Made by a program: the position numbers and the translations under genes. Below the pieces are notes generated by a model that did not search any database, was not told the DNA's origin, and worked only from the letters and a program-made list of their open reading frames with translations. From Armatimonadota bacterium (GTDB lineage Bacteria > Sysuimicrobiota > Sysuimicrobiia > Sysuimicrobiales > Humicultoraceae): a DNA stretch of 58,049 nucleotides. The stretch is from contig JAVKIA010000014.1 of the NCBI GenBank assembly GCA_031459715.1, positions 1 through 58,049 on the forward strand, in the 5' to 3' direction. Of the stretch, positions 1 to 58,049 are shown piece after piece (position 1 is the first letter of the stretch; the number at the start of each line of letters is the position of its first letter).

Positions 1-1073
<1,073 letters not shown>

Positions 1074-1466
1074 TCAGGGCGGGACGTCGCGGGCGCGCTT
1101 CACCCGCCGCAGGTAGGCCTCCAGCAGGTCGCGGCGGATGAAGCCCGCGTTGTCGAAGATGCGGATGCTGAAGGCGATCACCGCGCCCAGGTAGAGGTCC
1201 AGCCCCAGCAGGTCCCCCAGCCCGGCCAACAGCGCGGCGAACCCGGCGTTGACGATGAAGCCGGAGAGAAAGATGGCCAGGTCGAACCGCGCCTCCAGCT
1301 GCGCCCTCACCCCGCCCAGAATGGTGTCGATGGCCGCCAGGATGGCGATGGCCGTGTACTTGACATAGCCCAGCGGGATCTGCACCGGGCTGAGCAGCCC
1401 GAGCAGCACCCCCAGGAGCAGGCCGATCAGCGGCAGCCACACGTCGATACCTCTACGGGCCGTCAT
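1074..1466 (-). CDS. DUF1290 small basic membrane protein
   Basis: A 130-residue integral membrane protein of the DUF1290 (small basic protein, Sbp/YlxX-like) family. It has about three hydrophobic segments (roughly residues 11-30, 35-52 and 62-105), a conserved centre GYVKYTAIAILAAIDTILGG and the late motif FIVNAGFAA. In Firmicutes and Actinobacteria this family is found beside DUF881 genes near cell-division genes; its biochemical role is not established. The start overlaps the end of the DUF881 gene by 14 bp, indicating cotranscription. Its position immediately downstream of an ATP synthase operon rather than beside ftsZ or a division cluster is unusual. Confidence 0.85.
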   Translation of the reverse strand: MTARRGIDVWLPLIGLLLGVLLGLLSPVQIPLGYVKYTAIAILAAIDTILGGVRAQLEARFDLAIFLSGFIVNAGFAALLAGLGDLLGLDLYLGAVIAFSIRIFDNAGFIRRDLLEAYLRRVKRARDVPP

Positions 1467-2208
1467 CGCCCGCCGGGCGGGCGATGACGAACTGTGTCGT
1501 CCCCCGGTAGGCCGGGACGGTCACCCGCTCCAGTCGCTGCAGACGCAGGGGGAAGCCAAACGCCCGCAGGACCTCCACCGGGCCCCCGGGCCGCTCCAGT
1601 TGCGCCAGCAGGCGGGCGGGGTCACCGATGGCCACCACCGTGTAGGGGGGAGCGATCCGCTTGGTGTTGCACAGGATCGTGGTGCCCACGCAGTTGATCC
1701 CCGTGCGGCCGATGAGCCGTTCCCCGTTCACCGCCACAGCCTCCGCCCCCGCCGCCCACAGGTCATTGATCACCCCGTGGATGTCCGTGTAGTGCAGGAT
1801 GGTCTTGTTGGGATCGTCGCCCGGCTGGATGGGCCGCGGGCTGTCCCGCATTTCCACCACCACTCCGGGGCCCTCCAGAGGGGTCAGGCCGGCCAGGGCC
1901 CGCAGCTCGCTCACCCGCCGGTTCATCCGGGCGGCGGCGATCTGCCGTTCGGCGGCCTCCCGCTCCAGCGCTGCCACCTGTCGGCGCAGCTCCTCCACCG
2001 CCGCCTCCAGTGCGGCACGACGGCTCTCCTGCTTACGCAGCTGGATGGCTACCTCGTGCAGCCGGGTAGAGGGAATCTTCAGCTGCTGGCGGATCTCCAG
2101 CTCGTTGCGGATCTGAGTGCCGGCGAAGAACCCACCGGCCACCAGGGCCATGGTCAGACCCGCCTGCCACCAGGAGAGGCGGGGACGCGCCAGGGGACAG
2201 GTCCCCAC
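1453..2208 (-). CDS. DUF881 family membrane-anchored coiled-coil protein
   Basis: A 251-residue protein with one N-terminal transmembrane segment (about residues 14-32), a coiled-coil stretch rich in Glu, Arg and Ala (about 45-105) and a C-terminal DUF881 domain. Recognisable DUF881 features are GPGVVVEMRDS, the segment DIHGVINDLWAAGAEAVAVN, and the GTTILCNTKRI and PPYTVVAIGDP motifs. The fold faces the outside of the cytoplasmic membrane; the function is unknown. Translation appears to begin at GTG 2208, 5 bp after the stop of the V-ATPase D gene, so it probably belongs to the ATP synthase transcript. It overlaps the following DUF1290 gene, the usual partner of this family. Confidence 0.85.
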   Translation of the reverse strand: MGTCPLARPRLSWWQAGLTMALVAGGFFAGTQIRNELEIRQQLKIPSTRLHEVAIQLRKQESRRAALEAAVEELRRQVAALEREAAERQIAAARMNRRVSELRALAGLTPLEGPGVVVEMRDSPRPIQPGDDPNKTILHYTDIHGVINDLWAAGAEAVAVNGERLIGRTGINCVGTTILCNTKRIAPPYTVVAIGDPARLLAQLERPGGPVEVLRAFGFPLRLQRLERVTVPAYRGTTQFVIARPAGDDGP

Positions 2209-2213
2209 GGTTG

Positions 2214-2891
2214 CTATGGGCCGCCAGCGGGGGCGGGAATGCCCGGGAGCGCGCCCTGGCGCTCCCTGGCCTCCAGCTTCTTCTTGATCCGCTTCAGCCG
2301 GAAGACGTCCTCGCGGGCGCGCTGCTCCAGCACCGCAGCGATGTAGCGGATCTCGCCGCGGATGCGCGGGATGACCACCTGCTCCAGGGCGTTGACCCGA
2401 CGGGTGGTCTTCTTGATCTCCTCGCCCAGTTTCTTCAGCCTGATCTCCGTGGCCGCCACCTGGAGGATGGCTGCCAGCAGTTCCTCGAACTGGGCGGCGC
2501 TCTCGATGGTGCGGGCGCTGGTGGCGGTGGGGTTGATCCCGCGTGCCAGCAACGGTCGACGCACGTCGCGCACGCTGACCCCAGGAATCTTGGTCCCCCA
2601 GACGTTGCGCACCTCGATGTCCACCAGCACCTCCCGGCGTTCGGTCATGGCTGCAGCCTCCAGGGCTTCCCGCCCCTCCACGGCCTTGGCCAAAGCCAGC
2701 ATGACGTACGCCTCCCGCGCCGCCGCCGTGAGCCGATCGCGCGCGCCCAGGGCCTCGCGCACGATCTTGAAAAAGTCGGCCACCAGCGCATCCCGCTTGC
2801 GCTTCAGCAGATCAACCCCCTGCACGGCCACGCGCAGCGTGTTCCGCCGCTGCAGGAGGTTCATCCGGGTGGGGCTGATGGCCTCAGGCAT
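2214..2891 (-). CDS. atpD: V/A-type ATP synthase subunit D (central stalk)
   Basis: 225-residue central-shaft subunit that rotates inside the A3B3 head and links it to subunit F and the membrane rotor. The N-terminus carries the family signature SPTRMNLLQRRNTLRVA followed by LLKRKRDALV; the whole protein is helical and rich in charged residues, as expected for a coiled-coil axle, and the C-terminal third contains LGEEIKKTTRRVNALE and RGEIRYIAAVLEQRAREDVFRLKRIKKK-type repeats of basic residues. Length is normal for the family. It follows atpB by 18 bp, the last ATPase gene in the operon. Confidence 0.95.
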   Translation of the reverse strand: MPEAISPTRMNLLQRRNTLRVAVQGVDLLKRKRDALVADFFKIVREALGARDRLTAAAREAYVMLALAKAVEGREALEAAAMTERREVLVDIEVRNVWGTKIPGVSVRDVRRPLLARGINPTATSARTIESAAQFEELLAAILQVAATEIRLKKLGEEIKKTTRRVNALEQVVIPRIRGEIRYIAAVLEQRAREDVFRLKRIKKKLEARERQGALPGIPAPAGGP

Positions 2892-2909
2892 AGCTGATCT
2901 GTAGGGGCG

Positions 2910-4318
2910 CTAGCGCAGTTTCTTCTCCTCCCAGAGCTCCTCCACCAGGGCGCCGTAGTACTTATCCACGTGATCTTCCTTGATTCGCTTCAACTCCCCT
3001 TTGGGGAACATGGAGAGCAGCTTCCAGCCCAGCATCAGGGTCTCCTCGATGGAGCGTTCCGTCTGCCCCTGGTTGAGGAACTCCCGCTCGAAACGGTCGG
3101 CGAACTGCAGGTAGAGCCGGTCGCGGGGGGTGAGGGCCTCCTCGCCGATGATGGCCACCAGGCGGCGCAGGTCCACGCCGTTGGCGTAGGAGGCGAAGAG
3201 CTGGTCCTTGACGTTGGCATGGTCGGCGCGGGTGCGCCCCTCCCCGATACCGTCGTTCATCAGCCGGGAGAGGCTGGGCAGCGGGTTGATGGGCGGGTAG
3301 ATGCCCTTGCGGTGCAGCTCCAGGGAGAGAACGATCTGCCCCTCGGTGATGTAGCCGGTGAGGTCGGCGATGGGGTGGGTGATGTCGTAGTCGGGCATGG
3401 TGAGGATGGGGATCTGATGGACCCCTTCCGCCCCAGGATGCGCCCGGCGCGTTCGTAGATGGTGGCCAGGTCGGTGTACATGTAGCCGGGGTAGCCCCGC
3501 CGGCCGGGGATCTCCTCGCGGGCGGCCCCGATTTCGCGGAGGCTTTCGCAGTAGTTGGTCATATCAGTGAGGATTACCAGCACCTGCATCTCCAGGTCGA
3601 AGGCCAGGTACTCCGCGGCGGTGAGGGCCAGACGGGGCGTCATCAGCCGCTCGATAGCCGGGTCGTCGGCTAGGTTGAGGAAGACCACGCTGCGGGCCAG
3701 GGCCCCGGTGGACTCGAACTGCTCGATGAAGTAGGCCGCCTCTCGCTGGGTGATCCCCATGGCGGCGAAGACCACGGCGAAAGCCTCTGCCTCGCCCAGG
3801 ACCTTGGCCTGCCGGGCGATCTGCGCCGCCACCTCGTTGTGGGGCAGACCGGCGCCGGAGAAAAGGGGCAGCTTCTGACCGCGGACCAGGGTGTTCAACC
3901 CGTCGATGCTGGAGATGCCGGTCTGGATGAACTCCTGCGGCCGCTCCCGGGCCACCGGGTTGATAGGCGCGCCGATGATGGGCAGGCGCTTCTCCGGGAT
4001 GATGGGGGGCAGCCCGTCGATGGGCTCGCCGCGACCGTTGAAGCGCCGCCCGATGATCTCCCGGCTCACCCCGAACCGGGCCACATCCTCGCGCAGGCTC
4101 ACCGCCGTGCCCGCCACGTCCAGGCCCGTGGTCTCCTCGAAGACCTGGATGACCGCGTGACGCATGGAGATCTCGATCACCTGGCCGGCGCGCACTGAGC
4201 CGTCGGGCAGGTGGATGTTGACGATGGCGCCGTAGGAGAGGTCTCGCGCCCCCTCCACGAAGAGCAGAGGCCCCGAGATGTAGGAGATGGAGCGATAGCG
4301 CTTGGTGGCCAGTTCCAC
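2910..4318 (-). pseudogene. atpB: V/A-type ATP synthase subunit B, interrupted by a frameshift near 3414
   Basis: Non-catalytic nucleotide-binding subunit of the A3B3 head. The N-terminal part reads in one frame from ATG 4318 ([17 protein letters not shown], the [20 protein letters not shown] region, and [20 protein letters not shown]) as far as GRKGSI. It then continues in another frame as [15 protein letters not shown] through to the end at 2910. In homologues GRKGSI is followed by Thr-Gln-Ile-Pro-Ile; here about four bases that would encode Thr and part of Gln are missing (around 3413-3416), so the first frame runs on into nonsense to 3260. Both halves are well conserved otherwise. An intact essential gene with an assembly or sequencing error is the likeliest explanation; a true mutation would disable the ATP synthase. 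Confidence 0.88.
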
Positions 4319-4336
4319 GGAAGTCCCTCCCCGCCC

Positions 4337-6097
4337 TCAGGAGCCCGCCGCCGCCGCCGGCTGAGCCCCGAATGCCTGCGGGAGCTGCTGCAGAAAGTCG
4401 GCGATGTGTCTCTCGAACTGCTCCTTGGGCACGTCCTTCAGCCGGGCGATCTGCTCCACCGCCGGCAGGTTGAGGATGTCGTCCATGAGCATGCCGCGCT
4501 TCAACGCCGCCGCCCCCTGGTCGTAGAAGGTCATGATGGCCTTGAGGATGCCGTACGACTTGGGGAAGGGGGAGAAGGCGTCGTCGCTGAAGGCGGACTG
4601 CTGGAGGAAGTCCTCGCGCAGCATCTTCCCTGCCTCAATGACCAGCCGCTGGTCGTCCTGCAGGGCGTCGGGGCCGACCAGCTGCACGATCTCCTGCAGC
4701 TCGGCCTCCTGCTGCAGCAGCGCCAGGGCGCGGTCGCGCAGCTCCTCGTAGTCCTCCGGCAGGTGCTCCCGGTACCAGCGGGAGAAAAGCGGGGTGTACA
4801 GGCTGTAGGAGCGCAGCCAGTGGATCGCCGGGAAGTGTCGCCTGTGCGCCAGGCTGGCGTCCAGCGACCAGAAGGTCCCGGTGATGCGCAGCGTGGCCTG
4901 GGTCACCGGTTCGGAGAGGTCGCCCCCCGGCGGGGAGACCGCACCGATGACGGTGATGGAGCCGCGCCGCTCCGGCCGGCCCTGGCAGATCCCGCGTCCC
5001 GCCCGCTCGTAGAAGGCGGCCAGGCGGCTGGAGAGGTACGGGGGGTAGCCTTCCTCCGCGGGCATCTCCTCCAGGCGGGAGGAGATCTCGCGCATGGCCT
5101 CCGCCCAGCGGCTGGTGGAGTCGGCCATGAGCGCCACTTTGTACCCCTGGTCCCGCCAGTACTCGGCCATGGTGATGCCCGTGTAGACCGACGCTTCGCG
5201 CGCCGCCACCGGCATGTTGGAGGTGTTGGCGATGATGATGGTGCGCTCCATGAGCTTGCGGCCGGTGCGCGGGTCCTCCAGTTGGGGGAACTCGTCCAGC
5301 ACGTGCGTCATCTCGTTGCCGCGCTCGCCGCAGCCCACGTAAATGATCACGTCAGCGTCCGCCCACTTGGCCAGCGTCTGCTGCATCACCGTCTTGCCGC
5401 TGCCAAAGGGCCCGGGGATGGCCGCGGTGCCCCCCTGGGCCACGGGGAAGAGGACGTCGATGATCCGCTGGCCGGTGACCAGCGGCTCCCGCGGCTCCAG
5501 GCGGCGGCTGAGGGGCCGGGGAAAGCGGACCGGCCAGGTGTGCATCAGGCGCAGTTCCCGCCCGTCCTCCAGCCGCCCAACCACGTCGGCGACGCGGTAC
5601 TCGCCGGCGCGGATCTGGCTGACCCGGCCGGGCGCCGCGTCAGGCGGAAGGAGGATGCGGTGCACCAGGCCGAACTCCGGGACCTCCCCGATGACATCCC
5701 CGGGCCCCACCTCCTCCCCGGGCTGCACCGTGGGATGGAACGTCCAGCGCTTCTCCCGATCCAGGGCCGCGGCCACCGCGCCGCGCTCGATGAAGTCGCC
5801 CTTCTGCGCCCGGATGTCCTTCAGCGGCCGCTGGATGCCGTCGAAGATGCCAAAGAGCAACCCCGGCCCCAGCTCCACGGCCAGCGGCAGCCCCGTGGAC
5901 TCCACCGGTTCCCCCAGGTAGAGACCGGAGGTGTCCTCGTAGACCTGGACGAAAGCGGTGTCGCCCTCCAGGCGGATGATCTCACCGATCAACCGCTCCC
6001 TCCCCACACGCACGATGTCGTACATGCGGGCACCGGTCATCCCCCGGGCAATTACCGCCGGGCCGGCGATCCGGATGATCTCACCAACGATGGCCAC
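4337..6097 (-). CDS. atpA: V/A-type ATP synthase catalytic subunit A
   Basis: 586-residue catalytic subunit of the rotary ATP synthase head; three copies alternate with subunit B and carry the ATP sites on the cytoplasmic side. It has an N-terminal beta-barrel ([17 protein letters not shown]), the A-type-specific insertion (about residues 115-190, [17 protein letters not shown]), the P-loop GPFGSGKT at 229-236 with CGERGNE following, and [24 protein letters not shown]. The catalytic arginine region and the C-terminal helical domain are present. Length equals that of Thermus and archaeal homologues. It lies between atpF and atpB with gaps of 13 and 18 bp. Confidence 0.97.
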
Positions 6098-6110
6098 GTG
6101 CCTCCTCCTC

Positions 6111-6428
6111 CTACCGCAGCTTCACGTAGAACCCGATGTGCTCCTTGACCAGGCGAGCGATGTAGTCGTCGCCGCTTTCCACCTGCGCGCCGGGCGCGGG
6201 GAAGGGCACCAGGATGGGCAGGTCCCGCCCCCGCAGCATCCGTGCCAGCTCCTCTTCCGTCCCCTGCAGCAGCGCCTCGTTCACCGCGGCCAGCCCGTAG
6301 CCCAGAGCCACCAGTTGCTTCAGGTGCTGCAGCGCCTCCGCAGGCGAGGCGGCCTCGTGCACCTCCACCCCGGCCAGGCGGAAGCCTGTGGCCGTCTCCG
6401 GGTCGGTGATCACGGCCATCCTATACAA
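6111..6428 (-). CDS. atpF: V/A-type ATP synthase subunit F
   Basis: 105-residue central-stalk subunit that binds subunit D and transmits rotation. It begins [19 protein letters not shown], a typical start for this family, with a Rossmann-like alpha/beta pattern and the late [14 protein letters not shown] and [10 protein letters not shown] segments. The gene overlaps the end of atpC by 8 bp, so translation of the two is likely coupled. Its length is normal. The ORF could be extended three residues upstream (MYRMAVI); the internal Met is equally plausible. Confidence 0.9.
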
Positions 6429-7455
6429 GGAGCATCTCCCGCCGCACCAGATCGCGCGGAATCCCCAGCATCCGGCTGCGTGCGATCAGGCGCAGATTCA
6501 CCACCTCATTGTACTTCAGGGTCAGGTACCCCACCACGATGTCTATCCCCAGCGGGTCGGCCATGTACAGGCGGGCCGTGCTCCGGGCCAGCAGCCGGTC
6601 CAGCTGCTGCTCGAACGCGGTGAGGTCCTCCCCCGGCTCCCCCAGGGGGAACCCCCGCGCCCCCAGCGCCCGCCAGGCCTGCTGGGCGGTTTCCGACGCG
6701 CTGAGGAGGAGGAAGAGATCCTCGGTGACTATGGCCCCCCCGTCGATGAAGAAGCGGCGGCGGGCGTCCGCGTCCAGCAGTTCCTCCGCGCGGCCCAGCT
6801 TCACCGCCGTTTTCACGTTAAGGATGTCGATCTCCGCCTGCACCAGGCCGCGCACCACGGTCTCGTTGTGCCCGCCGCCACGGGCCACGCGCAGGACGTG
6901 GGCGGCGTAGTACCGGCCCAGGTGCATCTCCAGCCGCAGCAGGTCGTGGCCCTGCAGGTAGTCCCGCAGCCCCTCTGCCAGCGGCAGGGCCAGGGGGTGC
7001 TCCAGGGCCTCCAGTACGCCGGCCACGGCGGGGAGGTCTGGCTGGCGGGCCAGCTCGCGCAGCGACACCTCGGTGAGCAGCCCGGCGGGGAGCACCGACT
7101 CCATGATCTCCTCCTCCGCTCGCCCGGTGTGCTTGCCCCGCAGCACCGCCCGCAGGTTCGCCAGGTCCCAGCGCAGCAACAGCGCCTCGATCAGCGCCCT
7201 GGGCTTGCCGTCGCCGAAGCTGCGGATCTTCTGCGTGGTCGCAGAGAAGTTGCGCGCCAGAGCCTCGTCCACGGCGGCCAGGCCGCGGGTGCGGGTGAGG
7301 GCCTCCTGCAGCTCCCGGCCGTAGGGGGTCGCGTTCAACGCCACCAGGAAGGCGTCGAAGCTGGGCGCGCCCAACAGCTCCTCAATCTGCCCGGCATCCA
7401 GCAGCCGACTGCGCATGGCCCGCACGCGGGCGTTGATGTAGGCAAAATCCGGCAC
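6421..7455 (-). CDS. atpC: V/A-type ATP synthase subunit C
   Basis: 344-residue helical subunit (homologue of eukaryotic subunit d and Thermus C) that sits between the D/F stalk and the K ring as an adapter. The start DFAYINARVRAMRSRLLDA is the typical N-terminus of this family, and the middle segment with LLRWDLANLRAVLRGKH is characteristic. The C-terminus ends in [15 protein letters not shown], also typical. It lies 73 bp downstream of atpE and overlaps atpF. Confidence 0.93.
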   Translation of the reverse strand: MPDFAYINARVRAMRSRLLDAGQIEELLGAPSFDAFLVALNATPYGRELQEALTRTRGLAAVDEALARNFSATTQKIRSFGDGKPRALIEALLLRWDLANLRAVLRGKHTGRAEEEIMESVLPAGLLTEVSLRELARQPDLPAVAGVLEALEHPLALPLAEGLRDYLQGHDLLRLEMHLGRYYAAHVLRVARGGGHNETVVRGLVQAEIDILNVKTAVKLGRAEELLDADARRRFFIDGGAIVTEDLFLLLSASETAQQAWRALGARGFPLGEPGEDLTAFEQQLDRLLARSTARLYMADPLGIDIVVGYLTLKYNEVVNLRLIARSRMLGIPRDLVRREMLLV

Positions 7456-7528
7456 TAGCGCCCCCCGCTCCGCCCGGCCCTCGATTCCAGTGTTCCCGCA
7501 CCGCCACCCGTGCCCGGGCCGCGGGCGG

Positions 7529-8107
7529 TTACCCCCACAGCGTCCGGGCGATCTCCGCCGCCAGCGCCAGGCGTGCCCGTTCCAGCCGGGAGGCCAGCGT
7601 GTTTACCACGACGTAGCGCTCGTCCGCAGAAAGCAGGCGCACCCCCCCGTGCAGGCCGTCCGCCGCCCGCACCTCGGCGTCCACCCCCTGTCGCCGGATC
7701 ACGGCGCGCACCATCTCCAGATCGTCGGGGTGGGCGTCGATAAGCACCCGGCCGTTGAGCCCGCGGACACCCTCAGCGACGAGCTGTTCCAGTATCCGGC
7801 TGTAGCGAGCCCGGTCCCGAATCACCTGGTCCAGGGCCTCCTCGGCGCGGCGGAAGATGTCGGCGATGATCCGGTCCTTCTCCTGTAGCAGCAGCGCCTG
7901 CGCCTGAAGGCGGGCCGCGCTCTGCGCGCGGAGGCGACGGCTCTGCAGCGCTGCCTCCTGCTGGCGGCGCTGCGTCTCCACCACCTGGCGCGCCTGCGCC
8001 AGGGCGGCGGTACGGAGCTCTTCCGCCTGCGCGCGCGCCTCGGCCAGGATGCGGTCCCGTTCTGCGGCCGCCTCCTGTTCCAGCAGGGCCAGCAGTTCCG
8101 AGCTCAT
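7529..8107 (-). CDS. atpE: V/A-type ATP synthase subunit E (peripheral stalk)
   Basis: 192-residue peripheral-stalk subunit that pairs with subunit G/H to hold the A3B3 head to the membrane subunit I. The first ~100 residues form a long Ala/Glu/Arg/Gln-rich coiled coil (LLALLEQEAAAERDRILAEA); the C-terminal half is the globular head-binding domain with GLHGGVRLLSADERYVVVNT and a final RLERARLALAAEIA helix. Size and architecture fit the family. It is followed by a 93-bp gap to the upstream atpK gene and a 73-bp gap to atpC. Confidence 0.93.
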   Translation of the reverse strand: MSSELLALLEQEAAAERDRILAEARAQAEELRTAALAQARQVVETQRRQQEAALQSRRLRAQSAARLQAQALLLQEKDRIIADIFRRAEEALDQVIRDRARYSRILEQLVAEGVRGLNGRVLIDAHPDDLEMVRAVIRRQGVDAEVRAADGLHGGVRLLSADERYVVVNTLASRLERARLALAAEIARTLWG

Positions 8108-8200
8108 CGCGCAGCCAGGGGCACGTCCGGGAACTCTCGCCTGGTAAGGCCCGGGGCCGCGGGCCCCACCCCTGGGGATGCGACCAGCTCCTGCACGACC

Positions 8201-8536
8201 CTAGCGGATCTTCCCGATGAGCAGGAAGGCCGCCAGGAACCCCAGGATGATCATGGTTTCCGGCAGGGCCAGGAAAACGATCATCAGGCCGCCGATCTCC
8301 GGCCGCTCCGCCATGGCTCCCGCCGCAGCCGAGCCGATGCGCGCCTGGGCCAGCGCGGTGCCCAGCGCGCCGAACCCCACCGCCACCGCGGCGGCCAGCG
8401 CCAGCAGCCCCGAGCCCACGCCCAGGCCGGGCACGGGCGCAGGCTCCTCTGCGGCGGCCAGCGCCGTTCCACCAAAGACGGCCAGCGCTACGGCGGTGAG
8501 CATGAGCATACGTACCAACCTAGACAATCTCCCCAC
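8201..8536 (-). CDS. atpK: V/A-type ATP synthase rotor proteolipid, subunit K (L in Thermus)
   Basis: Up to 111-residue membrane rotor subunit that forms the ion-translocating ring. A signal-like hydrophobic N-terminus (MLMLTAVALAVFGGTALAAA) is followed by two transmembrane helices. Helix 1 contains ALGTALAQARIG; helix 2 contains FLALPETMIILGF, where the Glu is the expected ion carrier. Both motifs closely resemble the Thermus proteolipid, which is proton-coupled, but specificity here is inference. The listed start (GTG 8536) overlaps atpI by 17 bp; a TTG at 8527 (behind GGAGG) or ATGs at 8509/8503 are alternatives, since the leader is probably cleaved or not conserved. Confidence 0.93.
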   Translation of the reverse strand: MGRLSRLVRMLMLTAVALAVFGGTALAAAEEPAPVPGLGVGSGLLALAAAVAVGFGALGTALAQARIGSAAAGAMAERPEIGGLMIVFLALPETMIILGFLAAFLLIGKIR

Positions 8537-10499
8537 CTCCTGCCTTGCGAAATGGCCGGTAGTGACGACCGGTTTCCTCGTGGTACTTGAGTTTCGTCAG
8601 CAGCTCTACCCAGTGCAGACGGGCCGGCTGGATGATGTGCCCGATGATGGTGAAGACGAAGAACAGGACCTGGAAGACGCCGGCCACCAGCGTTCCCAGG
8701 ACAGCGCCAATGATGCCTCCCAGACCGAACTGGCGGACCATCTCCGGGCCCAGGGAGTTGGCTGCCACGGCCAGGATGGCTGCGGCCAGGCCGAAGGCCA
8801 TCAAGCGGGCATGGGAGAGGATGTGCCCGAAGGCGGTGAAGGACTCCAGGAACCACAGCAGGCTGGGCCGCCCTGCGGCTATGAACGCCCCGATGGCTGC
8901 CAGGGCGAAGTAGACGCTCCAGCGGGCGAGGCCAGAAGGGAGCATCCCGGCAGTCGTCCCCAGAAAGAGGAGGATGGCGGCCAGGGTGCACATGGTCACC
9001 AGGCTCTCGAATACACCGCGGCGGTGGCGGTGGCGCAGGGCCAGTACCAGGTGGCCGAACAACCCCAGGTAGATCATGGCCACCCCCACCAGGAGGATCA
9101 TGCGGAAGTAGAGGTCCTGCTCCTCCACCCGGTTGAAGATGGGGCGCACGTGGAAGAGCAGCTCCGGAAGGTTGCCCAGGGCCTCGGCGTAGACCACCCC
9201 AAAGGCGACCACCCAGAAGGCCATGACACGGACGAGCCAGGAGAGCGAGGCCAGTGTCGGCGGCGCGATCTCCATGTTGAACATGGAGAGCCGCAGGGGG
9301 CGGCCGGCGCGGGCGCGGCTGCGCAGCCACCAGCCCAGGAGAAAGAAGAGGAGTCCGTAGCCCACGTCACCGATGACCAGCCCCACGAAGAAGGGGAAGG
9401 TGAAGGAGATGAGCGGCGTGGGGTCCCAGGTGCCGTACCGCGGCGGCGGGAACAGACCCAGCAGGAGCTGGAAGGGCCTGATCGCTGCCGGATTGTCCAG
9501 CAGCACCGGCACCCGCTCCGCCTCATGGGGATCGGCCGGGGTGTCGTAGACCACAACCTCGCTGCCGAAACGGCGCTGCAGGGCGCGGCGGACAGCGCCC
9601 ACCGTACGCGTGGGCGCCCACCCGTGCACGACGAAGGTGTAGCGCGACTGCGCCAGCTGGGGCATGACCTGCAGCCGGGTGAGGCGATCCTGCAGCACGG
9701 CGCGCAGCGCCACCATCCGGGCGCGCTGCGCCCGGGCGATCTCCTGCAGGGCATCGCCGAGGGCGGCGATCTCGCCGGGGAGGGCCATCCGCCGCTCCTC
9801 CATCCGCCGGATGGCCTCCGCCGCCGGCAGGTCGGCATAGGCGCTGGGCAGGCGCAGCTCGCTCACGCCGGCGCGGGCCAGGAACCCGTGCACCGCCTCC
9901 GCGTCACGACGGTGAAAGGCGACGACGACGCCGAGCTTCCCCTCCTCCACCACCCGGCTGACCAGCTCCAGGCGACCCCCGGTCACCTCGCTGAGGCGGC
10001 GGCGCAGGTCCAGGACCACACCCGCGTCGCGCGTTCGCAGGATGAAACCCACGGTCTCCAGGGAGTGGCTGCCCGCCAGCAGCCCCAGCAGCGGGGAGAG
10101 CACACGCACCGCGCTCTCGTAGGAACGGATGAGCTCCAGTTCGTCTTCCCGCTCCCGGCGCTGGCGCACCAGCGGCTGCACCTGTTCCTCCAGGGCGACC
10201 AGCTCGGCCTCCAGCTCGTCCAGGGACCTGGCGGCGAGCTCCTCGGTGCCGGGTGCAGGCTCCACGGGGACAGGGGGAAGCAGGGTAAGGAGGCCATCTG
10301 CCCGGGCGCGCAGCCGTTCCAAGGCCTCCACCTGGGCCTGCTCCGCCGACTCCGGCCGCACGCTGGAGAACTCCGCCGGGGCCTCCTCGGCCTCGATGCG
10401 GTCCACGTGGAGGCTGCCCACGCTCTGGACGGTCTCCAGCACCGAGGCCAGGTGCCGCTTCGGCCCGATCACCAGCACCCGGGACATGGCCACGATCAC
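8520..10499 (-). CDS. atpI: V/A-type ATP synthase membrane subunit I (a subunit)
   Basis: 659-residue stator subunit. The N-terminal half (about 1-320) is a cytoplasmic coiled-coil arm with LVALEEQVQPLVRQRREREDEL that contacts the peripheral stalks. The C-terminal half has 7-8 transmembrane segments beginning near LISFTFPFFVGLVIGDVGYG, including SHARLMAFGLAAAILAVAAN, which holds the conserved Arg of the half-channels, and ends with a conserved short tail (LHWVELLTKLKYHEETGRHY). The length matches Thermus subunit I. Start overlaps the end of the upstream H/G gene by 4 bp, and the 3' end overlaps atpK. Confidence 0.95.
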   Translation of the reverse strand: MIVAMSRVLVIGPKRHLASVLETVQSVGSLHVDRIEAEEAPAEFSSVRPESAEQAQVEALERLRARADGLLTLLPPVPVEPAPGTEELAARSLDELEAELVALEEQVQPLVRQRREREDELELIRSYESAVRVLSPLLGLLAGSHSLETVGFILRTRDAGVVLDLRRRLSEVTGGRLELVSRVVEEGKLGVVVAFHRRDAEAVHGFLARAGVSELRLPSAYADLPAAEAIRRMEERRMALPGEIAALGDALQEIARAQRARMVALRAVLQDRLTRLQVMPQLAQSRYTFVVHGWAPTRTVGAVRRALQRRFGSEVVVYDTPADPHEAERVPVLLDNPAAIRPFQLLLGLFPPPRYGTWDPTPLISFTFPFFVGLVIGDVGYGLLFFLLGWWLRSRARAGRPLRLSMFNMEIAPPTLASLSWLVRVMAFWVVAFGVVYAEALGNLPELLFHVRPIFNRVEEQDLYFRMILLVGVAMIYLGLFGHLVLALRHRHRRGVFESLVTMCTLAAILLFLGTTAGMLPSGLARWSVYFALAAIGAFIAAGRPSLLWFLESFTAFGHILSHARLMAFGLAAAILAVAANSLGPEMVRQFGLGGIIGAVLGTLVAGVFQVLFFVFTIIGHIIQPARLHWVELLTKLKYHEETGRHYRPFRKAGGGEIV

Positions 10500-10852
10500 G
10501 TGCCCGATCCCCCCAGCACACGCTCCACCACCAGGCGGACGGCGGCGTCCATCCGCTCCATGGCATGGCGGCGCAGCGTCTCCGCCTCGCTACGGGCGCG
10601 ACCGACCATCTCCTCGCTGATCCGGCGGGCCTCCTCCTCGGCCCGCGCCTCGTACTCGCGGACCAGGGCGGCGGCCTCCTCCCGCGCCCGCTGCAGCACC
10701 GCCTCGGCCTCCCGCCGCGCCTCCTCAACCAGCCGGGTGGCCTCCTCCCTGGCGCGGGCCACCATCGCCTCCAGCTCGCGCTCCTTCTGCGCGATCAGGC
10801 GCAGGACATCCTCTCCGTCCCGCTCTCCTCGCCCTCGCTCAGCCATCGACAC
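10496..10852 (-). CDS. atpH: V/A-type ATP synthase subunit H/G (peripheral-stalk coiled coil)
   Basis: 118-residue soluble protein, almost entirely a right-handed-type coiled coil of Glu, Arg and Ala (KERELEAMVARAREEATRL), as expected for the partner of subunit E in the peripheral stalk. It is the first gene of the ATP synthase operon, matching the G-first order in Thermus. It ends LVVERVLGGSG. The sequence is low in information, so the assignment relies on composition, length and position. It overlaps atpI by 4 bp and has a ~115-nt leader upstream. Confidence 0.85.
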   Translation of the reverse strand: MSMAERGRGERDGEDVLRLIAQKERELEAMVARAREEATRLVEEARREAEAVLQRAREEAAALVREYEARAEEEARRISEEMVGRARSEAETLRRHAMERMDAAVRLVVERVLGGSGT

Positions 10853-10974
10853 TCAAACTCCGCCTACCTCATGCCTCCCCGGGGGAAGCCTGCACTCCAT
10901 CACCTGGAAGAAAGGGGGCTCTGACATCCAAAACGCCCTGGGAGACCTGCTCTCCCCGGGCGAAATCCCGCCCC

Positions 10975-11004
10975 ATGATAACAAACCGCCGCCCCCGCCG
11001 CAAA
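10975..11004 (-). promoter_or_regulatory. Candidate promoter of the V/A-ATPase operon with structured leader
   Basis: Minus-strand TATCAT (10975-10980) lies 18 bp downstream of TTTGCG (10999-11004), a weak -35. It is the only A+T-rich spot in the 236-bp gap between nuoN and atpH. The predicted ~115-nt leader contains two short hairpins (GGGCG/CGCCC and GGGAGA/TCTCCC arms). I recognise no known riboswitch. The rest of the gap shows no gene and no clear terminator for the nuo operon. Confidence 0.4.
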
Positions 11005-11088
11005 GGCGAACGGCAAGCACGACGAAACTCCCGGCGCGGGGGGCGACCGCAGCGCAGACGGCACCCGGTCCTGCAGCGGGTTTCTCGC

Positions 11089-12561
11089 TTACGGCAGCAG
11101 GAGGCTGGCGGTGCGGGCGAAGACGACCAGCGGCTGCGGGTAGAGGCCGAGCAGCAGGGTGGCCGCGCCGGTGATCCAGAGGGCGGCGCGCAGGGCGCTC
11201 GGGCCGCGGATCGGCGTGGGGTCGACCGGGGGGAGCAGGTACATGGCGCGGATCACCCCCACGTAGTAGTAGAGGGAGATCACGCTGTTGACCACGCCCG
11301 CGGCCACCAGCCACAGCAGCGCGGGGCTACGCTCGATGGCGGCGGCAAAGATGTAGAACTTGGCGAAGAACCCCGCCGTGGGCGGGATCCCGGTGAGGGA
11401 GAGCATGAACAGGGCCATGAGAAAGGCCAGCCCTGGCGCCCGCTGCGAGAGCCCGGCGTAGTCCGGAATCTCGTCCGACCCCAGGTGAGCTCCGATGAGG
11501 GCGGCCACGAAGAAGGCGCCCAGGGTGAAGAACATATAGGCAAACAGGTAGACCAGCAGGCCGGTGTTGCCAAAGGGCCCGCCAAAGGCGGCCACGCCGA
11601 TGAGGATGAACCCGGCGTGGGAGATGCTGGAGTAGGCCAGCATCCGCTTGATGTTGCGCTGCGGCAGCGCCAGCAGGTTCCCCAGGAACATAGAGACCGC
11701 CGAGAGCACGGCCACCAGCGTTACCACGTCCAGCCCCGAGGGGGCAATGGCCACCGCCACCACCCGCAGGAGGACGGCGAACCCCGCTCCCTTGGAGCCC
11801 ACCGAGAGGAAGGCGGCCACCGGCGTGGGCGCTCCCTCGTAGACGTCCGGCGTCCACTGGTGGAAGGGGACCATGGAGATCTTGAAGCCGAACCCTGCCA
11901 GCATCAGGGCCAGGGACACCATGAGGGCCGGGCGGGGGACCCGGGGCACCTTCTGGGCGATGACGTAGAGGCTGGTGGAGCCGGTCAGCCCGTAGAGGAG
12001 GGAGAACCCGTAGAACATCACCGCAGAGGCTGCGGCGCCAAAGAGGAAGTACTTCATCCCTGCCTCGTTGCTCCTGGGGTTGCCTTTGAGGTAGCCCGCC
12101 AGCACATAAGAGGTCAGGCTGACCAGCTCAATGGACAGCGCCAGCAGGATGAGGTCGGCGCTGGCGGCCATGAGCACCAGGCCCAGGCCGGTGAAGACCA
12201 AAAGCGCGTAGAACTCCCCCTCGAAGCGGGAGAAATCCTCCGGTCGCCGGGCCGCCTCGCGGAAGTAGTCCATGGCGGCGAGGATCACCAGCGCCGTGGC
12301 CAGCAGCGCCAGGACCTTGAAGAAGAGGGCAAAGCCGTCTACGGCGTAGGTGTCAAAGAAGATCCTCCGGGCACCACCCGGGAGAGAGGCCGCCACCCCC
12401 GCAGTGGGCAGCAGCGCCAGCAGGAGCCCCCCCACGCCCACCCAGCCCACGGCGCGCTTGGCCCCCTGCCCCACCAGCAGGTCCACGCCCAACAGGAGGA
12501 GCCCCAGGGCGGCCAGCCACAGCTCCGGGACCAGGCTCCAGAGGTCGCCCAGGGGAGGCAT
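11089..12561 (-). CDS. nuoN: NADH-quinone oxidoreductase subunit N
   Basis: 490-residue antiporter-like subunit of the complex I membrane arm, with about 14 transmembrane helices. Diagnostic stretches are the TM5 Glu region (LLALSIELVSLTSYVLAGY), the discontinuous helix segment with MKYFLFGAAASAVMFYGFSL, KISMVPFHQWTPDVYEGAPT and the lysine-bearing RNIKRMLAYSSISHAGF. The start is ATG 12561, which shares its A with the NuoM stop codon (TGATG). A much longer open frame extends upstream but only as an out-of-frame shadow of nuoM. This is the last gene of the operon. Confidence 0.96.
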   Translation of the reverse strand: MPPLGDLWSLVPELWLAALGLLLLGVDLLVGQGAKRAVGWVGVGGLLLALLPTAGVAASLPGGARRIFFDTYAVDGFALFFKVLALLATALVILAAMDYFREAARRPEDFSRFEGEFYALLVFTGLGLVLMAASADLILLALSIELVSLTSYVLAGYLKGNPRSNEAGMKYFLFGAAASAVMFYGFSLLYGLTGSTSLYVIAQKVPRVPRPALMVSLALMLAGFGFKISMVPFHQWTPDVYEGAPTPVAAFLSVGSKGAGFAVLLRVVAVAIAPSGLDVVTLVAVLSAVSMFLGNLLALPQRNIKRMLAYSSISHAGFILIGVAAFGGPFGNTGLLVYLFAYMFFTLGAFFVAALIGAHLGSDEIPDYAGLSQRAPGLAFLMALFMLSLTGIPPTAGFFAKFYIFAAAIERSPALLWLVAAGVVNSVISLYYYVGVIRAMYLLPPVDPTPIRGPSALRAALWITGAATLLLGLYPQPLVVFARTASLLLP

Positions 12562-14048
12562 CAGCGCAGCGCGGCCACCACCGCGGTCATGGCCGTGTCG
12601 ATGATCTCCAGCAGCGGCCGCGGGTATAGGCCGAAGATAACCATGGCCGCCACCAGCGGCACCAGAGCCACCAGCTCCCGGGTGTCCACGTCCAGCAACC
12701 CCTTCCAGCGCGGGTTCGGAGGACCGAGGAAGATGCGCTGGATGGTCCAGAGGAACATGGCCGCGGTGATGATAATCCCCACTAGCCCCGTGGCCGCCAG
12801 CGCGGGGAAGACGCCGAAGGCGCCCAGGAAGATGAGGAACTCGGCGACAAAGCCCATCAGCCCGGGCAGCCCCAGGGAGGCCAGCATGGCTATGGTGGTG
12901 ATGCCGGTGTAGACGGGCAGGATGGCCCCCAGCCCGCCGAACTCGTTCACCCCGCGGGTGTGGGCGCGGTAGTCGTAGATCACGCCCACAATCATGAACA
13001 GCGACCCGGTGATCACCCCGTGGGCCACCATCTCGAAGACCGCCCCGTTTAAGGCCGTGGTGGCCGGCTGCGCCTTGGCCGGCTGGCCGTAGGCGGCGGC
13101 CGCCGCCGCCACCCCCAGCATGACGTAGCCCATGTGGTTGACGCTGGAATAGGCCACCAGCTTCTTCAGGTCCATCTGGGCCATGGATACCAGTGCCCCG
13201 TAGATGATCCCCAGCAGGGCCAGGACGGCGATGAGGTAGGCGTACTGCTGGAAGACCTGGGGGAAGAGGGGGAGGCTGAAGCGGACGAACCCGTAGGTCC
13301 CCAGCTTCAGCAGGATGCCCGCCAGGATCACCGAGCCGGCGGTGGGCGCCTCCACGTGGGCGTCGGGCAGCCAGGTGTGGAACGGCCACATGGGCACCTT
13401 GATAGCAAAGGAGAGGAAGAAGCCCCAGAAGGCGATGGTGGCCAGGCGCAGGTCTTTGGCCAGGGGCTGCTGCTGGATCAGGCTGAGCACGTCGAAGGTG
13501 CGCGGCTGAGCGTTGAAGTAAAGTAATAGGATTCCCACCAGCATGGCCAGCGAGCCCACCAGCGTGAAGAGGAAGAACTTGATGGCCGCGTACTCCCTGC
13601 GCGGGCCGCCCCAGATCCCGATGAGGAAGTACATGGGGACCAGGGTCACTTCCCAGAAGATGTAGAAGAGGAAGAAGTCCAGGGCCACGAAGACACCCAG
13701 CATCGCCGTCTGCAGCAACAGAAGCAGAAACATGTACTCCTTGAGCCGCAGCTCCACCCGCCAGGAGTAGACGATGGAGACGGCGGAAAGCACCTGGGTC
13801 AGCAGCACCAGCGGCAGGCTCAGCCCGTCCAGACCCACGGCGTAGCTGATGCCCACCGAAGGGATCCAGGGAGCCGATTCTACCATCTGCATCCCCCCGC
13901 GCAGGTTGAAGCGGCCCAGCAGGACGATGGCCACGTACAGGGAGAGCAGCGACGCCCCCAGGGCGATCCCCCGGATGGCCCGGGGGTTGCGGAAGAAGAG
14001 CAGCAGAATCCCCCCGGCCAGGGGGAGGAAGACCATCAGGCTAAGCAT
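12561..14048 (-). CDS. nuoM: NADH-quinone oxidoreductase subunit M
   Basis: 495-residue antiporter-like proton-pumping subunit of complex I. It contains the conserved TM5 FYIFWEVTLVPMYFLIGIWG (Glu in the channel), KVPMWPFHTWLPDAHVEAPT, and the LKKLVAYSSVNHMGYVMLG segment with its key lysine and histidine. About 14 transmembrane helices are apparent. Start ATG 14048 lies 9 bp after the nuoL stop; the gene ends in a one-base overlap with nuoN, so translation is coupled. Length is normal. Confidence 0.97.
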   Translation of the reverse strand: MLSLMVFLPLAGGILLLFFRNPRAIRGIALGASLLSLYVAIVLLGRFNLRGGMQMVESAPWIPSVGISYAVGLDGLSLPLVLLTQVLSAVSIVYSWRVELRLKEYMFLLLLLQTAMLGVFVALDFFLFYIFWEVTLVPMYFLIGIWGGPRREYAAIKFFLFTLVGSLAMLVGILLLYFNAQPRTFDVLSLIQQQPLAKDLRLATIAFWGFFLSFAIKVPMWPFHTWLPDAHVEAPTAGSVILAGILLKLGTYGFVRFSLPLFPQVFQQYAYLIAVLALLGIIYGALVSMAQMDLKKLVAYSSVNHMGYVMLGVAAAAAAYGQPAKAQPATTALNGAVFEMVAHGVITGSLFMIVGVIYDYRAHTRGVNEFGGLGAILPVYTGITTIAMLASLGLPGLMGFVAEFLIFLGAFGVFPALAATGLVGIIITAAMFLWTIQRIFLGPPNPRWKGLLDVDTRELVALVPLVAAMVIFGLYPRPLLEIIDTAMTAVVAALR

Positions 14049-14057
14049 GGGTCCGCC

Positions 14058-16010
14058 TCATCGCACCAGCCCTCCCAGGATGAGAAGGATGACACCGATG
14101 GCGATAACCAGCAGGTAGTTCTCGGCGCGCCCCGTCTGCACGGCCCGCAGGGCGCCGCCCAGCGCCTTGGCCACCCAACCGATGAGGTTGACCACCCCGT
14201 CCACCACATAGAGGTCGAAGACGCGGTACAGCCGGGTGAGGGCCACCAGGGCCACGCCGATGAGGTTCACCAATCCGTCCACCACGTAGACGTCGAATAT
14301 CCTTAGCACGCGGGAGGTCCACACCGTGCCGCGCACGACGGTCCACTGGTACACCTCGTCGAAGTAGTACTTCCGCTCCGCCCAGGTGCTGAAGGGTTGA
14401 AACGCCCGCCGCACCGCCGCCGGCGAGGTCCAGCGCCAGCGGTAGAGGGCGGCGGCGGCGCCGATCCCGGCCAGGGCCACGGCGGTGGAGACCAGGGCGA
14501 TCCGCAGGTCGAAGGTCCCCGCCGTCTGTTCCCCGGCGCGGAGGAAGCGGCCGAAGGGGTTCCCCAGGAAGGGCGCGCCCAGGAAGCCGAGCAGCGCGGC
14601 GCCGCAGGCCAGGAACCACAGCGGAGCGGTCATCACCCGCGGGCTCTCGTGGGGATGGACAGTTCCGTGGTGGCCTCCGGCCCCGTGGGCCGCCCAGCGC
14701 GGTTCGCCCAGGAAGGTGTAGAAGAGCATGCGCATCACGTAGAACGCGGTGACAAACGAGGTGACCGTTCCCAGGTAGAACAGCGGTGGGCTGTGGTGCC
14801 AGGCCTCCGTGAGGATCTCGTCCTTGGACCAGAACCCGGCGAAGGGGAAGATCCCGGCCAGAGCCAGGCCGCCCACAAGCATGGTCCAGTAGGTGGACGG
14901 CATCACCCGGGCCAGGCCGCCCATCTGCTTCATGTCATTGGTCCCCATGGCGTGGATGACGCTGCCCGCTGCCAGGAAGAGGAGGGCCTTGAAGAAGGCG
15001 TGGGTCATCAGGTGGAAGATCCCGGCGGCGTAGCCCAGCACCCCCAGGCCCAGCATCATGTAGCCCAGCTGGCTGATGGTGGAATAGGCCATCACCCGCT
15101 TGATGTCGTCCTGCACCACGGCGATGGTGGCGGCCATGAAGGCGCTGATCCCGCCCACCCAGGCCACCACGGTCAGCGCGGTGTGCTCCGGGGTCTGGGC
15201 GAAGAGGAGGAAGAGGCGCGCCACCATGTAGACCCCGGCGGCCACCATGGTGGCGGCGTGGATCAGGGCGGAGACAGGGGTGGGCCCCTCCATGGCGTCC
15301 GGCAGCCAGACGTGCAGCGGCACCTGTGCCGACTTGCCCACAGCCCCGCCGAAAAGCAGCAGGGCGGCCGCCAGCAGGATGCCCCGGCTCAGGCGGCCGT
15401 CCTGCACGGCGGCAAAGGTCTGGTCGAAGCGCAACGTCCCCAGGGTGAAGAAGAGCAGGAGGATCCCGGCGAAGAAGAAGACGTCGCCGACGCGGGTGGT
15501 GATGAAGGCCTTCATGGAGGCGCGGGCGGCAGTGGGACGCTCGAACCAGAAGCCGATCAGCAGGTAGGAGCACAGCCCCACCAGCTCCCAGCCCACGTAC
15601 AGGAACAGGAAGTTGTCGGCCAGGACCAGCAGCAGCATGGAGGCGGCGAAGAGGGAGAGGTAGGCGAAGAAGCGGGGGTAGCGCGGGTCGCCGTGCATGT
15701 AGCCCACGGAGTAGATGAAGATGGCCGACCCCACCACGGTGACCACCAACAGCATCACCGCCCCCAGCGCGTCCACCTGAATCCCCAGGGCCAGATGCCG
15801 CCCTCCCAGCACCAGCCAGTCCAGGGTGGACCTGGGGAGGGCCCCGCCCAGGACGCGGGAGAAGACGGCCAGCGCCACAACTGCCGAGGTCAGCATGGCG
15901 CCGATGGCCACATAGGCGCCCTGCCCCGGCAGCCGCCGGCCGAAGAAGACAATCACCCAGAAGGCCAGGAAGGGCAGCAGGGGGATCAGCCAGGCGAGGA
16001 AGGTCACCAT
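14058..16010 (-). CDS. nuoL: NADH-quinone oxidoreductase subunit L
   Basis: 650-residue distal antiporter-like subunit of complex I, with about 16 transmembrane helices and the long lateral amphipathic helix near the C-terminus (residues ~520-630, which contains two copies of a phrase like VDGLVNLIGVA, VDGVVNLIGWV). Signature segments are DNFLFLYVGWELVGLCSYLLIGFW, KSAQVPLHVWLPDAMEGPTP and DIKRVMAYSTISQLGYMMLG. Start ATG 16010 overlaps the 3' end of nuoK by 7 bp. The length is within the family range, a little longer than E. coli NuoL. Confidence 0.97.
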   Translation of the reverse strand: MVTFLAWLIPLLPFLAFWVIVFFGRRLPGQGAYVAIGAMLTSAVVALAVFSRVLGGALPRSTLDWLVLGGRHLALGIQVDALGAVMLLVVTVVGSAIFIYSVGYMHGDPRYPRFFAYLSLFAASMLLLVLADNFLFLYVGWELVGLCSYLLIGFWFERPTAARASMKAFITTRVGDVFFFAGILLLFFTLGTLRFDQTFAAVQDGRLSRGILLAAALLLFGGAVGKSAQVPLHVWLPDAMEGPTPVSALIHAATMVAAGVYMVARLFLLFAQTPEHTALTVVAWVGGISAFMAATIAVVQDDIKRVMAYSTISQLGYMMLGLGVLGYAAGIFHLMTHAFFKALLFLAAGSVIHAMGTNDMKQMGGLARVMPSTYWTMLVGGLALAGIFPFAGFWSKDEILTEAWHHSPPLFYLGTVTSFVTAFYVMRMLFYTFLGEPRWAAHGAGGHHGTVHPHESPRVMTAPLWFLACGAALLGFLGAPFLGNPFGRFLRAGEQTAGTFDLRIALVSTAVALAGIGAAAALYRWRWTSPAAVRRAFQPFSTWAERKYYFDEVYQWTVVRGTVWTSRVLRIFDVYVVDGLVNLIGVALVALTRLYRVFDLYVVDGVVNLIGWVAKALGGALRAVQTGRAENYLLVIAIGVILLILGGLVR

Positions 16011-16315
16011 TTCAGCAGGTTGATCTCGTCCACGTGCACCGTCTCCAGGTTGCGGTAGACGGCCATGACCAGGGCCAGGCCCACCGCCGCCTCGGTGGCG
16101 GCCAGGGTGATGATCACCAGGGCGAAGACGTGCCCGGCCAGCGCCCCCGGGGCCACGTAGCGGTTGAAGGCCACCAGGTTGAGGTTGGCTGCGTTAAGCA
16201 TCAGCTCGATCCCCATGAGGATGGCCACCGCGTTGCGGCGGGTGAGGATGCCGTAGAGCCCCAGCCCGAACAGCAGGGCACTGACGGCCAGGTAGTGGTT
16301 CAGCCCCACCGTCAT
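16004..16315 (-). CDS. nuoK: NADH-quinone oxidoreductase subunit K
   Basis: 103-residue complex I membrane subunit with three transmembrane helices. The conserved GLYGILTRRNAVAILMGIELMLNAANLN segment carries the two buried Glu residues (GIELMLN and, further on, TEAAVGLALV) needed for proton translocation. Length and pattern match MrpC/NuoK. It overlaps nuoL by 7 bp and is 12 bp from nuoJ. Confidence 0.96.
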   Translation of the reverse strand: MTVGLNHYLAVSALLFGLGLYGILTRRNAVAILMGIELMLNAANLNLVAFNRYVAPGALAGHVFALVIITLAATEAAVGLALVMAVYRNLETVHVDEINLLKW

Positions 16316-16327
16316 CGCCCTGGCCCC

Positions 16328-16837
16328 CTACTGCTCCCGGCGGGCGATGACCAGCGCGCCCACCAGCGAAACCAGCAGCACCACGCTGCTGATCTCGAAG
16401 GCCAGGACGAAGGTGGTGAGGAAGGCGCTGCCCACGGCCGACACGTTGGAGCGGGGCAGGGTGCCGGCTGCCAGAGGCCAGGCGGTGCGCAGCAGCAGCG
16501 CCAGAAGCGCTGCGGTCAGCGCGGCGGCGGCCAGCGCCCCCACCACCCGCTGCTCGTTGGCCTGGCGCACGGCCGTCCCCGTGCCCCCCTGCGTCAGCAT
16601 GATCACAAAGAGAATGAGCACGGCGATGGCCCCGGCGTAGATGAGGATCTGGATTCCGGCCACAAACTCAGCCTGCAGCAGTACGAACAGTCCGGTCACC
16701 CCCAGGAGGCTGGGGATCAGCGACATGGCAGCGCGCACCAGGTTGGGGCTGGTCACCACGACCACCGCCGGCAGCAGCGTGACCAGGGCCAGGATGGTGA
16801 AGGCGGCCAGCTCACCCACGGCTGGCGGCTCCTCCAC
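16328..16837 (-). CDS. nuoJ: NADH-quinone oxidoreductase subunit J
   Basis: 169-residue complex I membrane subunit with five predicted helices. The third helix motif FVAGIQILIYAGAIAVLILFVIML includes the conserved Tyr and the pi-bulge region of NuoJ. The C-terminal helix ends with SLVGALVIARREQ. Start is a GTG at 16837, 6 bp after the nuoH stop. No nuoI lies between nuoH and nuoJ, where it is commonly found. Confidence 0.95.
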   Translation of the reverse strand: MEEPPAVGELAAFTILALVTLLPAVVVVTSPNLVRAAMSLIPSLLGVTGLFVLLQAEFVAGIQILIYAGAIAVLILFVIMLTQGGTGTAVRQANEQRVVGALAAAALTAALLALLLRTAWPLAAGTLPRSNVSAVGSAFLTTFVLAFEISSVVLLVSLVGALVIARREQ

Positions 16838-16843
16838 CCGCCC

Positions 16844-17860
16844 CTAGACCAGCAGCCATCCCGTCACCAGCACCAGCACGAACCCCAGGGGGACGAGCCC
16901 CTTCCAGGAGAGGTGGAGCAGCTGGTCCAGCCGCAGACGCGGGTAGGTCCAGCGCACCCACATGAGGACGAAAACCAGGGCGAACAGCTTGATGAAAAAC
17001 CACACCACTCCCGGCAGCAGCGGACCGTGCCAGCCGCCCAGGAACAGGACGGTGGTCAGGGCGGCCATGGCGAAGGCCTCGGCGTACTCCCCCAGCTGGA
17101 AGAGGGCGAAGCGCATCCCTGTGTACTCCGAGAAGTAGCCGGCGACCAGCTCCGACTCTGCCTCCGGGAGGTCGAAGGGCACCCGGTTCACCTCAGCCGT
17201 GGCCGCGGTGAAGAACAGCAGGAAGGCCAGCACCCCGGGAATGAGCAGCCAGCGGTTGCCCGGCAGGCCGAAGATGAACCAGTTGCCGATCCCCAGCCAC
17301 CCGCCGCGCTGGGCCTCCACGATGCCCACTGTGGATAGCGTCCCCGCCATCATCACCGGCACCAGCACTGCCAGGGCCAGGGGGATCTCGTAGGAGATCA
17401 TCTGGGAGGCGGAGCGGAAGCCGCCCAGAAGCGCGTACTTGTTGTTGGAGGACCACCCCCCCAGGAGGATGGCGATGACGATGAGCGAGGCCATGGCGAT
17501 GAAAAACAGCAGGCCGATGTTGATGTCCCGCACCACGATGACCCGGCCAAAGAGCGGGCCGAAGGGAATGATGATCCAGGCCAGCAACCCGGCCACCGCC
17601 GCCAGCAGGGGAGCCACGTTGAAGGTGAGGGCGTCGGCGCTGGCGGGGACGATGTTCTCCTTCTGCAGGAGCTTCACCGTGTCGGCCACGGTCTGCAGGA
17701 TGCCCTGCGGGCCCACATGCTTGGGGCCCAAACGCGACTGGATCCAGCCGCTGATCTTGCGCTCCAGGTAGACTCCCAGCATGGCTCCTACCAGGGCCAG
17801 GAAGGTGAAGACGGCGACCGCGGCCAGGATCGCCTTGAGGATCTCCCCAAACCAGCTCAT
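16844..17860 (-). CDS. nuoH: NADH-quinone oxidoreductase subunit H
   Basis: 338-residue heel subunit that joins the membrane arm to the peripheral arm and forms much of the quinone tunnel. Diagnostic segments include ERKISGWIQSRLGPKHVGPQG, the loop with ETNRVPFDLPEAESELV-type sequence (here AEVNRVPFDLPEAESELVAG) and EYTGMRFALFQLGEYAE. About eight transmembrane helices are visible and length is normal. It sits 4 bp after nuoA; in most operons nuoB, C and D intervene here, and NuoH must physically contact those subunits. Confidence 0.97.
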   Translation of the reverse strand: MSWFGEILKAILAAVAVFTFLALVGAMLGVYLERKISGWIQSRLGPKHVGPQGILQTVADTVKLLQKENIVPASADALTFNVAPLLAAVAGLLAWIIIPFGPLFGRVIVVRDINIGLLFFIAMASLIVIAILLGGWSSNNKYALLGGFRSASQMISYEIPLALAVLVPVMMAGTLSTVGIVEAQRGGWLGIGNWFIFGLPGNRWLLIPGVLAFLLFFTAATAEVNRVPFDLPEAESELVAGYFSEYTGMRFALFQLGEYAEAFAMAALTTVLFLGGWHGPLLPGVVWFFIKLFALVFVLMWVRWTYPRLRLDQLLHLSWKGLVPLGFVLVLVTGWLLV

Positions 17861-17864
17861 GCGG

Positions 17865-18236
17865 CTAGACCCATTCCAGGGCGCCCTTGCGCCAGGCGTA
17901 GAGCAACCCCATGCCCAGGATGACGATGAAGAGCGCCGCCTCCGTCAGGACGAACCCACCCAGCCGCTGGGTGATAAAGTGGCGGAAGACCACCGCCCAG
18001 GGGAAGAGGTAGATCACCTCCACCTCGAAGAGGACGAAGACCAGGGCGAAGAGGTAGTAGCGGATGTTGAACTGCGCCCAGGCCTGGCCGAAGGGGACCA
18101 CGCCGGACTCATAGGTGAGGTGCTTCTGCGGATACTCCGCGCGCGGGGCCAGCGCCCAGACCAGGGCCAGAGGCAGCCCCGCCAGGACCACTCCCACCAC
18201 CGCGAACACCGCGACGTACAGCCAGTCCAGCAGCAT
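17865..18236 (-). CDS. nuoA: NADH-quinone oxidoreductase subunit A
   Basis: 123-residue complex I membrane subunit with three helices. It contains the family motif [24 protein letters not shown]-like region ([29 protein letters not shown]). The ORF is open to an ATG at 18281, but that codon lies upstream of the -10 element, so the true start is ATG 18236, preceded by GGAGG at the right distance. It is the first gene of the nuo operon and is 4 bp from nuoH. Confidence 0.95.
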
Positions 18237-18264
18237 GCCCGCCTCCGGCCCGGTTGCCGCGCCC

Positions 18265-18294
18265 ATCATACGGGCGGGCATTTGGGCGTGTCAA
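18265..18294 (-). promoter_or_regulatory. Sigma-70-type promoter of the nuo operon
   Basis: On the minus strand a perfect -35 TTGACA (18289-18294) and -10 TATGAT (18265-18270) are separated by 18 bp. Transcription would start near 18258, giving a short leader of about 20 nt with GGAGG before nuoA. The arrangement decides the nuoA start and separates nuo from the upstream tnaA gene. Confidence 0.8.
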
Positions 18295-18339
18295 CAAACT
18301 GCACTGGATCCGTAGCTGAACCTGGGCACAAACCCGCCC

Positions 18340-19737
18340 TTACCCCTCAGAATGTGTGGGGATGTCCGCCGGCGCGAAGCGCGCGGTGAAGTGACGCAAG
18401 AGCGGCGGTTCGTAGATGAAGCGCAATCCGTGGATCTCCTGGCGGCGCCGCCAGGTCTGCCCCGCCGTCTCCGCCACCAGGCGCATGTGCGACTGCGTGT
18501 ACACCCGCCGGGGCACCGCCAGGCGAACCAGCTCCAGCCGGGGGAAGCGCTCCTGGCCCGTGGCCGGATCGCGGCCGGCCATGACCGCGCCGATCTCCAC
18601 GCCGCGCACCCCGCCATCCTCGTAGAGCGCGCAGGCCAGCGCCTGCGCTGGATACTGCGCCCGGGGAATGTGGGGGACGCAGCGCAGCGCGTCGATGAAG
18701 ACCGCATGCCCGCCCACGGGCTGGAGGATGGGCACTCCCGCCTCCGCCATCCAGTGGCCCAGCGTCTCCACCTGGCCCACGCGCCAGGCCAGGTACTCCT
18801 CGTCCACCATCTCCCGAAGCCCCACAGCCATGGCCTCCATGTCCCGGCCGGCCAGCCCACCGTAGGTGGGGAACCCCTCGAAGAGCACCGCCAGGGCGGC
18901 CGCCCGCTGGTAGAGCTCGGCGTCGCGCACCGCCAGGAACCCCCCGATGTTCACCAGGGCGTCCTTCTTGCCGCTGAAGGTGCAGCCGTCGGCCAGATCG
19001 CACATCTCCCGGACGATGGCAGAGACGGAACGGTGGGCGTACCCGGTCTCCCGCTGCTGGATGAAGTAGGCGTTCTCCGCGATGCGCGCCGCGTCCAGGA
19101 AGAGCGGCACCTGGTAGCGGTCGGCCAGCATCCGGGTGGCGCGCAGGTTGGCCAGGGAGACCGGCTGCCCGCCGGCCCCGTTGCAGGTCACCGTCACCAG
19201 AATCAGCGCCACCGCCTCCCGCCCCACGTCGGCCATGAGGGCCTCCGCCCGGGACACGTCCAGGTCGCCCTTGAAGGGCGCCAGCAGCGTGGGATCATAG
19301 GCTTCTTCCAGCGGCAGGTCGTCAGCGATCCCGCCCCGGTGCTCGATGTGCCCGCGGGTGGTGTCGAAGTGCATGTTGCCGATCACGTGCTGCCCGGGGC
19401 GCACCAGCACGGCGAAGAGGAGATGCTCCGCCCCACGCCCCTGGTGCGCCGGCAGGGTATAGGGAAAGCCCAGGACATCCGCCACCGCATCCCGCAGGTG
19501 GTAGAAGGACCGGCTTCCGGCGTAGGACTCGTCCCCGGTCATCAGCGCACCCCACTGTCGGTCGCTCATGGCGCCGGTGCCGCTGTCGGTGAGCAGGTCG
19601 ATGGTGACGTCCTCTGCCCGCAGGAGGAAGAGGTTGTAGCCGACCTCGGCCAGCAGGCGCTGCCGTTCTTCCCGCGTGGTGCGGCGGAGAGGTTCGACCA
19701 CCTTGATGCGGTAGGGCTCGGCGGGGGGGACGGGCAC
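18340..19737 (-). CDS. tnaA: Tryptophanase (tryptophan indole-lyase)
   Basis: 465-residue PLP-dependent beta-eliminating lyase that splits L-tryptophan into indole, pyruvate and ammonia. The N-terminal PAEPYRIKVVEPLRRT, IDLLTDSGTGAMSD, GDESYAGSRSFY and THQGRGAE-like (AHQGRGAEHLL) stretches are characteristic. The PLP lysine is in SGKKD (257-258). Tyrosine phenol-lyase and tryptophanase differ at key residues: here FDTTRGH has Asp 125 and GVEIGAVMAGRD has Ile where tyrosine phenol-lyase has Arg, so tryptophanase is favoured. Start GTG 19737 lies 2 bp after the glmR stop. A longer open frame upstream to 20064 is antisense-frame noise of glmR. Coupling to rapZ-glmR is unusual. Confidence 0.9.
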   Translation of the reverse strand: MPVPPAEPYRIKVVEPLRRTTREERQRLLAEVGYNLFLLRAEDVTIDLLTDSGTGAMSDRQWGALMTGDESYAGSRSFYHLRDAVADVLGFPYTLPAHQGRGAEHLLFAVLVRPGQHVIGNMHFDTTRGHIEHRGGIADDLPLEEAYDPTLLAPFKGDLDVSRAEALMADVGREAVALILVTVTCNGAGGQPVSLANLRATRMLADRYQVPLFLDAARIAENAYFIQQRETGYAHRSVSAIVREMCDLADGCTFSGKKDALVNIGGFLAVRDAELYQRAAALAVLFEGFPTYGGLAGRDMEAMAVGLREMVDEEYLAWRVGQVETLGHWMAEAGVPILQPVGGHAVFIDALRCVPHIPRAQYPAQALACALYEDGGVRGVEIGAVMAGRDPATGQERFPRLELVRLAVPRRVYTQSHMRLVAETAGQTWRRRQEIHGLRFIYEPPLLRHFTARFAPADIPTHSEG

Positions 19738-19739
19738 GG

Positions 19740-21053
19740 CTACACCCGCGCCCGCGGCGCAGCGGGCACCAGGCGCATCACTGCCGCCGCCAGGCGCGCT
19801 GGATCGTGGCGCAGCAGCTCCTCCTCGCTCATCAGTGCCTCCCCCGCCACCTCGATCCCCAGGCCGCGCAGCCGGACCAGGTCGGCCTGTACCGGCAAGG
19901 CCCCCTCCTCGACGTAGCGGCGCAGCAGGTGGGCGTTGCGCGGCGCCTGGGTGTTCACCAGCACATGCGTGACCAGACCGGGCCCGGCGACGGCAAGCAA
20001 CGCGCGCACATGGTCGCTGGCTGTGTACCCGTCGGTCTCGCCGGGCTGGGTCATCACGTTGCATACGTAGAGGCGAGGGGCCGCGGCGCGGCGCACCGCC
20101 TCCGCCACCCCGCGCACCAGGAGATTGGGGATGACACTGGTGTAGAGGCTACCCGGGCCGATGACGATCAGGTCGGCCTCGGCGATGGCCGCCAGCACCT
20201 CGGGGAGCGCGGGCACCTCCACAGGCTGGAGGAAGACGCGGCGGATGCGCCGCCGGGCCAGGGGGATCTGCGACTCCCCGACCACGATGCTCCCGTCCTC
20301 GTACTCCGCGCAGAGGACCACGTCCTGCAGCGTGGCCGGGAGGACGCGGCCCCGGATGTTCAGCACCTTGCTGGTCTCTTTGATGGCCTCCTCCAGGTCG
20401 CCGGTCACCCCGGCCAGGCTGGCGATGAAGAGGTTGCCGAAGGCGTGCCCGTCGAAGGCCCCACCGGGGAAACGGTACTGGAAGAGCCGGGTCATCAGCG
20501 GCTCCGCCTCCGCCAGGGCCACCAGGCAGTCGCGCAGGTCACCCGGCGGCAGCACCCCCAGGTCGCGGCGCAGCCGGCCGGAGCTGCCTCCGTCGTCGAA
20601 GACGGTGACGATGGCGGTGATGTTGGTGGAGTGACGCTTCAGGCCGCGCAGCAGCGTGGACAGCCCGGTGCCCCCGCCCAGGGCCACGATCTTCGGCCCG
20701 CGGACCAGCGGCCGCTGCTGCCGCAGCACCTCCACCAGGGTGGGATGGCCCGTGGGGAAGAGGACCCGGTCGACGGACCGCAGGGTGCCGCGCAGCCCCA
20801 CCAGGACCAGCAGCCCGCCGCCTGCCAGCAGGAGGAGGCCCGCGGCCAGGGAGGCGGAGGTGCCTGAGAGGGGAAGCAGGCGATCCACCAGGTGCAGCAG
20901 CAACCACCGCAGGAGGGCCAGCGGGCCCAGCTCAGCGATCAGGGCCATACCCACCCCCGCCAGGAGCACACCCGCAGCCAGCAGCATGGCCCAACGCTTG
21001 AGCCCCAGCCCGGGCCGCAGCCAGCGGGCCCACCGCCTGAGCTGTTCCCGCAC
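19740..21053 (-). CDS. glmR: Gluconeogenesis factor GlmR/YvcK with N-terminal membrane segments
   Basis: 437-residue member of the YvcK/GlmR (CofD-like) family, which binds UDP-GlcNAc and controls flux into peptidoglycan precursors in Firmicutes. The core begins at KIVALGGGTGLS (122-132), then TVFDDGGSSGRLRRDLGVLPPGDLRDCLVAL, ADLIVIGPGSLYTSVIPNLL and a C-terminal CNVMTQPGETDGYT. It is preceded by about 115 residues with two hydrophobic segments (about 22-40 and 65-87), an extension absent from B. subtilis YvcK but seen in some lineages. Located 3 bp after rapZ, as in many Gram-positive genomes; no whiA follows. Confidence 0.93.
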   Translation of the reverse strand: MREQLRRWARWLRPGLGLKRWAMLLAAGVLLAGVGMALIAELGPLALLRWLLLHLVDRLLPLSGTSASLAAGLLLLAGGGLLVLVGLRGTLRSVDRVLFPTGHPTLVEVLRQQRPLVRGPKIVALGGGTGLSTLLRGLKRHSTNITAIVTVFDDGGSSGRLRRDLGVLPPGDLRDCLVALAEAEPLMTRLFQYRFPGGAFDGHAFGNLFIASLAGVTGDLEEAIKETSKVLNIRGRVLPATLQDVVLCAEYEDGSIVVGESQIPLARRRIRRVFLQPVEVPALPEVLAAIAEADLIVIGPGSLYTSVIPNLLVRGVAEAVRRAAAPRLYVCNVMTQPGETDGYTASDHVRALLAVAGPGLVTHVLVNTQAPRNAHLLRRYVEEGALPVQADLVRLRGLGIEVAGEALMSEEELLRHDPARLAAAVMRLVPAAPRARV

Positions 21054-21056
21054 CGC

Positions 21057-21923
21057 CTACTCCTTGCGCACGTCGCGGTGGTGCACGCGCACCTTGTATC
21101 CGCGGCGGCGCAGGTGAGCGCCGAGCTCATCGGCCAGCACCACGGAGCGGTGCTTGCCGCCCGTGCAGCCCAGAGCGATGGAAAGGTGGCTCTTCCCCTC
21201 CTGCACGAACCGGGGCAGCAGGTAGTCCACCATCTCGAAGAGGTGCTGCAGAAACGTGCGGGTCTCGGGCTGCCCCAGGACGTAGGCGCGCACCGGCCGG
21301 CTGGCCCCAGGCAGCGGGCGCAGCGCCGGCAGATAGTGCGGGTTGGGCAGGAAGCGCACGTCGAAAACCAGGTCCGCGTCCATGGGGAGGCCGTACTTGT
21401 AGCCGAAGGAGATGATGCTGACTTCCAGCGCCCCGGCCCGCTCCCCGCGCACGTAGGTGGCGATGATCTCCTCGCGCAGGTCGTGCACGGTCAGCGCGGA
21501 GGTGTCGATGATCTTGTCCGCCCGCTCCTTCACCGCTTCCAGGCGACGTCGCTCCGCGCGGATGCCCTGGAGCACCGTGCGCCCCTGCGCCAGCGGGTGC
21601 TTGCGCCGCGTCTCCTTGAAGCGGCGCACCAGCACCTCGTCGGAAGCGTCCAGGAAGAGGATCTGGTGGTCGACGCCCAGCTCCTGCAGCTGGCCCAGGG
21701 CTTGGAAGAGGTCGTCGAAGAACTCGCCGCCGCGGATGTCGATGACCACGGCCACCCGCTGCACCTTCCCATCGGAATGCAGGCAGAGGTCGGCGAACTT
21801 GGGCAGCAGCGCGGGGGGCAGGTTGTCCACCACGAAGAAGTTCAGGTCCTCAAAGACGCGCATGGCGTAGGACTTGCCGGCGCCGGAGAGGCCGGTGATG
21901 ATGAGGAAGCGCACACCGTCCAC
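21057..21923 (-). CDS. rapZ: RapZ/YvcJ family nucleotide-binding regulator
   Basis: About 288 residues from GTG 21923, the normal length for RapZ. It has a Walker A motif GLSGAGKS at 11-18, the conserved FFVVDNLPPALLP, SFGYKYGLPMDADLVFDVRFLPNPH and the C-terminal IALGCTGGKHRSVVLADEL. RapZ binds GlcN6P and RNA in E. coli; in Gram-positives the homologue YvcJ binds nucleotides and affects competence. The open frame extends to ATG 22043, which would overlap the upstream yvlD-like gene by 44 bp and add 40 unconserved residues, so the internal GTG is preferred. It is cotranscribed with glmR 3 bp downstream. Confidence 0.92.
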   Translation of the reverse strand: MDGVRFLIITGLSGAGKSYAMRVFEDLNFFVVDNLPPALLPKFADLCLHSDGKVQRVAVVIDIRGGEFFDDLFQALGQLQELGVDHQILFLDASDEVLVRRFKETRRKHPLAQGRTVLQGIRAERRRLEAVKERADKIIDTSALTVHDLREEIIATYVRGERAGALEVSIISFGYKYGLPMDADLVFDVRFLPNPHYLPALRPLPGASRPVRAYVLGQPETRTFLQHLFEMVDYLLPRFVQEGKSHLSIALGCTGGKHRSVVLADELGAHLRRRGYKVRVHHRDVRKE

Positions 21924-21999
21924 GCCGCGCTTCCCGCCGCGGCGCCGCAGCAGCGCCTGGAGGTCCAGCCCCTCCTGCGGCGCGGCCGCCCGCCGGGCG

Positions 22000-22350
22000 C
22001 TACGGCCGGAGGACGTGACTGAGGACGGTGCTGATGACCGCAATGAGCAGCGCCCCTATGACCGCAGACCAGAATCCGGAGAGCTGGAAGGGCGGGAAGA
22101 CAGCCCGGACCAGGTAGAGCATCAGGGCATTCACCACCAGGGTGAACAGCCCCAGGCTGAGGATGTTCACCGGGAGCGTCAGCAGCAAGACCACCGGGCG
22201 GATGAAGGCGTTGACCACGCCCAGAATCAGGGCAGCGATGATGGTGTTGCCCACCACCGGGTCGGCCACGCGGATGCCCGGGATGACCCGCGTGCTCAGG
22301 TAGATGGCCACCCCGTTGAACGCCCAGCGGAGGACGAAGCGGGTGATCAC
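22000..22350 (-). CDS. YvlD-like membrane protein (phage holin family 4 superfamily)
   Basis: 116-residue integral membrane protein with four hydrophobic segments. The pattern GIRVADPVVGNTIIAALILGVVNAFIRPVVLLLTLP is typical of the PF04020 family (YvlD; annotated as mycobacterial-phage holin superfamily). Members are chromosomal, often next to PspC-domain genes, and linked to envelope-stress responses; they are not known holins. It overlaps the upstream pspC gene by 4 bp, consistent with that association. Confidence 0.88.
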   Translation of the reverse strand: MITRFVLRWAFNGVAIYLSTRVIPGIRVADPVVGNTIIAALILGVVNAFIRPVVLLLTLPVNILSLGLFTLVVNALMLYLVRAVFPPFQLSGFWSAVIGALLIAVISTVLSHVLRP

Positions 22351-22544
22351 GCCTCCGGCTCCTCGGGGATGATCAGCCAGCAGAGGAGGTAGGCGAAGAC
22401 GCCGGGGAAGACGCCGGTGAACAGCGTGGTCACCGCCCAGCCCAGGCGGATGAGGGTGGGGTCGAGGTGGAAGTACGCCCCCAGCCCTCCACAGACTCCC
22501 GCCAGCATCCGCTCGCGGCGCGACCGGTAGAGCCGTTTGGTCAT
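22347..22544 (-). CDS. PspC domain membrane protein
   Basis: 65-residue protein from ATG 22544 containing the PspC signature RERMLAGVCGGLGAYFHLDP followed by one transmembrane segment (TTLFTGVFPGVFAYLLCWLIIP). PspC proteins act in envelope-stress signalling. The open frame reaches ATG 22565 but a perfect -10 element lies between the two ATGs, and the downstream start gives the standard MTKRLYRS N-terminus. Transcription would begin 2-3 nt before this ATG, so the mRNA is probably leaderless. Confidence 0.9.
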   Translation of the reverse strand: MTKRLYRSRRERMLAGVCGGLGAYFHLDPTLIRLGWAVTTLFTGVFPGVFAYLLCWLIIPEEPEA

Positions 22545-22553
22545 GTCGCTCAA

Positions 22554-22559
22554 ATTATA
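22554..22559 (-). promoter_or_regulatory. Perfect -10 element for a leaderless pspC transcript
   Basis: TATAAT at 22554-22559 (minus strand) ends 9 bp before the pspC ATG. With a usual start site 6-7 bp downstream, the message would begin 2-3 nt before the ATG. No convincing -35 element is found 16-19 bp upstream. This promoter probably drives pspC-yvlD-rapZ-glmR-tnaA. Confidence 0.6.
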
Positions 22560-22601
22560 GCCCATGGGGACGGCGCGGGGTCGAGCGCCGCCCTTAGGCC
22601 A

Positions 22602-23474
22602 TCATCCGGTCAGCCGCCATCGCACCAGCTCCACCACACTGCTGGGCAGCTCCGCCACGGCGACACCAGCCCTGCTCAAGGCCTCCACCTTGGCCGCCGC
22701 CGTCCCCTCGCTGCCGGAGATCACGGCGCCGGCGTGCCCCATGCGCTTGCCCGGCGGCGCGGTGCGGCCGGCTATGTAGGCCACCACCGGCTTGGGATAC
22801 CCGGAGGCGATGAAGCGCGCCGCCGCCTCCTCGGCGCTGCCGCCGATCTCCCCGATGAGCACCACGGCCTCCGTCTGCGCGTCCCGGGCGAACAGCGCCA
22901 GCGCCTCCTGGAAACTGACCCCCACAACGGGGTCGCCGCCCAGTCCCACCGCAGTGGACTGCCCGATGCCCGCGCGGGAGAGCGCCGCCACGATCTCGTA
23001 GGTCAGGGTCCCGGAGCGGGAGACGACACCCACCGGTCCCTGGCGGAAGAGGTGGTTGGGCATGATGCCCATCTTGCAGCGGCCGGGCGAAGCCACCCCG
23101 GGGCAGTTGGGCCCCACCACGTGCACGCCCTGCGTCCGGGCGTAGGCCATCACCAGGACGGCGTCGTGCACGGGAACGTGCTCGGTGATGATGACCACCG
23201 GATCGAGCCGGTGGCTGATGGCCTCCAGGGCGGCATCCTTGGCGAAGGGGGCGGGCACGAAGATGCAGGAGGCCGTCGCTCCCGTCTGCGCCACCGCCTC
23301 TGCCACGGTGTCGAAGACCGGCACGCCGTGCACCGTGGTCCCGCCCTTCCCCGGCCGCGTCCCCGCCACCACCCGCGTGCCGAACTCCAGCATGCGCTGT
23401 GTGTGGAACTCGGCCTGATAGCCGGTGATCCCCTGGACCAGGACCCGGGTGTGCTCGTCGACCAGGATGGGCAC
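22602..23474 (-). CDS. sucD: Succinate-CoA ligase alpha subunit
   Basis: 290-residue CoA-binding subunit of succinyl-CoA synthetase (substrate-level phosphorylation in the TCA cycle). It shows GITGYQAEFHTQRMLEFGT (CoA-binding Rossmann domain), GPNCPGVASPG and the phosphohistidine segment GKRMGHAGAVISG. Start GTG 23474 is preceded by GGGGAGG. Its usual partner sucC lies one gene upstream, with a phosphodiesterase gene between them. Confidence 0.96.
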   Translation of the reverse strand: MPILVDEHTRVLVQGITGYQAEFHTQRMLEFGTRVVAGTRPGKGGTTVHGVPVFDTVAEAVAQTGATASCIFVPAPFAKDAALEAISHRLDPVVIITEHVPVHDAVLVMAYARTQGVHVVGPNCPGVASPGRCKMGIMPNHLFRQGPVGVVSRSGTLTYEIVAALSRAGIGQSTAVGLGGDPVVGVSFQEALALFARDAQTEAVVLIGEIGGSAEEAAARFIASGYPKPVVAYIAGRTAPPGKRMGHAGAVISGSEGTAAAKVEALSRAGVAVAELPSSVVELVRWRLTG

Positions 23475-23478
23475 CGTC

Positions 23479-24372
23479 CTACCTCCCCGCAGGGATAGCG
23501 GCCAGCGCCTCGCGCACCGGCCGCCCCTGCCACTGCGGCGGCACGGGCAGGTCCAGGGCAGCCAGGGTCGTGGCCGCGGTGTCGTAGATCATGACCTGCT
23601 GCGTCAGCTCCACCCCGGCCCGGGCCAGGCCTCCCAGGGCGATCCAGGGGATGGTCACGTCCTCCGGGCGGGCGCTGCCGTGGACCACCCCGTGCCCTCC
23701 GTGGTCGGAGGTGAGGAGAACTAGCGTCTGCTCCCAAGCCCCCTCCGCCCGCAGCTGCTCCAGGAATCGCTCCACCAGAAGGGGGACCTCCCCCACCACG
23801 GTCAGGTACGGGGCGGACATCCACCCCCGACGGTGGCCGGCGTCGTCCGGGTCAGCGACGTGCACGAAGAGCAGCGCGGGGCGCTCCTGGCGGAAGCGCT
23901 GCGCCGCCAGCTCCAACACCGCCGCCTGACGGTAGCGGGGAAAGGCCAGCCACTCCGCCGGCAGGTCTGCGGGGACCAGGAAGCGCAGCTTAGGCTTGGC
24001 CAGCAGCACCACCACCCCGCCGCCGGCTGCGCGCACCCGGGTGAAGATGGTGGGCAGCGTCAGCCGGCCCATCTCCGGGGTCCAGTCATTGAAGCGAACC
24101 CCGTGCACCTCCGGCCCCACGCCGCTGACCATGGAGGTGTGGGCGGGAAGCGTCAGGCTGGGCAGGACCGTGCGCGCCGACCAGGAGGCCGCAGCCTGCC
24201 GGCGCAGCACCTCCGGCCAGACGCCCTGCAGGGCGTCTGCGCGCATGCCGTCGAAGCTGAGGATGACCACGGCGCGCGCCTGCCGGGCCAGCCCCGGGGC
24301 CGCCTGCAGTGCTACCAGCAGGAGCAGCAGGAGCGCGGGAATTGTCCGGAAAGGATGCGGGGGCGTCCTCAC
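23479..24372 (-). CDS. Secreted alkaline-phosphatase-superfamily phosphodiesterase
   Basis: 297-residue protein with a signal peptide (hydrophobic core LLLLLLVALQAAPG, cleavage expected near residues 27-30). The mature part fits the type I phosphodiesterase/nucleotide pyrophosphatase fold: SFDGMRADAL (metal Asp), LPSLTLPAHTSMVSG (nucleophile Thr), HVADPDDAGHR (Asp and His) and TSDHGGHG (Asp and His). Substrate unknown; the family hydrolyses nucleotide, phospholipid or phosphonate esters outside the cytoplasm. Start GTG 24372 overlaps the sucC stop (GTGA) and its end is 4 bp from sucD, so it is embedded and translationally coupled within a TCA operon. Confidence 0.8.
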   Translation of the reverse strand: MRTPPHPFRTIPALLLLLLVALQAAPGLARQARAVVILSFDGMRADALQGVWPEVLRRQAAASWSARTVLPSLTLPAHTSMVSGVGPEVHGVRFNDWTPEMGRLTLPTIFTRVRAAGGGVVVLLAKPKLRFLVPADLPAEWLAFPRYRQAAVLELAAQRFRQERPALLFVHVADPDDAGHRRGWMSAPYLTVVGEVPLLVERFLEQLRAEGAWEQTLVLLTSDHGGHGVVHGSARPEDVTIPWIALGGLARAGVELTQQVMIYDTAATTLAALDLPVPPQWQGRPVREALAAIPAGR

Positions 24373-25481
24373 GACGCCGCCTGGCGGGCCAGCCGCACTG
24401 CTTCCCGGGCGGCCTCCTCGGCATCGACGAAGGCATGAATGCCCGCCGCCTCCAGGATCCTCCGGCCCTCCTCCTCGTTGGTTCCGGTCAGGCGCACGGC
24501 GACCGGCACCTGAAGGGGGCGGGCGACGATGGCCCGGGCGATGTGGTCGCAGCGGGTGATCCCGCCAAAGATGTTGATGAAGAGCGCCCGCACTCCCGGC
24601 TTGCGCAGCGCGATCTCCATGGCGGCGGCCATGTTCTCGGTGGTGGCCCCGCCACCCACGTCCAGGAAGTTGGCCGGTCGCCCACCGAACTGTGCCACCA
24701 CGTCCAGGGTGGACATGACCAGGCCCGCCCCGTTGCCGATGATGGCCAGATCCCCGTCCAGTTCCACATAGGAGAGATCGGCCTGCCGCGCCGCCCGCTC
24801 CAGCTCCGTCTCCTCCTGCGAGGGCGGGCGGTCGGGGTGGCGGAAGGCAGCGCTGTCGTCCAGGATTACCTTGGCGTCCACGGCCAGCAGCCTCCCACCG
24901 GCCACCGCCAGCGGGTTGATCTCGGCCAGCTCGGCCTCCTCCTGCACCGCCAGGCGATAGAGGCTGGTGGCGATGGCGGCGAAGGTGGTAAGGAGATCAC
25001 CGCGCAGGCCGACCGCCGCGGCCAGCTCGCGGGCTAGGAAGGGCTGAAACCCCAGGAACGGATCGATGTGCCGGGTGACGACGGCCCGGGGGGTGGTACG
25101 CGCCACCTCCTCAATGTCGATGCCGCCGGCGGCCGAGGCCACAGCCACCAGCTGCCGGGCCTGGCGATCCAGGGTGATGGCCAGGTAGTACTCCCGTTCA
25201 ATCTCCGCCGCCTCGGCCACCAGCAACTGGCGGACGACCTCGCCCTTGATGGACATCCCCAGGATGTCCCCGGCGTGCTGCCGCGCCTCCGCCGGCGTAC
25301 TGGCCAGCCTGATCCCTCCCGCCTTGCCCCGCCCTCCCACCAGCACCTGCGCCTTGACTACCACCGGGTAGCGCAGCTCCAGCCCGTCCACCTCCTCGGG
25401 GCGGGTGATTACCGCCCCGGGCTGCGTGGGGATGCCGTACCGGGCAAAGAGGGCCTTGGCCTGGTATTCGTGCAGCTTCAT
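24369..25481 (-). CDS. sucC: Succinate-CoA ligase beta subunit
   Basis: 370-residue ATP-grasp subunit of succinyl-CoA synthetase. The N-terminus [18 protein letters not shown] is canonical, followed by [18 protein letters not shown] (nucleotide binding), LAEINPLAV, and [12 protein letters not shown] plus [13 protein letters not shown] near the succinyl-phosphate and CoA site. The length is slightly shorter than E. coli SucC (388). Nucleotide preference (ATP or GTP) cannot be told by eye. The 3' end overlaps the phosphodiesterase gene. Confidence 0.96.
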
Positions 25482-25558
25482 CCGCGTTGCCGCCCGCCTT
25501 CCTTCTTCCAGGTGCCGGGAACGCCGTACGGCCGTCCTCCGGCCTGCGCGCTTGCGGC

Positions 25559-26491
25559 TCAGAGCTTGAGGCTGGCCAGCATCTCCCGCACCGCGGCCAC
25601 CGAGGAGACAAACGCCTGCTGCTCGGCGTCACTCAGGGGTACCTCCAGGATGCGCTCCACCCCGCCGGCACCGACCACCACGGGCACTCCGATGCAGAGG
25701 TCGCGCTGCCCGTACTCGCCTTCCAGGTAGACGCAGCAGGGGATCACCCGCTTCAGATCCAGCAGCACCGCCTCTACCATTTCCACTAGCGCCGCCCCCG
25801 CAGCAGTGAACCCGCTTTGCTTCATCAGCTCGGTAATCTCGGCGCCTCCCCGCCGCGTGCGCGCCACCACCGCCTGCAGCCGCGCCTCAGGCAGCAGCCG
25901 TCCCACCGGGATACCGCGCACGGTGGCCAGGCTGGCCAGGGGGATCATGTCCCGGTCGGTGTGCGCGCCGATGACCAGGGCGTCCACGTCCCGCACGGAG
26001 ATCCCCAGCTCCATGGCCAGGAAGGTACGGAAGCGGGTAGTGTCCAGCGCGCCGGACTGCCCCAGGACCCGCTGCCGCGGCAGGCCCGACACCTTATAGG
26101 CCAGGTAGGTCATGGCATCCAGGGGATTGGTCAGGACGATGAAGACCGCGTCGGGGGAGCGCGACACTACCTGCTCCACCACCTGGCGCAGGATCCCCGC
26201 GTTGACGTCGATGAGCTGCTCCCGGGTCATCCCCGGCTTGCGGGGGACGCCGGCGGTGATCACCACCACCGTCGAGCCGGCGGTCTCCTCGTAGTCGCGG
26301 GACGTCCCGCTGAGGCGGACATCGAAGCCAGCAATCGGTCCCGCCTGCTGGATGTCCAGCGCCTTCCCCTCGGGCAATCCTTCCACGATGTCGGTGAGGA
26401 CGATGTCCGCCAGGTTCTTCTGGGCCAGCCAGTGCGCCGTGGCCGTGCCCACGGCCCCGGCACCGATGATGGAAACCTTGGGGCGACTCAT
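25559..26491 (-). CDS. mdh: Malate dehydrogenase, LDH-like
   Basis: 310-residue NAD-dependent malate dehydrogenase of the LDH-like type, as in Chloroflexus. It has IGAGAVGTATAHWL (NAD), TDIVEGLPEGKALD (Asp for NAD), PRKPGMTREQLIDVN (the Arg distinguishing malate from lactate dehydrogenase), TNPLDAMTYLA and the active-site His in IGAHTDRDMIPL. That last loop is one residue longer than the usual GGHGDxMVPL form. ATG 26491 is chosen over GTG 26497 because AGGAGG is 6 nt before it. It follows icd closely and precedes sucC. Confidence 0.94.
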   Translation of the reverse strand: MSRPKVSIIGAGAVGTATAHWLAQKNLADIVLTDIVEGLPEGKALDIQQAGPIAGFDVRLSGTSRDYEETAGSTVVVITAGVPRKPGMTREQLIDVNAGILRQVVEQVVSRSPDAVFIVLTNPLDAMTYLAYKVSGLPRQRVLGQSGALDTTRFRTFLAMELGISVRDVDALVIGAHTDRDMIPLASLATVRGIPVGRLLPEARLQAVVARTRRGGAEITELMKQSGFTAAGAALVEMVEAVLLDLKRVIPCCVYLEGEYGQRDLCIGVPVVVGAGGVERILEVPLSDAEQQAFVSSVAAVREMLASLKL

Positions 26492-26506
26492 CCGCACCCT
26501 CCTCTC

Positions 26507-27754
<1,248 letters not shown>

Positions 27755-27791
27755 AGGATCCTCCGGCATTCCAGAATCGGGGCCACCCGCC

Positions 27792-27797
27792 AGAATA
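27792..27797 (-). promoter_or_regulatory. Candidate -10 element for the icd operon
   Basis: TATTCT on the minus strand about 38 bp upstream of the icd start, in the 141-bp divergent region between icd and sdhC. No good -35 element is visible 16-19 bp upstream. On the plus strand no convincing promoter for sdhC was found beyond an A-rich patch right before the start codon. Confidence 0.35.
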
Positions 27798-27895
27798 CCA
27801 TCTGGGCCGCGCGGCCGACAGCGCCGGGACGGGGGCACGCCCGCGCAACCGGGCAGTGAGAGGGCTGGGGCCGCCGCCCGGCGAATCAAAAATCT

Positions 27896-28249
27896 ATGTA
27901 CCGCGGCGGTCCCGGGATGCTGGCCTGGGCGTTGCACCGGATCACCGGCCTGGCCGTTCTCTTCTTCCTCCTCCTGCACATCGTCGAGACCTCCCTCCTC
28001 ACCCTGGGCCCCGCCGCCTACAACTCCACCCTGAACATCTACAAGCAGCTGTGGTTCAAGCCCCTGGAGTTCCTGCTGGTGGCGGCGGTGGTCTACCACG
28101 CCCTGAACGGCATTGTCGTCCTCATCCTGGACGCCTGGCCTGCCGCTGCCCGTCACCACCGGTCGATGCTCTGGGTGGGTGCGGCGGCGTATGTGGTGCT
28201 GGTCGTGCCCGCGGGATTCCTGATCATGCGGAGGCTCTTGGGCCTGTGA
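27896..28249 (+). CDS. sdhC: Succinate dehydrogenase cytochrome b subunit SdhC
   Basis: 117-residue membrane anchor with three transmembrane helices. [21 protein letters not shown] contains the quinone-site HRxTG motif and a heme-candidate His (LLLHIVET); a second His is in [12 protein letters not shown]. No Shine-Dalgarno sequence precedes ATG 27896, only an A-rich stretch; ATG 27917 is an alternative. It opens the sdhC-sdhD-fumC-sdhA-sdhB operon, divergent from icd, and overlaps sdhD by 4 bp. Confidence 0.92.
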
Positions 28250-28632
28250 TTCCCTCCCGCGCTCTCCGGCCCGGCGGCGGCGCCCCCCTCTACCTCTGGT
28301 TCTTCATGCGGGTCTCCGCCGTGGCCATCCTGGGCCTGGTTCTGGGCCACCTCTACATCATGCACGTGCTCGCCGGAACCGACCGCATCGACTTCCAGTT
28401 CGTGGCCACGCGGCTGACCGCGCCATTCTGGCGGGTGTACGATCTGGTTCTGCTGGCCTTCGCCCTCAGCCACGGCCTGGTGGGCCTGCGGGGCATCTGC
28501 GACGACTACATCCACGCACGGGCATGGCGGGCGCTGGCCGAAGGCGCGATCTGGATCCTGGGGGTGGTCTTCTTCCTCCTGGGAGCCTTCGTCTTGTTCA
28601 CCTTCCAGCCGGGGGCTGCGGGCGCCGGGTAG
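28246..28632 (+). CDS. sdhD: Succinate dehydrogenase membrane anchor SdhD
   Basis: 128-residue second membrane anchor with three transmembrane segments. [19 protein letters not shown] and [17 protein letters not shown] carry conserved histidines and the Asp-Tyr pair of the quinone site in SdhD. Start is GTG 28246, overlapping the sdhC stop (GTGA). Followed by a 135-bp gap with a strong inverted repeat before fumC. Two anchors with heme histidines suggest a type A or C SDH, which is inference. Confidence 0.88.
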
Positions 28633-28642
28633 GCGCAGCACC

Positions 28643-28686
28643 GGGCCGCCCGGAGTGACGGCCGGGAGACCTCGCCCGGGCGGCCC
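28643..28686. repeat. Long inverted repeat between sdhD and fumC
   Basis: Perfect 11-bp arms GGGCCGCCCGG (28643-28653) and CCGGGCGGCCC (28676-28686) enclose a 22-bp loop. No T-run follows. It may stabilise or attenuate the operon mRNA between the anchor genes and fumC-sdhAB, though such G+C-only arms can arise by chance here. Confidence 0.4.
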
Positions 28687-28767
28687 CGGGCGGATCGGGC
28701 ACCGGGCGTGCTACGGTGTCCTGGGAGGAGCGCCCCGGAGGGGGTGGGTCCTCCGGGAGGAGAGAGC

Positions 28768-30186
28768 ATGAAGACGGAAAGTACCGGGCAGCGGATTGAA
28801 CGGGACACCCTGGGGGAGATGGTCGTCCCCGCGGACGCGTACTACGGTGCCTCCACCGCCCGGGCCGTGCGCAACTTCCCCATCAGCGGGCTGCGCTTCC
28901 CCCGTCCCTTCCTCTACGCCCTGGGGATGATCAAGCGGGCTGCCGCCGAGGTAAACATGGAGCTGGGCCTGCTGGAGCGGCGTCTGGGCGAGGCCATCGT
29001 CCAGGCGGCGCAGGAGGTGGCGGAGGGGTACCTCGACGCCCACTTCCCCCTGGACATCTTTCAGACGGGGTCGGGGACCTCCACCAACACCAACGCCAAC
29101 GAGGTCATCGCCAACCGCGCCGCCGAGATCCTCGGGCTTCCCAGGGGGAGCAAGGCCGTGCACCCCAACGACCACGTGAACCTTTGCCAGTCCAGCAACG
29201 ACGTCATCCCCACGGCGATCCACCTGAGCGTCCTGCAGCAGATGGACCAGGTGCTGCGCCCCGCCCTGCAGACGCTGCAGCGCGCGCTGGCGGCCAAATC
29301 CAGGGAGTTCTTCCCCATCGTCAAGACCGGGCGCACCCACCTGATGGACGCCACCCCCATCCGCCTGGGCCAGGAGTTCGAGGGCTACGCCGGGCAGGTG
29401 GAGCGGGCGCTGCGGCGCCTGAGCCTGGTGGAGGAGGACCTGCGGGAGGTGCCGCTGGGTGGAACGGCTGTGGGCACCGGTATCAACGCCCACCCCGACT
29501 TCGCCCGCCGCGCCTGCGCCCGCATTTCGGAGCTCACCGGGGTGGAGGTGCGGGAGAGCAGCAACCACTTCCAGGCCCAGGCCTGCCTGGACGCTCTGGT
29601 CTTCGCCTCCGGAGCGCTGCGCGCCTATGCCACGGCGCTGATGAAGATCGCCAACGACATTCGCTGGATGGGCTCCGGCCCGCGCGCCGGGCTGGCGGAG
29701 CTGCAGCTCCCGGCCGTCCAGCCGGGTTCCTCCATCATGCCCGGCAAGGTCAACCCGGTGATCGCCGAGTCGGTGATCCAGGTCTGCGCCCAGGTCCAGG
29801 GCAACGACCTGGTGGTGGGCCTGGGGAACCAGTGGGGCAACTTCGAGCTGAACACCATGATGCCGGTGATGGGGCACAACCTCCTGCAGTCCATCGCCCT
29901 GCTGGCTGCAGCCTCAGAGAACTTCGCGGCGCAGTGCATCCAGGGTTTGCAGGCCACCTCCCGTGGCCCGGAGCTGGTGGAGCAGGGACTGATGCTGGCC
30001 ACGGCCCTGGCCCCCGCCATCGGCTACGACCGGGCGGCGGAGATCGCCCAGGAGGCGGCGGCGAGCGGTCGGACCATCCGCCAGGTGGCCCGCGAGCGTG
30101 CCGGCCTCAGCGAGGCCGAACTGGACCGGCTGCTGGACGCGGAGAAGATGACCACACCCGGCCTGAGCGGTGGGGGCGGCGGGTGA
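28768..30186 (+). CDS. fumC: Fumarase, class II
   Basis: 472-residue iron-independent fumarate hydratase. Diagnostic stretches are FQTGSGTSTNTNANEVIANR, VHPNDHVNLCQSSNDVIPTA, KTGRTHLMDATPIRLGQEF and the catalytic loop GSSIMPGKVNPV. The N-terminal YYGASTARAVRNFPIS resembles aspartases, but HPND and QTGSGT plus overall similarity to actinobacterial fumarases favour fumarase. ATG 28768 has GGGAGGAG upstream. It sits between sdhD and sdhA, an unusual order that places the enzyme consuming fumarate inside the operon that produces it. Confidence 0.93.
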   Translation: MKTESTGQRIERDTLGEMVVPADAYYGASTARAVRNFPISGLRFPRPFLYALGMIKRAAAEVNMELGLLERRLGEAIVQAAQEVAEGYLDAHFPLDIFQTGSGTSTNTNANEVIANRAAEILGLPRGSKAVHPNDHVNLCQSSNDVIPTAIHLSVLQQMDQVLRPALQTLQRALAAKSREFFPIVKTGRTHLMDATPIRLGQEFEGYAGQVERALRRLSLVEEDLREVPLGGTAVGTGINAHPDFARRACARISELTGVEVRESSNHFQAQACLDALVFASGALRAYATALMKIANDIRWMGSGPRAGLAELQLPAVQPGSSIMPGKVNPVIAESVIQVCAQVQGNDLVVGLGNQWGNFELNTMMPVMGHNLLQSIALLAAASENFAAQCIQGLQATSRGPELVEQGLMLATALAPAIGYDRAAEIAQEAAASGRTIRQVARERAGLSEAELDRLLDAEKMTTPGLSGGGGG

Positions 30187-30201
30187 CCGCGGAGGGCGCC
30201 G

Positions 30202-31929
30202 GTGACTGAACACACATTCGACGCGGTCATCGTGGGCGCAGGGGGCGCTGGGTTGCGCGCCGCCCTGGAGCTGGCCGGGCAGCGGGTGGCCGTGGTCAGC
30301 AAGCTCTACCCGCCGCGCTCGCACACAGGCACGGCCCAGGGGGGGATAGGCGCCGCCCTGGGCAACCTGGAGGAGGACTACCCGGAGTGGCACACCTTTG
30401 ACACCGTCAAGGGCGGCGACTACCTGGTGGACCAGGACGCGGCCGAGCTGATGTGCCAGGAAGCGGTGGAGACGGTCTACGAGCTGGAGCACTGGGGGCT
30501 GCCCTTCGACCGCACGCCCGACGGGCGCATCGCCCAGCGCCGCTTCGGCGGCCACACCCGCAACTTCGGCGAGGCCCCGGTGCGCCGCGCCTGCCACGCA
30601 GCCGACCGCACGGGGCACATGATCCTGCAGACCCTCTACCAGCAGTGCATCAGGCACGATGTCCGCTTCTTCAACGAGTTCCAGATGCTGGACCTTCTGG
30701 TGGATGAGGGGACCTGCCGCGGCATCGTCGCCTACGAGACCAGCACCGGGGAGCTGCACACGTTCCACGCCCCGGCGGTGCTGCTGGCCACGGGCGGCTT
30801 CGGCCGCCTCTACCGGGTGACCAGCAACGCCCACGCCCTCACCGGCGACGGCGTGGCCATCGCCTGGCGGCGGGGCATCCCCCTCATGGACATGGAGTTT
30901 TTCCAGTTCCACCCCACCGGCCTGTACCGCCTGGGCATCCTCCTCTCTGAGGCGGCGCGCGGCGAGGGAGCGGTGCTGCTCAACCGGCACGGCGAACGCT
31001 TCATGGAGCGTTACGCCCCCACGCTCAAGGACCTGGCCCCGCGGGACATGATCTCCCGGGTCATGTACCAGGAGATCCGCGCCGGCAACGGCATCGACGG
31101 GAAGGACTTCCTGCACCTGGACTTCCGCCACCTGGGGCGCAAGGTCCTGGAGGAGAAGCTGCCCGACATCACCGAGTTTGTGCGCACCTACCTGGGCATC
31201 GACCCGGCGGAGCAACCGGTGCCGGTGGTGCCCACGGCGCACTACGCCATGGGAGGTATCCCCACCAACAACGACGGCCAGGTGATTGTGGACGAGCGAG
31301 GTACGCCGCTGCGCGGTCTCTACGCAGCCGGGGAGTGCGCCTGCGTCTCCGTGCACGGGGCCAACCGCCTGGGGACCAACTCTCTGGTAGACATCCTGGT
31401 CTTCGGCCGCCGCGCCGGAAGGCACATGGCGGCGTACCTGCGCCAGGCCGCCCGGGAGCCTGTGATGGTAAATCCGCACTCCACTGTGGAAGCGCAGCTG
31501 CGGGAGTGGCAGGCCCGTAGCCAGGGCGAACCCCCGGCCCGCATCCGCGACGACCTGCAGGCCCTGATGATGGACAAGGTCTCCGTCTTCCGCAGCGGCA
31601 GTGGCCTGGCCGAGGCGGCCGAGGGCCTCCGCGCCCTGCGCGAGCGGTATGGGCGGGCCAGGCTGGACGACCGGGGGAGGCGGTTTAATCAGGACCTGCT
31701 GGAGGCGATAGAGCTGGGCTTTCTTCTGGACCTGGCCGAGGCCACCGTGGCCGCCGCCCTGCACCGCACCGAGAGCCGCGGCGCCCACTACCGGGAGGAC
31801 TACCCCCGGCGTGACGACGCCCAGTGGCTGAAGCACATCCTGGTCTACCGCGGGGAGGACGGGCGCATCTCCTTCCGCTACAAGCCGGTGGTGATCACCC
31901 GCTTCCCGCCCAAGGAGCGCACCTACTGA
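30202..31929 (+). CDS. sdhA: Succinate dehydrogenase flavoprotein subunit
   Basis: 575-residue catalytic subunit that oxidises succinate to fumarate. It has the FAD motif IVGAGGAGLRAAL (10-22), the flavinylation segment RSHTGTAQGG with His 41 expected to carry FAD, HTRNFGEAPVRRACHAADRTGH, substrate-loop residues near FHPTGLY and the HYAMGGIPTNNDGQV and GECACVSVHGANRLGTNSL segments. Start is GTG 30202 with GGAGG upstream. The stop and the sdhB start share one base. Confidence 0.97.
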   Translation: MTEHTFDAVIVGAGGAGLRAALELAGQRVAVVSKLYPPRSHTGTAQGGIGAALGNLEEDYPEWHTFDTVKGGDYLVDQDAAELMCQEAVETVYELEHWGLPFDRTPDGRIAQRRFGGHTRNFGEAPVRRACHAADRTGHMILQTLYQQCIRHDVRFFNEFQMLDLLVDEGTCRGIVAYETSTGELHTFHAPAVLLATGGFGRLYRVTSNAHALTGDGVAIAWRRGIPLMDMEFFQFHPTGLYRLGILLSEAARGEGAVLLNRHGERFMERYAPTLKDLAPRDMISRVMYQEIRAGNGIDGKDFLHLDFRHLGRKVLEEKLPDITEFVRTYLGIDPAEQPVPVVPTAHYAMGGIPTNNDGQVIVDERGTPLRGLYAAGECACVSVHGANRLGTNSLVDILVFGRRAGRHMAAYLRQAAREPVMVNPHSTVEAQLREWQARSQGEPPARIRDDLQALMMDKVSVFRSGSGLAEAAEGLRALRERYGRARLDDRGRRFNQDLLEAIELGFLLDLAEATVAAALHRTESRGAHYREDYPRRDDAQWLKHILVYRGEDGRISFRYKPVVITRFPPKERTY

Positions 31930-32624
31930 TGAAGGTCCACTTCCGGATCAGGCGCTTCAATCCCGAGCGCGACCCTCATCCATACTGGGCGGATTACCAC
32001 ATCGAGGCCGACCCCTTCGACCGGGTGCTGGACGGCCTCCACCACATCAAGTGGTACCTGGACGGCAGCCTGGCCCTGCGCCGCTCCTGCGCCCACGGCA
32101 TCTGCGGCTCGGATGCCATGCTGATCAACGGCCGCAACCGCCTGGCCTGCAAGGTCCTGATCAGGGACGTAGGCCGCCGCATCACCGTGGAACCCCTGCG
32201 CGGCCTGCCGGTGATCAAGGACCTGGTGGTGGACATGGAGCCGTTTTTCGCCCAGTACCGCGCGGTTATGCCCTACCTGATCAACCACGACCCTCCGCCG
32301 GCCCGGGAGCGGCGGCAGTCCCCGGAGGAGCGGGCGCGCTTCGAGGACACCACCAAGTGCATCCTCTGCGCCGCCTGCACCACCTCCTGCCCCATTTACT
32401 GGGCGGACGGGGAGTACGTGGGACCGGCGGCCATTGTCAACGCCCACCGGTTCATCTTCGACAGCCGGGACCAGGCGGCCGCGGAACGGCTGACCATCCT
32501 GGCCCAGCGGTCGGGCGTCTTCCGCTGCCGCACGGTATTCAACTGCACCGACGCCTGTCCCCGCGGCATCCAGGTCACCCGGGCGATCCAGGAGGTAAAG
32601 CGGGCACTGCTGGGCCGGCTCTAG
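31929..32624 (+). CDS. sdhB: Succinate dehydrogenase iron-sulfur subunit
   Basis: 231-residue electron-transfer subunit. The [2Fe-2S] domain has RRSCAHGICGSDAM (Cys 54, Cys 59, Asp at the third ligand position as in E. coli) and Cys 74; the C-terminal domain has CILCAACTTSCPIYW ([4Fe-4S]) and CRTVFNCTDACPRGI ([3Fe-4S] plus shared Cys). ATG 31929 overlaps the sdhA stop by one base (TGATG). Last gene of the sdh-fum operon. Confidence 0.97.
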   Translation: MKVHFRIRRFNPERDPHPYWADYHIEADPFDRVLDGLHHIKWYLDGSLALRRSCAHGICGSDAMLINGRNRLACKVLIRDVGRRITVEPLRGLPVIKDLVVDMEPFFAQYRAVMPYLINHDPPPARERRQSPEERARFEDTTKCILCAACTTSCPIYWADGEYVGPAAIVNAHRFIFDSRDQAAAERLTILAQRSGVFRCRTVFNCTDACPRGIQVTRAIQEVKRALLGRL

Positions 32625-32678
32625 CCTGGGACGGCCAGGCTCTGCGTGTCGGCGCACCGGCGCAGCCGACGGAGAACA

Positions 32679-32876
32679 CTAGCGCCGAGGCGCCTGCTTC
32701 ATGGTCTCCAGGAAGGCATCCACGTCCCGCCGCAGCAACCGGTAGACCTTCCCCAGGCGGACGGCGGGCAGCAGCCCCTGGCGGATGTACTTGTAGATCG
32801 TGGCCTTGTGCATCTGCAGATATGCCGCCGCCTCCTCCACAGTCAGCACGTCGCGGGGCTGCTGCTCCTCGACCAC
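32679..32876 (-). CDS. Excisionase-family helix-turn-helix DNA-binding protein
   Basis: 65-residue protein with one MerR-like winged-helix domain: LTVEEAAAYLQMHKATIYKYIRQG-type helix-turn-helix followed by LPAVRLGKVYRLLRRDVDAFLE wing. This is the standard short HTH_17 (excisionase/AlpA-like) architecture. Start GTG 32876 is 17 bp downstream of the cyclodeaminase-family gene, so they probably share a transcript. There is no integrase nearby, so a chromosomal regulatory role is as likely as a mobile-element origin. Confidence 0.85.
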   Translation of the reverse strand: MVEEQQPRDVLTVEEAAAYLQMHKATIYKYIRQGLLPAVRLGKVYRLLRRDVDAFLETMKQAPRR

Positions 32877-32893
32877 AGAGACCCCTCTCCCAG

Positions 32894-33865
32894 TCACAGC
32901 TCCAGGTCCCGGCCCACTCCGGCGGCTCGGGCCACCTCCAGGACCCGCTGCGCCGTGACCACGTCCTCCAGGGCCAGGCCCAGATTGATGGTGATGATGC
33001 GCGCATCGGGCCGCTCCCGGCCCTTGGCCCGGCCGGCCACGATCTCCCCCAGGTCCACCACCCGGTCGGGGACCCCGCGGAAGTAGCCGTCCAGCCGGTA
33101 GAAGTCCAGCTGGGCCACGTCGTCGGAGCACAGGAGGTCGGCGGCGGCGAAGGCGGCCGGGGTCACCGCGGCGTCGAAGTCCAGCGTGCACACCATCGCG
33201 CCCGGGCGCAACCAATCCGGCTGGACCACGGGGGCCGGGTGTCGGAGGATCGGTGTGGCCGTGACGATGATCTCCGCCCCGCGCACCGCCTCCTGGGGGC
33301 CGCGGCACACCGTCACCCCCACCCCGTGCCGGCTCTGCCCGTAGCGGGCGAACGCCTCCGCCGCCTCCGGGCGGATATCGTAGGCCAGGACCCGGGTCAG
33401 GTGCGGCTGCACCACCAGCAAGGCGTCCAGGTTGGCCCGCGCCTGCACGCCACAGCCGAGCACCGCCAGGGTGGCCGCCTCGCGCCGCGCCAGATATCTG
33501 GCCGCCACCGCCGTGGCCGCCCCCGTGCGCACCGCTGTGATCCACGTGGCGTCCATCACTGCCAGGGGCAGTCCGGTTGCCGGGTCGTTGAGGATCATCA
33601 GCCCGGTGATGTAAGGCAGGCCGCGGGAGGGGTTGTCGGGGTATCCGGCGACCCACTTGACCCCGGCCAGGTCTCGGGAGCGGACGTAGGCGGGCATGGC
33701 ATGGATGAAGGCGTCGGGGCGGGGGTGGATGCCGGGTTTGGGCGGCATCTCCACCTCCCCGCGCCCCTTGGCCGCAAACGCCGCTTCCAGGTCGGCGATG
33801 ACGTCGGCCACGGGGATACCCAGCTGCTCGATGTCACTGCGGGAGAGAAAGCGGATCAGCGGCAC
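32894..33865 (-). CDS. Ornithine cyclodeaminase / mu-crystallin family protein
   Basis: 323-residue NAD(P)-dependent enzyme. The dinucleotide motif is LAVLGCGVQARANLDALL (about 130-150); the N-terminal substrate region has KPGIHPRPDAFIHAMPAYV and WVAGYPDNPSRGLPYITGLM. Members include ornithine cyclodeaminase, alanine dehydrogenases (AlaDH of archaeal type) and ketimine reductases; sequence alone does not decide which. It is 3 bp downstream of the cobalamin adenosyltransferase gene, in a minus-strand run with HTH protein and phosphoesterase. Confidence 0.88.
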   Translation of the reverse strand: MPLIRFLSRSDIEQLGIPVADVIADLEAAFAAKGRGEVEMPPKPGIHPRPDAFIHAMPAYVRSRDLAGVKWVAGYPDNPSRGLPYITGLMILNDPATGLPLAVMDATWITAVRTGAATAVAARYLARREAATLAVLGCGVQARANLDALLVVQPHLTRVLAYDIRPEAAEAFARYGQSRHGVGVTVCRGPQEAVRGAEIIVTATPILRHPAPVVQPDWLRPGAMVCTLDFDAAVTPAAFAAADLLCSDDVAQLDFYRLDGYFRGVPDRVVDLGEIVAGRAKGRERPDARIITINLGLALEDVVTAQRVLEVARAAGVGRDLEL

Positions 33866-33868
33866 CGC

Positions 33869-34408
33869 TCACCCTTCCCCTGGCCACAGGACCTCCCCCA
33901 CCTCCGCCCGCCGGTTCACCGCGCGCGCCAGGACGAAGAGCAGGTCGGAGAGCCGGTTCAGGTAGCGGACGATCTCCGGGTTGAGGACTTCGCTGCGCGC
34001 CAGGGCCACCATGCGGCGCTCCGCGCGGCGGCAGACGGCGCGCGCCAGGTGCAGCAGGGCCCCTGCGGGATGACCGCCGGGGAGGACGAAGGTGGACAGC
34101 GACGGCAGCTCCGCGTCCAGGCGGTCGATCTCCCGCTCCAGGGCCAGGACCTGGGCCTCTTCCACCTGCGGCCCGGCCTGGCCCGGCGCGGCCACCTCCG
34201 CTCCCAGGACAAACAGGTCCCGCTGGATCCGCTCCACCACCGCCTGCAGCTCCGCGTCCTGCAGAAACGCCCGCGCCGCACCCAGGGTGGAACTCAGCTC
34301 GTCCAGCGCGCCGTACGCCTCCACGCGGGGGTGGTTCTTGGGCACGCGGCGGCCGCCGCGCAGCGCCGTTGTGCCCGCATCACCCGTCCGCGTGTAGATC
34401 CGCCCCAT
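33869..34408 (-). CDS. Cob(I)yrinic acid a,c-diamide / cobalamin adenosyltransferase, PduO type
   Basis: 179-residue ATP:cob(I)alamin adenosyltransferase. N-terminal IYTRTGDAGTTALRGGRRVPK binds ATP; EAYGALDELSSTLGAARA and the late CRRAERRMVALARSE and NRLSDLLFVLARAVNRR helices are characteristic of the PduO trimer. Start ATG 34408; a longer frame upstream overlaps the phosphoesterase gene and has no family similarity. It suggests that this organism uses adenosylcobalamin. Confidence 0.93.
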   Translation of the reverse strand: MGRIYTRTGDAGTTALRGGRRVPKNHPRVEAYGALDELSSTLGAARAFLQDAELQAVVERIQRDLFVLGAEVAAPGQAGPQVEEAQVLALEREIDRLDAELPSLSTFVLPGGHPAGALLHLARAVCRRAERRMVALARSEVLNPEIVRYLNRLSDLLFVLARAVNRRAEVGEVLWPGEG

Positions 34409-34425
34409 CGGCTTCCCCGCCCCGC

Positions 34426-35169
34426 TCACCGCCCCACGCTCAGTCGTTCGGCAAGGATGGGGGGGAGTCCCTCGCCCAGCATCTTTTCCTGCGTCCGCTC
34501 CAGCGGGTACTCCAGCCGGACCAGACGCACCACCCCGGCCGCAGTATCCAGGATGGCGTAGGAGGCCCGGGGGTCGCCGTCTCGCGGTTGGCCCACACTG
34601 CCCACGTTGATCACGTAGCGCACCCCCGCCTCCAGCCGGACCTCCTCCCCGGCGCGGAACGGTCGCGCTTCCACCTCGTCGTCCACAGCCAGGAAGACGG
34701 CGGGGATGTGCGTGTGGCCGATGAAGCAAAGGGCGAACTGGCGCTGGCGGAAACTCTCCCGGGCCGTGGCACCATCCAGCACGTACTCCTCGACGGGGTC
34801 GCGGGGGCTGGCGTGCACCGCCAGAAACGGCAGGGCGCCCTCCTGCGACCACTGAGTGGGCAGCGCCTCCAGGTAGCGACGCACCGCCGGATGCAGCACC
34901 CGCTGCGTCCAGCGGATGGCCTCCCGCGCGTAAGGGTTGAAGAACGCCACGTCCAGCCGGCCGACCGCCGCCCAGTCGTGGTTGCCGGCCACGTGCCGCC
35001 CCTGCAGCAGCGGTGAGAGCCGTTCGACGCACTCGTTGGGGTTGGGTCCGTAGCCGACGAAGTCGCCCAGGCAGACCACGTGCTGGCACTGGCGGTGACG
35101 GATGTCGGCCAGCACCACCTCCAGCGCCTCCAGGTTGGCGTGCACGTCGGAGACGATGGCGACGCGCAT
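34426..35169 (-). CDS. Metallophosphoesterase (YfcE/MJ0936-like)
   Basis: 247-residue calcineurin-like phosphoesterase. The metal-binding motifs are in order: SDVHANLEAL, CLGDFVGYGPNPNEC, VAGNHDW, LAVHASPRDP and FIGHTHIP. Such short cytosolic enzymes hydrolyse phosphodiesters or phosphomonoesters; the natural substrate is unknown. GGLD-type second domain is absent. 17 bp upstream of the adenosyltransferase and 30 bp downstream of the membrane protein gene. Confidence 0.88.
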   Translation of the reverse strand: MRVAIVSDVHANLEALEVVLADIRHRQCQHVVCLGDFVGYGPNPNECVERLSPLLQGRHVAGNHDWAAVGRLDVAFFNPYAREAIRWTQRVLHPAVRRYLEALPTQWSQEGALPFLAVHASPRDPVEEYVLDGATARESFRQRQFALCFIGHTHIPAVFLAVDDEVEARPFRAGEEVRLEAGVRYVINVGSVGQPRDGDPRASYAILDTAAGVVRLVRLEYPLERTQEKMLGEGLPPILAERLSVGR

Positions 35170-35199
35170 CAGGACGTGGCCGTGACGCGCCCCACCGGC

Positions 35200-35886
35200 C
35201 TACCCGGCGGGCTGGCGCCCCAGGGTGGGATGACGGTCCCGCAGCACCCTGACGCCGACGAAGACCAGGGCGGCAAGTCCGGCGAAGAAGAGGTTCCCCA
35301 GGGCAGGGCCCAGCGCCGCCTGGCCCCGCTCCGCCAGCGCCAGTACCGTCTGCGCGGCGGTCGCCAGGAGCAGTCCCCAGAAGAGCCATCCCCGGGGGAG
35401 GCACCAGGCAACGAACGCAGTGGTCGCCGCGTGGGCCAGGATGGGAAAGACCTTCAGTACCACGACGAGCAGCGTCAACGCCGGGGTGCTCAGGGCCAGC
35501 CGGGATACCTCCAGGGCAAAGGCCACCAGTTGATGCGCCACGAAAAAGCCAAATCCGGTGCCGGCTGCCGCGCCCCAGGCGAACCAGTCGCGCGTGGAGA
35601 TCCCCGCCACCAGCCCCAGCACCAGCACGGGCGCGAACTTGAAGGCCTCCGCCAGCAACGCCCGACCAGCCACGCTGACCACCAGACCCGCGCCCACCTG
35701 GGGGATCCCCAGGTCATAGGTCAGCGGGTCCCACACCGACCGGCCGGCCCACTGGGCGATGTACGCGGCCAGGTAACCCAGCGCCACCAGGACCCAGAAG
35801 GAGCTCTGGCGGAAGGCACGGGGGGCGAGGAGGAAGAGAGCGAGGAGAGCCTGGGCCGCGGCGATGGGCACGGCGAGTAGTTGCAT
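35200..35886 (-). CDS. Polytopic membrane protein, possibly YhfC/PrsW-like intramembrane protease
   Basis: 228 residues from ATG 35886 with about seven hydrophobic segments. Three spaced motifs, EAFKFAPVLVLG, GTGFGFFVAHQLVAFALE and FPILAHAATTAFVAW, resemble the E/K, G-E/H and H elements of YhfC or PrsW-type membrane proteases, but the match is loose and the function remains unassigned. ATG 35886 is favoured over GTG 35913 since AGGAG lies 5 nt upstream and GTG 35913 is just next to the -10 element. Its promoter is overlaid by a 12-bp inverted repeat. Confidence 0.7.
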   Translation of the reverse strand: MQLLAVPIAAAQALLALFLLAPRAFRQSSFWVLVALGYLAAYIAQWAGRSVWDPLTYDLGIPQVGAGLVVSVAGRALLAEAFKFAPVLVLGLVAGISTRDWFAWGAAAGTGFGFFVAHQLVAFALEVSRLALSTPALTLLVVVLKVFPILAHAATTAFVAWCLPRGWLFWGLLLATAAQTVLALAERGQAALGPALGNLFFAGLAALVFVGVRVLRDRHPTLGRQPAG

Positions 35887-35902
35887 GCAGACTCCTAGTA
35901 GG

Positions 35903-35932
35903 AGAGGCTCCACTCATTGTAGTGGAGCCTCT
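35903..35932. promoter_or_regulatory. Inverted-repeat operator over a -10 element
   Basis: Perfect 12-bp arms AGAGGCTCCACT and AGTGGAGCCTCT around a 6-bp centre (CATTGT), symmetric about the -10 box of the membrane-protein promoter. This is the layout of a repressor site for a dimeric regulator, or a hairpin at the mRNA start. I do not recognise the regulator. Confidence 0.6.
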
Positions 35933-35945
35933 TCCCCAGGGTCAA
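35916..35945 (-). promoter_or_regulatory. Promoter for the 35.2-35.9 kb membrane protein gene
   Basis: Minus-strand -35 TTGACC (35940-35945) and -10 TACAAT (35916-35921) with an 18-bp spacer. The transcript would start near 35909 and run through the membrane protein and probably the phosphoesterase, adenosyltransferase, cyclodeaminase-family and HTH genes. Confidence 0.7.
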
Positions 35946-35958
35946 TTTGCCAGCGGAA

Positions 35959-36444
35959 TCACGGTGCCGGCACCGAGGGTGAGGCGGCGTAGTCCCCCAC
36001 CTGCGGCTTCTCCAGGCGCTCGAAGTCGGCGTAGGCCACGCGCATGGTCTCACGGTGCGTGCCGGCGCGGAAGACGATCTCCGGATCCCTGGTCAGCGTC
36101 CGGTCCACGTGCACCGGGACGCCGTAGAGCGACCCGAAGGGAGGCATCGCCCCCACCTCGCAGTCGGTGAAGATCCGACCGAACTCCTCCTCCCGGGCCA
36201 ACCGCACCTCCCTGGCTCCCAGCGCCCGCTGCACCTTGTCCAGGGCCACACGGTGGGGCGCGGGCAACACCACCAGCAAGAGCTTCCCGTCGGCGAAGAC
36301 CGCCACCGTTTTGGCCATGGCGTAGCCGCTGACGTGCTCGACCGCGGCCACCTCCTGCGCTGTGTAGACCTCGGGATGCGTGGTCACGGTATACTTCACG
36401 CCCTGGTCGCGGAAGAGCTGCTCCAGACGCTCTCGGCAGGTCAT
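35959..36444 (-). CDS. YbaK/EbsC-family aminoacyl-tRNA deacylase
   Basis: 161-residue single-domain protein of the YbaK/ProX editing fold, which hydrolyses mischarged aminoacyl-tRNA in trans. Features: TTHPEVYTAQEVAAVEHVSGYAMAKTV (N-terminal helix and the invariant Lys), LPAPHRVALDKVQRALGA, and VGAMPPFGSLYGVPVHVD (the conserved GxxPPFG loop). C-terminal 20 residues are unusual and Pro/Ala-rich. Expressed separately from the neighbouring membrane genes; no clear promoter. Confidence 0.88.
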   Translation of the reverse strand: MTCRERLEQLFRDQGVKYTVTTHPEVYTAQEVAAVEHVSGYAMAKTVAVFADGKLLLVVLPAPHRVALDKVQRALGAREVRLAREEEFGRIFTDCEVGAMPPFGSLYGVPVHVDRTLTRDPEIVFRAGTHRETMRVAYADFERLEKPQVGDYAASPSVPAP

Positions 36445-36483
36445 CTCCGCCTCCCCCCTATCCCGCTGTATTCGGCCAGACCG

Positions 36484-36891
36484 CTATGGACTCCCCAGCC
36501 CGGTCATCCAGGTCCGCATGATCAGCGCGGCCTGCGTCAGGCAGAGCAGGGCCAGTACCCGGGACTCGTTGAAGGCCTGCGGCGCCAGGCGTCGGCGAAG
36601 GAACCCACCCGGGCGCAGCCCGTACTGCGTCACCGCTGCCGTCGCCACCAGCCCCGCGTAGAGCAGGTGCAGGCCCCGGCGGGGCGGGACGCCCCCAAGG
36701 ACAAGGAGCAGGCCCGTTCCCGCCTGCACCGCCAGGATGGCAAGCAATAGCAGGAGGATGGCCCAGAAGATAGGCGACAGGCTGCGCCGGGCCCGCAGCC
36801 CGCTGATCCCGGCCCACGCCGCCAGCACCAGGTTCCCCGCCGCAGGCACCCACACCAGCACCCCCGCACCGTGGAGGTCGTTCGGGCTCAT
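36484..36891 (-). CDS. Small membrane protein of unknown function
   Basis: 135 residues with four hydrophobic stretches (about 9-28, 40-66, 74-91 and 112-130) separated by Arg-rich loops (GLRARRSLS, LRRRLAP), giving a consistent topology. I recognise no family motif. It is divergent from the secreted flavoprotein gene with only 20 bp between start codons, and convergent overlap with other genes is absent, so it is probably real. It might be a heme or quinone-related anchor given three His, but that is speculative. Confidence 0.6.
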   Translation of the reverse strand: MSPNDLHGAGVLVWVPAAGNLVLAAWAGISGLRARRSLSPIFWAILLLLLAILAVQAGTGLLLVLGGVPPRRGLHLLYAGLVATAAVTQYGLRPGGFLRRRLAPQAFNESRVLALLCLTQAALIMRTWMTGLGSP

Positions 36892-36911
36892 CTGCGCATG
36901 CCCATGGTAGC

Positions 36912-38315
36912 ATGTATGACGTGCGTCGCCTCTGGCCCCCCTTCCTGCTGGCCGCCCTGGTCTTTAGCGCCCGGCCGCTGCCGGCCGCCCCTCCCCGCAC
37001 TATCGCCGTGGACGTCCTGGTCGTCGGCAGCACCCCCGCCGGCATCGCCGCCGCAGCGGCTGCGGCGCGGGCCGGCGCCCGCGTGCACCTGGTGGAAGCC
37101 CTGCCCAAGATGGGCGGGGTGATCACCTGGGCCTGGCTGACCACCTGGGACATGAACCTCACCCCCGACGGCGCCCACCTGACCCGGGGCATCTTCTGGG
37201 AGTACTACCGGGCGCTGGGGTTGAGCTTCGACCTGGAGGAAGCCGTGAACAAGCTCACCTGGCACATCTACCGCGAGCGGCTGGTGGGCTCCACGACCAA
37301 CGCGCCGCTGGTGCGGGTGCTGAGCGAGCAGAGACGCCTGGTCGGCGCGGAGTTCGACGACCGGGACTGGCAGCGCCCGCTGACGGTCCGCGCGCGGCAG
37401 GTCATCGACGCCACCGACGACGCCGACCTGGCCGCAGCCGCCGGCGTCTCCTACGTGCTGGGGCGCCCCGGGCCGGGAGGTGTCCCCTGGATGCAGGCGG
37501 CCGGCCTGATCTTCCGCGTCACCGGCGTGCAGTGGCAGGAGCTGGCAGCCGATCTGCTGCGGAGAAAAGGCGCGGGAGCCGAACCGGCCGCCTGGGGCAT
37601 CAACGGGCGGGCAGCCTGGGGCTACCAGCCGATGATGAAGCGCTACAGGCCCACCCAGCCGGAAACGATGGTGCTGGGGTTGAATCTGGCGCTGCAGCGT
37701 GACGGCAGTGTGCTGATCAACAGCCTGCAGATCTTCGGGGTGAACGGCGTCGACCCGGCGTCGGTGGAAGCGGGCATGGCCAGGGGACGGACGGAGCTGC
37801 CGCCGCTGGTGGCGTTCCTCCGGGAGACGATTCCCGGTTTCGCCCAGGCCCAGCTCGGAGGGCATGCGCCCATGCTTTACATCCGCGAGACCCGGCACAT
37901 CCGGGGGATGTACACCCTGGAGGTGGAAGACATCTTCGCCAACCGGGACTTTCCCGACCGCATCGCAGTGGCTTCCTATCCCATCGACATTCACCCCTAC
38001 GTCCCAGGGTGGGTCAGTCCATACGCGCCGGTGCGCCACGTCTACACCATCCCGTTGCGGGCCCTGGTGCCCGTGGAGGTGGACAACCTGCTGGTCGCTT
38101 CCCGTGCCTTCTCCGCCACCTCCGAGGCCGCGGGGTCGGCGCGGGTGGTGCCTACCACCATGGCCCTGGGCCAGGCCGCCGGGGTAACCGCCGCCGTATG
38201 CGCTCGGCGCGGGTGCACCCCCCGCGAGGTGGTCGGGTCTCCCGGTCTGCTGGCGGAGGTCCAGCGCACGCTGCGCGCGCAGGGCGCCACCATCGGGGGA
38301 GAGGGCACCCCCTGA
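36912..38315 (+). CDS. Secreted FAD-dependent oxidoreductase
   Basis: 467-residue flavoprotein. An N-terminal export signal (RRLWPPFLLAALVFSARPLPAAP) precedes a Rossmann motif VVGSTPAGIAAAAAAARAGARVHLVE, and the C-terminus has TSEAAGSARVVPTTMALGQAAGVTAA, the FAD-contact end of the FAD_oxidored (PF12831) family. The middle section has VIDATDDADLAAAAGV, typical for this family. The substrate is unknown. The start may be ATG 36912 or GTG 36921: a TAGCAT (36908-36913) could act as -10 for a leaderless message starting at that GTG. Confidence 0.82.
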   Translation: MYDVRRLWPPFLLAALVFSARPLPAAPPRTIAVDVLVVGSTPAGIAAAAAAARAGARVHLVEALPKMGGVITWAWLTTWDMNLTPDGAHLTRGIFWEYYRALGLSFDLEEAVNKLTWHIYRERLVGSTTNAPLVRVLSEQRRLVGAEFDDRDWQRPLTVRARQVIDATDDADLAAAAGVSYVLGRPGPGGVPWMQAAGLIFRVTGVQWQELAADLLRRKGAGAEPAAWGINGRAAWGYQPMMKRYRPTQPETMVLGLNLALQRDGSVLINSLQIFGVNGVDPASVEAGMARGRTELPPLVAFLRETIPGFAQAQLGGHAPMLYIRETRHIRGMYTLEVEDIFANRDFPDRIAVASYPIDIHPYVPGWVSPYAPVRHVYTIPLRALVPVEVDNLLVASRAFSATSEAAGSARVVPTTMALGQAAGVTAAVCARRGCTPREVVGSPGLLAEVQRTLRAQGATIGGEGTP

Positions 38316-38471
38316 CGGCGCCTGCCCGCCGCAGGCACCGCCCTCCAAGACCGCACGCCCTGACGGCCACGCCTGCCTTCAGCTACGCAGCCCGCCACCC
38401 TCCGCCGGCGGGTAGCCCTGCTCCGTCTATACCGACGGCGGTCTGGGCAGTATGTAAAGGGAATTGTTCAG

Positions 38472-40049
38472 GTGATGCTGAGGATTTCCTCGCCTGCGGG
38501 AGCGCGACTCTCCGACCTGGTCAGCCTGATCCTGCTGACCACACCGGTAGCGGCCTTGGTGCTACTGCTGCGCAATCCGACCCTCGACCCGCAGGTGCAG
38601 GTCCCCGGCTTCCACTTCGCCATCGTCACCCTCACCGCGCTGTGTGGCATCTGGCTCGCCGCCCTGATCCTGCGCGCCGCCGACCGCCTGGGCGACCCGC
38701 GCACCTTCTTCCTCGGGCTCTCCTTCCTGGCGGTGGCTGGGTTCTTCTTCATCCACGGGCTGCTGACCCCAGGGGTGGTCGTGCACTACGTCAGCACGGG
38801 TATCGGCTGGGCGCCGCCGCTGGGCCTACTGCTGGGGGCGACGTTCCTGGCGCTGTCCAGCGAGCGGCCGAGGCCGGGGCGACAGTCGCGCTGGTTCCGC
38901 AGGCGGCGGCAGATTCTGCTGGGGCTTCTGCTGGCGTGGGCCGGGTTCCTGGCGCTGGCGGTAACGCGCCCGGGACTGCTGGCCAACCACCCTACCTCCC
39001 TTTCCGCATACACGGCCGCGCGGGCGCAGAAGGTGCCGGTGCCAGGCTACGTCGCCATGCCGACGACCACCAGATTCATGCCCCACAGCGGCGCTCCGGC
39101 GAGGGCATCGACCGCCTTCCCCTGGATCTCCATGTCCATCCTCGGCATCTCCGCCGGGCTCTACCTGCTGACCGCCTGGCGCTACGCCGGTAACTACCGC
39201 CTGACCCGGACGCCGCAGCAGGCCACGGTGGTGGCCGGTGTGATCATGCTGACGGAGAGCCAGCTCTCGTTCTTCTTCGCCTCCACCTGGCGGATCAGCT
39301 GGTGGGAGTATCACATACTGGTGCTGCTGGGATTCGGCACGATCCTCTACGGGCTCCTCACCGGGTACCGGCAGCAGGGCGGGGTGACGGCGACGCTCAC
39401 CAGCCTGATGCTCGACGGCTCGGTCCAGGCCCTGGAGCGCAGCTACAGTGAGGTCCTCACCGCTCTGGTCGCCGCCGTGGAGACCCGCGACCCCTACACC
39501 AAGGGGCACTCCCAGAAGGTGGCGCGGATTGCCACGCAGATCGGTGAGGCCATGGGCCTTCCCCCCGAGGCGCTGCGTGTCCTCTACCAGGCGGGCCTGT
39601 TGCACGATGTGGGAAAGATCGGGATCCCCGACGCCATCCTGAGTAAACCCGGCCGCCTCAGCCCCGAGGAGTACCGGCTGGTCAGAACCCACCCCTTCCT
39701 CTCAGAGGACATAGTCGGCCGCATCACTTCCCTGCGCCCGACGCTGGGAGCCATCCGCTGGCACCACGAGCGCCTGGACGGCTCCGGCTACCCGGAGGGG
39801 CTGCGCGGCGAGCGCATTCCCCTGGAAGCCCGCATCCTGGCCGTCGCCGACGTCTACGACGCCATGACGTCCGGCCGGTCGTACCGCGAAGCCTGGTCTG
39901 AGGCTGCCGTGCTGGCCTACCTCCGCCAGGAGGCCGGCCGGCTCTTCGACCCCCGCTGCGTGGCGGCGCTGCACCGGGTGCTGCATCGGCGGAAGGAGAT
40001 GGGGCCGGCTGCCGCCCCGGCGGAGGCCGCGGTCGCAGGTCACAGCTAG
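38472..40049 (+). CDS. Membrane-anchored HD-GYP cyclic-di-GMP phosphodiesterase
   Basis: About 525 residues. The N-terminal 300 residues contain 7-8 transmembrane helices of no recognised sensor type, with a periplasmic loop (about 165-220). The C-terminal HD-GYP domain (about 320-505) has ETRDPYTKGHSQKVARIA, LLHDVGKIGIPD (HD pair), RTHPFLSEDIV, RWHHERLDGSGYPEGLRGE (GYP motif) and ADVYDAMTSGRSYR. All residues needed for c-di-GMP hydrolysis appear present. GTG 38472 and ATG 38475 are both possible starts; neither has a strong ribosome site. Oriented tail to tail with the HU gene. Confidence 0.93.
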   Translation: MMLRISSPAGARLSDLVSLILLTTPVAALVLLLRNPTLDPQVQVPGFHFAIVTLTALCGIWLAALILRAADRLGDPRTFFLGLSFLAVAGFFFIHGLLTPGVVVHYVSTGIGWAPPLGLLLGATFLALSSERPRPGRQSRWFRRRRQILLGLLLAWAGFLALAVTRPGLLANHPTSLSAYTAARAQKVPVPGYVAMPTTTRFMPHSGAPARASTAFPWISMSILGISAGLYLLTAWRYAGNYRLTRTPQQATVVAGVIMLTESQLSFFFASTWRISWWEYHILVLLGFGTILYGLLTGYRQQGGVTATLTSLMLDGSVQALERSYSEVLTALVAAVETRDPYTKGHSQKVARIATQIGEAMGLPPEALRVLYQAGLLHDVGKIGIPDAILSKPGRLSPEEYRLVRTHPFLSEDIVGRITSLRPTLGAIRWHHERLDGSGYPEGLRGERIPLEARILAVADVYDAMTSGRSYREAWSEAAVLAYLRQEAGRLFDPRCVAALHRVLHRRKEMGPAAAPAEAAVAGHS

Positions 40050-40055
40050 CCTGCC

Positions 40056-40093
40056 CCAGAAATTCGCACGCAAATTTCTGGCCCCGGAGGTGC
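40056..40093. terminator. Two hairpins between convergent HD-GYP and HU genes
   Basis: First hairpin: arms CCAGAAATT (40056-40064) and AATTTCTGG (40073-40081), directly after the HD-GYP stop. The second has 13-bp arms at 40166-40178 and 40181-40193 (GGCAGGGCGCTTC and its complement) with a 2-bp loop. Neither has a T-run, so they are terminator-like at best and may serve both converging transcripts. The remaining bases to 40264 hold nothing recognisable. The listed span covers the first hairpin only in part of the region. Confidence 0.4.
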
Positions 40094-40165
40094 CATGCGA
40101 GATTTCCGGGACGTGCTGCCAGCTGGGAAGCCCGGCGCCCTCCAGCCGCCGGGGCCATACGGACG

Positions 40166-40193
40166 GGCAGGGCGCTTCAGGAAGCGCCCTGCC
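40166..40193. terminator. Strong hairpin downstream of HU gene (bidirectional terminator candidate)
   Basis: Perfect 13-bp inverted repeat GGCAGGGCGCTTC / GAAGCGCCCTGCC with a 2-bp centre, lying 72 bp past the HU stop and 117 bp past the HD-GYP stop. It is by far the strongest hairpin in this intergenic stretch. The lack of a U-tract means rho-independent termination is uncertain. Confidence 0.5.
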
Positions 40194-40264
40194 GCAGATT
40201 TGCTTCGCTGCCCCTTACCCCGCGTACTGGCCGCTTACTCGCTTGCCCACCGCGGACCCACCTA

Positions 40265-40552
40265 CTACCGGCCGCCCAGGATGGCGTCCTTGGCCGCCTT
40301 GGCCACGCGGAAGCGGACCACGCGACGGGCGGGGATGCGGATGGGCTCACCGGTGCGGGGGTTGCGCCCCATCCGCGCCTTGCGGTTGACCAGGACCAGC
40401 TTGCCGATCCCGGGGATGGTGAAGGAGTTCTTGGCTTCGCGGTAGGCCAGCCGGGCCAGCTCGTCCAGGAACATGTTGGCCTGCTTCTTGGAGACGTCCA
40501 GCTTGCCTGCCAGGTAGTCGGCGATCTTGGCCTTCGTCATGGGCTTCGCCAT
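40265..40552 (-). CDS. HU-family DNA-binding protein
   Basis: 95-residue nucleoid protein. TKAKIADYLAGKLDVSKKQANMFLDEL forms the helical dimer body; FTIPGIGKLVLVNRKARMGRNPRTGEPIRIPARRVVRFRVAK is the beta-arm with the GRNPxTGE signature and the Pro that intercalates into DNA. Length is normal (90-95). AGAGGAGG lies before ATG 40552. It is monocistronic and convergent with the HD-GYP gene. Confidence 0.96.
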   Translation of the reverse strand: MAKPMTKAKIADYLAGKLDVSKKQANMFLDELARLAYREAKNSFTIPGIGKLVLVNRKARMGRNPRTGEPIRIPARRVVRFRVAKAAKDAILGGR

Positions 40553-40827
40553 TCACGTCCTCCTCTGCTCGGACTGGTGTACCTGCTGCCTGTCTGGCGT
40601 TTCCGCGGCGAGGGCGAAATTCCTGCAGGCGGGCGGGGAAGTCTGCGCCCCCGAGGGCCTTCGCCCAGGAGCACCGCGGCCTGCACCCGCACGGCTACCT
40701 CATGCTCCAACCCCCCGCCGAGGTGCTTCCTCCTCCCCGCTGTCTTGAGTAGCATGGAAGGCATGCCCAGCGGCATTGCCTGGCCACCGAGCTGTCCCTG
40801 GCGGGCCCCGATGACAACCGGCGGACC

Positions 40828-41148
40828 TGTAGCGGATCCTCCTATCTCACGGAGCGGTGGGAGTAGTCTGGCAAACGCCTCGTCGGCTGCGAACTGTGCT
40901 GGCGGCAGCACGACGAGCCCGGCCACGATCTGCCCATCGTTGCGCCGCACCAGTACGGCCATGGACGACACGCCGACTAGCGCCTCCTGGCGGGCGAACG
41001 CTACGCCCTGCGCGATTTCCTGGAGGTACGCGCCGACGCCGGTGATCGTATGGGGTGTCGGCCGGGGCATCCCTACCCGCTCCATGAGCGCGCGGATCTC
41101 CGCATCGGGACGTTCGGCCAGGAACAGCTTGCCAATCGCAGAGGGATA
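40828..41148 (-). pseudogene. Remnant of an IclR-family regulator (effector domain only)
   Basis: Reading from 41142 downward gives SAIGKLFLAERPDAEIRALM, then MPRPTPHTITGVGAYLQEIAQ and SSMAVLVRRNDGQIVAGLVV, which follow the order of the IclR effector-binding domain (GKALLA..., TPxTI, PVxxxxGxVVAALS). The DNA-binding domain is absent: a TAG stop lies at 41149-41151 and the tRNA-Arg gene begins 28 bp beyond. Downstream the frame stays open to 40537 but with no family resemblance after about LREIGGSA. I read this as a decayed fragment rather than a functional gene. Confidence 0.6.
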
Positions 41149-41176
41149 CTACCGCTAGCAAGATTACCTGCCTATT

Positions 41177-41252
41177 TGGCGCGCCCGGAGGGACTTGAAC
41201 CCACGACCTTCGGCTCCGGAGGCCGACGCTCTATCCGCTGAGCTACGGGCGC
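41177..41252 (-). tRNA. tRNA-Arg (anticodon CCG)
   Basis: 76-nt tRNA including an encoded CCA. The acceptor stem is GCGCCCG/CGGGCGC, D arm GCTCAGCGGATAGAGC, anticodon stem TCGGC/GCCGA with loop CTCCGGA giving anticodon CCG (codon CGG), and T loop GTTCAAGTC. G73 is the discriminator. All stems pair. Lies between an IclR remnant and the RND pump gene. Confidence 0.97.
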
Positions 41253-41262
41253 ACTGGCACCA

Positions 41263-44200
41263 TTATAGCGCGTCGCCCCGATCCGCGGCGTCGGGGCCGT
41301 TGCTCGCCCCGGCCACCGGCGCGGGACGGGGGACTCCCGCAGGCTGGAGCACCTCCGCCCGGCGGCGGGAGAGGAGGTCGTCCAGGAGGGTGTAGACCAC
41401 CGGGATGACCAGCAGGGTGAGGAAGGTGGAGGTGGTCATCCCCCCCAGGACGGCTATCCCCAGGGGCCGCCGCCACTCAGCCCCGCTGCTGCCCAGGCCC
41501 AGGGCCACCGGCAGCCCGCCCATGATGGAGACCAGCGCCGTCATCAGAATGGGCCGCAGCCGGGTGCGAGCAGCCTCGGCGATGGCCTGCTGTCGGGGGA
41601 CGCCCTCCCTGCGCCGCTGCACGATGAACTCCACCAGCAGGATGGCGTTGTTCACCACGATGCCTGCCAGCATGATGATCCCCAGCAGCGACATGAGGCT
41701 GACAGTGGTACGGGTGACCAGCAGCATGAGGAAGGTGCCCACGGAGGCCAGCGGCACGCTGGCCATGATGATGGCGGGGATGGCCAGGGAGTCGAACTGC
41801 ACCGCGATGGTCATGAAGACGAACAACGAGCCCAGGGCCAGGGCGAAGAGCATGTCGCCGAAGGTCTCCGTCTGGAGCTGGGCCTCGCCCCCAAAGGTGG
41901 CGGTGTAGCCGGGCGGCAGGGCCACCTGGCCCAGCCGGGCCTGGATGTCCCCGACCACGGCGGAGAGGGGGCGTCCCTGCAGCGAGGCGCTGACCAGCGC
42001 CAGCCGTTGCCGGTCCTTGCGCTCGATGGCCGCCGGGGCACGCCGGGCCTCCAGCGTGGCCACATCACCCAGACGGATGGGCGCCCCGCCCACCGTACCG
42101 ATGTGCAGGTTAGCCAGCGCATCCACCGCGTTGCGATCCTCCTCCTGCGACCGCACGACGATGTCCACCTCATCGCCGCCGGACCGGTAACGGGTGGCCT
42201 CCACCCCGGCGATGGCCGAGCGCACCTGGAGGCCCACCTGGGCGACGCTCAGGCCCAGCCGGGCCAGCCGCTCCCTGTCCAGCAGGACCTGGACCTCCCG
42301 CTTACCCGCGGCCAGGTTGGTGTCCACGTTGGTGGTCCCCGGGGTTTCGCTGACGATCTGCTCCACCTGTCGGGCCAGCCGCTGCAACACCCGGGCATCG
42401 GGCCCACGGATCTCCACCTGCACCGGAGCCTCGCCGCCGGTAATGCCCTGCGTCCCTACCTTAATGGTGGCCCCCGGGATCTCCCTGGTGCGCTGCCGTA
42501 CCTCCGCCATGATCTCGTCCACAGAGCGCCGCTGGCTGCGGTCCACCAGGTTGACGAAGAGCTGCGCCTGCTGGCTGCCCACGCTGCTGAAGGCGAAGAC
42601 CCCCTCCACACCGCCCACCAGGGCGAAGTGGTTCTCCACCTCAGGCATGGCGGAGAGGAGCGCCTCGATGCGCCGCGTCGCCCGGTCGGTCTGGCGCAGC
42701 GAGCTTCCCGGCGGCATGGTCACGGTAATCTGGAACTGGCCGAAGTCCCCGGCCGGGAAGAACTCCTTGCCAATGAGCGGCGAGGCCACCAGGCCCAGGC
42801 TGCCCACGAACAGCACGGCGGCCACCGCCAGGACCAGTCCGCGGTGGCCCAGGCCCCAGGCCAGCCAGCCGCTGTAGCGCAGGCTCAACCGCTCGAAGAA
42901 GTGGTCCCAGGCGGCCACGGCCCGGGAGAAGCGTCCCTCTCCCGGGCGGCTGCGCCGCAGCCAGCGCGCGGAGAGCATCGGGGTCAGGGTGAAGCCGATG
43001 AGGATGCTGAAGAGGTTGGCGAAGACCACGGTCAGCCCGAACTGCCGGAAGAACTGTCCCACCAGGCCGCGGGTGAAGGCGATGGGGATGAAAACGGCGA
43101 CGTTGGCCAGGTTACTGGCCATGACCGCCAGCTCCACCTCCCGGGCGCCGCGGCGGGCCGCCTCCTCCGGCGTCTGACCCATCTCCAGATGGCGGGTGAT
43201 GTTCTCGTTGACCACGATGGCGTTGTCGATGAGCAGACCAATGGCGATGGCCAGGGCCAGTAGCGAAAGCACGTTGATGGAGAAGCCGAAGAAGTACATG
43301 GGCACGTAGGTGGCCACAATGGCCGCCGGCAGGGCCAGACCGATGATCACCGTGCTGCGCAGGTTGTGCAGGAAGAGGAAGACCACCAGCATGGCCAGCA
43401 CCGAGCCCAGGATCAGGTTCCCCTGCACGTCTGCCACAGAGTCCTTGATGAAGAGGGAGTCGTCGCGGGCGACGGCGATGCGCACGCCGGCGGGCAGCTG
43501 GGGCTGCAGCGCGGCCACCGCCCGGCGGACCCCTTCGGCCACTGCCACCGTGTTGGCCCCGGACTGCTTCTGGATGGAGACACCCACGCTGTCTCTGCCG
43601 TTCAGGCGGGTGAACTGCTCCGGCTCCCTGCTGGTATCCCGCACGTCGGCCACGGCCCGCAGCGGGACAGTGGAGCCGTCAGATCGGCGCAGGGGCAACC
43701 CCTCGATCTCCTCCGTCGTGGCGAACTGTCCCACCACGCGCACCAGGAACTCCTCGTCCCCTTCCCGGATCCGGCCGGAGGGGACGTTCAGGTTGGCCTG
43801 GCGCAAAGCGTCCTCCAGGTGGGCTACGGTCAGCCCTTCGGCCCGCAGGCGGTCCTGCGAGACCTCGATGCGGATCTGCCGCTGCAGCCCGCCGGAGACC
43901 GTCACCGCGGCCACTCCCGGCACCCGCTCCAGGGTAGGCTTGATCACCTCCTCCGCCAGCCGGCGCAGGACCAGGGGGTCCGGACCGCTCACGCCCAGGA
44001 GCATCACCGGGAGGGCGCTGAAGTTAAATCGCTGCACCACCGGGTCTTCCGCGTCGCGGGGGAAGCGGCCTCGCACCAGGTCTGCCCGCTGCCGCACGTC
44101 GGCCACGGCCGTGTCGATGTTGGTCTCCAGGGCAAACTCGATGGCCACCACCGCCAGGCCCTCCTGCGAGATGGAGCGCAGCGTGCGCACCCTTTCCAGT

Positions 44201-44418
44201 GAGCTCAGCTGCTCCTCCAGGGGCTTGGTGATCAGGGTCTCCACCTCTTCGGGACCCGCGCCGGGGTAGGCCACGGTCACGGTAACAAAGGGGAACTGCA
44301 CGTTGGGCATCAGCTCCACCGGCAGCCGGCTGTAGGCGATCCCGCCCAGGACCAGCAGGGCGGCGACCAGCACCAGGACCAGGACCGGACGGCGGACGGC
44401 CAGACCGGAAAGCGACAT
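41263..44418 (-). CDS. RND efflux transporter, HAE1/AcrB-like
   Basis: 1051-residue inner-membrane proton-driven efflux pump, full length. It has two halves each with a large periplasmic loop and six transmembrane helices. TM1 begins RRPVLVLVLVAALLVLGGIAY. TM4 has LLIDNAIVVNENI, retaining the first Asp of AcrB Asp407-Asp408 with Asn at the second; TM10 has AGIVVNNAILLVEF with Asn where AcrB has Lys940. These replacements occur in other HAE1 subfamilies. The last gene of tetR-MFP-RND; the periplasmic adaptor stop overlaps its ATG. No outer-membrane channel gene is in the window. Substrate unknown. Confidence 0.95.
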   Translation of the reverse strand: MSLSGLAVRRPVLVLVLVAALLVLGGIAYSRLPVELMPNVQFPFVTVTVAYPGAGPEEVETLITKPLEEQLSSLERVRTLRSISQEGLAVVAIEFALETNIDTAVADVRQRADLVRGRFPRDAEDPVVQRFNFSALPVMLLGVSGPDPLVLRRLAEEVIKPTLERVPGVAAVTVSGGLQRQIRIEVSQDRLRAEGLTVAHLEDALRQANLNVPSGRIREGDEEFLVRVVGQFATTEEIEGLPLRRSDGSTVPLRAVADVRDTSREPEQFTRLNGRDSVGVSIQKQSGANTVAVAEGVRRAVAALQPQLPAGVRIAVARDDSLFIKDSVADVQGNLILGSVLAMLVVFLFLHNLRSTVIIGLALPAAIVATYVPMYFFGFSINVLSLLALAIAIGLLIDNAIVVNENITRHLEMGQTPEEAARRGAREVELAVMASNLANVAVFIPIAFTRGLVGQFFRQFGLTVVFANLFSILIGFTLTPMLSARWLRRSRPGEGRFSRAVAAWDHFFERLSLRYSGWLAWGLGHRGLVLAVAAVLFVGSLGLVASPLIGKEFFPAGDFGQFQITVTMPPGSSLRQTDRATRRIEALLSAMPEVENHFALVGGVEGVFAFSSVGSQQAQLFVNLVDRSQRRSVDEIMAEVRQRTREIPGATIKVGTQGITGGEAPVQVEIRGPDARVLQRLARQVEQIVSETPGTTNVDTNLAAGKREVQVLLDRERLARLGLSVAQVGLQVRSAIAGVEATRYRSGGDEVDIVVRSQEEDRNAVDALANLHIGTVGGAPIRLGDVATLEARRAPAAIERKDRQRLALVSASLQGRPLSAVVGDIQARLGQVALPPGYTATFGGEAQLQTETFGDMLFALALGSLFVFMTIAVQFDSLAIPAIIMASVPLASVGTFLMLLVTRTTVSLMSLLGIIMLAGIVVNNAILLVEFIVQRRREGVPRQQAIAEAARTRLRPILMTALVSIMGGLPVALGLGSSGAEWRRPLGIAVLGGMTTSTFLTLLVIPVVYTLLDDLLSRRRAEVLQPAGVPRPAPVAGASNGPDAADRGDAL

Positions 44419-45776
44419 CAGCGGCTCCTGTACTGCACGACCTTCACCTTCGCGCCGGGAACGAGCCGATCCGGTCCCAGGACGACCACCAGCTCTCCTG
44501 CGCGCAGCCCATCGGTGACCTCCACCCGGCCCGCCGCGGCCAGACCCACGGTGACCGGCCGGGGGTCCACGACGCCGTTCCGCACCACCCAGACCTCGGT
44601 GCGGCCGTCGCTGCGGACGGCGGCGCGGGGTACGGTGAGTACCCCCACCCGCCGTTCCACCACCACGCGCCCGCGGACGAAGGTCCCCGGGAGGAGCCCA
44701 GCCGGCACTTCCCCCACCAGCCGCAGCCGCACCGCCACCGCCCGGCTGCCGGGCTCCGCCAGTGGTGTGACCGTCTTCACCACCGCCTGAACCTCGCGGC
44801 CCGCAGCAACCTCCGGCCGCAGGATGCTCTGCTGGCCGGCCCTGATCAGGACAGCCTCCCGTTCACCGATGGTGACCTCCGCCTCCAGCGCCCTGTCATC
44901 GTAGATGACAGCCACCGGCTGGCCGCGGAACTCCCCGGCGGCGGCAAAGTCCCCCGGTGAAACCCTGACCTGCGCCACCCGCCCGGCGAAGGGCGCGCGG
45001 ATGGTCATCTCCGCCAGCGCCTGCCGGGCTTCCGCCATCACCGCCCTGGCCTGGGCCACCTGCGCCCGCGCCGCCTGCACCTCCTCAGGTCGAGGGCCTG
45101 CCTCCACCAGGCTCTGCTGCTGCTGGGCGCTGTGGAGCTGCGCCTGCGCCGAAAGCACCTGGGCCTGCGCAGCCTGCACCTGAGCGCGGGCGCGGTTATG
45201 GTCCAGCCGGGCCTGATCCACCTGCGCCTGGGAGACGGCACCGTCCCGCAGGAGTGCCTCCAGGCGCTGCAGGGTAACCTCCGCGGTGGCGGCCGCCACC
45301 CGGGCGTGTTCCAGGCTCGTCTGCGCCGCCTCCAGCGCGCTCTCGGCCTGGCGGACCGCCCAGGCCGCCTGGGCCCGCTCCTGCGGGCGGGCACCCGCCT
45401 CCAGGAGCGCCACCCGGGCCTGGGCCGCTGCCACCGCGGCCTCCGCCTGTCGCACCCGGAGCGCAGCCTCCGTGGCGTCCAGGACCACCAGCGGCTGCCC
45501 GGCACGCACCCGCGCGCCTTCGGTGACCAGGACGCGGGCCACGACCCCGGAGCGGCGGGGGAGAATCTCGGCCATGCGCGCGGAGGTCAGGCTCCCGCTT
45601 ACCTCCACGGTCCGCTCCAGGGTGGCCCCTTGCACCGGGGCGACTTCCACCGGGATGGCTTCCTCTTCCGCCGGCGCCACCGGCGCCGCCCTGGGCGCGC
45701 GCACCCGCCCGGCGGCGATTCCGCCAGCGAGCAGCATCCCCAGCACCAGAACGATCCAGAACCAGCGACGCTTCAC
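44418..45776 (-). CDS. RND efflux periplasmic adaptor (MFP/HlyD family)
   Basis: 452-residue membrane-fusion protein with an N-terminal membrane anchor (RRWFWIVLVLGMLLAGGIAA), lipoyl half-motifs (AEILPRRSGVVARVLVTEG and IRAPFAGRVAQVRVSPGDF), a long Ala/Gln-rich coiled-coil hairpin between them (about 105-245), and beta-barrel plus membrane-proximal domains ending PDRLVPGAKVKVVQYR. Start is GTG 45776, overlapping the tetR stop (GTGA). A longer frame to 46532 is a shadow of tetR. Coiled coil is unusually rich in Ala and Gln. Confidence 0.93.
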   Translation of the reverse strand: MKRRWFWIVLVLGMLLAGGIAAGRVRAPRAAPVAPAEEEAIPVEVAPVQGATLERTVEVSGSLTSARMAEILPRRSGVVARVLVTEGARVRAGQPLVVLDATEAALRVRQAEAAVAAAQARVALLEAGARPQERAQAAWAVRQAESALEAAQTSLEHARVAAATAEVTLQRLEALLRDGAVSQAQVDQARLDHNRARAQVQAAQAQVLSAQAQLHSAQQQQSLVEAGPRPEEVQAARAQVAQARAVMAEARQALAEMTIRAPFAGRVAQVRVSPGDFAAAGEFRGQPVAVIYDDRALEAEVTIGEREAVLIRAGQQSILRPEVAAGREVQAVVKTVTPLAEPGSRAVAVRLRLVGEVPAGLLPGTFVRGRVVVERRVGVLTVPRAAVRSDGRTEVWVVRNGVVDPRPVTVGLAAAGRVEVTDGLRAGELVVVLGPDRLVPGAKVKVVQYRSR

Positions 45777-46438
45777 GACAGCCTCTCCTTTGCTGAAAAG
45801 GTTGCCCTTGCTGAAAAGAGCCCGGCGAGCTCGTCGGGCAGCAGCGGCGTAGCTGCCAGGCCGTTTAACAGCACATCCATGACGTTTCGCGCCACCTCCG
45901 CAGCCGTCACCGGCGGCGATGCCAGCACGTAGCCGGCGCTGAGGATGTCGGTCACCACGCACAGCGCCTGCGCGGAAAGGACCGGGTCCACCGGCTTGAA
46001 CTCCCCGCCGGCGATCCCCTGCTGCAGCACGGCGGCGAAGAGGGCCATCTCCTCCCGGCGGTGCCGGGCAATGGCGGCACTGACCGGCCGTCGCTCCCCC
46101 GCCCGCCACTGCTCCCGCACCAGCATGCGCAGCAGGTCGACGTGCTCCCGGGCGAACTCCAGGTGGAGCAGAAGGATGCGTGCCAGCCGCACTCTGGCCG
46201 GTCCTTCCCGGGGGATGCGCCGCATGGCGGCCGTCAGGGCGGCGATCCCTGCATCCAGCAGCTCCCGGTAAAGGTGGCGCTTGTCCCGGAAATGATGGTA
46301 GATGGCCGCTTTGGAGACCCCCGCCGCCAGGGCGATCTCCCGCATGGAGGTCCCGGCGAATCCCCGCTGCGCAAAGAGGCGACGCGCCGCGGCCAGAATG
46401 GCCGGACGGGCAGAGGGAGAGAGGAGGGAACGCGGCAT
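45773..46438 (-). CDS. TetR/AcrR-family repressor of the efflux operon
   Basis: 221-residue regulator. The N-terminal helix-turn-helix reads ILAAARRLFAQRGFAGTSMREIALAAGVSKAAIYHHF, followed by DKRHLYRELLDAG, the standard TetR arrangement; the C-terminal ligand domain is AcrR-like (about 60-200). A C-terminal tail (LFSARATFSAKERLS) contains a short direct repeat in the DNA (TTGCTGAAAAG twice, 17 bp apart). First gene of the operon and very likely autoregulated, since a 14-bp palindrome lies in its leader. Confidence 0.92.
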   Translation of the reverse strand: MPRSLLSPSARPAILAAARRLFAQRGFAGTSMREIALAAGVSKAAIYHHFRDKRHLYRELLDAGIAALTAAMRRIPREGPARVRLARILLLHLEFAREHVDLLRMLVREQWRAGERRPVSAAIARHRREEMALFAAVLQQGIAGGEFKPVDPVLSAQALCVVTDILSAGYVLASPPVTAAEVARNVMDVLLNGLAATPLLPDELAGLFSARATFSAKERLS

Positions 46439-46478
46439 AAGATGGCCGTCCTGCGGCTCCGGTACAAGCGCACTTCTG

Positions 46479-46492
46479 ACCGACCGGTCGGT
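46479..46492. promoter_or_regulatory. TetR operator palindrome
   Basis: ACCGACCGGTCGGT, a perfect 14-bp palindrome immediately downstream of the tetR promoter (at about the transcription start and early leader). The sequence resembles well-known TetR-family operators of the form TNACCGACCGGTCGGTNA. Binding there would block transcription of the whole efflux operon. Confidence 0.8.
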
Positions 46493-46502
46493 AAGACAGC
46501 TT

Positions 46503-46532
46503 ATTATGGTGTGCGGGCCGGCAAGTTGTCAA
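46503..46532 (-). promoter_or_regulatory. Promoter of the tetR-MFP-RND operon
   Basis: Minus-strand -35 TTGACA (46527-46532) and -10 CATAAT (46503-46508) with an 18-bp spacer. The start site would be near 46496, just before the palindromic operator. Both elements are near-consensus. Confidence 0.8.
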
Positions 46533-46556
46533 CCGCTGGGTCTGCCCTGGGCTCGG

Positions 46557-46988
46557 TTATCCCCCGAAGGACCGCGCGGCGCGCGATTTCATCGTGCTGA
46601 TCTGGAAAGCATGCCCGGCCTCGTGCTCCAAGAGGTGAAAGACCACCCACTCCGGCGTCACTGCGTAGTCAACGTTGGCGGGGCTGCGCGGGCGCCTCCA
46701 CTCCGCGAGGGAGAGTCCGCGGAAGACCTCAAGAAAGATGGCTCGACTGCGCTCCAGGCGGGAGAGGTGTTCGGCCAGCGGAACAGACAGGACCCGAGTC
46801 AACCGGCCTGTGGCATCAGCCATTTCAAATGGAAACCACGCCGCGACACGGGAAGGAAAGTTCTGCTGCAGGTCCAGCCCTTGCACCAATCCGACAGTCC
46901 TGCGGCGAACCTCCTGCATCGCCCACAGCCAGCGCCCGACTTCAGGCTCGTACCCCAGTAGAGGCGAGACCTGCAGCATCTCTCGCAT
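46557..46988 (-). CDS. DinB/DUF664-like protein lacking the first helix pair
   Basis: 143 residues resembling the DinB-like four-helix family (which includes metal-dependent bacillithiol and mycothiol transferases). EPEVGRWLWAMQEVRRRTVGLVQGL fits helix 1 and YAVTPEWVVFHLLEHEAGHAFQI fits the last conserved segment with its HxxxH. The usual middle stretch that begins TIGxLLxHIxxxE and supplies the first metal His is missing: sequence jumps from GLDLQQNF straight to SRVAAWFPF. About 30 residues appear to be deleted in frame. It may be inactive as a metalloenzyme. Confidence 0.7.
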   Translation of the reverse strand: MREMLQVSPLLGYEPEVGRWLWAMQEVRRRTVGLVQGLDLQQNFPSRVAAWFPFEMADATGRLTRVLSVPLAEHLSRLERSRAIFLEVFRGLSLAEWRRPRSPANVDYAVTPEWVVFHLLEHEAGHAFQISTMKSRAARSFGG

Positions 46989-47085
46989 TCCCTCGGGCCC
47001 TCCTCCGACGTCAGGTCACTGAATCATGATGGCAGGCTCGCCCGCTCGCCGTCCAGCCCGCCACTTCTGCCCGACCCGTGACCGG

Positions 47086-47114
47086 TTGACAAGGGAGCAT
47101 TCTCGCTGTAGATT
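47086..47114 (+). promoter_or_regulatory. Promoter of the MarR-protoglobin operon
   Basis: -35 TTGACA (47086-47091), 17-bp spacer, -10 TAGATT (47109-47114). Transcription would begin near 47121, inside the palindrome described separately. Strongest promoter by eye in this part of the window. Confidence 0.8.
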
Positions 47115-47133
47115 ACTTAGGACTCCTAACTAA
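47113..47133. promoter_or_regulatory. 21-bp near-palindromic MarR operator
   Basis: Two half-sites TTACTTAGGA and TCCTAACTAA flank a central C; only one symmetrical pair mismatches (position 4 against 18), and the inner 13 bp TTAGGACTCCTAA is fully symmetric. It overlaps the end of the -10 element and the transcription start, so binding would repress. Its location right before the MarR gene suggests autoregulation. Confidence 0.75.
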
Positions 47134-47144
47134 ATCCCGAAGTC

Positions 47145-47888
47145 ATGGCACGGCAACCCTTCAACACTCGTACCGATCCCCCGGCGGGGCGCGTGACCAC
47201 TGGGTTGATGAAGGTGGGACTCGCTCTCAAGCACCAGGCTTGGCGCCAGGCCGCCCGTAGGGGGCTGTCGCCAACGCAGGCGCAGATTCTCACACTCCTG
47301 GTAGCCTCGGACCGCGAGCTGCGCCTTGCGGAGGTGGCCTACCGGCTCGCGGTCGCCGCCGCAACCGCCAGCGAGGCGGTGGATACGCTGGTGCGGAAGG
47401 GTCTGGTGGACAAGAAGCGGGACGCAGCGGACGGGCGTGCTGTGGCGGTGAGACTCACGGCGGCCGGGCGGAAGGCGGCCGACTGTGTAGCCGGGTGGCC
47501 CGACTTCCTGCTGCAGGCGGCCGGTGCCCTCACCCCGCCTGAACAGGCCGTCTTCCTCCGCGGGCTCACCAAGATGATCCGCATGCTGCAAGAACGAGGG
47601 CAGATCCCGGTCGCCCGGATGTGTGTTACCTGCCGCTTCTTCCAGCCGAACGTGCACCGGGACTCCGACCGCCCGCACCACTGTGCCTTCGTCGACGCCC
47701 CCTTCGGCGACCGGCACCTGCGGCTGGACTGCCCCGACCACCAGCCAGCAGACGCCCGGCAGCGCAACGAGGCGTGGAAACGGTTCGCGACTGCAGAGCC
47801 CGGCCCAGAGTTCCATCACCGTGCTGAGCCCAAGCCTGAGGCCGTGACGGGGAAGGCAAGACTACTCAAAGGAGGGATGAAGCGATGA
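47145..47888 (+). CDS. MarR-family regulator with C-terminal four-cysteine motif
   Basis: 247 residues. Residues ~20-150 form a MarR winged-helix domain (SPTQAQILTLLVASDRELRLAEVAYRL, ATASEAVDTLVRKGLVDKKRD and the basic wing DGRAVAVRLTAAG). The remainder holds Cys 160 and Cys 163 (MCVTCRFF), Cys 180 (PHHCAFVDAPFG) and Cys 196 (LRLDCPDH), with several His close by. The spacing C-x2-C-x16-C-x15-C could bind a metal or Fe-S cluster, suggesting a redox- or gas-sensing repressor; this is inference. A disordered basic tail follows. ATG overlap (ATGA) couples it to the protoglobin. No clear ribosome site precedes ATG 47145. Confidence 0.88.
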   Translation: MARQPFNTRTDPPAGRVTTGLMKVGLALKHQAWRQAARRGLSPTQAQILTLLVASDRELRLAEVAYRLAVAAATASEAVDTLVRKGLVDKKRDAADGRAVAVRLTAAGRKAADCVAGWPDFLLQAAGALTPPEQAVFLRGLTKMIRMLQERGQIPVARMCVTCRFFQPNVHRDSDRPHHCAFVDAPFGDRHLRLDCPDHQPADARQRNEAWKRFATAEPGPEFHHRAEPKPEAVTGKARLLKGGMKR

Positions 47889-48469
47889 AGGACGCCGCCA
47901 TTCCAGGATACACTTACGGAACGGTGAAACGGTCCCCGGTAGGGCTTGAGGATCTGGACCTCCTCAAGCAAAGCGTGCTCTTTAGCAGGGAGGATGAGAC
48001 ATACCTGCGCATGGCGGGACAAGTGCTGTCCGACCAGGTGGAGGAGATCCTGGACCTGTGGTACGGGTTTGTCGGATCGCACCCCCACCTTGTCTACTAC
48101 TTCGCCGGACCCGACGGAAAGCCTGACCCGACCTACCTGAGCGCAGTACGCAGGCGGTTCGGCCAGTGGATCCTGGACACCTGCAACCGCCCCTACGATC
48201 AGGACTGGTTGAATTACCAGCACGAGATCGGTCTGCGCCACCACCGGAGCAAGAAGAACCAGACCGACAGGGTGCAGTCGGTGCCCAACATCGCCCACCG
48301 ATACCTGGTCGCCTTCATCTATCCGATCACGGCGACCATCAAGCCCTTCCTGGCAAAGAAGGGGCACAGCGCCGATGAGGTGGAGAAGATGCACCAGGCC
48401 TGGTTCAAATCCCTGGTGATGCAGGTGGCGCTGTGGAGCTATCCCTACGTCCGCGAAGGCGACTGGTAG
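47885..48469 (+). CDS. Protoglobin
   Basis: 194-residue single-domain heme globin of the protoglobin family. Aligning to the Methanosarcina acetivorans protein, its key heme-pocket residues are one lower in number here: Trp 59, Tyr 60 (distal), Phe 92, proximal His 119 in YQHEIGLRHH and Phe 144. It starts IPGYTYGTV, also typical. No signalling domain is attached, so it is a free protoglobin that may bind O2, CO or NO or act as a scavenger. AAAGGAGGGATG lies before ATG 47885. It is translated with the upstream cysteine-rich MarR protein. Confidence 0.94.
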   Translation: MKDAAIPGYTYGTVKRSPVGLEDLDLLKQSVLFSREDETYLRMAGQVLSDQVEEILDLWYGFVGSHPHLVYYFAGPDGKPDPTYLSAVRRRFGQWILDTCNRPYDQDWLNYQHEIGLRHHRSKKNQTDRVQSVPNIAHRYLVAFIYPITATIKPFLAKKGHSADEVEKMHQAWFKSLVMQVALWSYPYVREGDW

Positions 48470-48515
48470 GCCCGCCTCGACGAAGCCTCCGCCGTGAACC
48501 CCTGGGCCCTGAGAA

Positions 48516-49238
48516 TCAGAGCGCCGGCAGGAGGAGCAGATCCCGGCCCAGGCAGGGTACCACGGCGGAACGGTCCACGGCGGCGGCGTAGATCACATCC
48601 TGCTCCAGCCCAAGTCGCAGCAGGCTCTGCCCCGCCGCGCTGCGGCGCAGCAGGCGCAGCGGGTCAGGCTCGGCGGCGGCCAGCAGGCGCGCGGCCTGCG
48701 CTCCGTCGGTGAGCTGCAGGTCGCCGAGGTCGGAGAGCCGCTGCACCAGCACGCCTGCGGTGTAGAGGTCGTCGATGCCGAAGCCGCCGGGGTTCTCCGC
48801 CCGGCCGGCACAGAGCACGACGATGCCGGCCTCCCGGGAGGCCTCCCAGGCCGCGTGCGCCGCTGCCCTGGCATTGCGCAGGCAGGCCACCAGGACCGCA
48901 TCGGCGGTCGCTGCGGCGTGCAGTGCCGGGGCGCCGTTGGTCGTGGCGAAGATGACCTCCCGTCCACCCAGCGGCGCCGCGGCCAGCTCCACCGGGGAGT
49001 TCCCGTAGTCGAAGTCGGGCGGGGGCAGGCCGCCTTCCTCGCCCACAAGCAGGGGCCGCGGATCCCTCGCCGCGGCACGGCGGGCTGCCGCGACGGAGAA
49101 GGCCAGGTGGATCGCCGCACACCCCCTCTCCACCAGGGTCACCAGCGAGGTGCTGGCGCGCAGCACGTCCACCACCAGGGCCACCCCCTGCACAGGAGCG
49201 AGCCCCGGGCGCAGGGCGACGTCGACGTGCCGCCTCAC
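48516..49238 (-). CDS. comB: 2-phosphosulfolactate phosphatase family (ComB)
   Basis: 240-residue member of the ComB family, which dephosphorylates 2-phosphosulfolactate in coenzyme M or sulfolactate metabolism. VVDVLRASTSLVTLVERGC, GGLPPPDFDYGNSP, EVIFATTNGAPAL and ENPGGFGIDDLYTAGVLV are the family's conserved blocks. Start GTG 49238 overlaps the end of the M48 protease gene (GTGA). ComA/ComC partners are not present in this window, so the physiological substrate is uncertain. Part of the methionine operon only by proximity. Confidence 0.85.
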   Translation of the reverse strand: MRRHVDVALRPGLAPVQGVALVVDVLRASTSLVTLVERGCAAIHLAFSVAAARRAAARDPRPLLVGEEGGLPPPDFDYGNSPVELAAAPLGGREVIFATTNGAPALHAAATADAVLVACLRNARAAAHAAWEASREAGIVVLCAGRAENPGGFGIDDLYTAGVLVQRLSDLGDLQLTDGAQAARLLAAAEPDPLRLLRRSAAGQSLLRLGLEQDVIYAAAVDRSAVVPCLGRDLLLLPAL

Positions 49239-50374
49239 CCGCCGAGCTTGCGGCGGCGCAGGTCCTCTTCCATGGCCGCCCGCAGCTTCGCGTGGATGGC
49301 CAGGGCCAGATCGCGCACCGTCGTCCCGTTCCACTGGGCGTCGCGCGCCGTCAGAGTGAGGATGGTGGTACCCCGGGCCACCACCGACCAGGTCCCCCCA
49401 TGGGAGCTCACGCCGACCTCGAAGGAACGCAGCTCCGCGTTGAACAACCGGTCCAGGCGCGCGGCCGCCTCGCGTACCCGTGCCAGGTCCGGCAGCCGCA
49501 GCACCACCGAGTCGTTCACCAGCAGCTCTCCCCCGGCGGCGCCCCGGTCCCTGACCTCGCGCACCAATAGCTGCAGGTAGTTGGCCGCGATGCGCCGCAC
49601 CAGGGGAATGCCCCGCCGTCGCAGCTCAGCCTCGATGTAGGCCACTCGTTCCGCCGTCCTGGGGTGGTCGGCCCAGGCGCCGGGATCGAGGCCCGCCCGG
49701 TACTGCTCCTCCCGGGCGAAGCGCTCCATCAGGGTGAGGAGCCCCACGGGTGCGTATGCCGTCTGCTGCAGGTAGGTGATGGCGGTCAGGTCAGCGTCGC
49801 GCTCCAGGTCCCGGCTGTAGTGCGCCAGGACGCTGATGCTGGCCAGGTTGACCCCCTGCGCCACCTGCGGGTCCCGCGTCAGCGCGGCGACCAGGATGGT
49901 CAGCAGCGCGGCGCGGTTGCGCCGCCGCAGCATCTCCATACCGTGGCCGTGGGCCACGTGCGCGATTTCATGCGCCACGATGGCCGCCAGCTCGTGGTCG
50001 CTGCGGACGAAAGCAAACATCGGCCTGGTCATGTAGATAATCCCCCCGGGCAGGGAGACTGCGTTGGGCACATCCGCCTCCAGCACCTTGAAGACATAGC
50101 TTACGCCTTCGCGGTCCGAGACGGGCACCAGGTCCGCAGCGATCCGCAGCAGGCGCTCGTTAAGGACGGCATCCTTGACCGGCGGGTGGCGGGCTTCAAG
50201 CTGTGCGGCCAGCTGACGCCCCAGGCGGATCTCCTCCGCGCTGGGAGGAGCTGCGGCGCCACCGGCCACCTCCGCCAGGAACAGCACCACCAGCAGCGCC
50301 GCAGCCTGAGCTGCCGCCACCCGGCTCAGGCCCGCGCCTCCACCCGGCGTGGGGCCCGCCTCCGCCCGGCTCAC
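49235..50374 (-). CDS. Exported M48-family metalloprotease
   Basis: 379 residues with a signal or membrane anchor near residues 16-40 (AAAQAAALLVVLFLAEVAGG). The zinc site is HEIAHVAHGHG plus the downstream Glu in SRDLERDADLTAITYLQQT, as in BepA/YfgC-type proteases. ADHPRTAERVAYIEAEL is also typical of that subgroup. No C-terminal TPR repeats are visible; instead ~120 residues of unassigned alpha/beta sequence. Likely role in envelope protein quality control. Coupled by 4-bp overlaps with tatD upstream and comB downstream. Confidence 0.9.
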   Translation of the reverse strand: MSRAEAGPTPGGGAGLSRVAAAQAAALLVVLFLAEVAGGAAAPPSAEEIRLGRQLAAQLEARHPPVKDAVLNERLLRIAADLVPVSDREGVSYVFKVLEADVPNAVSLPGGIIYMTRPMFAFVRSDHELAAIVAHEIAHVAHGHGMEMLRRRNRAALLTILVAALTRDPQVAQGVNLASISVLAHYSRDLERDADLTAITYLQQTAYAPVGLLTLMERFAREEQYRAGLDPGAWADHPRTAERVAYIEAELRRRGIPLVRRIAANYLQLLVREVRDRGAAGGELLVNDSVVLRLPDLARVREAAARLDRLFNAELRSFEVGVSSHGGTWSVVARGTTILTLTARDAQWNGTTVRDLALAIHAKLRAAMEEDLRRRKLGG

Positions 50375-51153
50375 ATCAGCGCCTCCACCCGGCTCAGGCG
50401 GAAGGCCCGCGCCGCATTGGCCGTAGTGGCTGCCGCCACCTCCGCCAGGGCAATCCCCCGCAGGTCAGCCAGGCGCTCCGCCACCACCCGGACGCGCGCC
50501 GGCTCATTGCGCCGGCCGCGGAAGGGGTGGGGGGAGAGGTAGGGAGCGTCGGTTTCCAGAAGGATCCGGTCCATGGGCGCATCCCGCGCCACCTCCAACG
50601 GCCGGCGGGCTCCGGGGAAGGTCAGCGGTCCGGCGAACGAGAGGTAGTGGCCCCGCCGCACGCACTCCCGCGCCACCTGCGGCGAGCCGGAGAAGGCATG
50701 GAAGACGCAGGTCACCCCCGGGAACTCCTCCAGCAGAGCCAGGACGTCCGCGTAGGCGTCCCGGCAGTGGATGACCACGGGCAGCCCGCTGCGGCCGGCC
50801 AGCTGCAGGTGTGCGCGGAAGAGCGCGGCCTGGGCGGGACGGGGGGCGAAGTCCCGGTAGTAATCCAGGCCGGTTTCCCCCAGGGCCACCACCCGAGGAT
50901 GTTCGGTCCACGGTACCAGCCCGTCGACCGCCTCCGGTGAGACGGCTCCGGCCTCGTGCGGGTGGATCCCCACCACCGCCCAAACCTGCGGATACTGCTC
51001 GGCCAGCACCACGACCTGCGCGCAGGAGGTCAGGTCGGTGCCGATGGCCACCACCGCGGTCACGCCGGCGGCGGCGGCCCGGCTCAATACGGCGGGCAGG
51101 TCGTCGGCGAAGGATTCATCGTCCAGGTGGGCGTGCGTGTCCACCAGCTCCAC
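50371..51153 (-). CDS. tatD: TatD-family metal-dependent hydrolase
   Basis: 260-residue TIM-barrel nuclease-type hydrolase. Metal and active-site motifs are VDTHAHLDD, ALGETGLDYYRD, PVVIHCRDAYAD, FHAFSGSP and LETDAPYLSPHPFRG. Start GTG 51153, with GGAG upstream. In many Gram-positives tatD follows the methionyl-tRNA synthetase gene, as it does here, separated from the metG C-domain gene by 88 bp without a recognisable promoter. Confidence 0.94.
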   Translation of the reverse strand: MELVDTHAHLDDESFADDLPAVLSRAAAAGVTAVVAIGTDLTSCAQVVVLAEQYPQVWAVVGIHPHEAGAVSPEAVDGLVPWTEHPRVVALGETGLDYYRDFAPRPAQAALFRAHLQLAGRSGLPVVIHCRDAYADVLALLEEFPGVTCVFHAFSGSPQVARECVRRGHYLSFAGPLTFPGARRPLEVARDAPMDRILLETDAPYLSPHPFRGRRNEPARVRVVAERLADLRGIALAEVAAATTANAARAFRLSRVEALM

Positions 51154-51241
51154 GGTCGTCTCCTATCCTACCATCAGGAGGGGTGACCAATGGGGATCGC
51201 AGGCCTGAGTGTGCTATGTGCAGCCCGGTGTCGACGGTACC

Positions 51242-51568
51242 TCAGGTGATCCGCGCGCCCGAGGGCGCCTCCCGGTCCACAGTGAGCAGGCCGATCTCAC
51301 CGTCCCACTCCGCGGCTAGGAGCATTCCCTGCGATTCCACACCTCTTACCCGCCGCGGCTGCAGGTTGGCCAGGACGATGATACGCCGGCCGACCAGGTC
51401 CACCGGCCGGTAGAGGGGGTAGAGCCCGGTGATCAGGCGGCGCACCTCGCCGCCGATGTCCACCTCCAGCTCGATGAGCTTGTCCGTGTTGGGAACGCGG
51501 GTAGCCGAGAGCACCTCAGCCACCCGGATGTCCAGCCGCCTGAACTCGTCGATGCTGATGTAGTCCAC
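51242..51568 (-). CDS. Stand-alone methionyl-tRNA synthetase C-terminal (tRNA-binding) domain
   Basis: 108-residue OB-fold tRNA-binding protein. IDEFRRLDIRVAEVLSATRVPNTDKLIELEVDIG and the conserved GLYPLYRPVDLVGRRIIVLANLQPRR and SQGMLLAAEW blocks match the MetRS beta subunit (MetG2/CsaA-like). It follows metG by 44 bp; the MetRS here lacks this domain, so the two probably form the complete enzyme. Start GTG 51568; the frame extends upstream only as an overlap with metG. Confidence 0.9.
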   Translation of the reverse strand: MDYISIDEFRRLDIRVAEVLSATRVPNTDKLIELEVDIGGEVRRLITGLYPLYRPVDLVGRRIIVLANLQPRRVRGVESQGMLLAAEWDGEIGLLTVDREAPSGARIT

Positions 51569-51612
51569 GCTGCAGTCTCCTCCGTCTCCCCGGGCCCATC
51601 CCCCGGCCTTCC

Positions 51613-53190
51613 TTACCGCACCACCGCGGGCCGTTCGATCCGAGGGAAAATGGGTGCGCCCGGGCGAATGCGCGCTCCCGGGGGCAGGCCACCCCAGCGG
51701 ACGGACTGCGGCAACCGCTGCTCCGCCAGCGGGCGGGGTACCCCCAGCTGCTCCCACGCCCTGGCGCTGGCCGTGACCAGCCAGGGGGAAAGCAGGACCG
51801 AGGCGATGCGCACCGCCTCCAGGGTATTGTAGAGGATGGTCCCGGCACGCCGTGTTCGCCCCTCCCGCAGGTGGCGCCACGGCGCCTCCTCGTCCAGGTA
51901 CTTGTTGGCCGTCCCCAGGATCTGCCAGATCGCCTCCAGCCCCCCACGGAAGTCCAGGCGGTCGATGTGCCCTTCCACTGCACCCGCCGCCGTCGCCACC
52001 GTCTCCCGCAGTGACGCATCTCCGCCCTGTTCCGCACCGGGCTCGGGGACCTGCCCCTGGAAGTGGCGCTGCACCAGCGCCAGGGTGCGGTGCAGGAGGT
52101 TGCCGTAGTCGTTGGCCAGGTCGGCGTTGAAGCGATGCACCAGGGCGGGCTTGTTGAAGTCGCCGTCCTGCCCGAAGGGGATCTCCCGCAGCAGGAAGTA
52201 GCGCAGGGCATCCACCGCCACGCCCACCTCCGCGCCGGATGCGCGGGCCAGCTCCTCGCTGAGCGCCCGCGGGTCGATGACGATTCCCAGGGACTTGCTG
52301 AAGCGTTGCCCGCCGAAGGTCAGCCAGCCGTGGGCGAAGGTCTGCCGCGGGACGGTGATCCCCGCCGCGTGCAGGAGGATGGGCCAGATCACCGCGTGGA
52401 AGCGCACGATTTCCCGGCCCACCAGGTGCACGTCGGCGGGCCAGTAGCGGTGAAACTTCTCAGCATCCTCCCCATAGCCGAGGGCGGAGATGTAGTTGGT
52501 CAGAGCGTCGATCCAGACGTAGATGACGTGCCGCGGGTCGAAGGGCACGGGCACGCCCCAGGTGAAGGTGGAGCGGCTCACGGCGATGTCCTTCAGCCCG
52601 GCGCGGACGAAGGCCAGGACCTCGTTGCGCGGCCCCTCGGGAGCCACGGCCGTTGGATGGTGCTCCAGGTAGTCGAGCAGCCAGGGGCCGTAGCGGGAGA
52701 GGCGGAAGAGGTACGACTCCTCCGCCAGCCACTCCACCGGCCGACCGGTGTGGACGGGGCAGGTGTGCTCGGGCCCCAGCTCCCCCTGGGTATAGAACGT
52801 CTCGCAGGCGGTGCAGTACCACCCCTGATAGGTCCCCAGGTAGATATCGCCCTGCTGGTAGAGCTGCTGGAAGATGGCCGCCGCCACCCTCTTGTGCCGC
52901 GGCTCTGTGGTCCGGATGAAGTCGTCGTTGGAGATCTGCAGGAACGCCCAGAGGCGGCGGAACTCCCCGGCGATGCGGTCCACCCATTCCTGCGGCGAGA
53001 CCCCGTGCTCCTCGGCCACCCGCAGGTTCTTGATCCCGTGCTCGTCGGTGCCAGTGAGGAAGAAGACGTCGTAGCCGGCCAGGCGTTTGAAGCGCGCGGC
53101 CACATCCGCAGCGATGGTGGTATAGGCGTGTCCGATGTGCGGCACGTCGTTGACGTAGTAGATGGGCGTGGTGATGTAGTAAGTGCGCAC
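51613..53190 (-). CDS. metG: Methionyl-tRNA synthetase, lacking the C-terminal domain
   Basis: 525-residue class I aminoacyl-tRNA synthetase. HIGHAYT near the N-terminus is the HIGH signature; GGQRFSKSLG is the KMSKS-type loop. A zinc-knuckle region is present (CTACETFY and CPVH). PVEWLAEESYLFRLSRYG is typical of MetRS. The C-terminal EMAPII-like tRNA-binding domain is absent and encoded by the next gene. Member of the operon led by the AUG-specifier T-box. Confidence 0.97.
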   Translation of the reverse strand: MRTYYITTPIYYVNDVPHIGHAYTTIAADVAARFKRLAGYDVFFLTGTDEHGIKNLRVAEEHGVSPQEWVDRIAGEFRRLWAFLQISNDDFIRTTEPRHKRVAAAIFQQLYQQGDIYLGTYQGWYCTACETFYTQGELGPEHTCPVHTGRPVEWLAEESYLFRLSRYGPWLLDYLEHHPTAVAPEGPRNEVLAFVRAGLKDIAVSRSTFTWGVPVPFDPRHVIYVWIDALTNYISALGYGEDAEKFHRYWPADVHLVGREIVRFHAVIWPILLHAAGITVPRQTFAHGWLTFGGQRFSKSLGIVIDPRALSEELARASGAEVGVAVDALRYFLLREIPFGQDGDFNKPALVHRFNADLANDYGNLLHRTLALVQRHFQGQVPEPGAEQGGDASLRETVATAAGAVEGHIDRLDFRGGLEAIWQILGTANKYLDEEAPWRHLREGRTRRAGTILYNTLEAVRIASVLLSPWLVTASARAWEQLGVPRPLAEQRLPQSVRWGGLPPGARIRPGAPIFPRIERPAVVR

Positions 53191-53199
53191 GGTTCCCTC

Positions 53200-54321
53200 C
53201 TACGCCCCCAGCGCCTCCCGCGCCAGGCGGGCGCCGGTCACCATGTTCTGCAGCTTGGCGAAGGCCACATCCCAGGAGCGTGTGCGCAGCCCGCAGTCCG
53301 GGTTCACCCAGATGCGCTCCGGCCCCAGCACCGTCGCCGCCTGCAGGATCTTCTCCTGCACCTCCTGGGGTGTCTCGATGACGTCGGAGTGGACGTCGAT
53401 GACGCCCAGGCCGATCTGCCGCCGGTCGCCGAACTCCTGGAAGAGGCTGACGATGTTGTAGTCGCCGGTGTTCTTGAACTCCAAGGTGAGCATCTGTGCG
53501 CGCAACTCCAGGATGTGCGGGTACAGCGCCCGGTAGTTGCTGTAGCAAATGTGGATGCTGATCCTGGCGCCCACCCCCTCCGTGGCCGCGTTGAACGCCT
53601 CCACCAGGATGGGCACCTCGTCCTGGTGGGTGGCCGCGGCCGGCTCGTCGATCTGGATCCAGTCCGCTCCCGCTGCCACCAGCGCTAGCAGCGTGGGGCG
53701 CAGGGCCCGGGTGGCCAGGTCCATGGTGAACCGTCGCTTGGCTTCGTAGTTGCGCCGCCGCAGGTCGGGGATGTCGCCCACCGTACGCAGGTAGTACTCG
53801 TTGAACGACCAGTCCGCCAGGGTGTATGGCCCCGTGACCGGCACCTTCACCGGGCGCCGGGCATGCTGCTTGACGAAACGCAGCTCGTCCAGGTGAAACG
53901 GCTCGCGCAGCTGCACGCGGTCCACCACCGCCGCCTTGCGGTAGTAGCGGTTGTCGAAGGAGCGGACATGCCCGTAGAACTGGAAGCCGTCGATACGGCG
54001 CACCGGATACTCGTACATCTCCACGCGCCGCGCCTCGCCGTCGTAGACCACGTCCAGGCCGGCCGCCTCCAGGAAGCGGATGGCAAACAGCGCCCCCCAG
54101 TCGCGGATCGCCTCTCTGGCCCCCTGGCTGCGCTCCCCGCCTGCGGTGAGGAGGCGGCGCAGCTCGTCTGTTCCCTCGATCTGCAGGCGAGCGGCCCAGG
54201 TCTCCAGCTCGGCCAGATCTTCCGGCGACGGGCGCACGCCGCGGATGCCCTTGACCAGCCAGGCGGGTTTGGCCAGACTGCCGATCTCCTGCGTCGGAAA
54301 GAGTTGTGGCATCGCCCTCAC
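53200..54321 (-). CDS. MetE C-domain-like methionine synthase (zinc ligands present)
   Basis: 373-residue cobalamin-independent methionine synthase-type protein, corresponding to the catalytic core rather than full two-domain MetE. The zinc-site residues expected from E. coli MetE are recognisable: His and Cys in SIHICYSNY, Glu in LTLEFKNTGDYN, and Cys in NPDCGLRTRSW. DWIQIDEPA is the conserved homocysteine-side acidic motif. The methyl donor is unknown: such core enzymes can be folate-independent. It overlaps the following paralogue (GTGA); ATG 54312 is an alternative start. Confidence 0.88.
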   Translation of the reverse strand: MRAMPQLFPTQEIGSLAKPAWLVKGIRGVRPSPEDLAELETWAARLQIEGTDELRRLLTAGGERSQGAREAIRDWGALFAIRFLEAAGLDVVYDGEARRVEMYEYPVRRIDGFQFYGHVRSFDNRYYRKAAVVDRVQLREPFHLDELRFVKQHARRPVKVPVTGPYTLADWSFNEYYLRTVGDIPDLRRRNYEAKRRFTMDLATRALRPTLLALVAAGADWIQIDEPAAATHQDEVPILVEAFNAATEGVGARISIHICYSNYRALYPHILELRAQMLTLEFKNTGDYNIVSLFQEFGDRRQIGLGVIDVHSDVIETPQEVQEKILQAATVLGPERIWVNPDCGLRTRSWDVAFAKLQNMVTGARLAREALGA

Positions 54322-55262
54322 CCCACCAACCGTGTGACCTCCGCCAGCCGCCGGACCTTGGCCACGGCCACCTCGTACGGCAGAAACTCCAGGTCACAGC
54401 TGGGCACCACCGCCACCTGCGCGGCGCGCAGCCGCTCGGCCACCCGGCGCACGGTCGCCGCGGTCTGCTGCGGTTCCTCCAGCAGGGAGTTGCGGCCGTC
54501 CAGGGCTCCCAGTAGCACGACCTTGTCCCGCGCGTCGCCCACCAGGCGGTCAACCTCCGTGGCGAAGAGGTCGAAGCCGACCTCCTGCACCGGGAAGTGC
54601 AGCAGCCCGGGCAGCAGCGGTGCAGCGTCGCCAAAGAAGGTGTAAAGGGCAGTGCGCACGGGCAGGCCGTCGACCACGCGGGCCAGCGCCTGCTGTGCCA
54701 GCGGCAGGGCGTCCTCCCGCGGTCGGGCCACCAGCACCGGGTCTGAGAACTGGATATACTGGCAGCCGGCCTCCACCAGGCTGACCGCCTCTGCCCGCAG
54801 CACCTCCGCGACGTCGCCCAGCAGGGCCTGCTCGTCCCCGTAGACCCGGTCCTCGGCCAACAGGGCAAAGGTCCAGGGCGACGGGAGGATGGCCTTCCAG
54901 GGCCGCCCCGCCAGGGCCTCCACCGCGGTCCAGCGCAGGACGGCTCCCCCCACGGGCCGCAGCGGGGCCTCGATCACAGGGCGGCGGTAGAAAGCGTTGT
55001 TGTCGAACCAGCGGGTCACCGGCCCGGCGTGCACCCCGGGCAGCTCATCCGCCAGCGGCCGCAGCAGGTCCTGCCAGCGGAGCTGACCGTCGGTGACGTA
55101 GTGCAGGCCGTGCTCCACCTGCAGCGCCACCAGGCGCTGCGCCTGGTCTGCGAACAGGCGCTCCAGCGCGGACCTGTCCACCCGGCCTCGCTCAAACGCC
55201 CGCGTGGCCGCAATCAACTCCTCCGACCGAGAAAAGATACCGCTCAGGTGCGCGAACGCCAT
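54318..55262 (-). CDS. MetE-like paralogue lacking His and Cys zinc ligands
   Basis: 314-residue protein of the same UroD/MetE-like TIM barrel as the next gene. GLHYVTDGQLRWQDLLRP and EAGCQYIQFSDPVLVARP resemble the MetE half-domains, but the expected His-x-Cys is replaced by TALYTFFGD and only the last Cys (VPSCDLEF) remains. It therefore resembles the N-terminal (non-catalytic) half of MetE as a separate polypeptide and may deliver the methyl donor to the zinc-bearing partner. Start ATG 55262 has GAGGAG 5 nt upstream. First gene after the T-box leader. Confidence 0.8.
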   Translation of the reverse strand: MAFAHLSGIFSRSEELIAATRAFERGRVDRSALERLFADQAQRLVALQVEHGLHYVTDGQLRWQDLLRPLADELPGVHAGPVTRWFDNNAFYRRPVIEAPLRPVGGAVLRWTAVEALAGRPWKAILPSPWTFALLAEDRVYGDEQALLGDVAEVLRAEAVSLVEAGCQYIQFSDPVLVARPREDALPLAQQALARVVDGLPVRTALYTFFGDAAPLLPGLLHFPVQEVGFDLFATEVDRLVGDARDKVVLLGALDGRNSLLEEPQQTAATVRRVAERLRAAQVAVVPSCDLEFLPYEVAVAKVRRLAEVTRLVG

Positions 55263-55300
55263 CGATTCTCCTCTGGTCCCACCCAGGAACAGCCAACACC

Positions 55301-55329
55301 AAAGAAAAACCCCTCGCCCGAAGGGCGAG
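55301..55329 (-). terminator. T-box regulated intrinsic terminator
   Basis: Stem CTCGCCC/GGGCGAG with loop TTC followed on the minus strand by GGGG and a T-rich tract (TTTTTCTTT). It lies between the T-box sequence and the first MetE-like gene, mutually exclusive with the antiterminator. Confidence 0.9.
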
Positions 55330-55582
55330 AGGATCTCCCGCGCTACCACCTGGATCTGCGCCGGCCTCGCGGCGCGGCGCCTCAGCGGGTACGTCCGGCC
55401 AATTCGGCGGAGATACCCTGGCCCGCTATCGGGAGCACCCGGACGGCGCTACTGACGCGCTCTCGTCCCGCGCCTTCGCCCCGCCTGCTCGGAAGCCATG
55501 TTCCCTCCGCCTCCGCCGCCGGCTTGCACCCGCCCGGCTCGCTTGGGACCTGAGCGGAGATACTCCCGCTTCCTCACCGCTT
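55301..55582 (-). promoter_or_regulatory. T-box riboswitch, methionine specificity
   Basis: The 280-nt leader contains Stem I base arms GGAAGC and GCTTCC enclosing an internal loop whose 5' side has AGTA and whose 3' side has GAAC followed by ATG (55497-55499) and G: the specifier codon for methionine. The T-box sequence AGGTGGTAGCGCGG lies at 55338-55351 (minus strand), and a terminator hairpin follows at once. Uncharged tRNA-Met would pair and favour the antiterminator, so the two MetE-like genes and MetRS are induced by methionine starvation. Confidence 0.9.
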
Positions 55583-55588
55583 AGGCGC

Positions 55589-55618
55589 AGTGTAGAAGGC
55601 GGCGGTGGGCCCTGTCAA
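55589..55618 (-). promoter_or_regulatory. Promoter of the methionine T-box operon
   Basis: -35 TTGACA (55613-55618), 18-bp spacer, -10 TACACT (55589-55594), minus strand. The predicted start near 55582 gives the full T-box leader. Confidence 0.8.
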
Positions 55619-55688
55619 GACGCAAGACAACACCAGCACCATGCCACCGCGGCGTCGGATCAAGAGTGGGGTGATGTGCACAGGGCGG

Positions 55689-56099
55689 TCAGGGCTGACC
55701 ACCTCCGTGGCGAAAGGGCTCGTCCACTTCCACCTGGAAACCGTTGGCCAGCGCATTGGTCTGGTTGGCCGTGGCGATCACGGCCAGCAGCTCCGCCAGC
55801 ATCTCGTCGGTCAGGCCCTTCCTCCGGGCGGCGGCGGTGTGGCTGTTGATGCAGTACTGGCATCCGTTGACCACGCTCACGGCGATGTAGACCATCTCCT
55901 TGGTCAGTGGGTCCAGCGCTCCGGGAGCCATCACCGCCTTTACGCTCTCCCAGGTCCGCGCCAGCAGCTCCGGCTGCACGGCCAGCGCCTTCCAGAAGTT
56001 GTTCACCCAGTCGGTCTGCCGTGTCCTCATGATGTCGTCGTAGATTTGACGCACCGCGGGACTCGCCGCGTCGTACTCAACCAGGTTGACCGTGGCCAT
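55689..56099 (-). CDS. Carboxymuconolactone decarboxylase / AhpD-like protein
   Basis: 136-residue helical protein with the redox-active pair in GCQYCINSHTAAARRKG, the AhpD-type CxxCxxxH site. TKEMVYIAVSVVNGCQYC and ATANQTNALANGFQVEVDEPF are typical. This group includes alkylhydroperoxidase AhpD homologues. AAAGGAGGGG precedes ATG 56099. It is divergent from the metallo-beta-lactamase-fold gene and ends 71 bp from the T-box promoter. Partner peroxiredoxin is not nearby. Confidence 0.88.
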   Translation of the reverse strand: MATVNLVEYDAASPAVRQIYDDIMRTRQTDWVNNFWKALAVQPELLARTWESVKAVMAPGALDPLTKEMVYIAVSVVNGCQYCINSHTAAARRKGLTDEMLAELLAVIATANQTNALANGFQVEVDEPFRHGGGQP

Positions 56100-56197
56100 C
56101 GTTCCCCTCCTTTCGGGTGCCTCCTGTCGCATCTCTTCTGCGCCCACTCCAGCACACATTCCTGTGCTATCGTAGTCGCGAAACGGGAGGGTGACCG

Positions 56198-57136
56198 ATG
56201 GCGCGTATTCAGTGGCTGGCGGACGACCTGGTCCTGATCGACACGGAGTACCTGGGGTCCCCCAACTCCATCGCCGCCTACCTGCTGCTCGGCGACCGGC
56301 CGGCGCTTATTGAGACCGGCCCCGCCTCCACCGTGGACGAGGTGCTGGAAGGCGTGCGCGCGGCGGGCCTGCATCCCGAGGCTCTGCAGGCGGCGGCCGT
56401 CACGCACATCCACCTGGACCACGCCGGGGCGGCCGGCAGCCTGGCGGGGCGGATCCCCCATCTGCACGTCTACGTCCACCCCATCGGGGCGCCGCACCTG
56501 GCCGACCCGACCCGCCTGGTGGCCAGCGCCCGCCGCCTCTACGGGGAAGCGCTGGAGACCCTCTTCGGCCACATCGTCCCGGTGCCGGCAGAGCGGGTGC
56601 ACGCGGTGCAGGACGGCACGATGCTGGAGTTGGGGAGGCGGCGGCTGCGCCTCCTGGAAACCCCGGGACACGCCACCCACCACCTTGCCTACCTGGACGA
56701 GACCTCGGGAGACCTGTTCACCGGCGACGCCGCGGGGATGGTCATGCCCGGATCGCGCTACGTCGCCCCCCCGGTGCCCCCGCCCGACCTGGACTTCGCC
56801 GCCTGGCGGGGCAGCATCTCCCGCATGCGGGCGGCCCGCCCGCGCCGCCTCCTGCTCACCCACTTCGGCCCGCACCAGGGGGCGGAGGAGCTTCTCACTC
56901 AGCTTCAGGACCGGCTGGACGCCCGTGAACGCTTCGCCGCCGAGATCGCTGCCCAGGGGTGGGATGAGGCGGAGGTGGCCGCCCGCTTCGGCGCTATCGT
57001 GGCCACGGAGATGGCGGAGGTGGGGGCGCAGGCACCGGCGAGGGGCTTCGAGGCGGTAATGCCGGCGCGCAACAACGTGCTGGGACTCCTGCACTATGCC
57101 ACGCGTCGACTTGGACCTGCACGCCCACGGGCCTAG
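56198..57136 (+). CDS. Metallo-beta-lactamase-fold hydrolase
   Basis: 312 residues. The zinc motif THIHLDHAG (His 70, His 72, Asp 74, His 75) is followed by His in ETPGHATHHLAYLDE, Asp in FTGDAAGMV and His in LLTHFGPHQG, so both metal sites are complete. C-terminal ~80 residues are helical and unassigned. It fits the glyoxalase-II/MBL-hydrolase group of broad function (thioesters, lactones). GGGAGG is before ATG 56198. Confidence 0.88.
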   Translation: MARIQWLADDLVLIDTEYLGSPNSIAAYLLLGDRPALIETGPASTVDEVLEGVRAAGLHPEALQAAAVTHIHLDHAGAAGSLAGRIPHLHVYVHPIGAPHLADPTRLVASARRLYGEALETLFGHIVPVPAERVHAVQDGTMLELGRRRLRLLETPGHATHHLAYLDETSGDLFTGDAAGMVMPGSRYVAPPVPPPDLDFAAWRGSISRMRAARPRRLLLTHFGPHQGAEELLTQLQDRLDARERFAAEIAAQGWDEAEVAARFGAIVATEMAEVGAQAPARGFEAVMPARNNVLGLLHYATRRLGPARPRA

Positions 57137-57174
57137 CCCACGGGGCAGGGCAGGCGATCCGGACCCAGGCAGGC

Positions 57175-58049
57175 TCACCCGCTGGGGCCGGCCTGCAGCA
57201 ATCCCATTCGGTGCAGCAGCTCCGCCAGCCGGGCGCGGGCCTCGTCGGTGAGGGAGACAGCCGGGGGGCGCACGGTAGGGTGCTCGATCAGGCCGGCCAG
57301 CGTCATCGCCTCCTTCACCACGACGAAGAAGGGAGCGCCCAGGTCGTAGAGGGCGGGGAGGTGGAGACGTTGCCGCATCAGGTCGGCGGCCTCCGCCAGG
57401 TCGCCGCGCCGCCAGGCCTCATAGACCGCCACCGAGACCTGCGGCACCACGTTGGCCAGGCCGGGGATGGCTCCGTCGCCGCCCAGCAGCAGCGTGTTCA
57501 GCAGGTGATACTCAAATCCGCACAGCACGCTGAAGTCTGGACGCTGCGGGCGGACCAGAGCCAGCACCTGGGCCAGGTGCCCGATGCTGTCCAGCGTCTC
57601 CTTGATGCCGGTCAGGTTGGGCAGCTCCTCTGCCAGTCGGGCGATCAAGGCCGGGGGCAGGTTGCGCCCGCTCACCGCCGGAAAGTTGTAGATGAGCACC
57701 GGCAGGTCCACCGCCCGGGCCACGGCGCGGTAGTGCATCTGCACCGCGGCGTCGGAAAGGATCCAGTAGTACGGAACGATCACCAGCGCACCTGAGGCTC
57801 CCAGCTCCTGGGCCTCGCGGGCGTAGCCGATGACCTCCTCCGTCCCGGTCCCGGCGCAACCTACCAGCACCGGGACGCGACCGCGTGTCTGGTCGACGAC
57901 GGCCCGGACGACCTGCCGCCGCTCCGCCGCGGTGAGGTGCATCACCTCCCCGGTAGTCCCAAGCGCCAGCAGCCCGTGCACGCCCCCGGCCAGCAGCCGC
58001 TCCACGTGCCGCCGCATAGCCTCCTCATCGAAGCGAGCCTGCCGGTCGA
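57175..58049 (-). CDS. DapA-family aldolase/lyase (5' end cut by window)
   Basis: Partial; the coding frame stays open to the right edge of the window (DRQARFDEEAMRRHVERLL at the edge), so about 15-25 N-terminal residues are missing. The family markers are GTTGEVMHLTAAERRQVV, a Tyr in VLIYNFPAVSGRNL and the Schiff-base Lys in GIKETLDSIG. This superfamily includes dihydrodipicolinate synthase, N-acetylneuraminate lyase and keto-deoxy-sugar aldolases; the motif set does not decide which. Ends KMGLLQAGPSG-like tail. Confidence 0.88.
   Translation of the reverse strand, partial: DRQARFDEEAMRRHVERLLAGGVHGLLALGTTGEVMHLTAAERRQVVRAVVDQTRGRVPVLVGCAGTGTEEVIGYAREAQELGASGALVIVPYYWILSDAAVQMHYRAVARAVDLPVLIYNFPAVSGRNLPPALIARLAEELPNLTGIKETLDSIGHLAQVLALVRPQRPDFSVLCGFEYHLLNTLLLGGDGAIPGLANVVPQVSVAVYEAWRRGDLAEAADLMRQRLHLPALYDLGAPFFVVVKEAMTLAGLIEHPTVRPPAVSLTDEARARLAELLHRMGLLQAGPSG

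Follow-up and report, generated by a model that had tools for sequence, protein, structure and literature searches.

A gene for a MarR-type regulator with a C-terminal module of four cysteines (C4 module) and the protoglobin gene following it would, according to our analysis, form an autoregulated operon in which a C4-metal repressor controls an NO-induced protoglobin; taken as a whole, we consider this explanation rather probable. The features of the locus are given below with their positions in the window, by which we mean the whole stretch of 58,049 nucleotides that was analysed.

47086-47091, plus strand: -35 element TTGACA of the operon promoter, predicted from its match to the consensus
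47109-47114, plus strand: -10 element TAGATT, predicted from the consensus, its final two bases within the operator
47113-47133, no strand: predicted operator TTACTTAGGACTCCTAACTAA, a 21-bp palindrome with one mismatch in its 10-bp arms
47145-47888, plus strand: regulator ORF, 247 aa, MarR-type winged helix-turn-helix plus C-terminal four-cysteine module
47265-47468, plus strand: MarR winged-helix DNA-binding domain, regulator residues 41-108 (match to Pfam HTH_27)
47622-47732, plus strand: C4 module, regulator residues 160-196 (C160, C163, C180, C196; PHH at 177-179)
47870-47875, plus strand: Shine-Dalgarno sequence AGGAGG of the protoglobin gene, read from the sequence, within the regulator gene and nine bases before the start
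47885-48469, plus strand: protoglobin ORF, 194 aa, single-domain (Pfam Protoglobin)

Reading of the sequence gives a spacer of 17 bp between TTGACA and TAGATT, and the predicted operator at 47113-47133 overlaps the -10 element and the likely transcription start. At the other end of the regulator gene, its stop codon TGA and the start codon ATG of the protoglobin gene share bases (ATGA). Since the flanking genes are divergent on the upstream side (46557-46988, DinB-like) and convergent on the downstream side (48516-49334), a two-gene transcription unit is the simplest interpretation. A preliminary description of this DNA had reported a regulator with a C-x2-C-x16-C-x15-C set, an overlap of its stop with the protoglobin start and a near-perfect 21-bp palindrome on the promoter, and all of these were found again: Cys160, Cys163, Cys180 and Cys196 are present in the ORF, the overlap is the ATGA mentioned above, and the palindrome with its single mismatch reaches into TAGATT.

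The regulator matches the Pfam families HTH_27 (9.9e-12), MarR_2 (2.4e-10) and MarR (1.5e-8), and it scores above the curated cut-offs of the MarR models (PF12802, 40.9 bits, cut-off 27; PF01047, 34.8 bits, cut-off 24.6). In database records, members of its family are named merely MarR family winged-helix regulator. The AlphaFold model of the regulator has a mean pLDDT of 84 and of about 90 across the C4 module, which is modelled as a short hairpin; a long helix connects it with the winged helix. A fold search with this model returned MarR structures only, with zinc-binding and ligand-binding MarR proteins as the nearest ones; in this search, the matches of which were dominated by MarR proteins, no structural relative of the C4 module alone was found. 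We infer that the regulator binds the palindromic operator as a MarR dimer.

The four cysteines C160, C163, C180 and C196 are invariant among 13 aligned regulator sequences of the window's phylum, which were obtained by whole-genome search with no cysteine pattern and include a paralogue with 34% identity. All four are also present in 70 of 70 aligned homologues, with C196 as the only unbiased position for the loci from the collection scan, because the peptide patterns used in that scan contained three of the four cysteines. The homologues found from the protoglobin side in the unbiased census described below keep them as well (21 of 21), and in the Thermus-type copies of the regulator the PHH motif is lost while the four cysteines are retained. 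The tetrad behaves as a set of metal ligands, since it is kept even where the flanking residues change, and most likely a metal centre is bound in the C4 module, which may be an Fe-S cluster or a zinc or iron thiolate.

The product of the second gene matches the Pfam family Protoglobin (PF11563) at 3.4e-36 and 125.1 bits (cut-off 25). It resembles the protoglobin of Methanosarcina acetivorans (2veb) in a clear full-length match (phmmer, 3.7e-97, residues 5-194), and its residue 119 is a retained histidine aligned with position 120 of 2veb. To our knowledge, no regulator has been assigned to the M. acetivorans protein. According to PMC4020757, this protein has nitrite-reductase and peroxynitrite-isomerase activity in vitro and protoglobin is a member of the sensor globin lineage; in PMC3680402 the biological role of the M. 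acetivorans protein is described as unknown.

Palindromes of the quality of that at 47113-47133 occur eight times in the 58-kb window, so that size alone is weak evidence, and 17 of 5000 shuffles of the 156-bp intergenic region contain such a palindrome. The refined palindromic profile built from homologue promoters has the consensus ATATTTAGGACTCCTAAATAT, which in effect is TTAGGAnTCCTAA with AT-rich flanks. With this profile, the site at 47113-47133 scores 32.8 and the next best site in the window -0.9. At the genome scale, the TTAGGAnTCCTAA core was searched as a pattern in 36 genomes; in the window's genome of 2.76 Mb, with up to one mismatch allowed, it occurred a single time. Sixty-two of 88 homologue promoters scored above the 99th percentile of shuffles, and a site at the regulator is present in five of the six annotated-plasmid records that were scanned. 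Most sites are no more than 30 nt away from the start of the coding sequence, and many of them lie on the promoter boxes or in the space between these. Because it is conserved across homologues and unique in the genome, the predicted operator is more than a chance palindrome. Autoregulation is not universal, since the orthologues L003, L009 and L012 from the same phylum have no good operator at their own promoters.

A separate group is formed by the Nitrospira-type homologues (L070, L072, L076, L082, L086, L089, L091, L093, L095, L098, L100, L102, L106 and L109), in which the C4 module is kept and the TTAGGAnTCCTAA operator is absent. Several of these loci share a ACTGGTATTTAAGGAGG-like upstream stretch, which is perhaps a changed operator.

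One genome collection yielded 80 homologue loci, and in 23 of them tblastn located a protoglobin gene nearby, mostly adjacent and on the same strand. The protoglobin precedes the regulator in three loci (L061, L069 and L073), one gene separates the two at L079, and translational coupling by ATGA was also seen at several loci other than that of the window. Judged by the names of the records, paired loci belong to Chloroflexota, Acidobacteriota, Actinomycetota, Pseudomonadota, Planctomycetota, Binatota, Deinococcota, Poribacteria, Bacillota and Myxococcota, at least ten phyla in all, and they include the isolates Ktedonosporobacter rubrisoli (L032), Calidithermus roseus (L061) and Sorangium cellulosum (L079). 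On the regulator tree, the protoglobin label is scattered with 14 changes and clusters modestly. An apparent regulator-protoglobin fusion at L036 was rejected: its frame is open, but the globin ATG has a Shine-Dalgarno sequence, AAGGAGG, in front of it and the two genes overlap normally at the sister locus L063, so that a lost stop codon or a sequencing slip is likelier.

The census from the protoglobin side covered 610 genomes of three phyla and found 38 protoglobins close to that of the window. A C4-MarR homologue lies within 1.5 kb of the protoglobin in 21 of these 38 protoglobin genomes and farther off or on another contig in five more; in 12, a regulator of the C4-MarR family is absent at the thresholds used. 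Thus the conservation of the cysteines in homologues (70/70 aligned, 21/21 from the protoglobin side), of the protoglobin pairing (23/80 regulator loci, 21/38 from the protoglobin side) and of the palindrome upstream of orthologues (62/88 promoters), on all of which the proposal in the preliminary description depended, was borne out. Reading of the sequences at L148, L152, L154 and L156, where a protoglobin is present without a C4 regulator, revealed a divergent HxlR-like or LysR-like regulator. The presence of such regulators where the C4 regulator is absent suggests that protoglobin was captured by several stress regulators.

Within the window's phylum, the regulator was found in 13 of 43 genomes and protoglobin in seven, each of which also has the regulator (a hand calculation gives a hypergeometric probability of about 5e-5; six come from one family, so they are not independent). 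In the six protoglobin genomes other than that of the window, the regulator is located on a different contig. All six unlinked protoglobin genes have an operator about 25 nt before the start, with scores of 16.9-29.0 and a next best score of at most 3.2 in the same loci, and none of these promoters was used in building the operator profile. A site at these promoters is what control of protoglobin by the regulator predicts, and this was the most telling of the tests made; it makes the link from regulator to protoglobin independent of adjacency and strongly suggests that the regulator controls protoglobin. In three of these genomes (G013, G018 and G021), a good site is missing from the promoter of the regulator itself; since the site is kept at protoglobin alone, the target appears to be conserved better than autoregulation. 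Altogether, sequence comparison supports the predicted operator and operon as well as the conserved C4 module and the conserved target.

The regulon probably extends beyond protoglobin. In total, 597 kb of homologue loci were scanned for sites with a profile score above 15 away from the regulator promoters, and nearly all strong sites could be assigned, with only that at L040 not clearly so. Operators are located before protoglobin where protoglobin comes first, before a single-domain globin at L059 (a double operator), before a small CxxC redoxin at six loci (L084, L094, L099, L101, L110 and L111), and before a secreted protein at L037, L050, L051 and L071 and, by position, at L075. The preliminary description had proposed a repressor-protoglobin unit, and this stands insofar as the operator and the pairing recur; the idea of a single unit does not, since the regulator belongs to a widespread family with a small regulon. 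Its suggestions of NO or O2 as the signal and of Fe-S or zinc at the cysteines are still hypotheses, with NO favoured by the gene context in a subset of the loci.

Several kinds of genes recur beside the regulator. A small redoxin with the motif YHAGCPVC (borderline Thioredoxin_3) follows it at L044, L083, L084, L094, L099, L101, L103, L110 and L111. The secreted protein, of about 250 aa and with no Pfam match, is found beside it in 13 loci (among them L037, L050, L051, L062, L071, L075, L078, L085, L034 and L188) and has the conserved stretch AVTSHPDFDDTPLWDENNDxxxxNDGxVWHTHWVVL. A small gene for a secreted cupredoxin-like protein (PF13473 in the loci scanned for it; L004, L005, L006, L007, L010, L011, L013 and L014) is usually the divergent neighbour of the regulator gene within the window's phylum, with the operator, where found, between the two genes; it is likely a further target of the regulator. 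In about 14 loci, distributed over several phyla, a class-I glutamine amidotransferase-like gene is found not more than a few kb away from the regulator (including L032, L034, L036, L042, L049, L057, L062, L063, L067, L074 and L184).

Genes related to NO are also found in these neighbourhoods. Pfam analysis revealed cytochrome P460 in Thermus-type operons of the order protoglobin-P460-regulator and at L065, flavohaemoglobin (Hmp) together with an Rrf2 regulator beside homologues in three Planctomycetes, and a NorB domain, RIC and NnrS with HPP adjoining further homologues. On a Defluviimonas plasmid, NnrS is near the regulator, and in Nostoc a globin is near it, with a thiol peroxidase and a thioredoxin beside the plasmid copy.

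In the reading that we favour, the regulator and protoglobin genes would constitute one autoregulated operon, and the regulator, as a MarR dimer, would bind the palindrome at 47113-47133 and repress itself and protoglobin. NO or related reactive nitrogen species would attack the C4 metal centre (Fe-S, or a zinc or iron thiolate), the attacked regulator would release the operator, and the protoglobin induced in this way would scavenge or convert NO, nitrite or peroxynitrite. Here we infer the direction of control (repression), the metal, NO as the signal and the catalytic role of protoglobin. NO is favoured because the neighbours P460, flavohaemoglobin, NorB, NnrS and RIC are an NO-defence set, and it agrees with the in vitro activities towards nitrite and peroxynitrite given for the M. 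acetivorans protein (PMC4020757).

A comparable case is ArnR of Corynebacterium glutamicum, a protein with a [4Fe-4S] cluster on three cysteines whose repression of hmp is relieved by NO (PMC12343034). Like the window regulator, ArnR is a winged-helix repressor of MarR/ArsR look with a C-terminal cysteine region and a globin gene as target. However, it has three conserved cysteines (179, 193 and 223) and is almost confined to Actinobacteria (PMC12343034), whereas the window regulator has four in about 40 residues with other spacing, and its family occurs in many phyla with protoglobin as target. Membership in the ArnR family was rejected, the score with ArnR1-like PF22166 being 12.4 bits (cut-off 26) and the cysteine spacing being different; ArnR is an analogue, not a relative, of the putative repressor described here. 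The window regulator would have the role that NsrR has, in which a repressor with a cysteine cluster acts on genes for globins and NO defence, but NsrR belongs to the Rrf2 fold family and has another operator, while the window regulator has the MarR fold and no Rrf2 match in Pfam. Rrf2 proteins are encoded beside the C4-MarR regulator in some loci. The redox-responsive MarR proteins of the OhrR/MgrA type and the zinc-responsive ones of the AdcR/ZitR type share the DNA-binding fold and are among the nearest structures and sequence matches, but they are without a C-terminal C4 module, and with the curated AdcR model NF038251 the regulator reaches 32.5 bits versus a cut-off of 175. CioR of Chromobacterium violaceum is the first gene of an autorepressed operon protecting against NO (PMC11837568). 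It is thus similar to the window regulator as a MarR-family protein encoded first in an autorepressed (here predicted) operon, and unlike it belongs to the GbsR subgroup, has one noted cysteine (C52) and controls cytochrome bd (PMC11837568). In the open-access literature searched, no paper on a C4-MarR regulator together with protoglobin was found, those on ArnR (PMC12343034) and CioR (PMC11837568) being the nearest. What appears to be new is the joining of a repressor of MarR fold to an additional sensory module and to a new kind of target, and in the tests made the regulator does not match the ArnR, NsrR and AdcR families.

Explicit NO genes are present at a minority of the loci, and redoxins or peroxidases are at least as frequent. 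Since redoxins are frequent and the published precedent, ArnR, is analogous rather than related, we make no firm claim for NO; it would come first as the signal of the regulator and thiol or redox stress second. Thiol or peroxide stress fits as well, given the redoxin, thiol-peroxidase and TlpA-like partners. Accordingly, the four cysteines could be a thiol/redox sensor that becomes oxidised or loses its metal under the action of peroxide, hypochlorite, sulfane sulfur or disulfide stress, with protoglobin serving peroxide or sulfide chemistry. OhrR-type MarR proteins are known cysteine sensors, and the CxxC redoxins beside the regulator (15 loci, six with an operator), the AhpC/TSA-like redoxins (16 loci) and the thiol peroxidase and thioredoxin flanking the Nostoc plasmid copy are consistent with this. 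However, two separate globin lineages, protoglobin and single-domain globin, are targets, the neighbours Hmp, NorB, NnrS, P460 and RIC are an NO set, and a tetrad kept despite flanking change looks like a metal site rather than a one-cysteine switch, so that we give this alternative a limited chance.

Clearly less probable is that the C4 module is a structural zinc knuckle, that a small-molecule effector binds in the usual MarR pocket, and that the globin link is metabolic. A single CxxC with two lone cysteines is compatible with zinc, and the nearest folds, as mentioned, are zinc-binding and ligand-binding MarR proteins, but among the homologue loci we found no recurrent catabolic or efflux gene beside the regulator, the recurrent targets being globins and redoxins. 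It is quite improbable that protoglobin itself is the gas sensor and signals by protein contact to a regulator which is just the DNA-binding output. The ATGA coupling in the window and several other loci would suit such a pair, as would the place of protoglobin in the sensor globin lineage (PMC4020757). However, the genes are unlinked in six genomes of the same phylum with protoglobin itself as a target, many regulators have a redoxin target and no protoglobin nearby, and the only apparent fusion, at L036, is unconvincing with its Shine-Dalgarno sequence before the globin ATG. That we are dealing with an ordinary autoregulated MarR protein whose neighbour and palindrome are there by chance is scarcely credible, even if many MarR genes are autoregulated and the window contains eight palindromes of this size, because the pairing, the operator and the C4 module are all found again in different phyla and the operator is also present at protoglobin genes not linked to the regulator.

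Returning to the NO-responsive repressor, it may represent a widespread family of NO-sensing regulators with MarR fold and C4 module, with TTAGGAnTCCTAA as their own operator code and with protoglobins and single-domain globins at the heart of their regulon. Such a family would be the MarR-fold counterpart of NsrR and would provide the first regulator for bacterial protoglobins; we consider the chances for and against this view to be even.

These observations are important for several reasons. What is known of protoglobins comes mostly from studies of archaeal proteins in vitro, and the part they play in the organism is still described as unknown. The regulator and its predicted operator mark bacterial protoglobins in many phyla and thus may offer a handle on this role, and the signal that releases the repressor, once found, should point to the physiological substrate of protoglobin. 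Last, the characterisation of one family member would annotate many genes and allow prediction of regulons from the 13-bp core.
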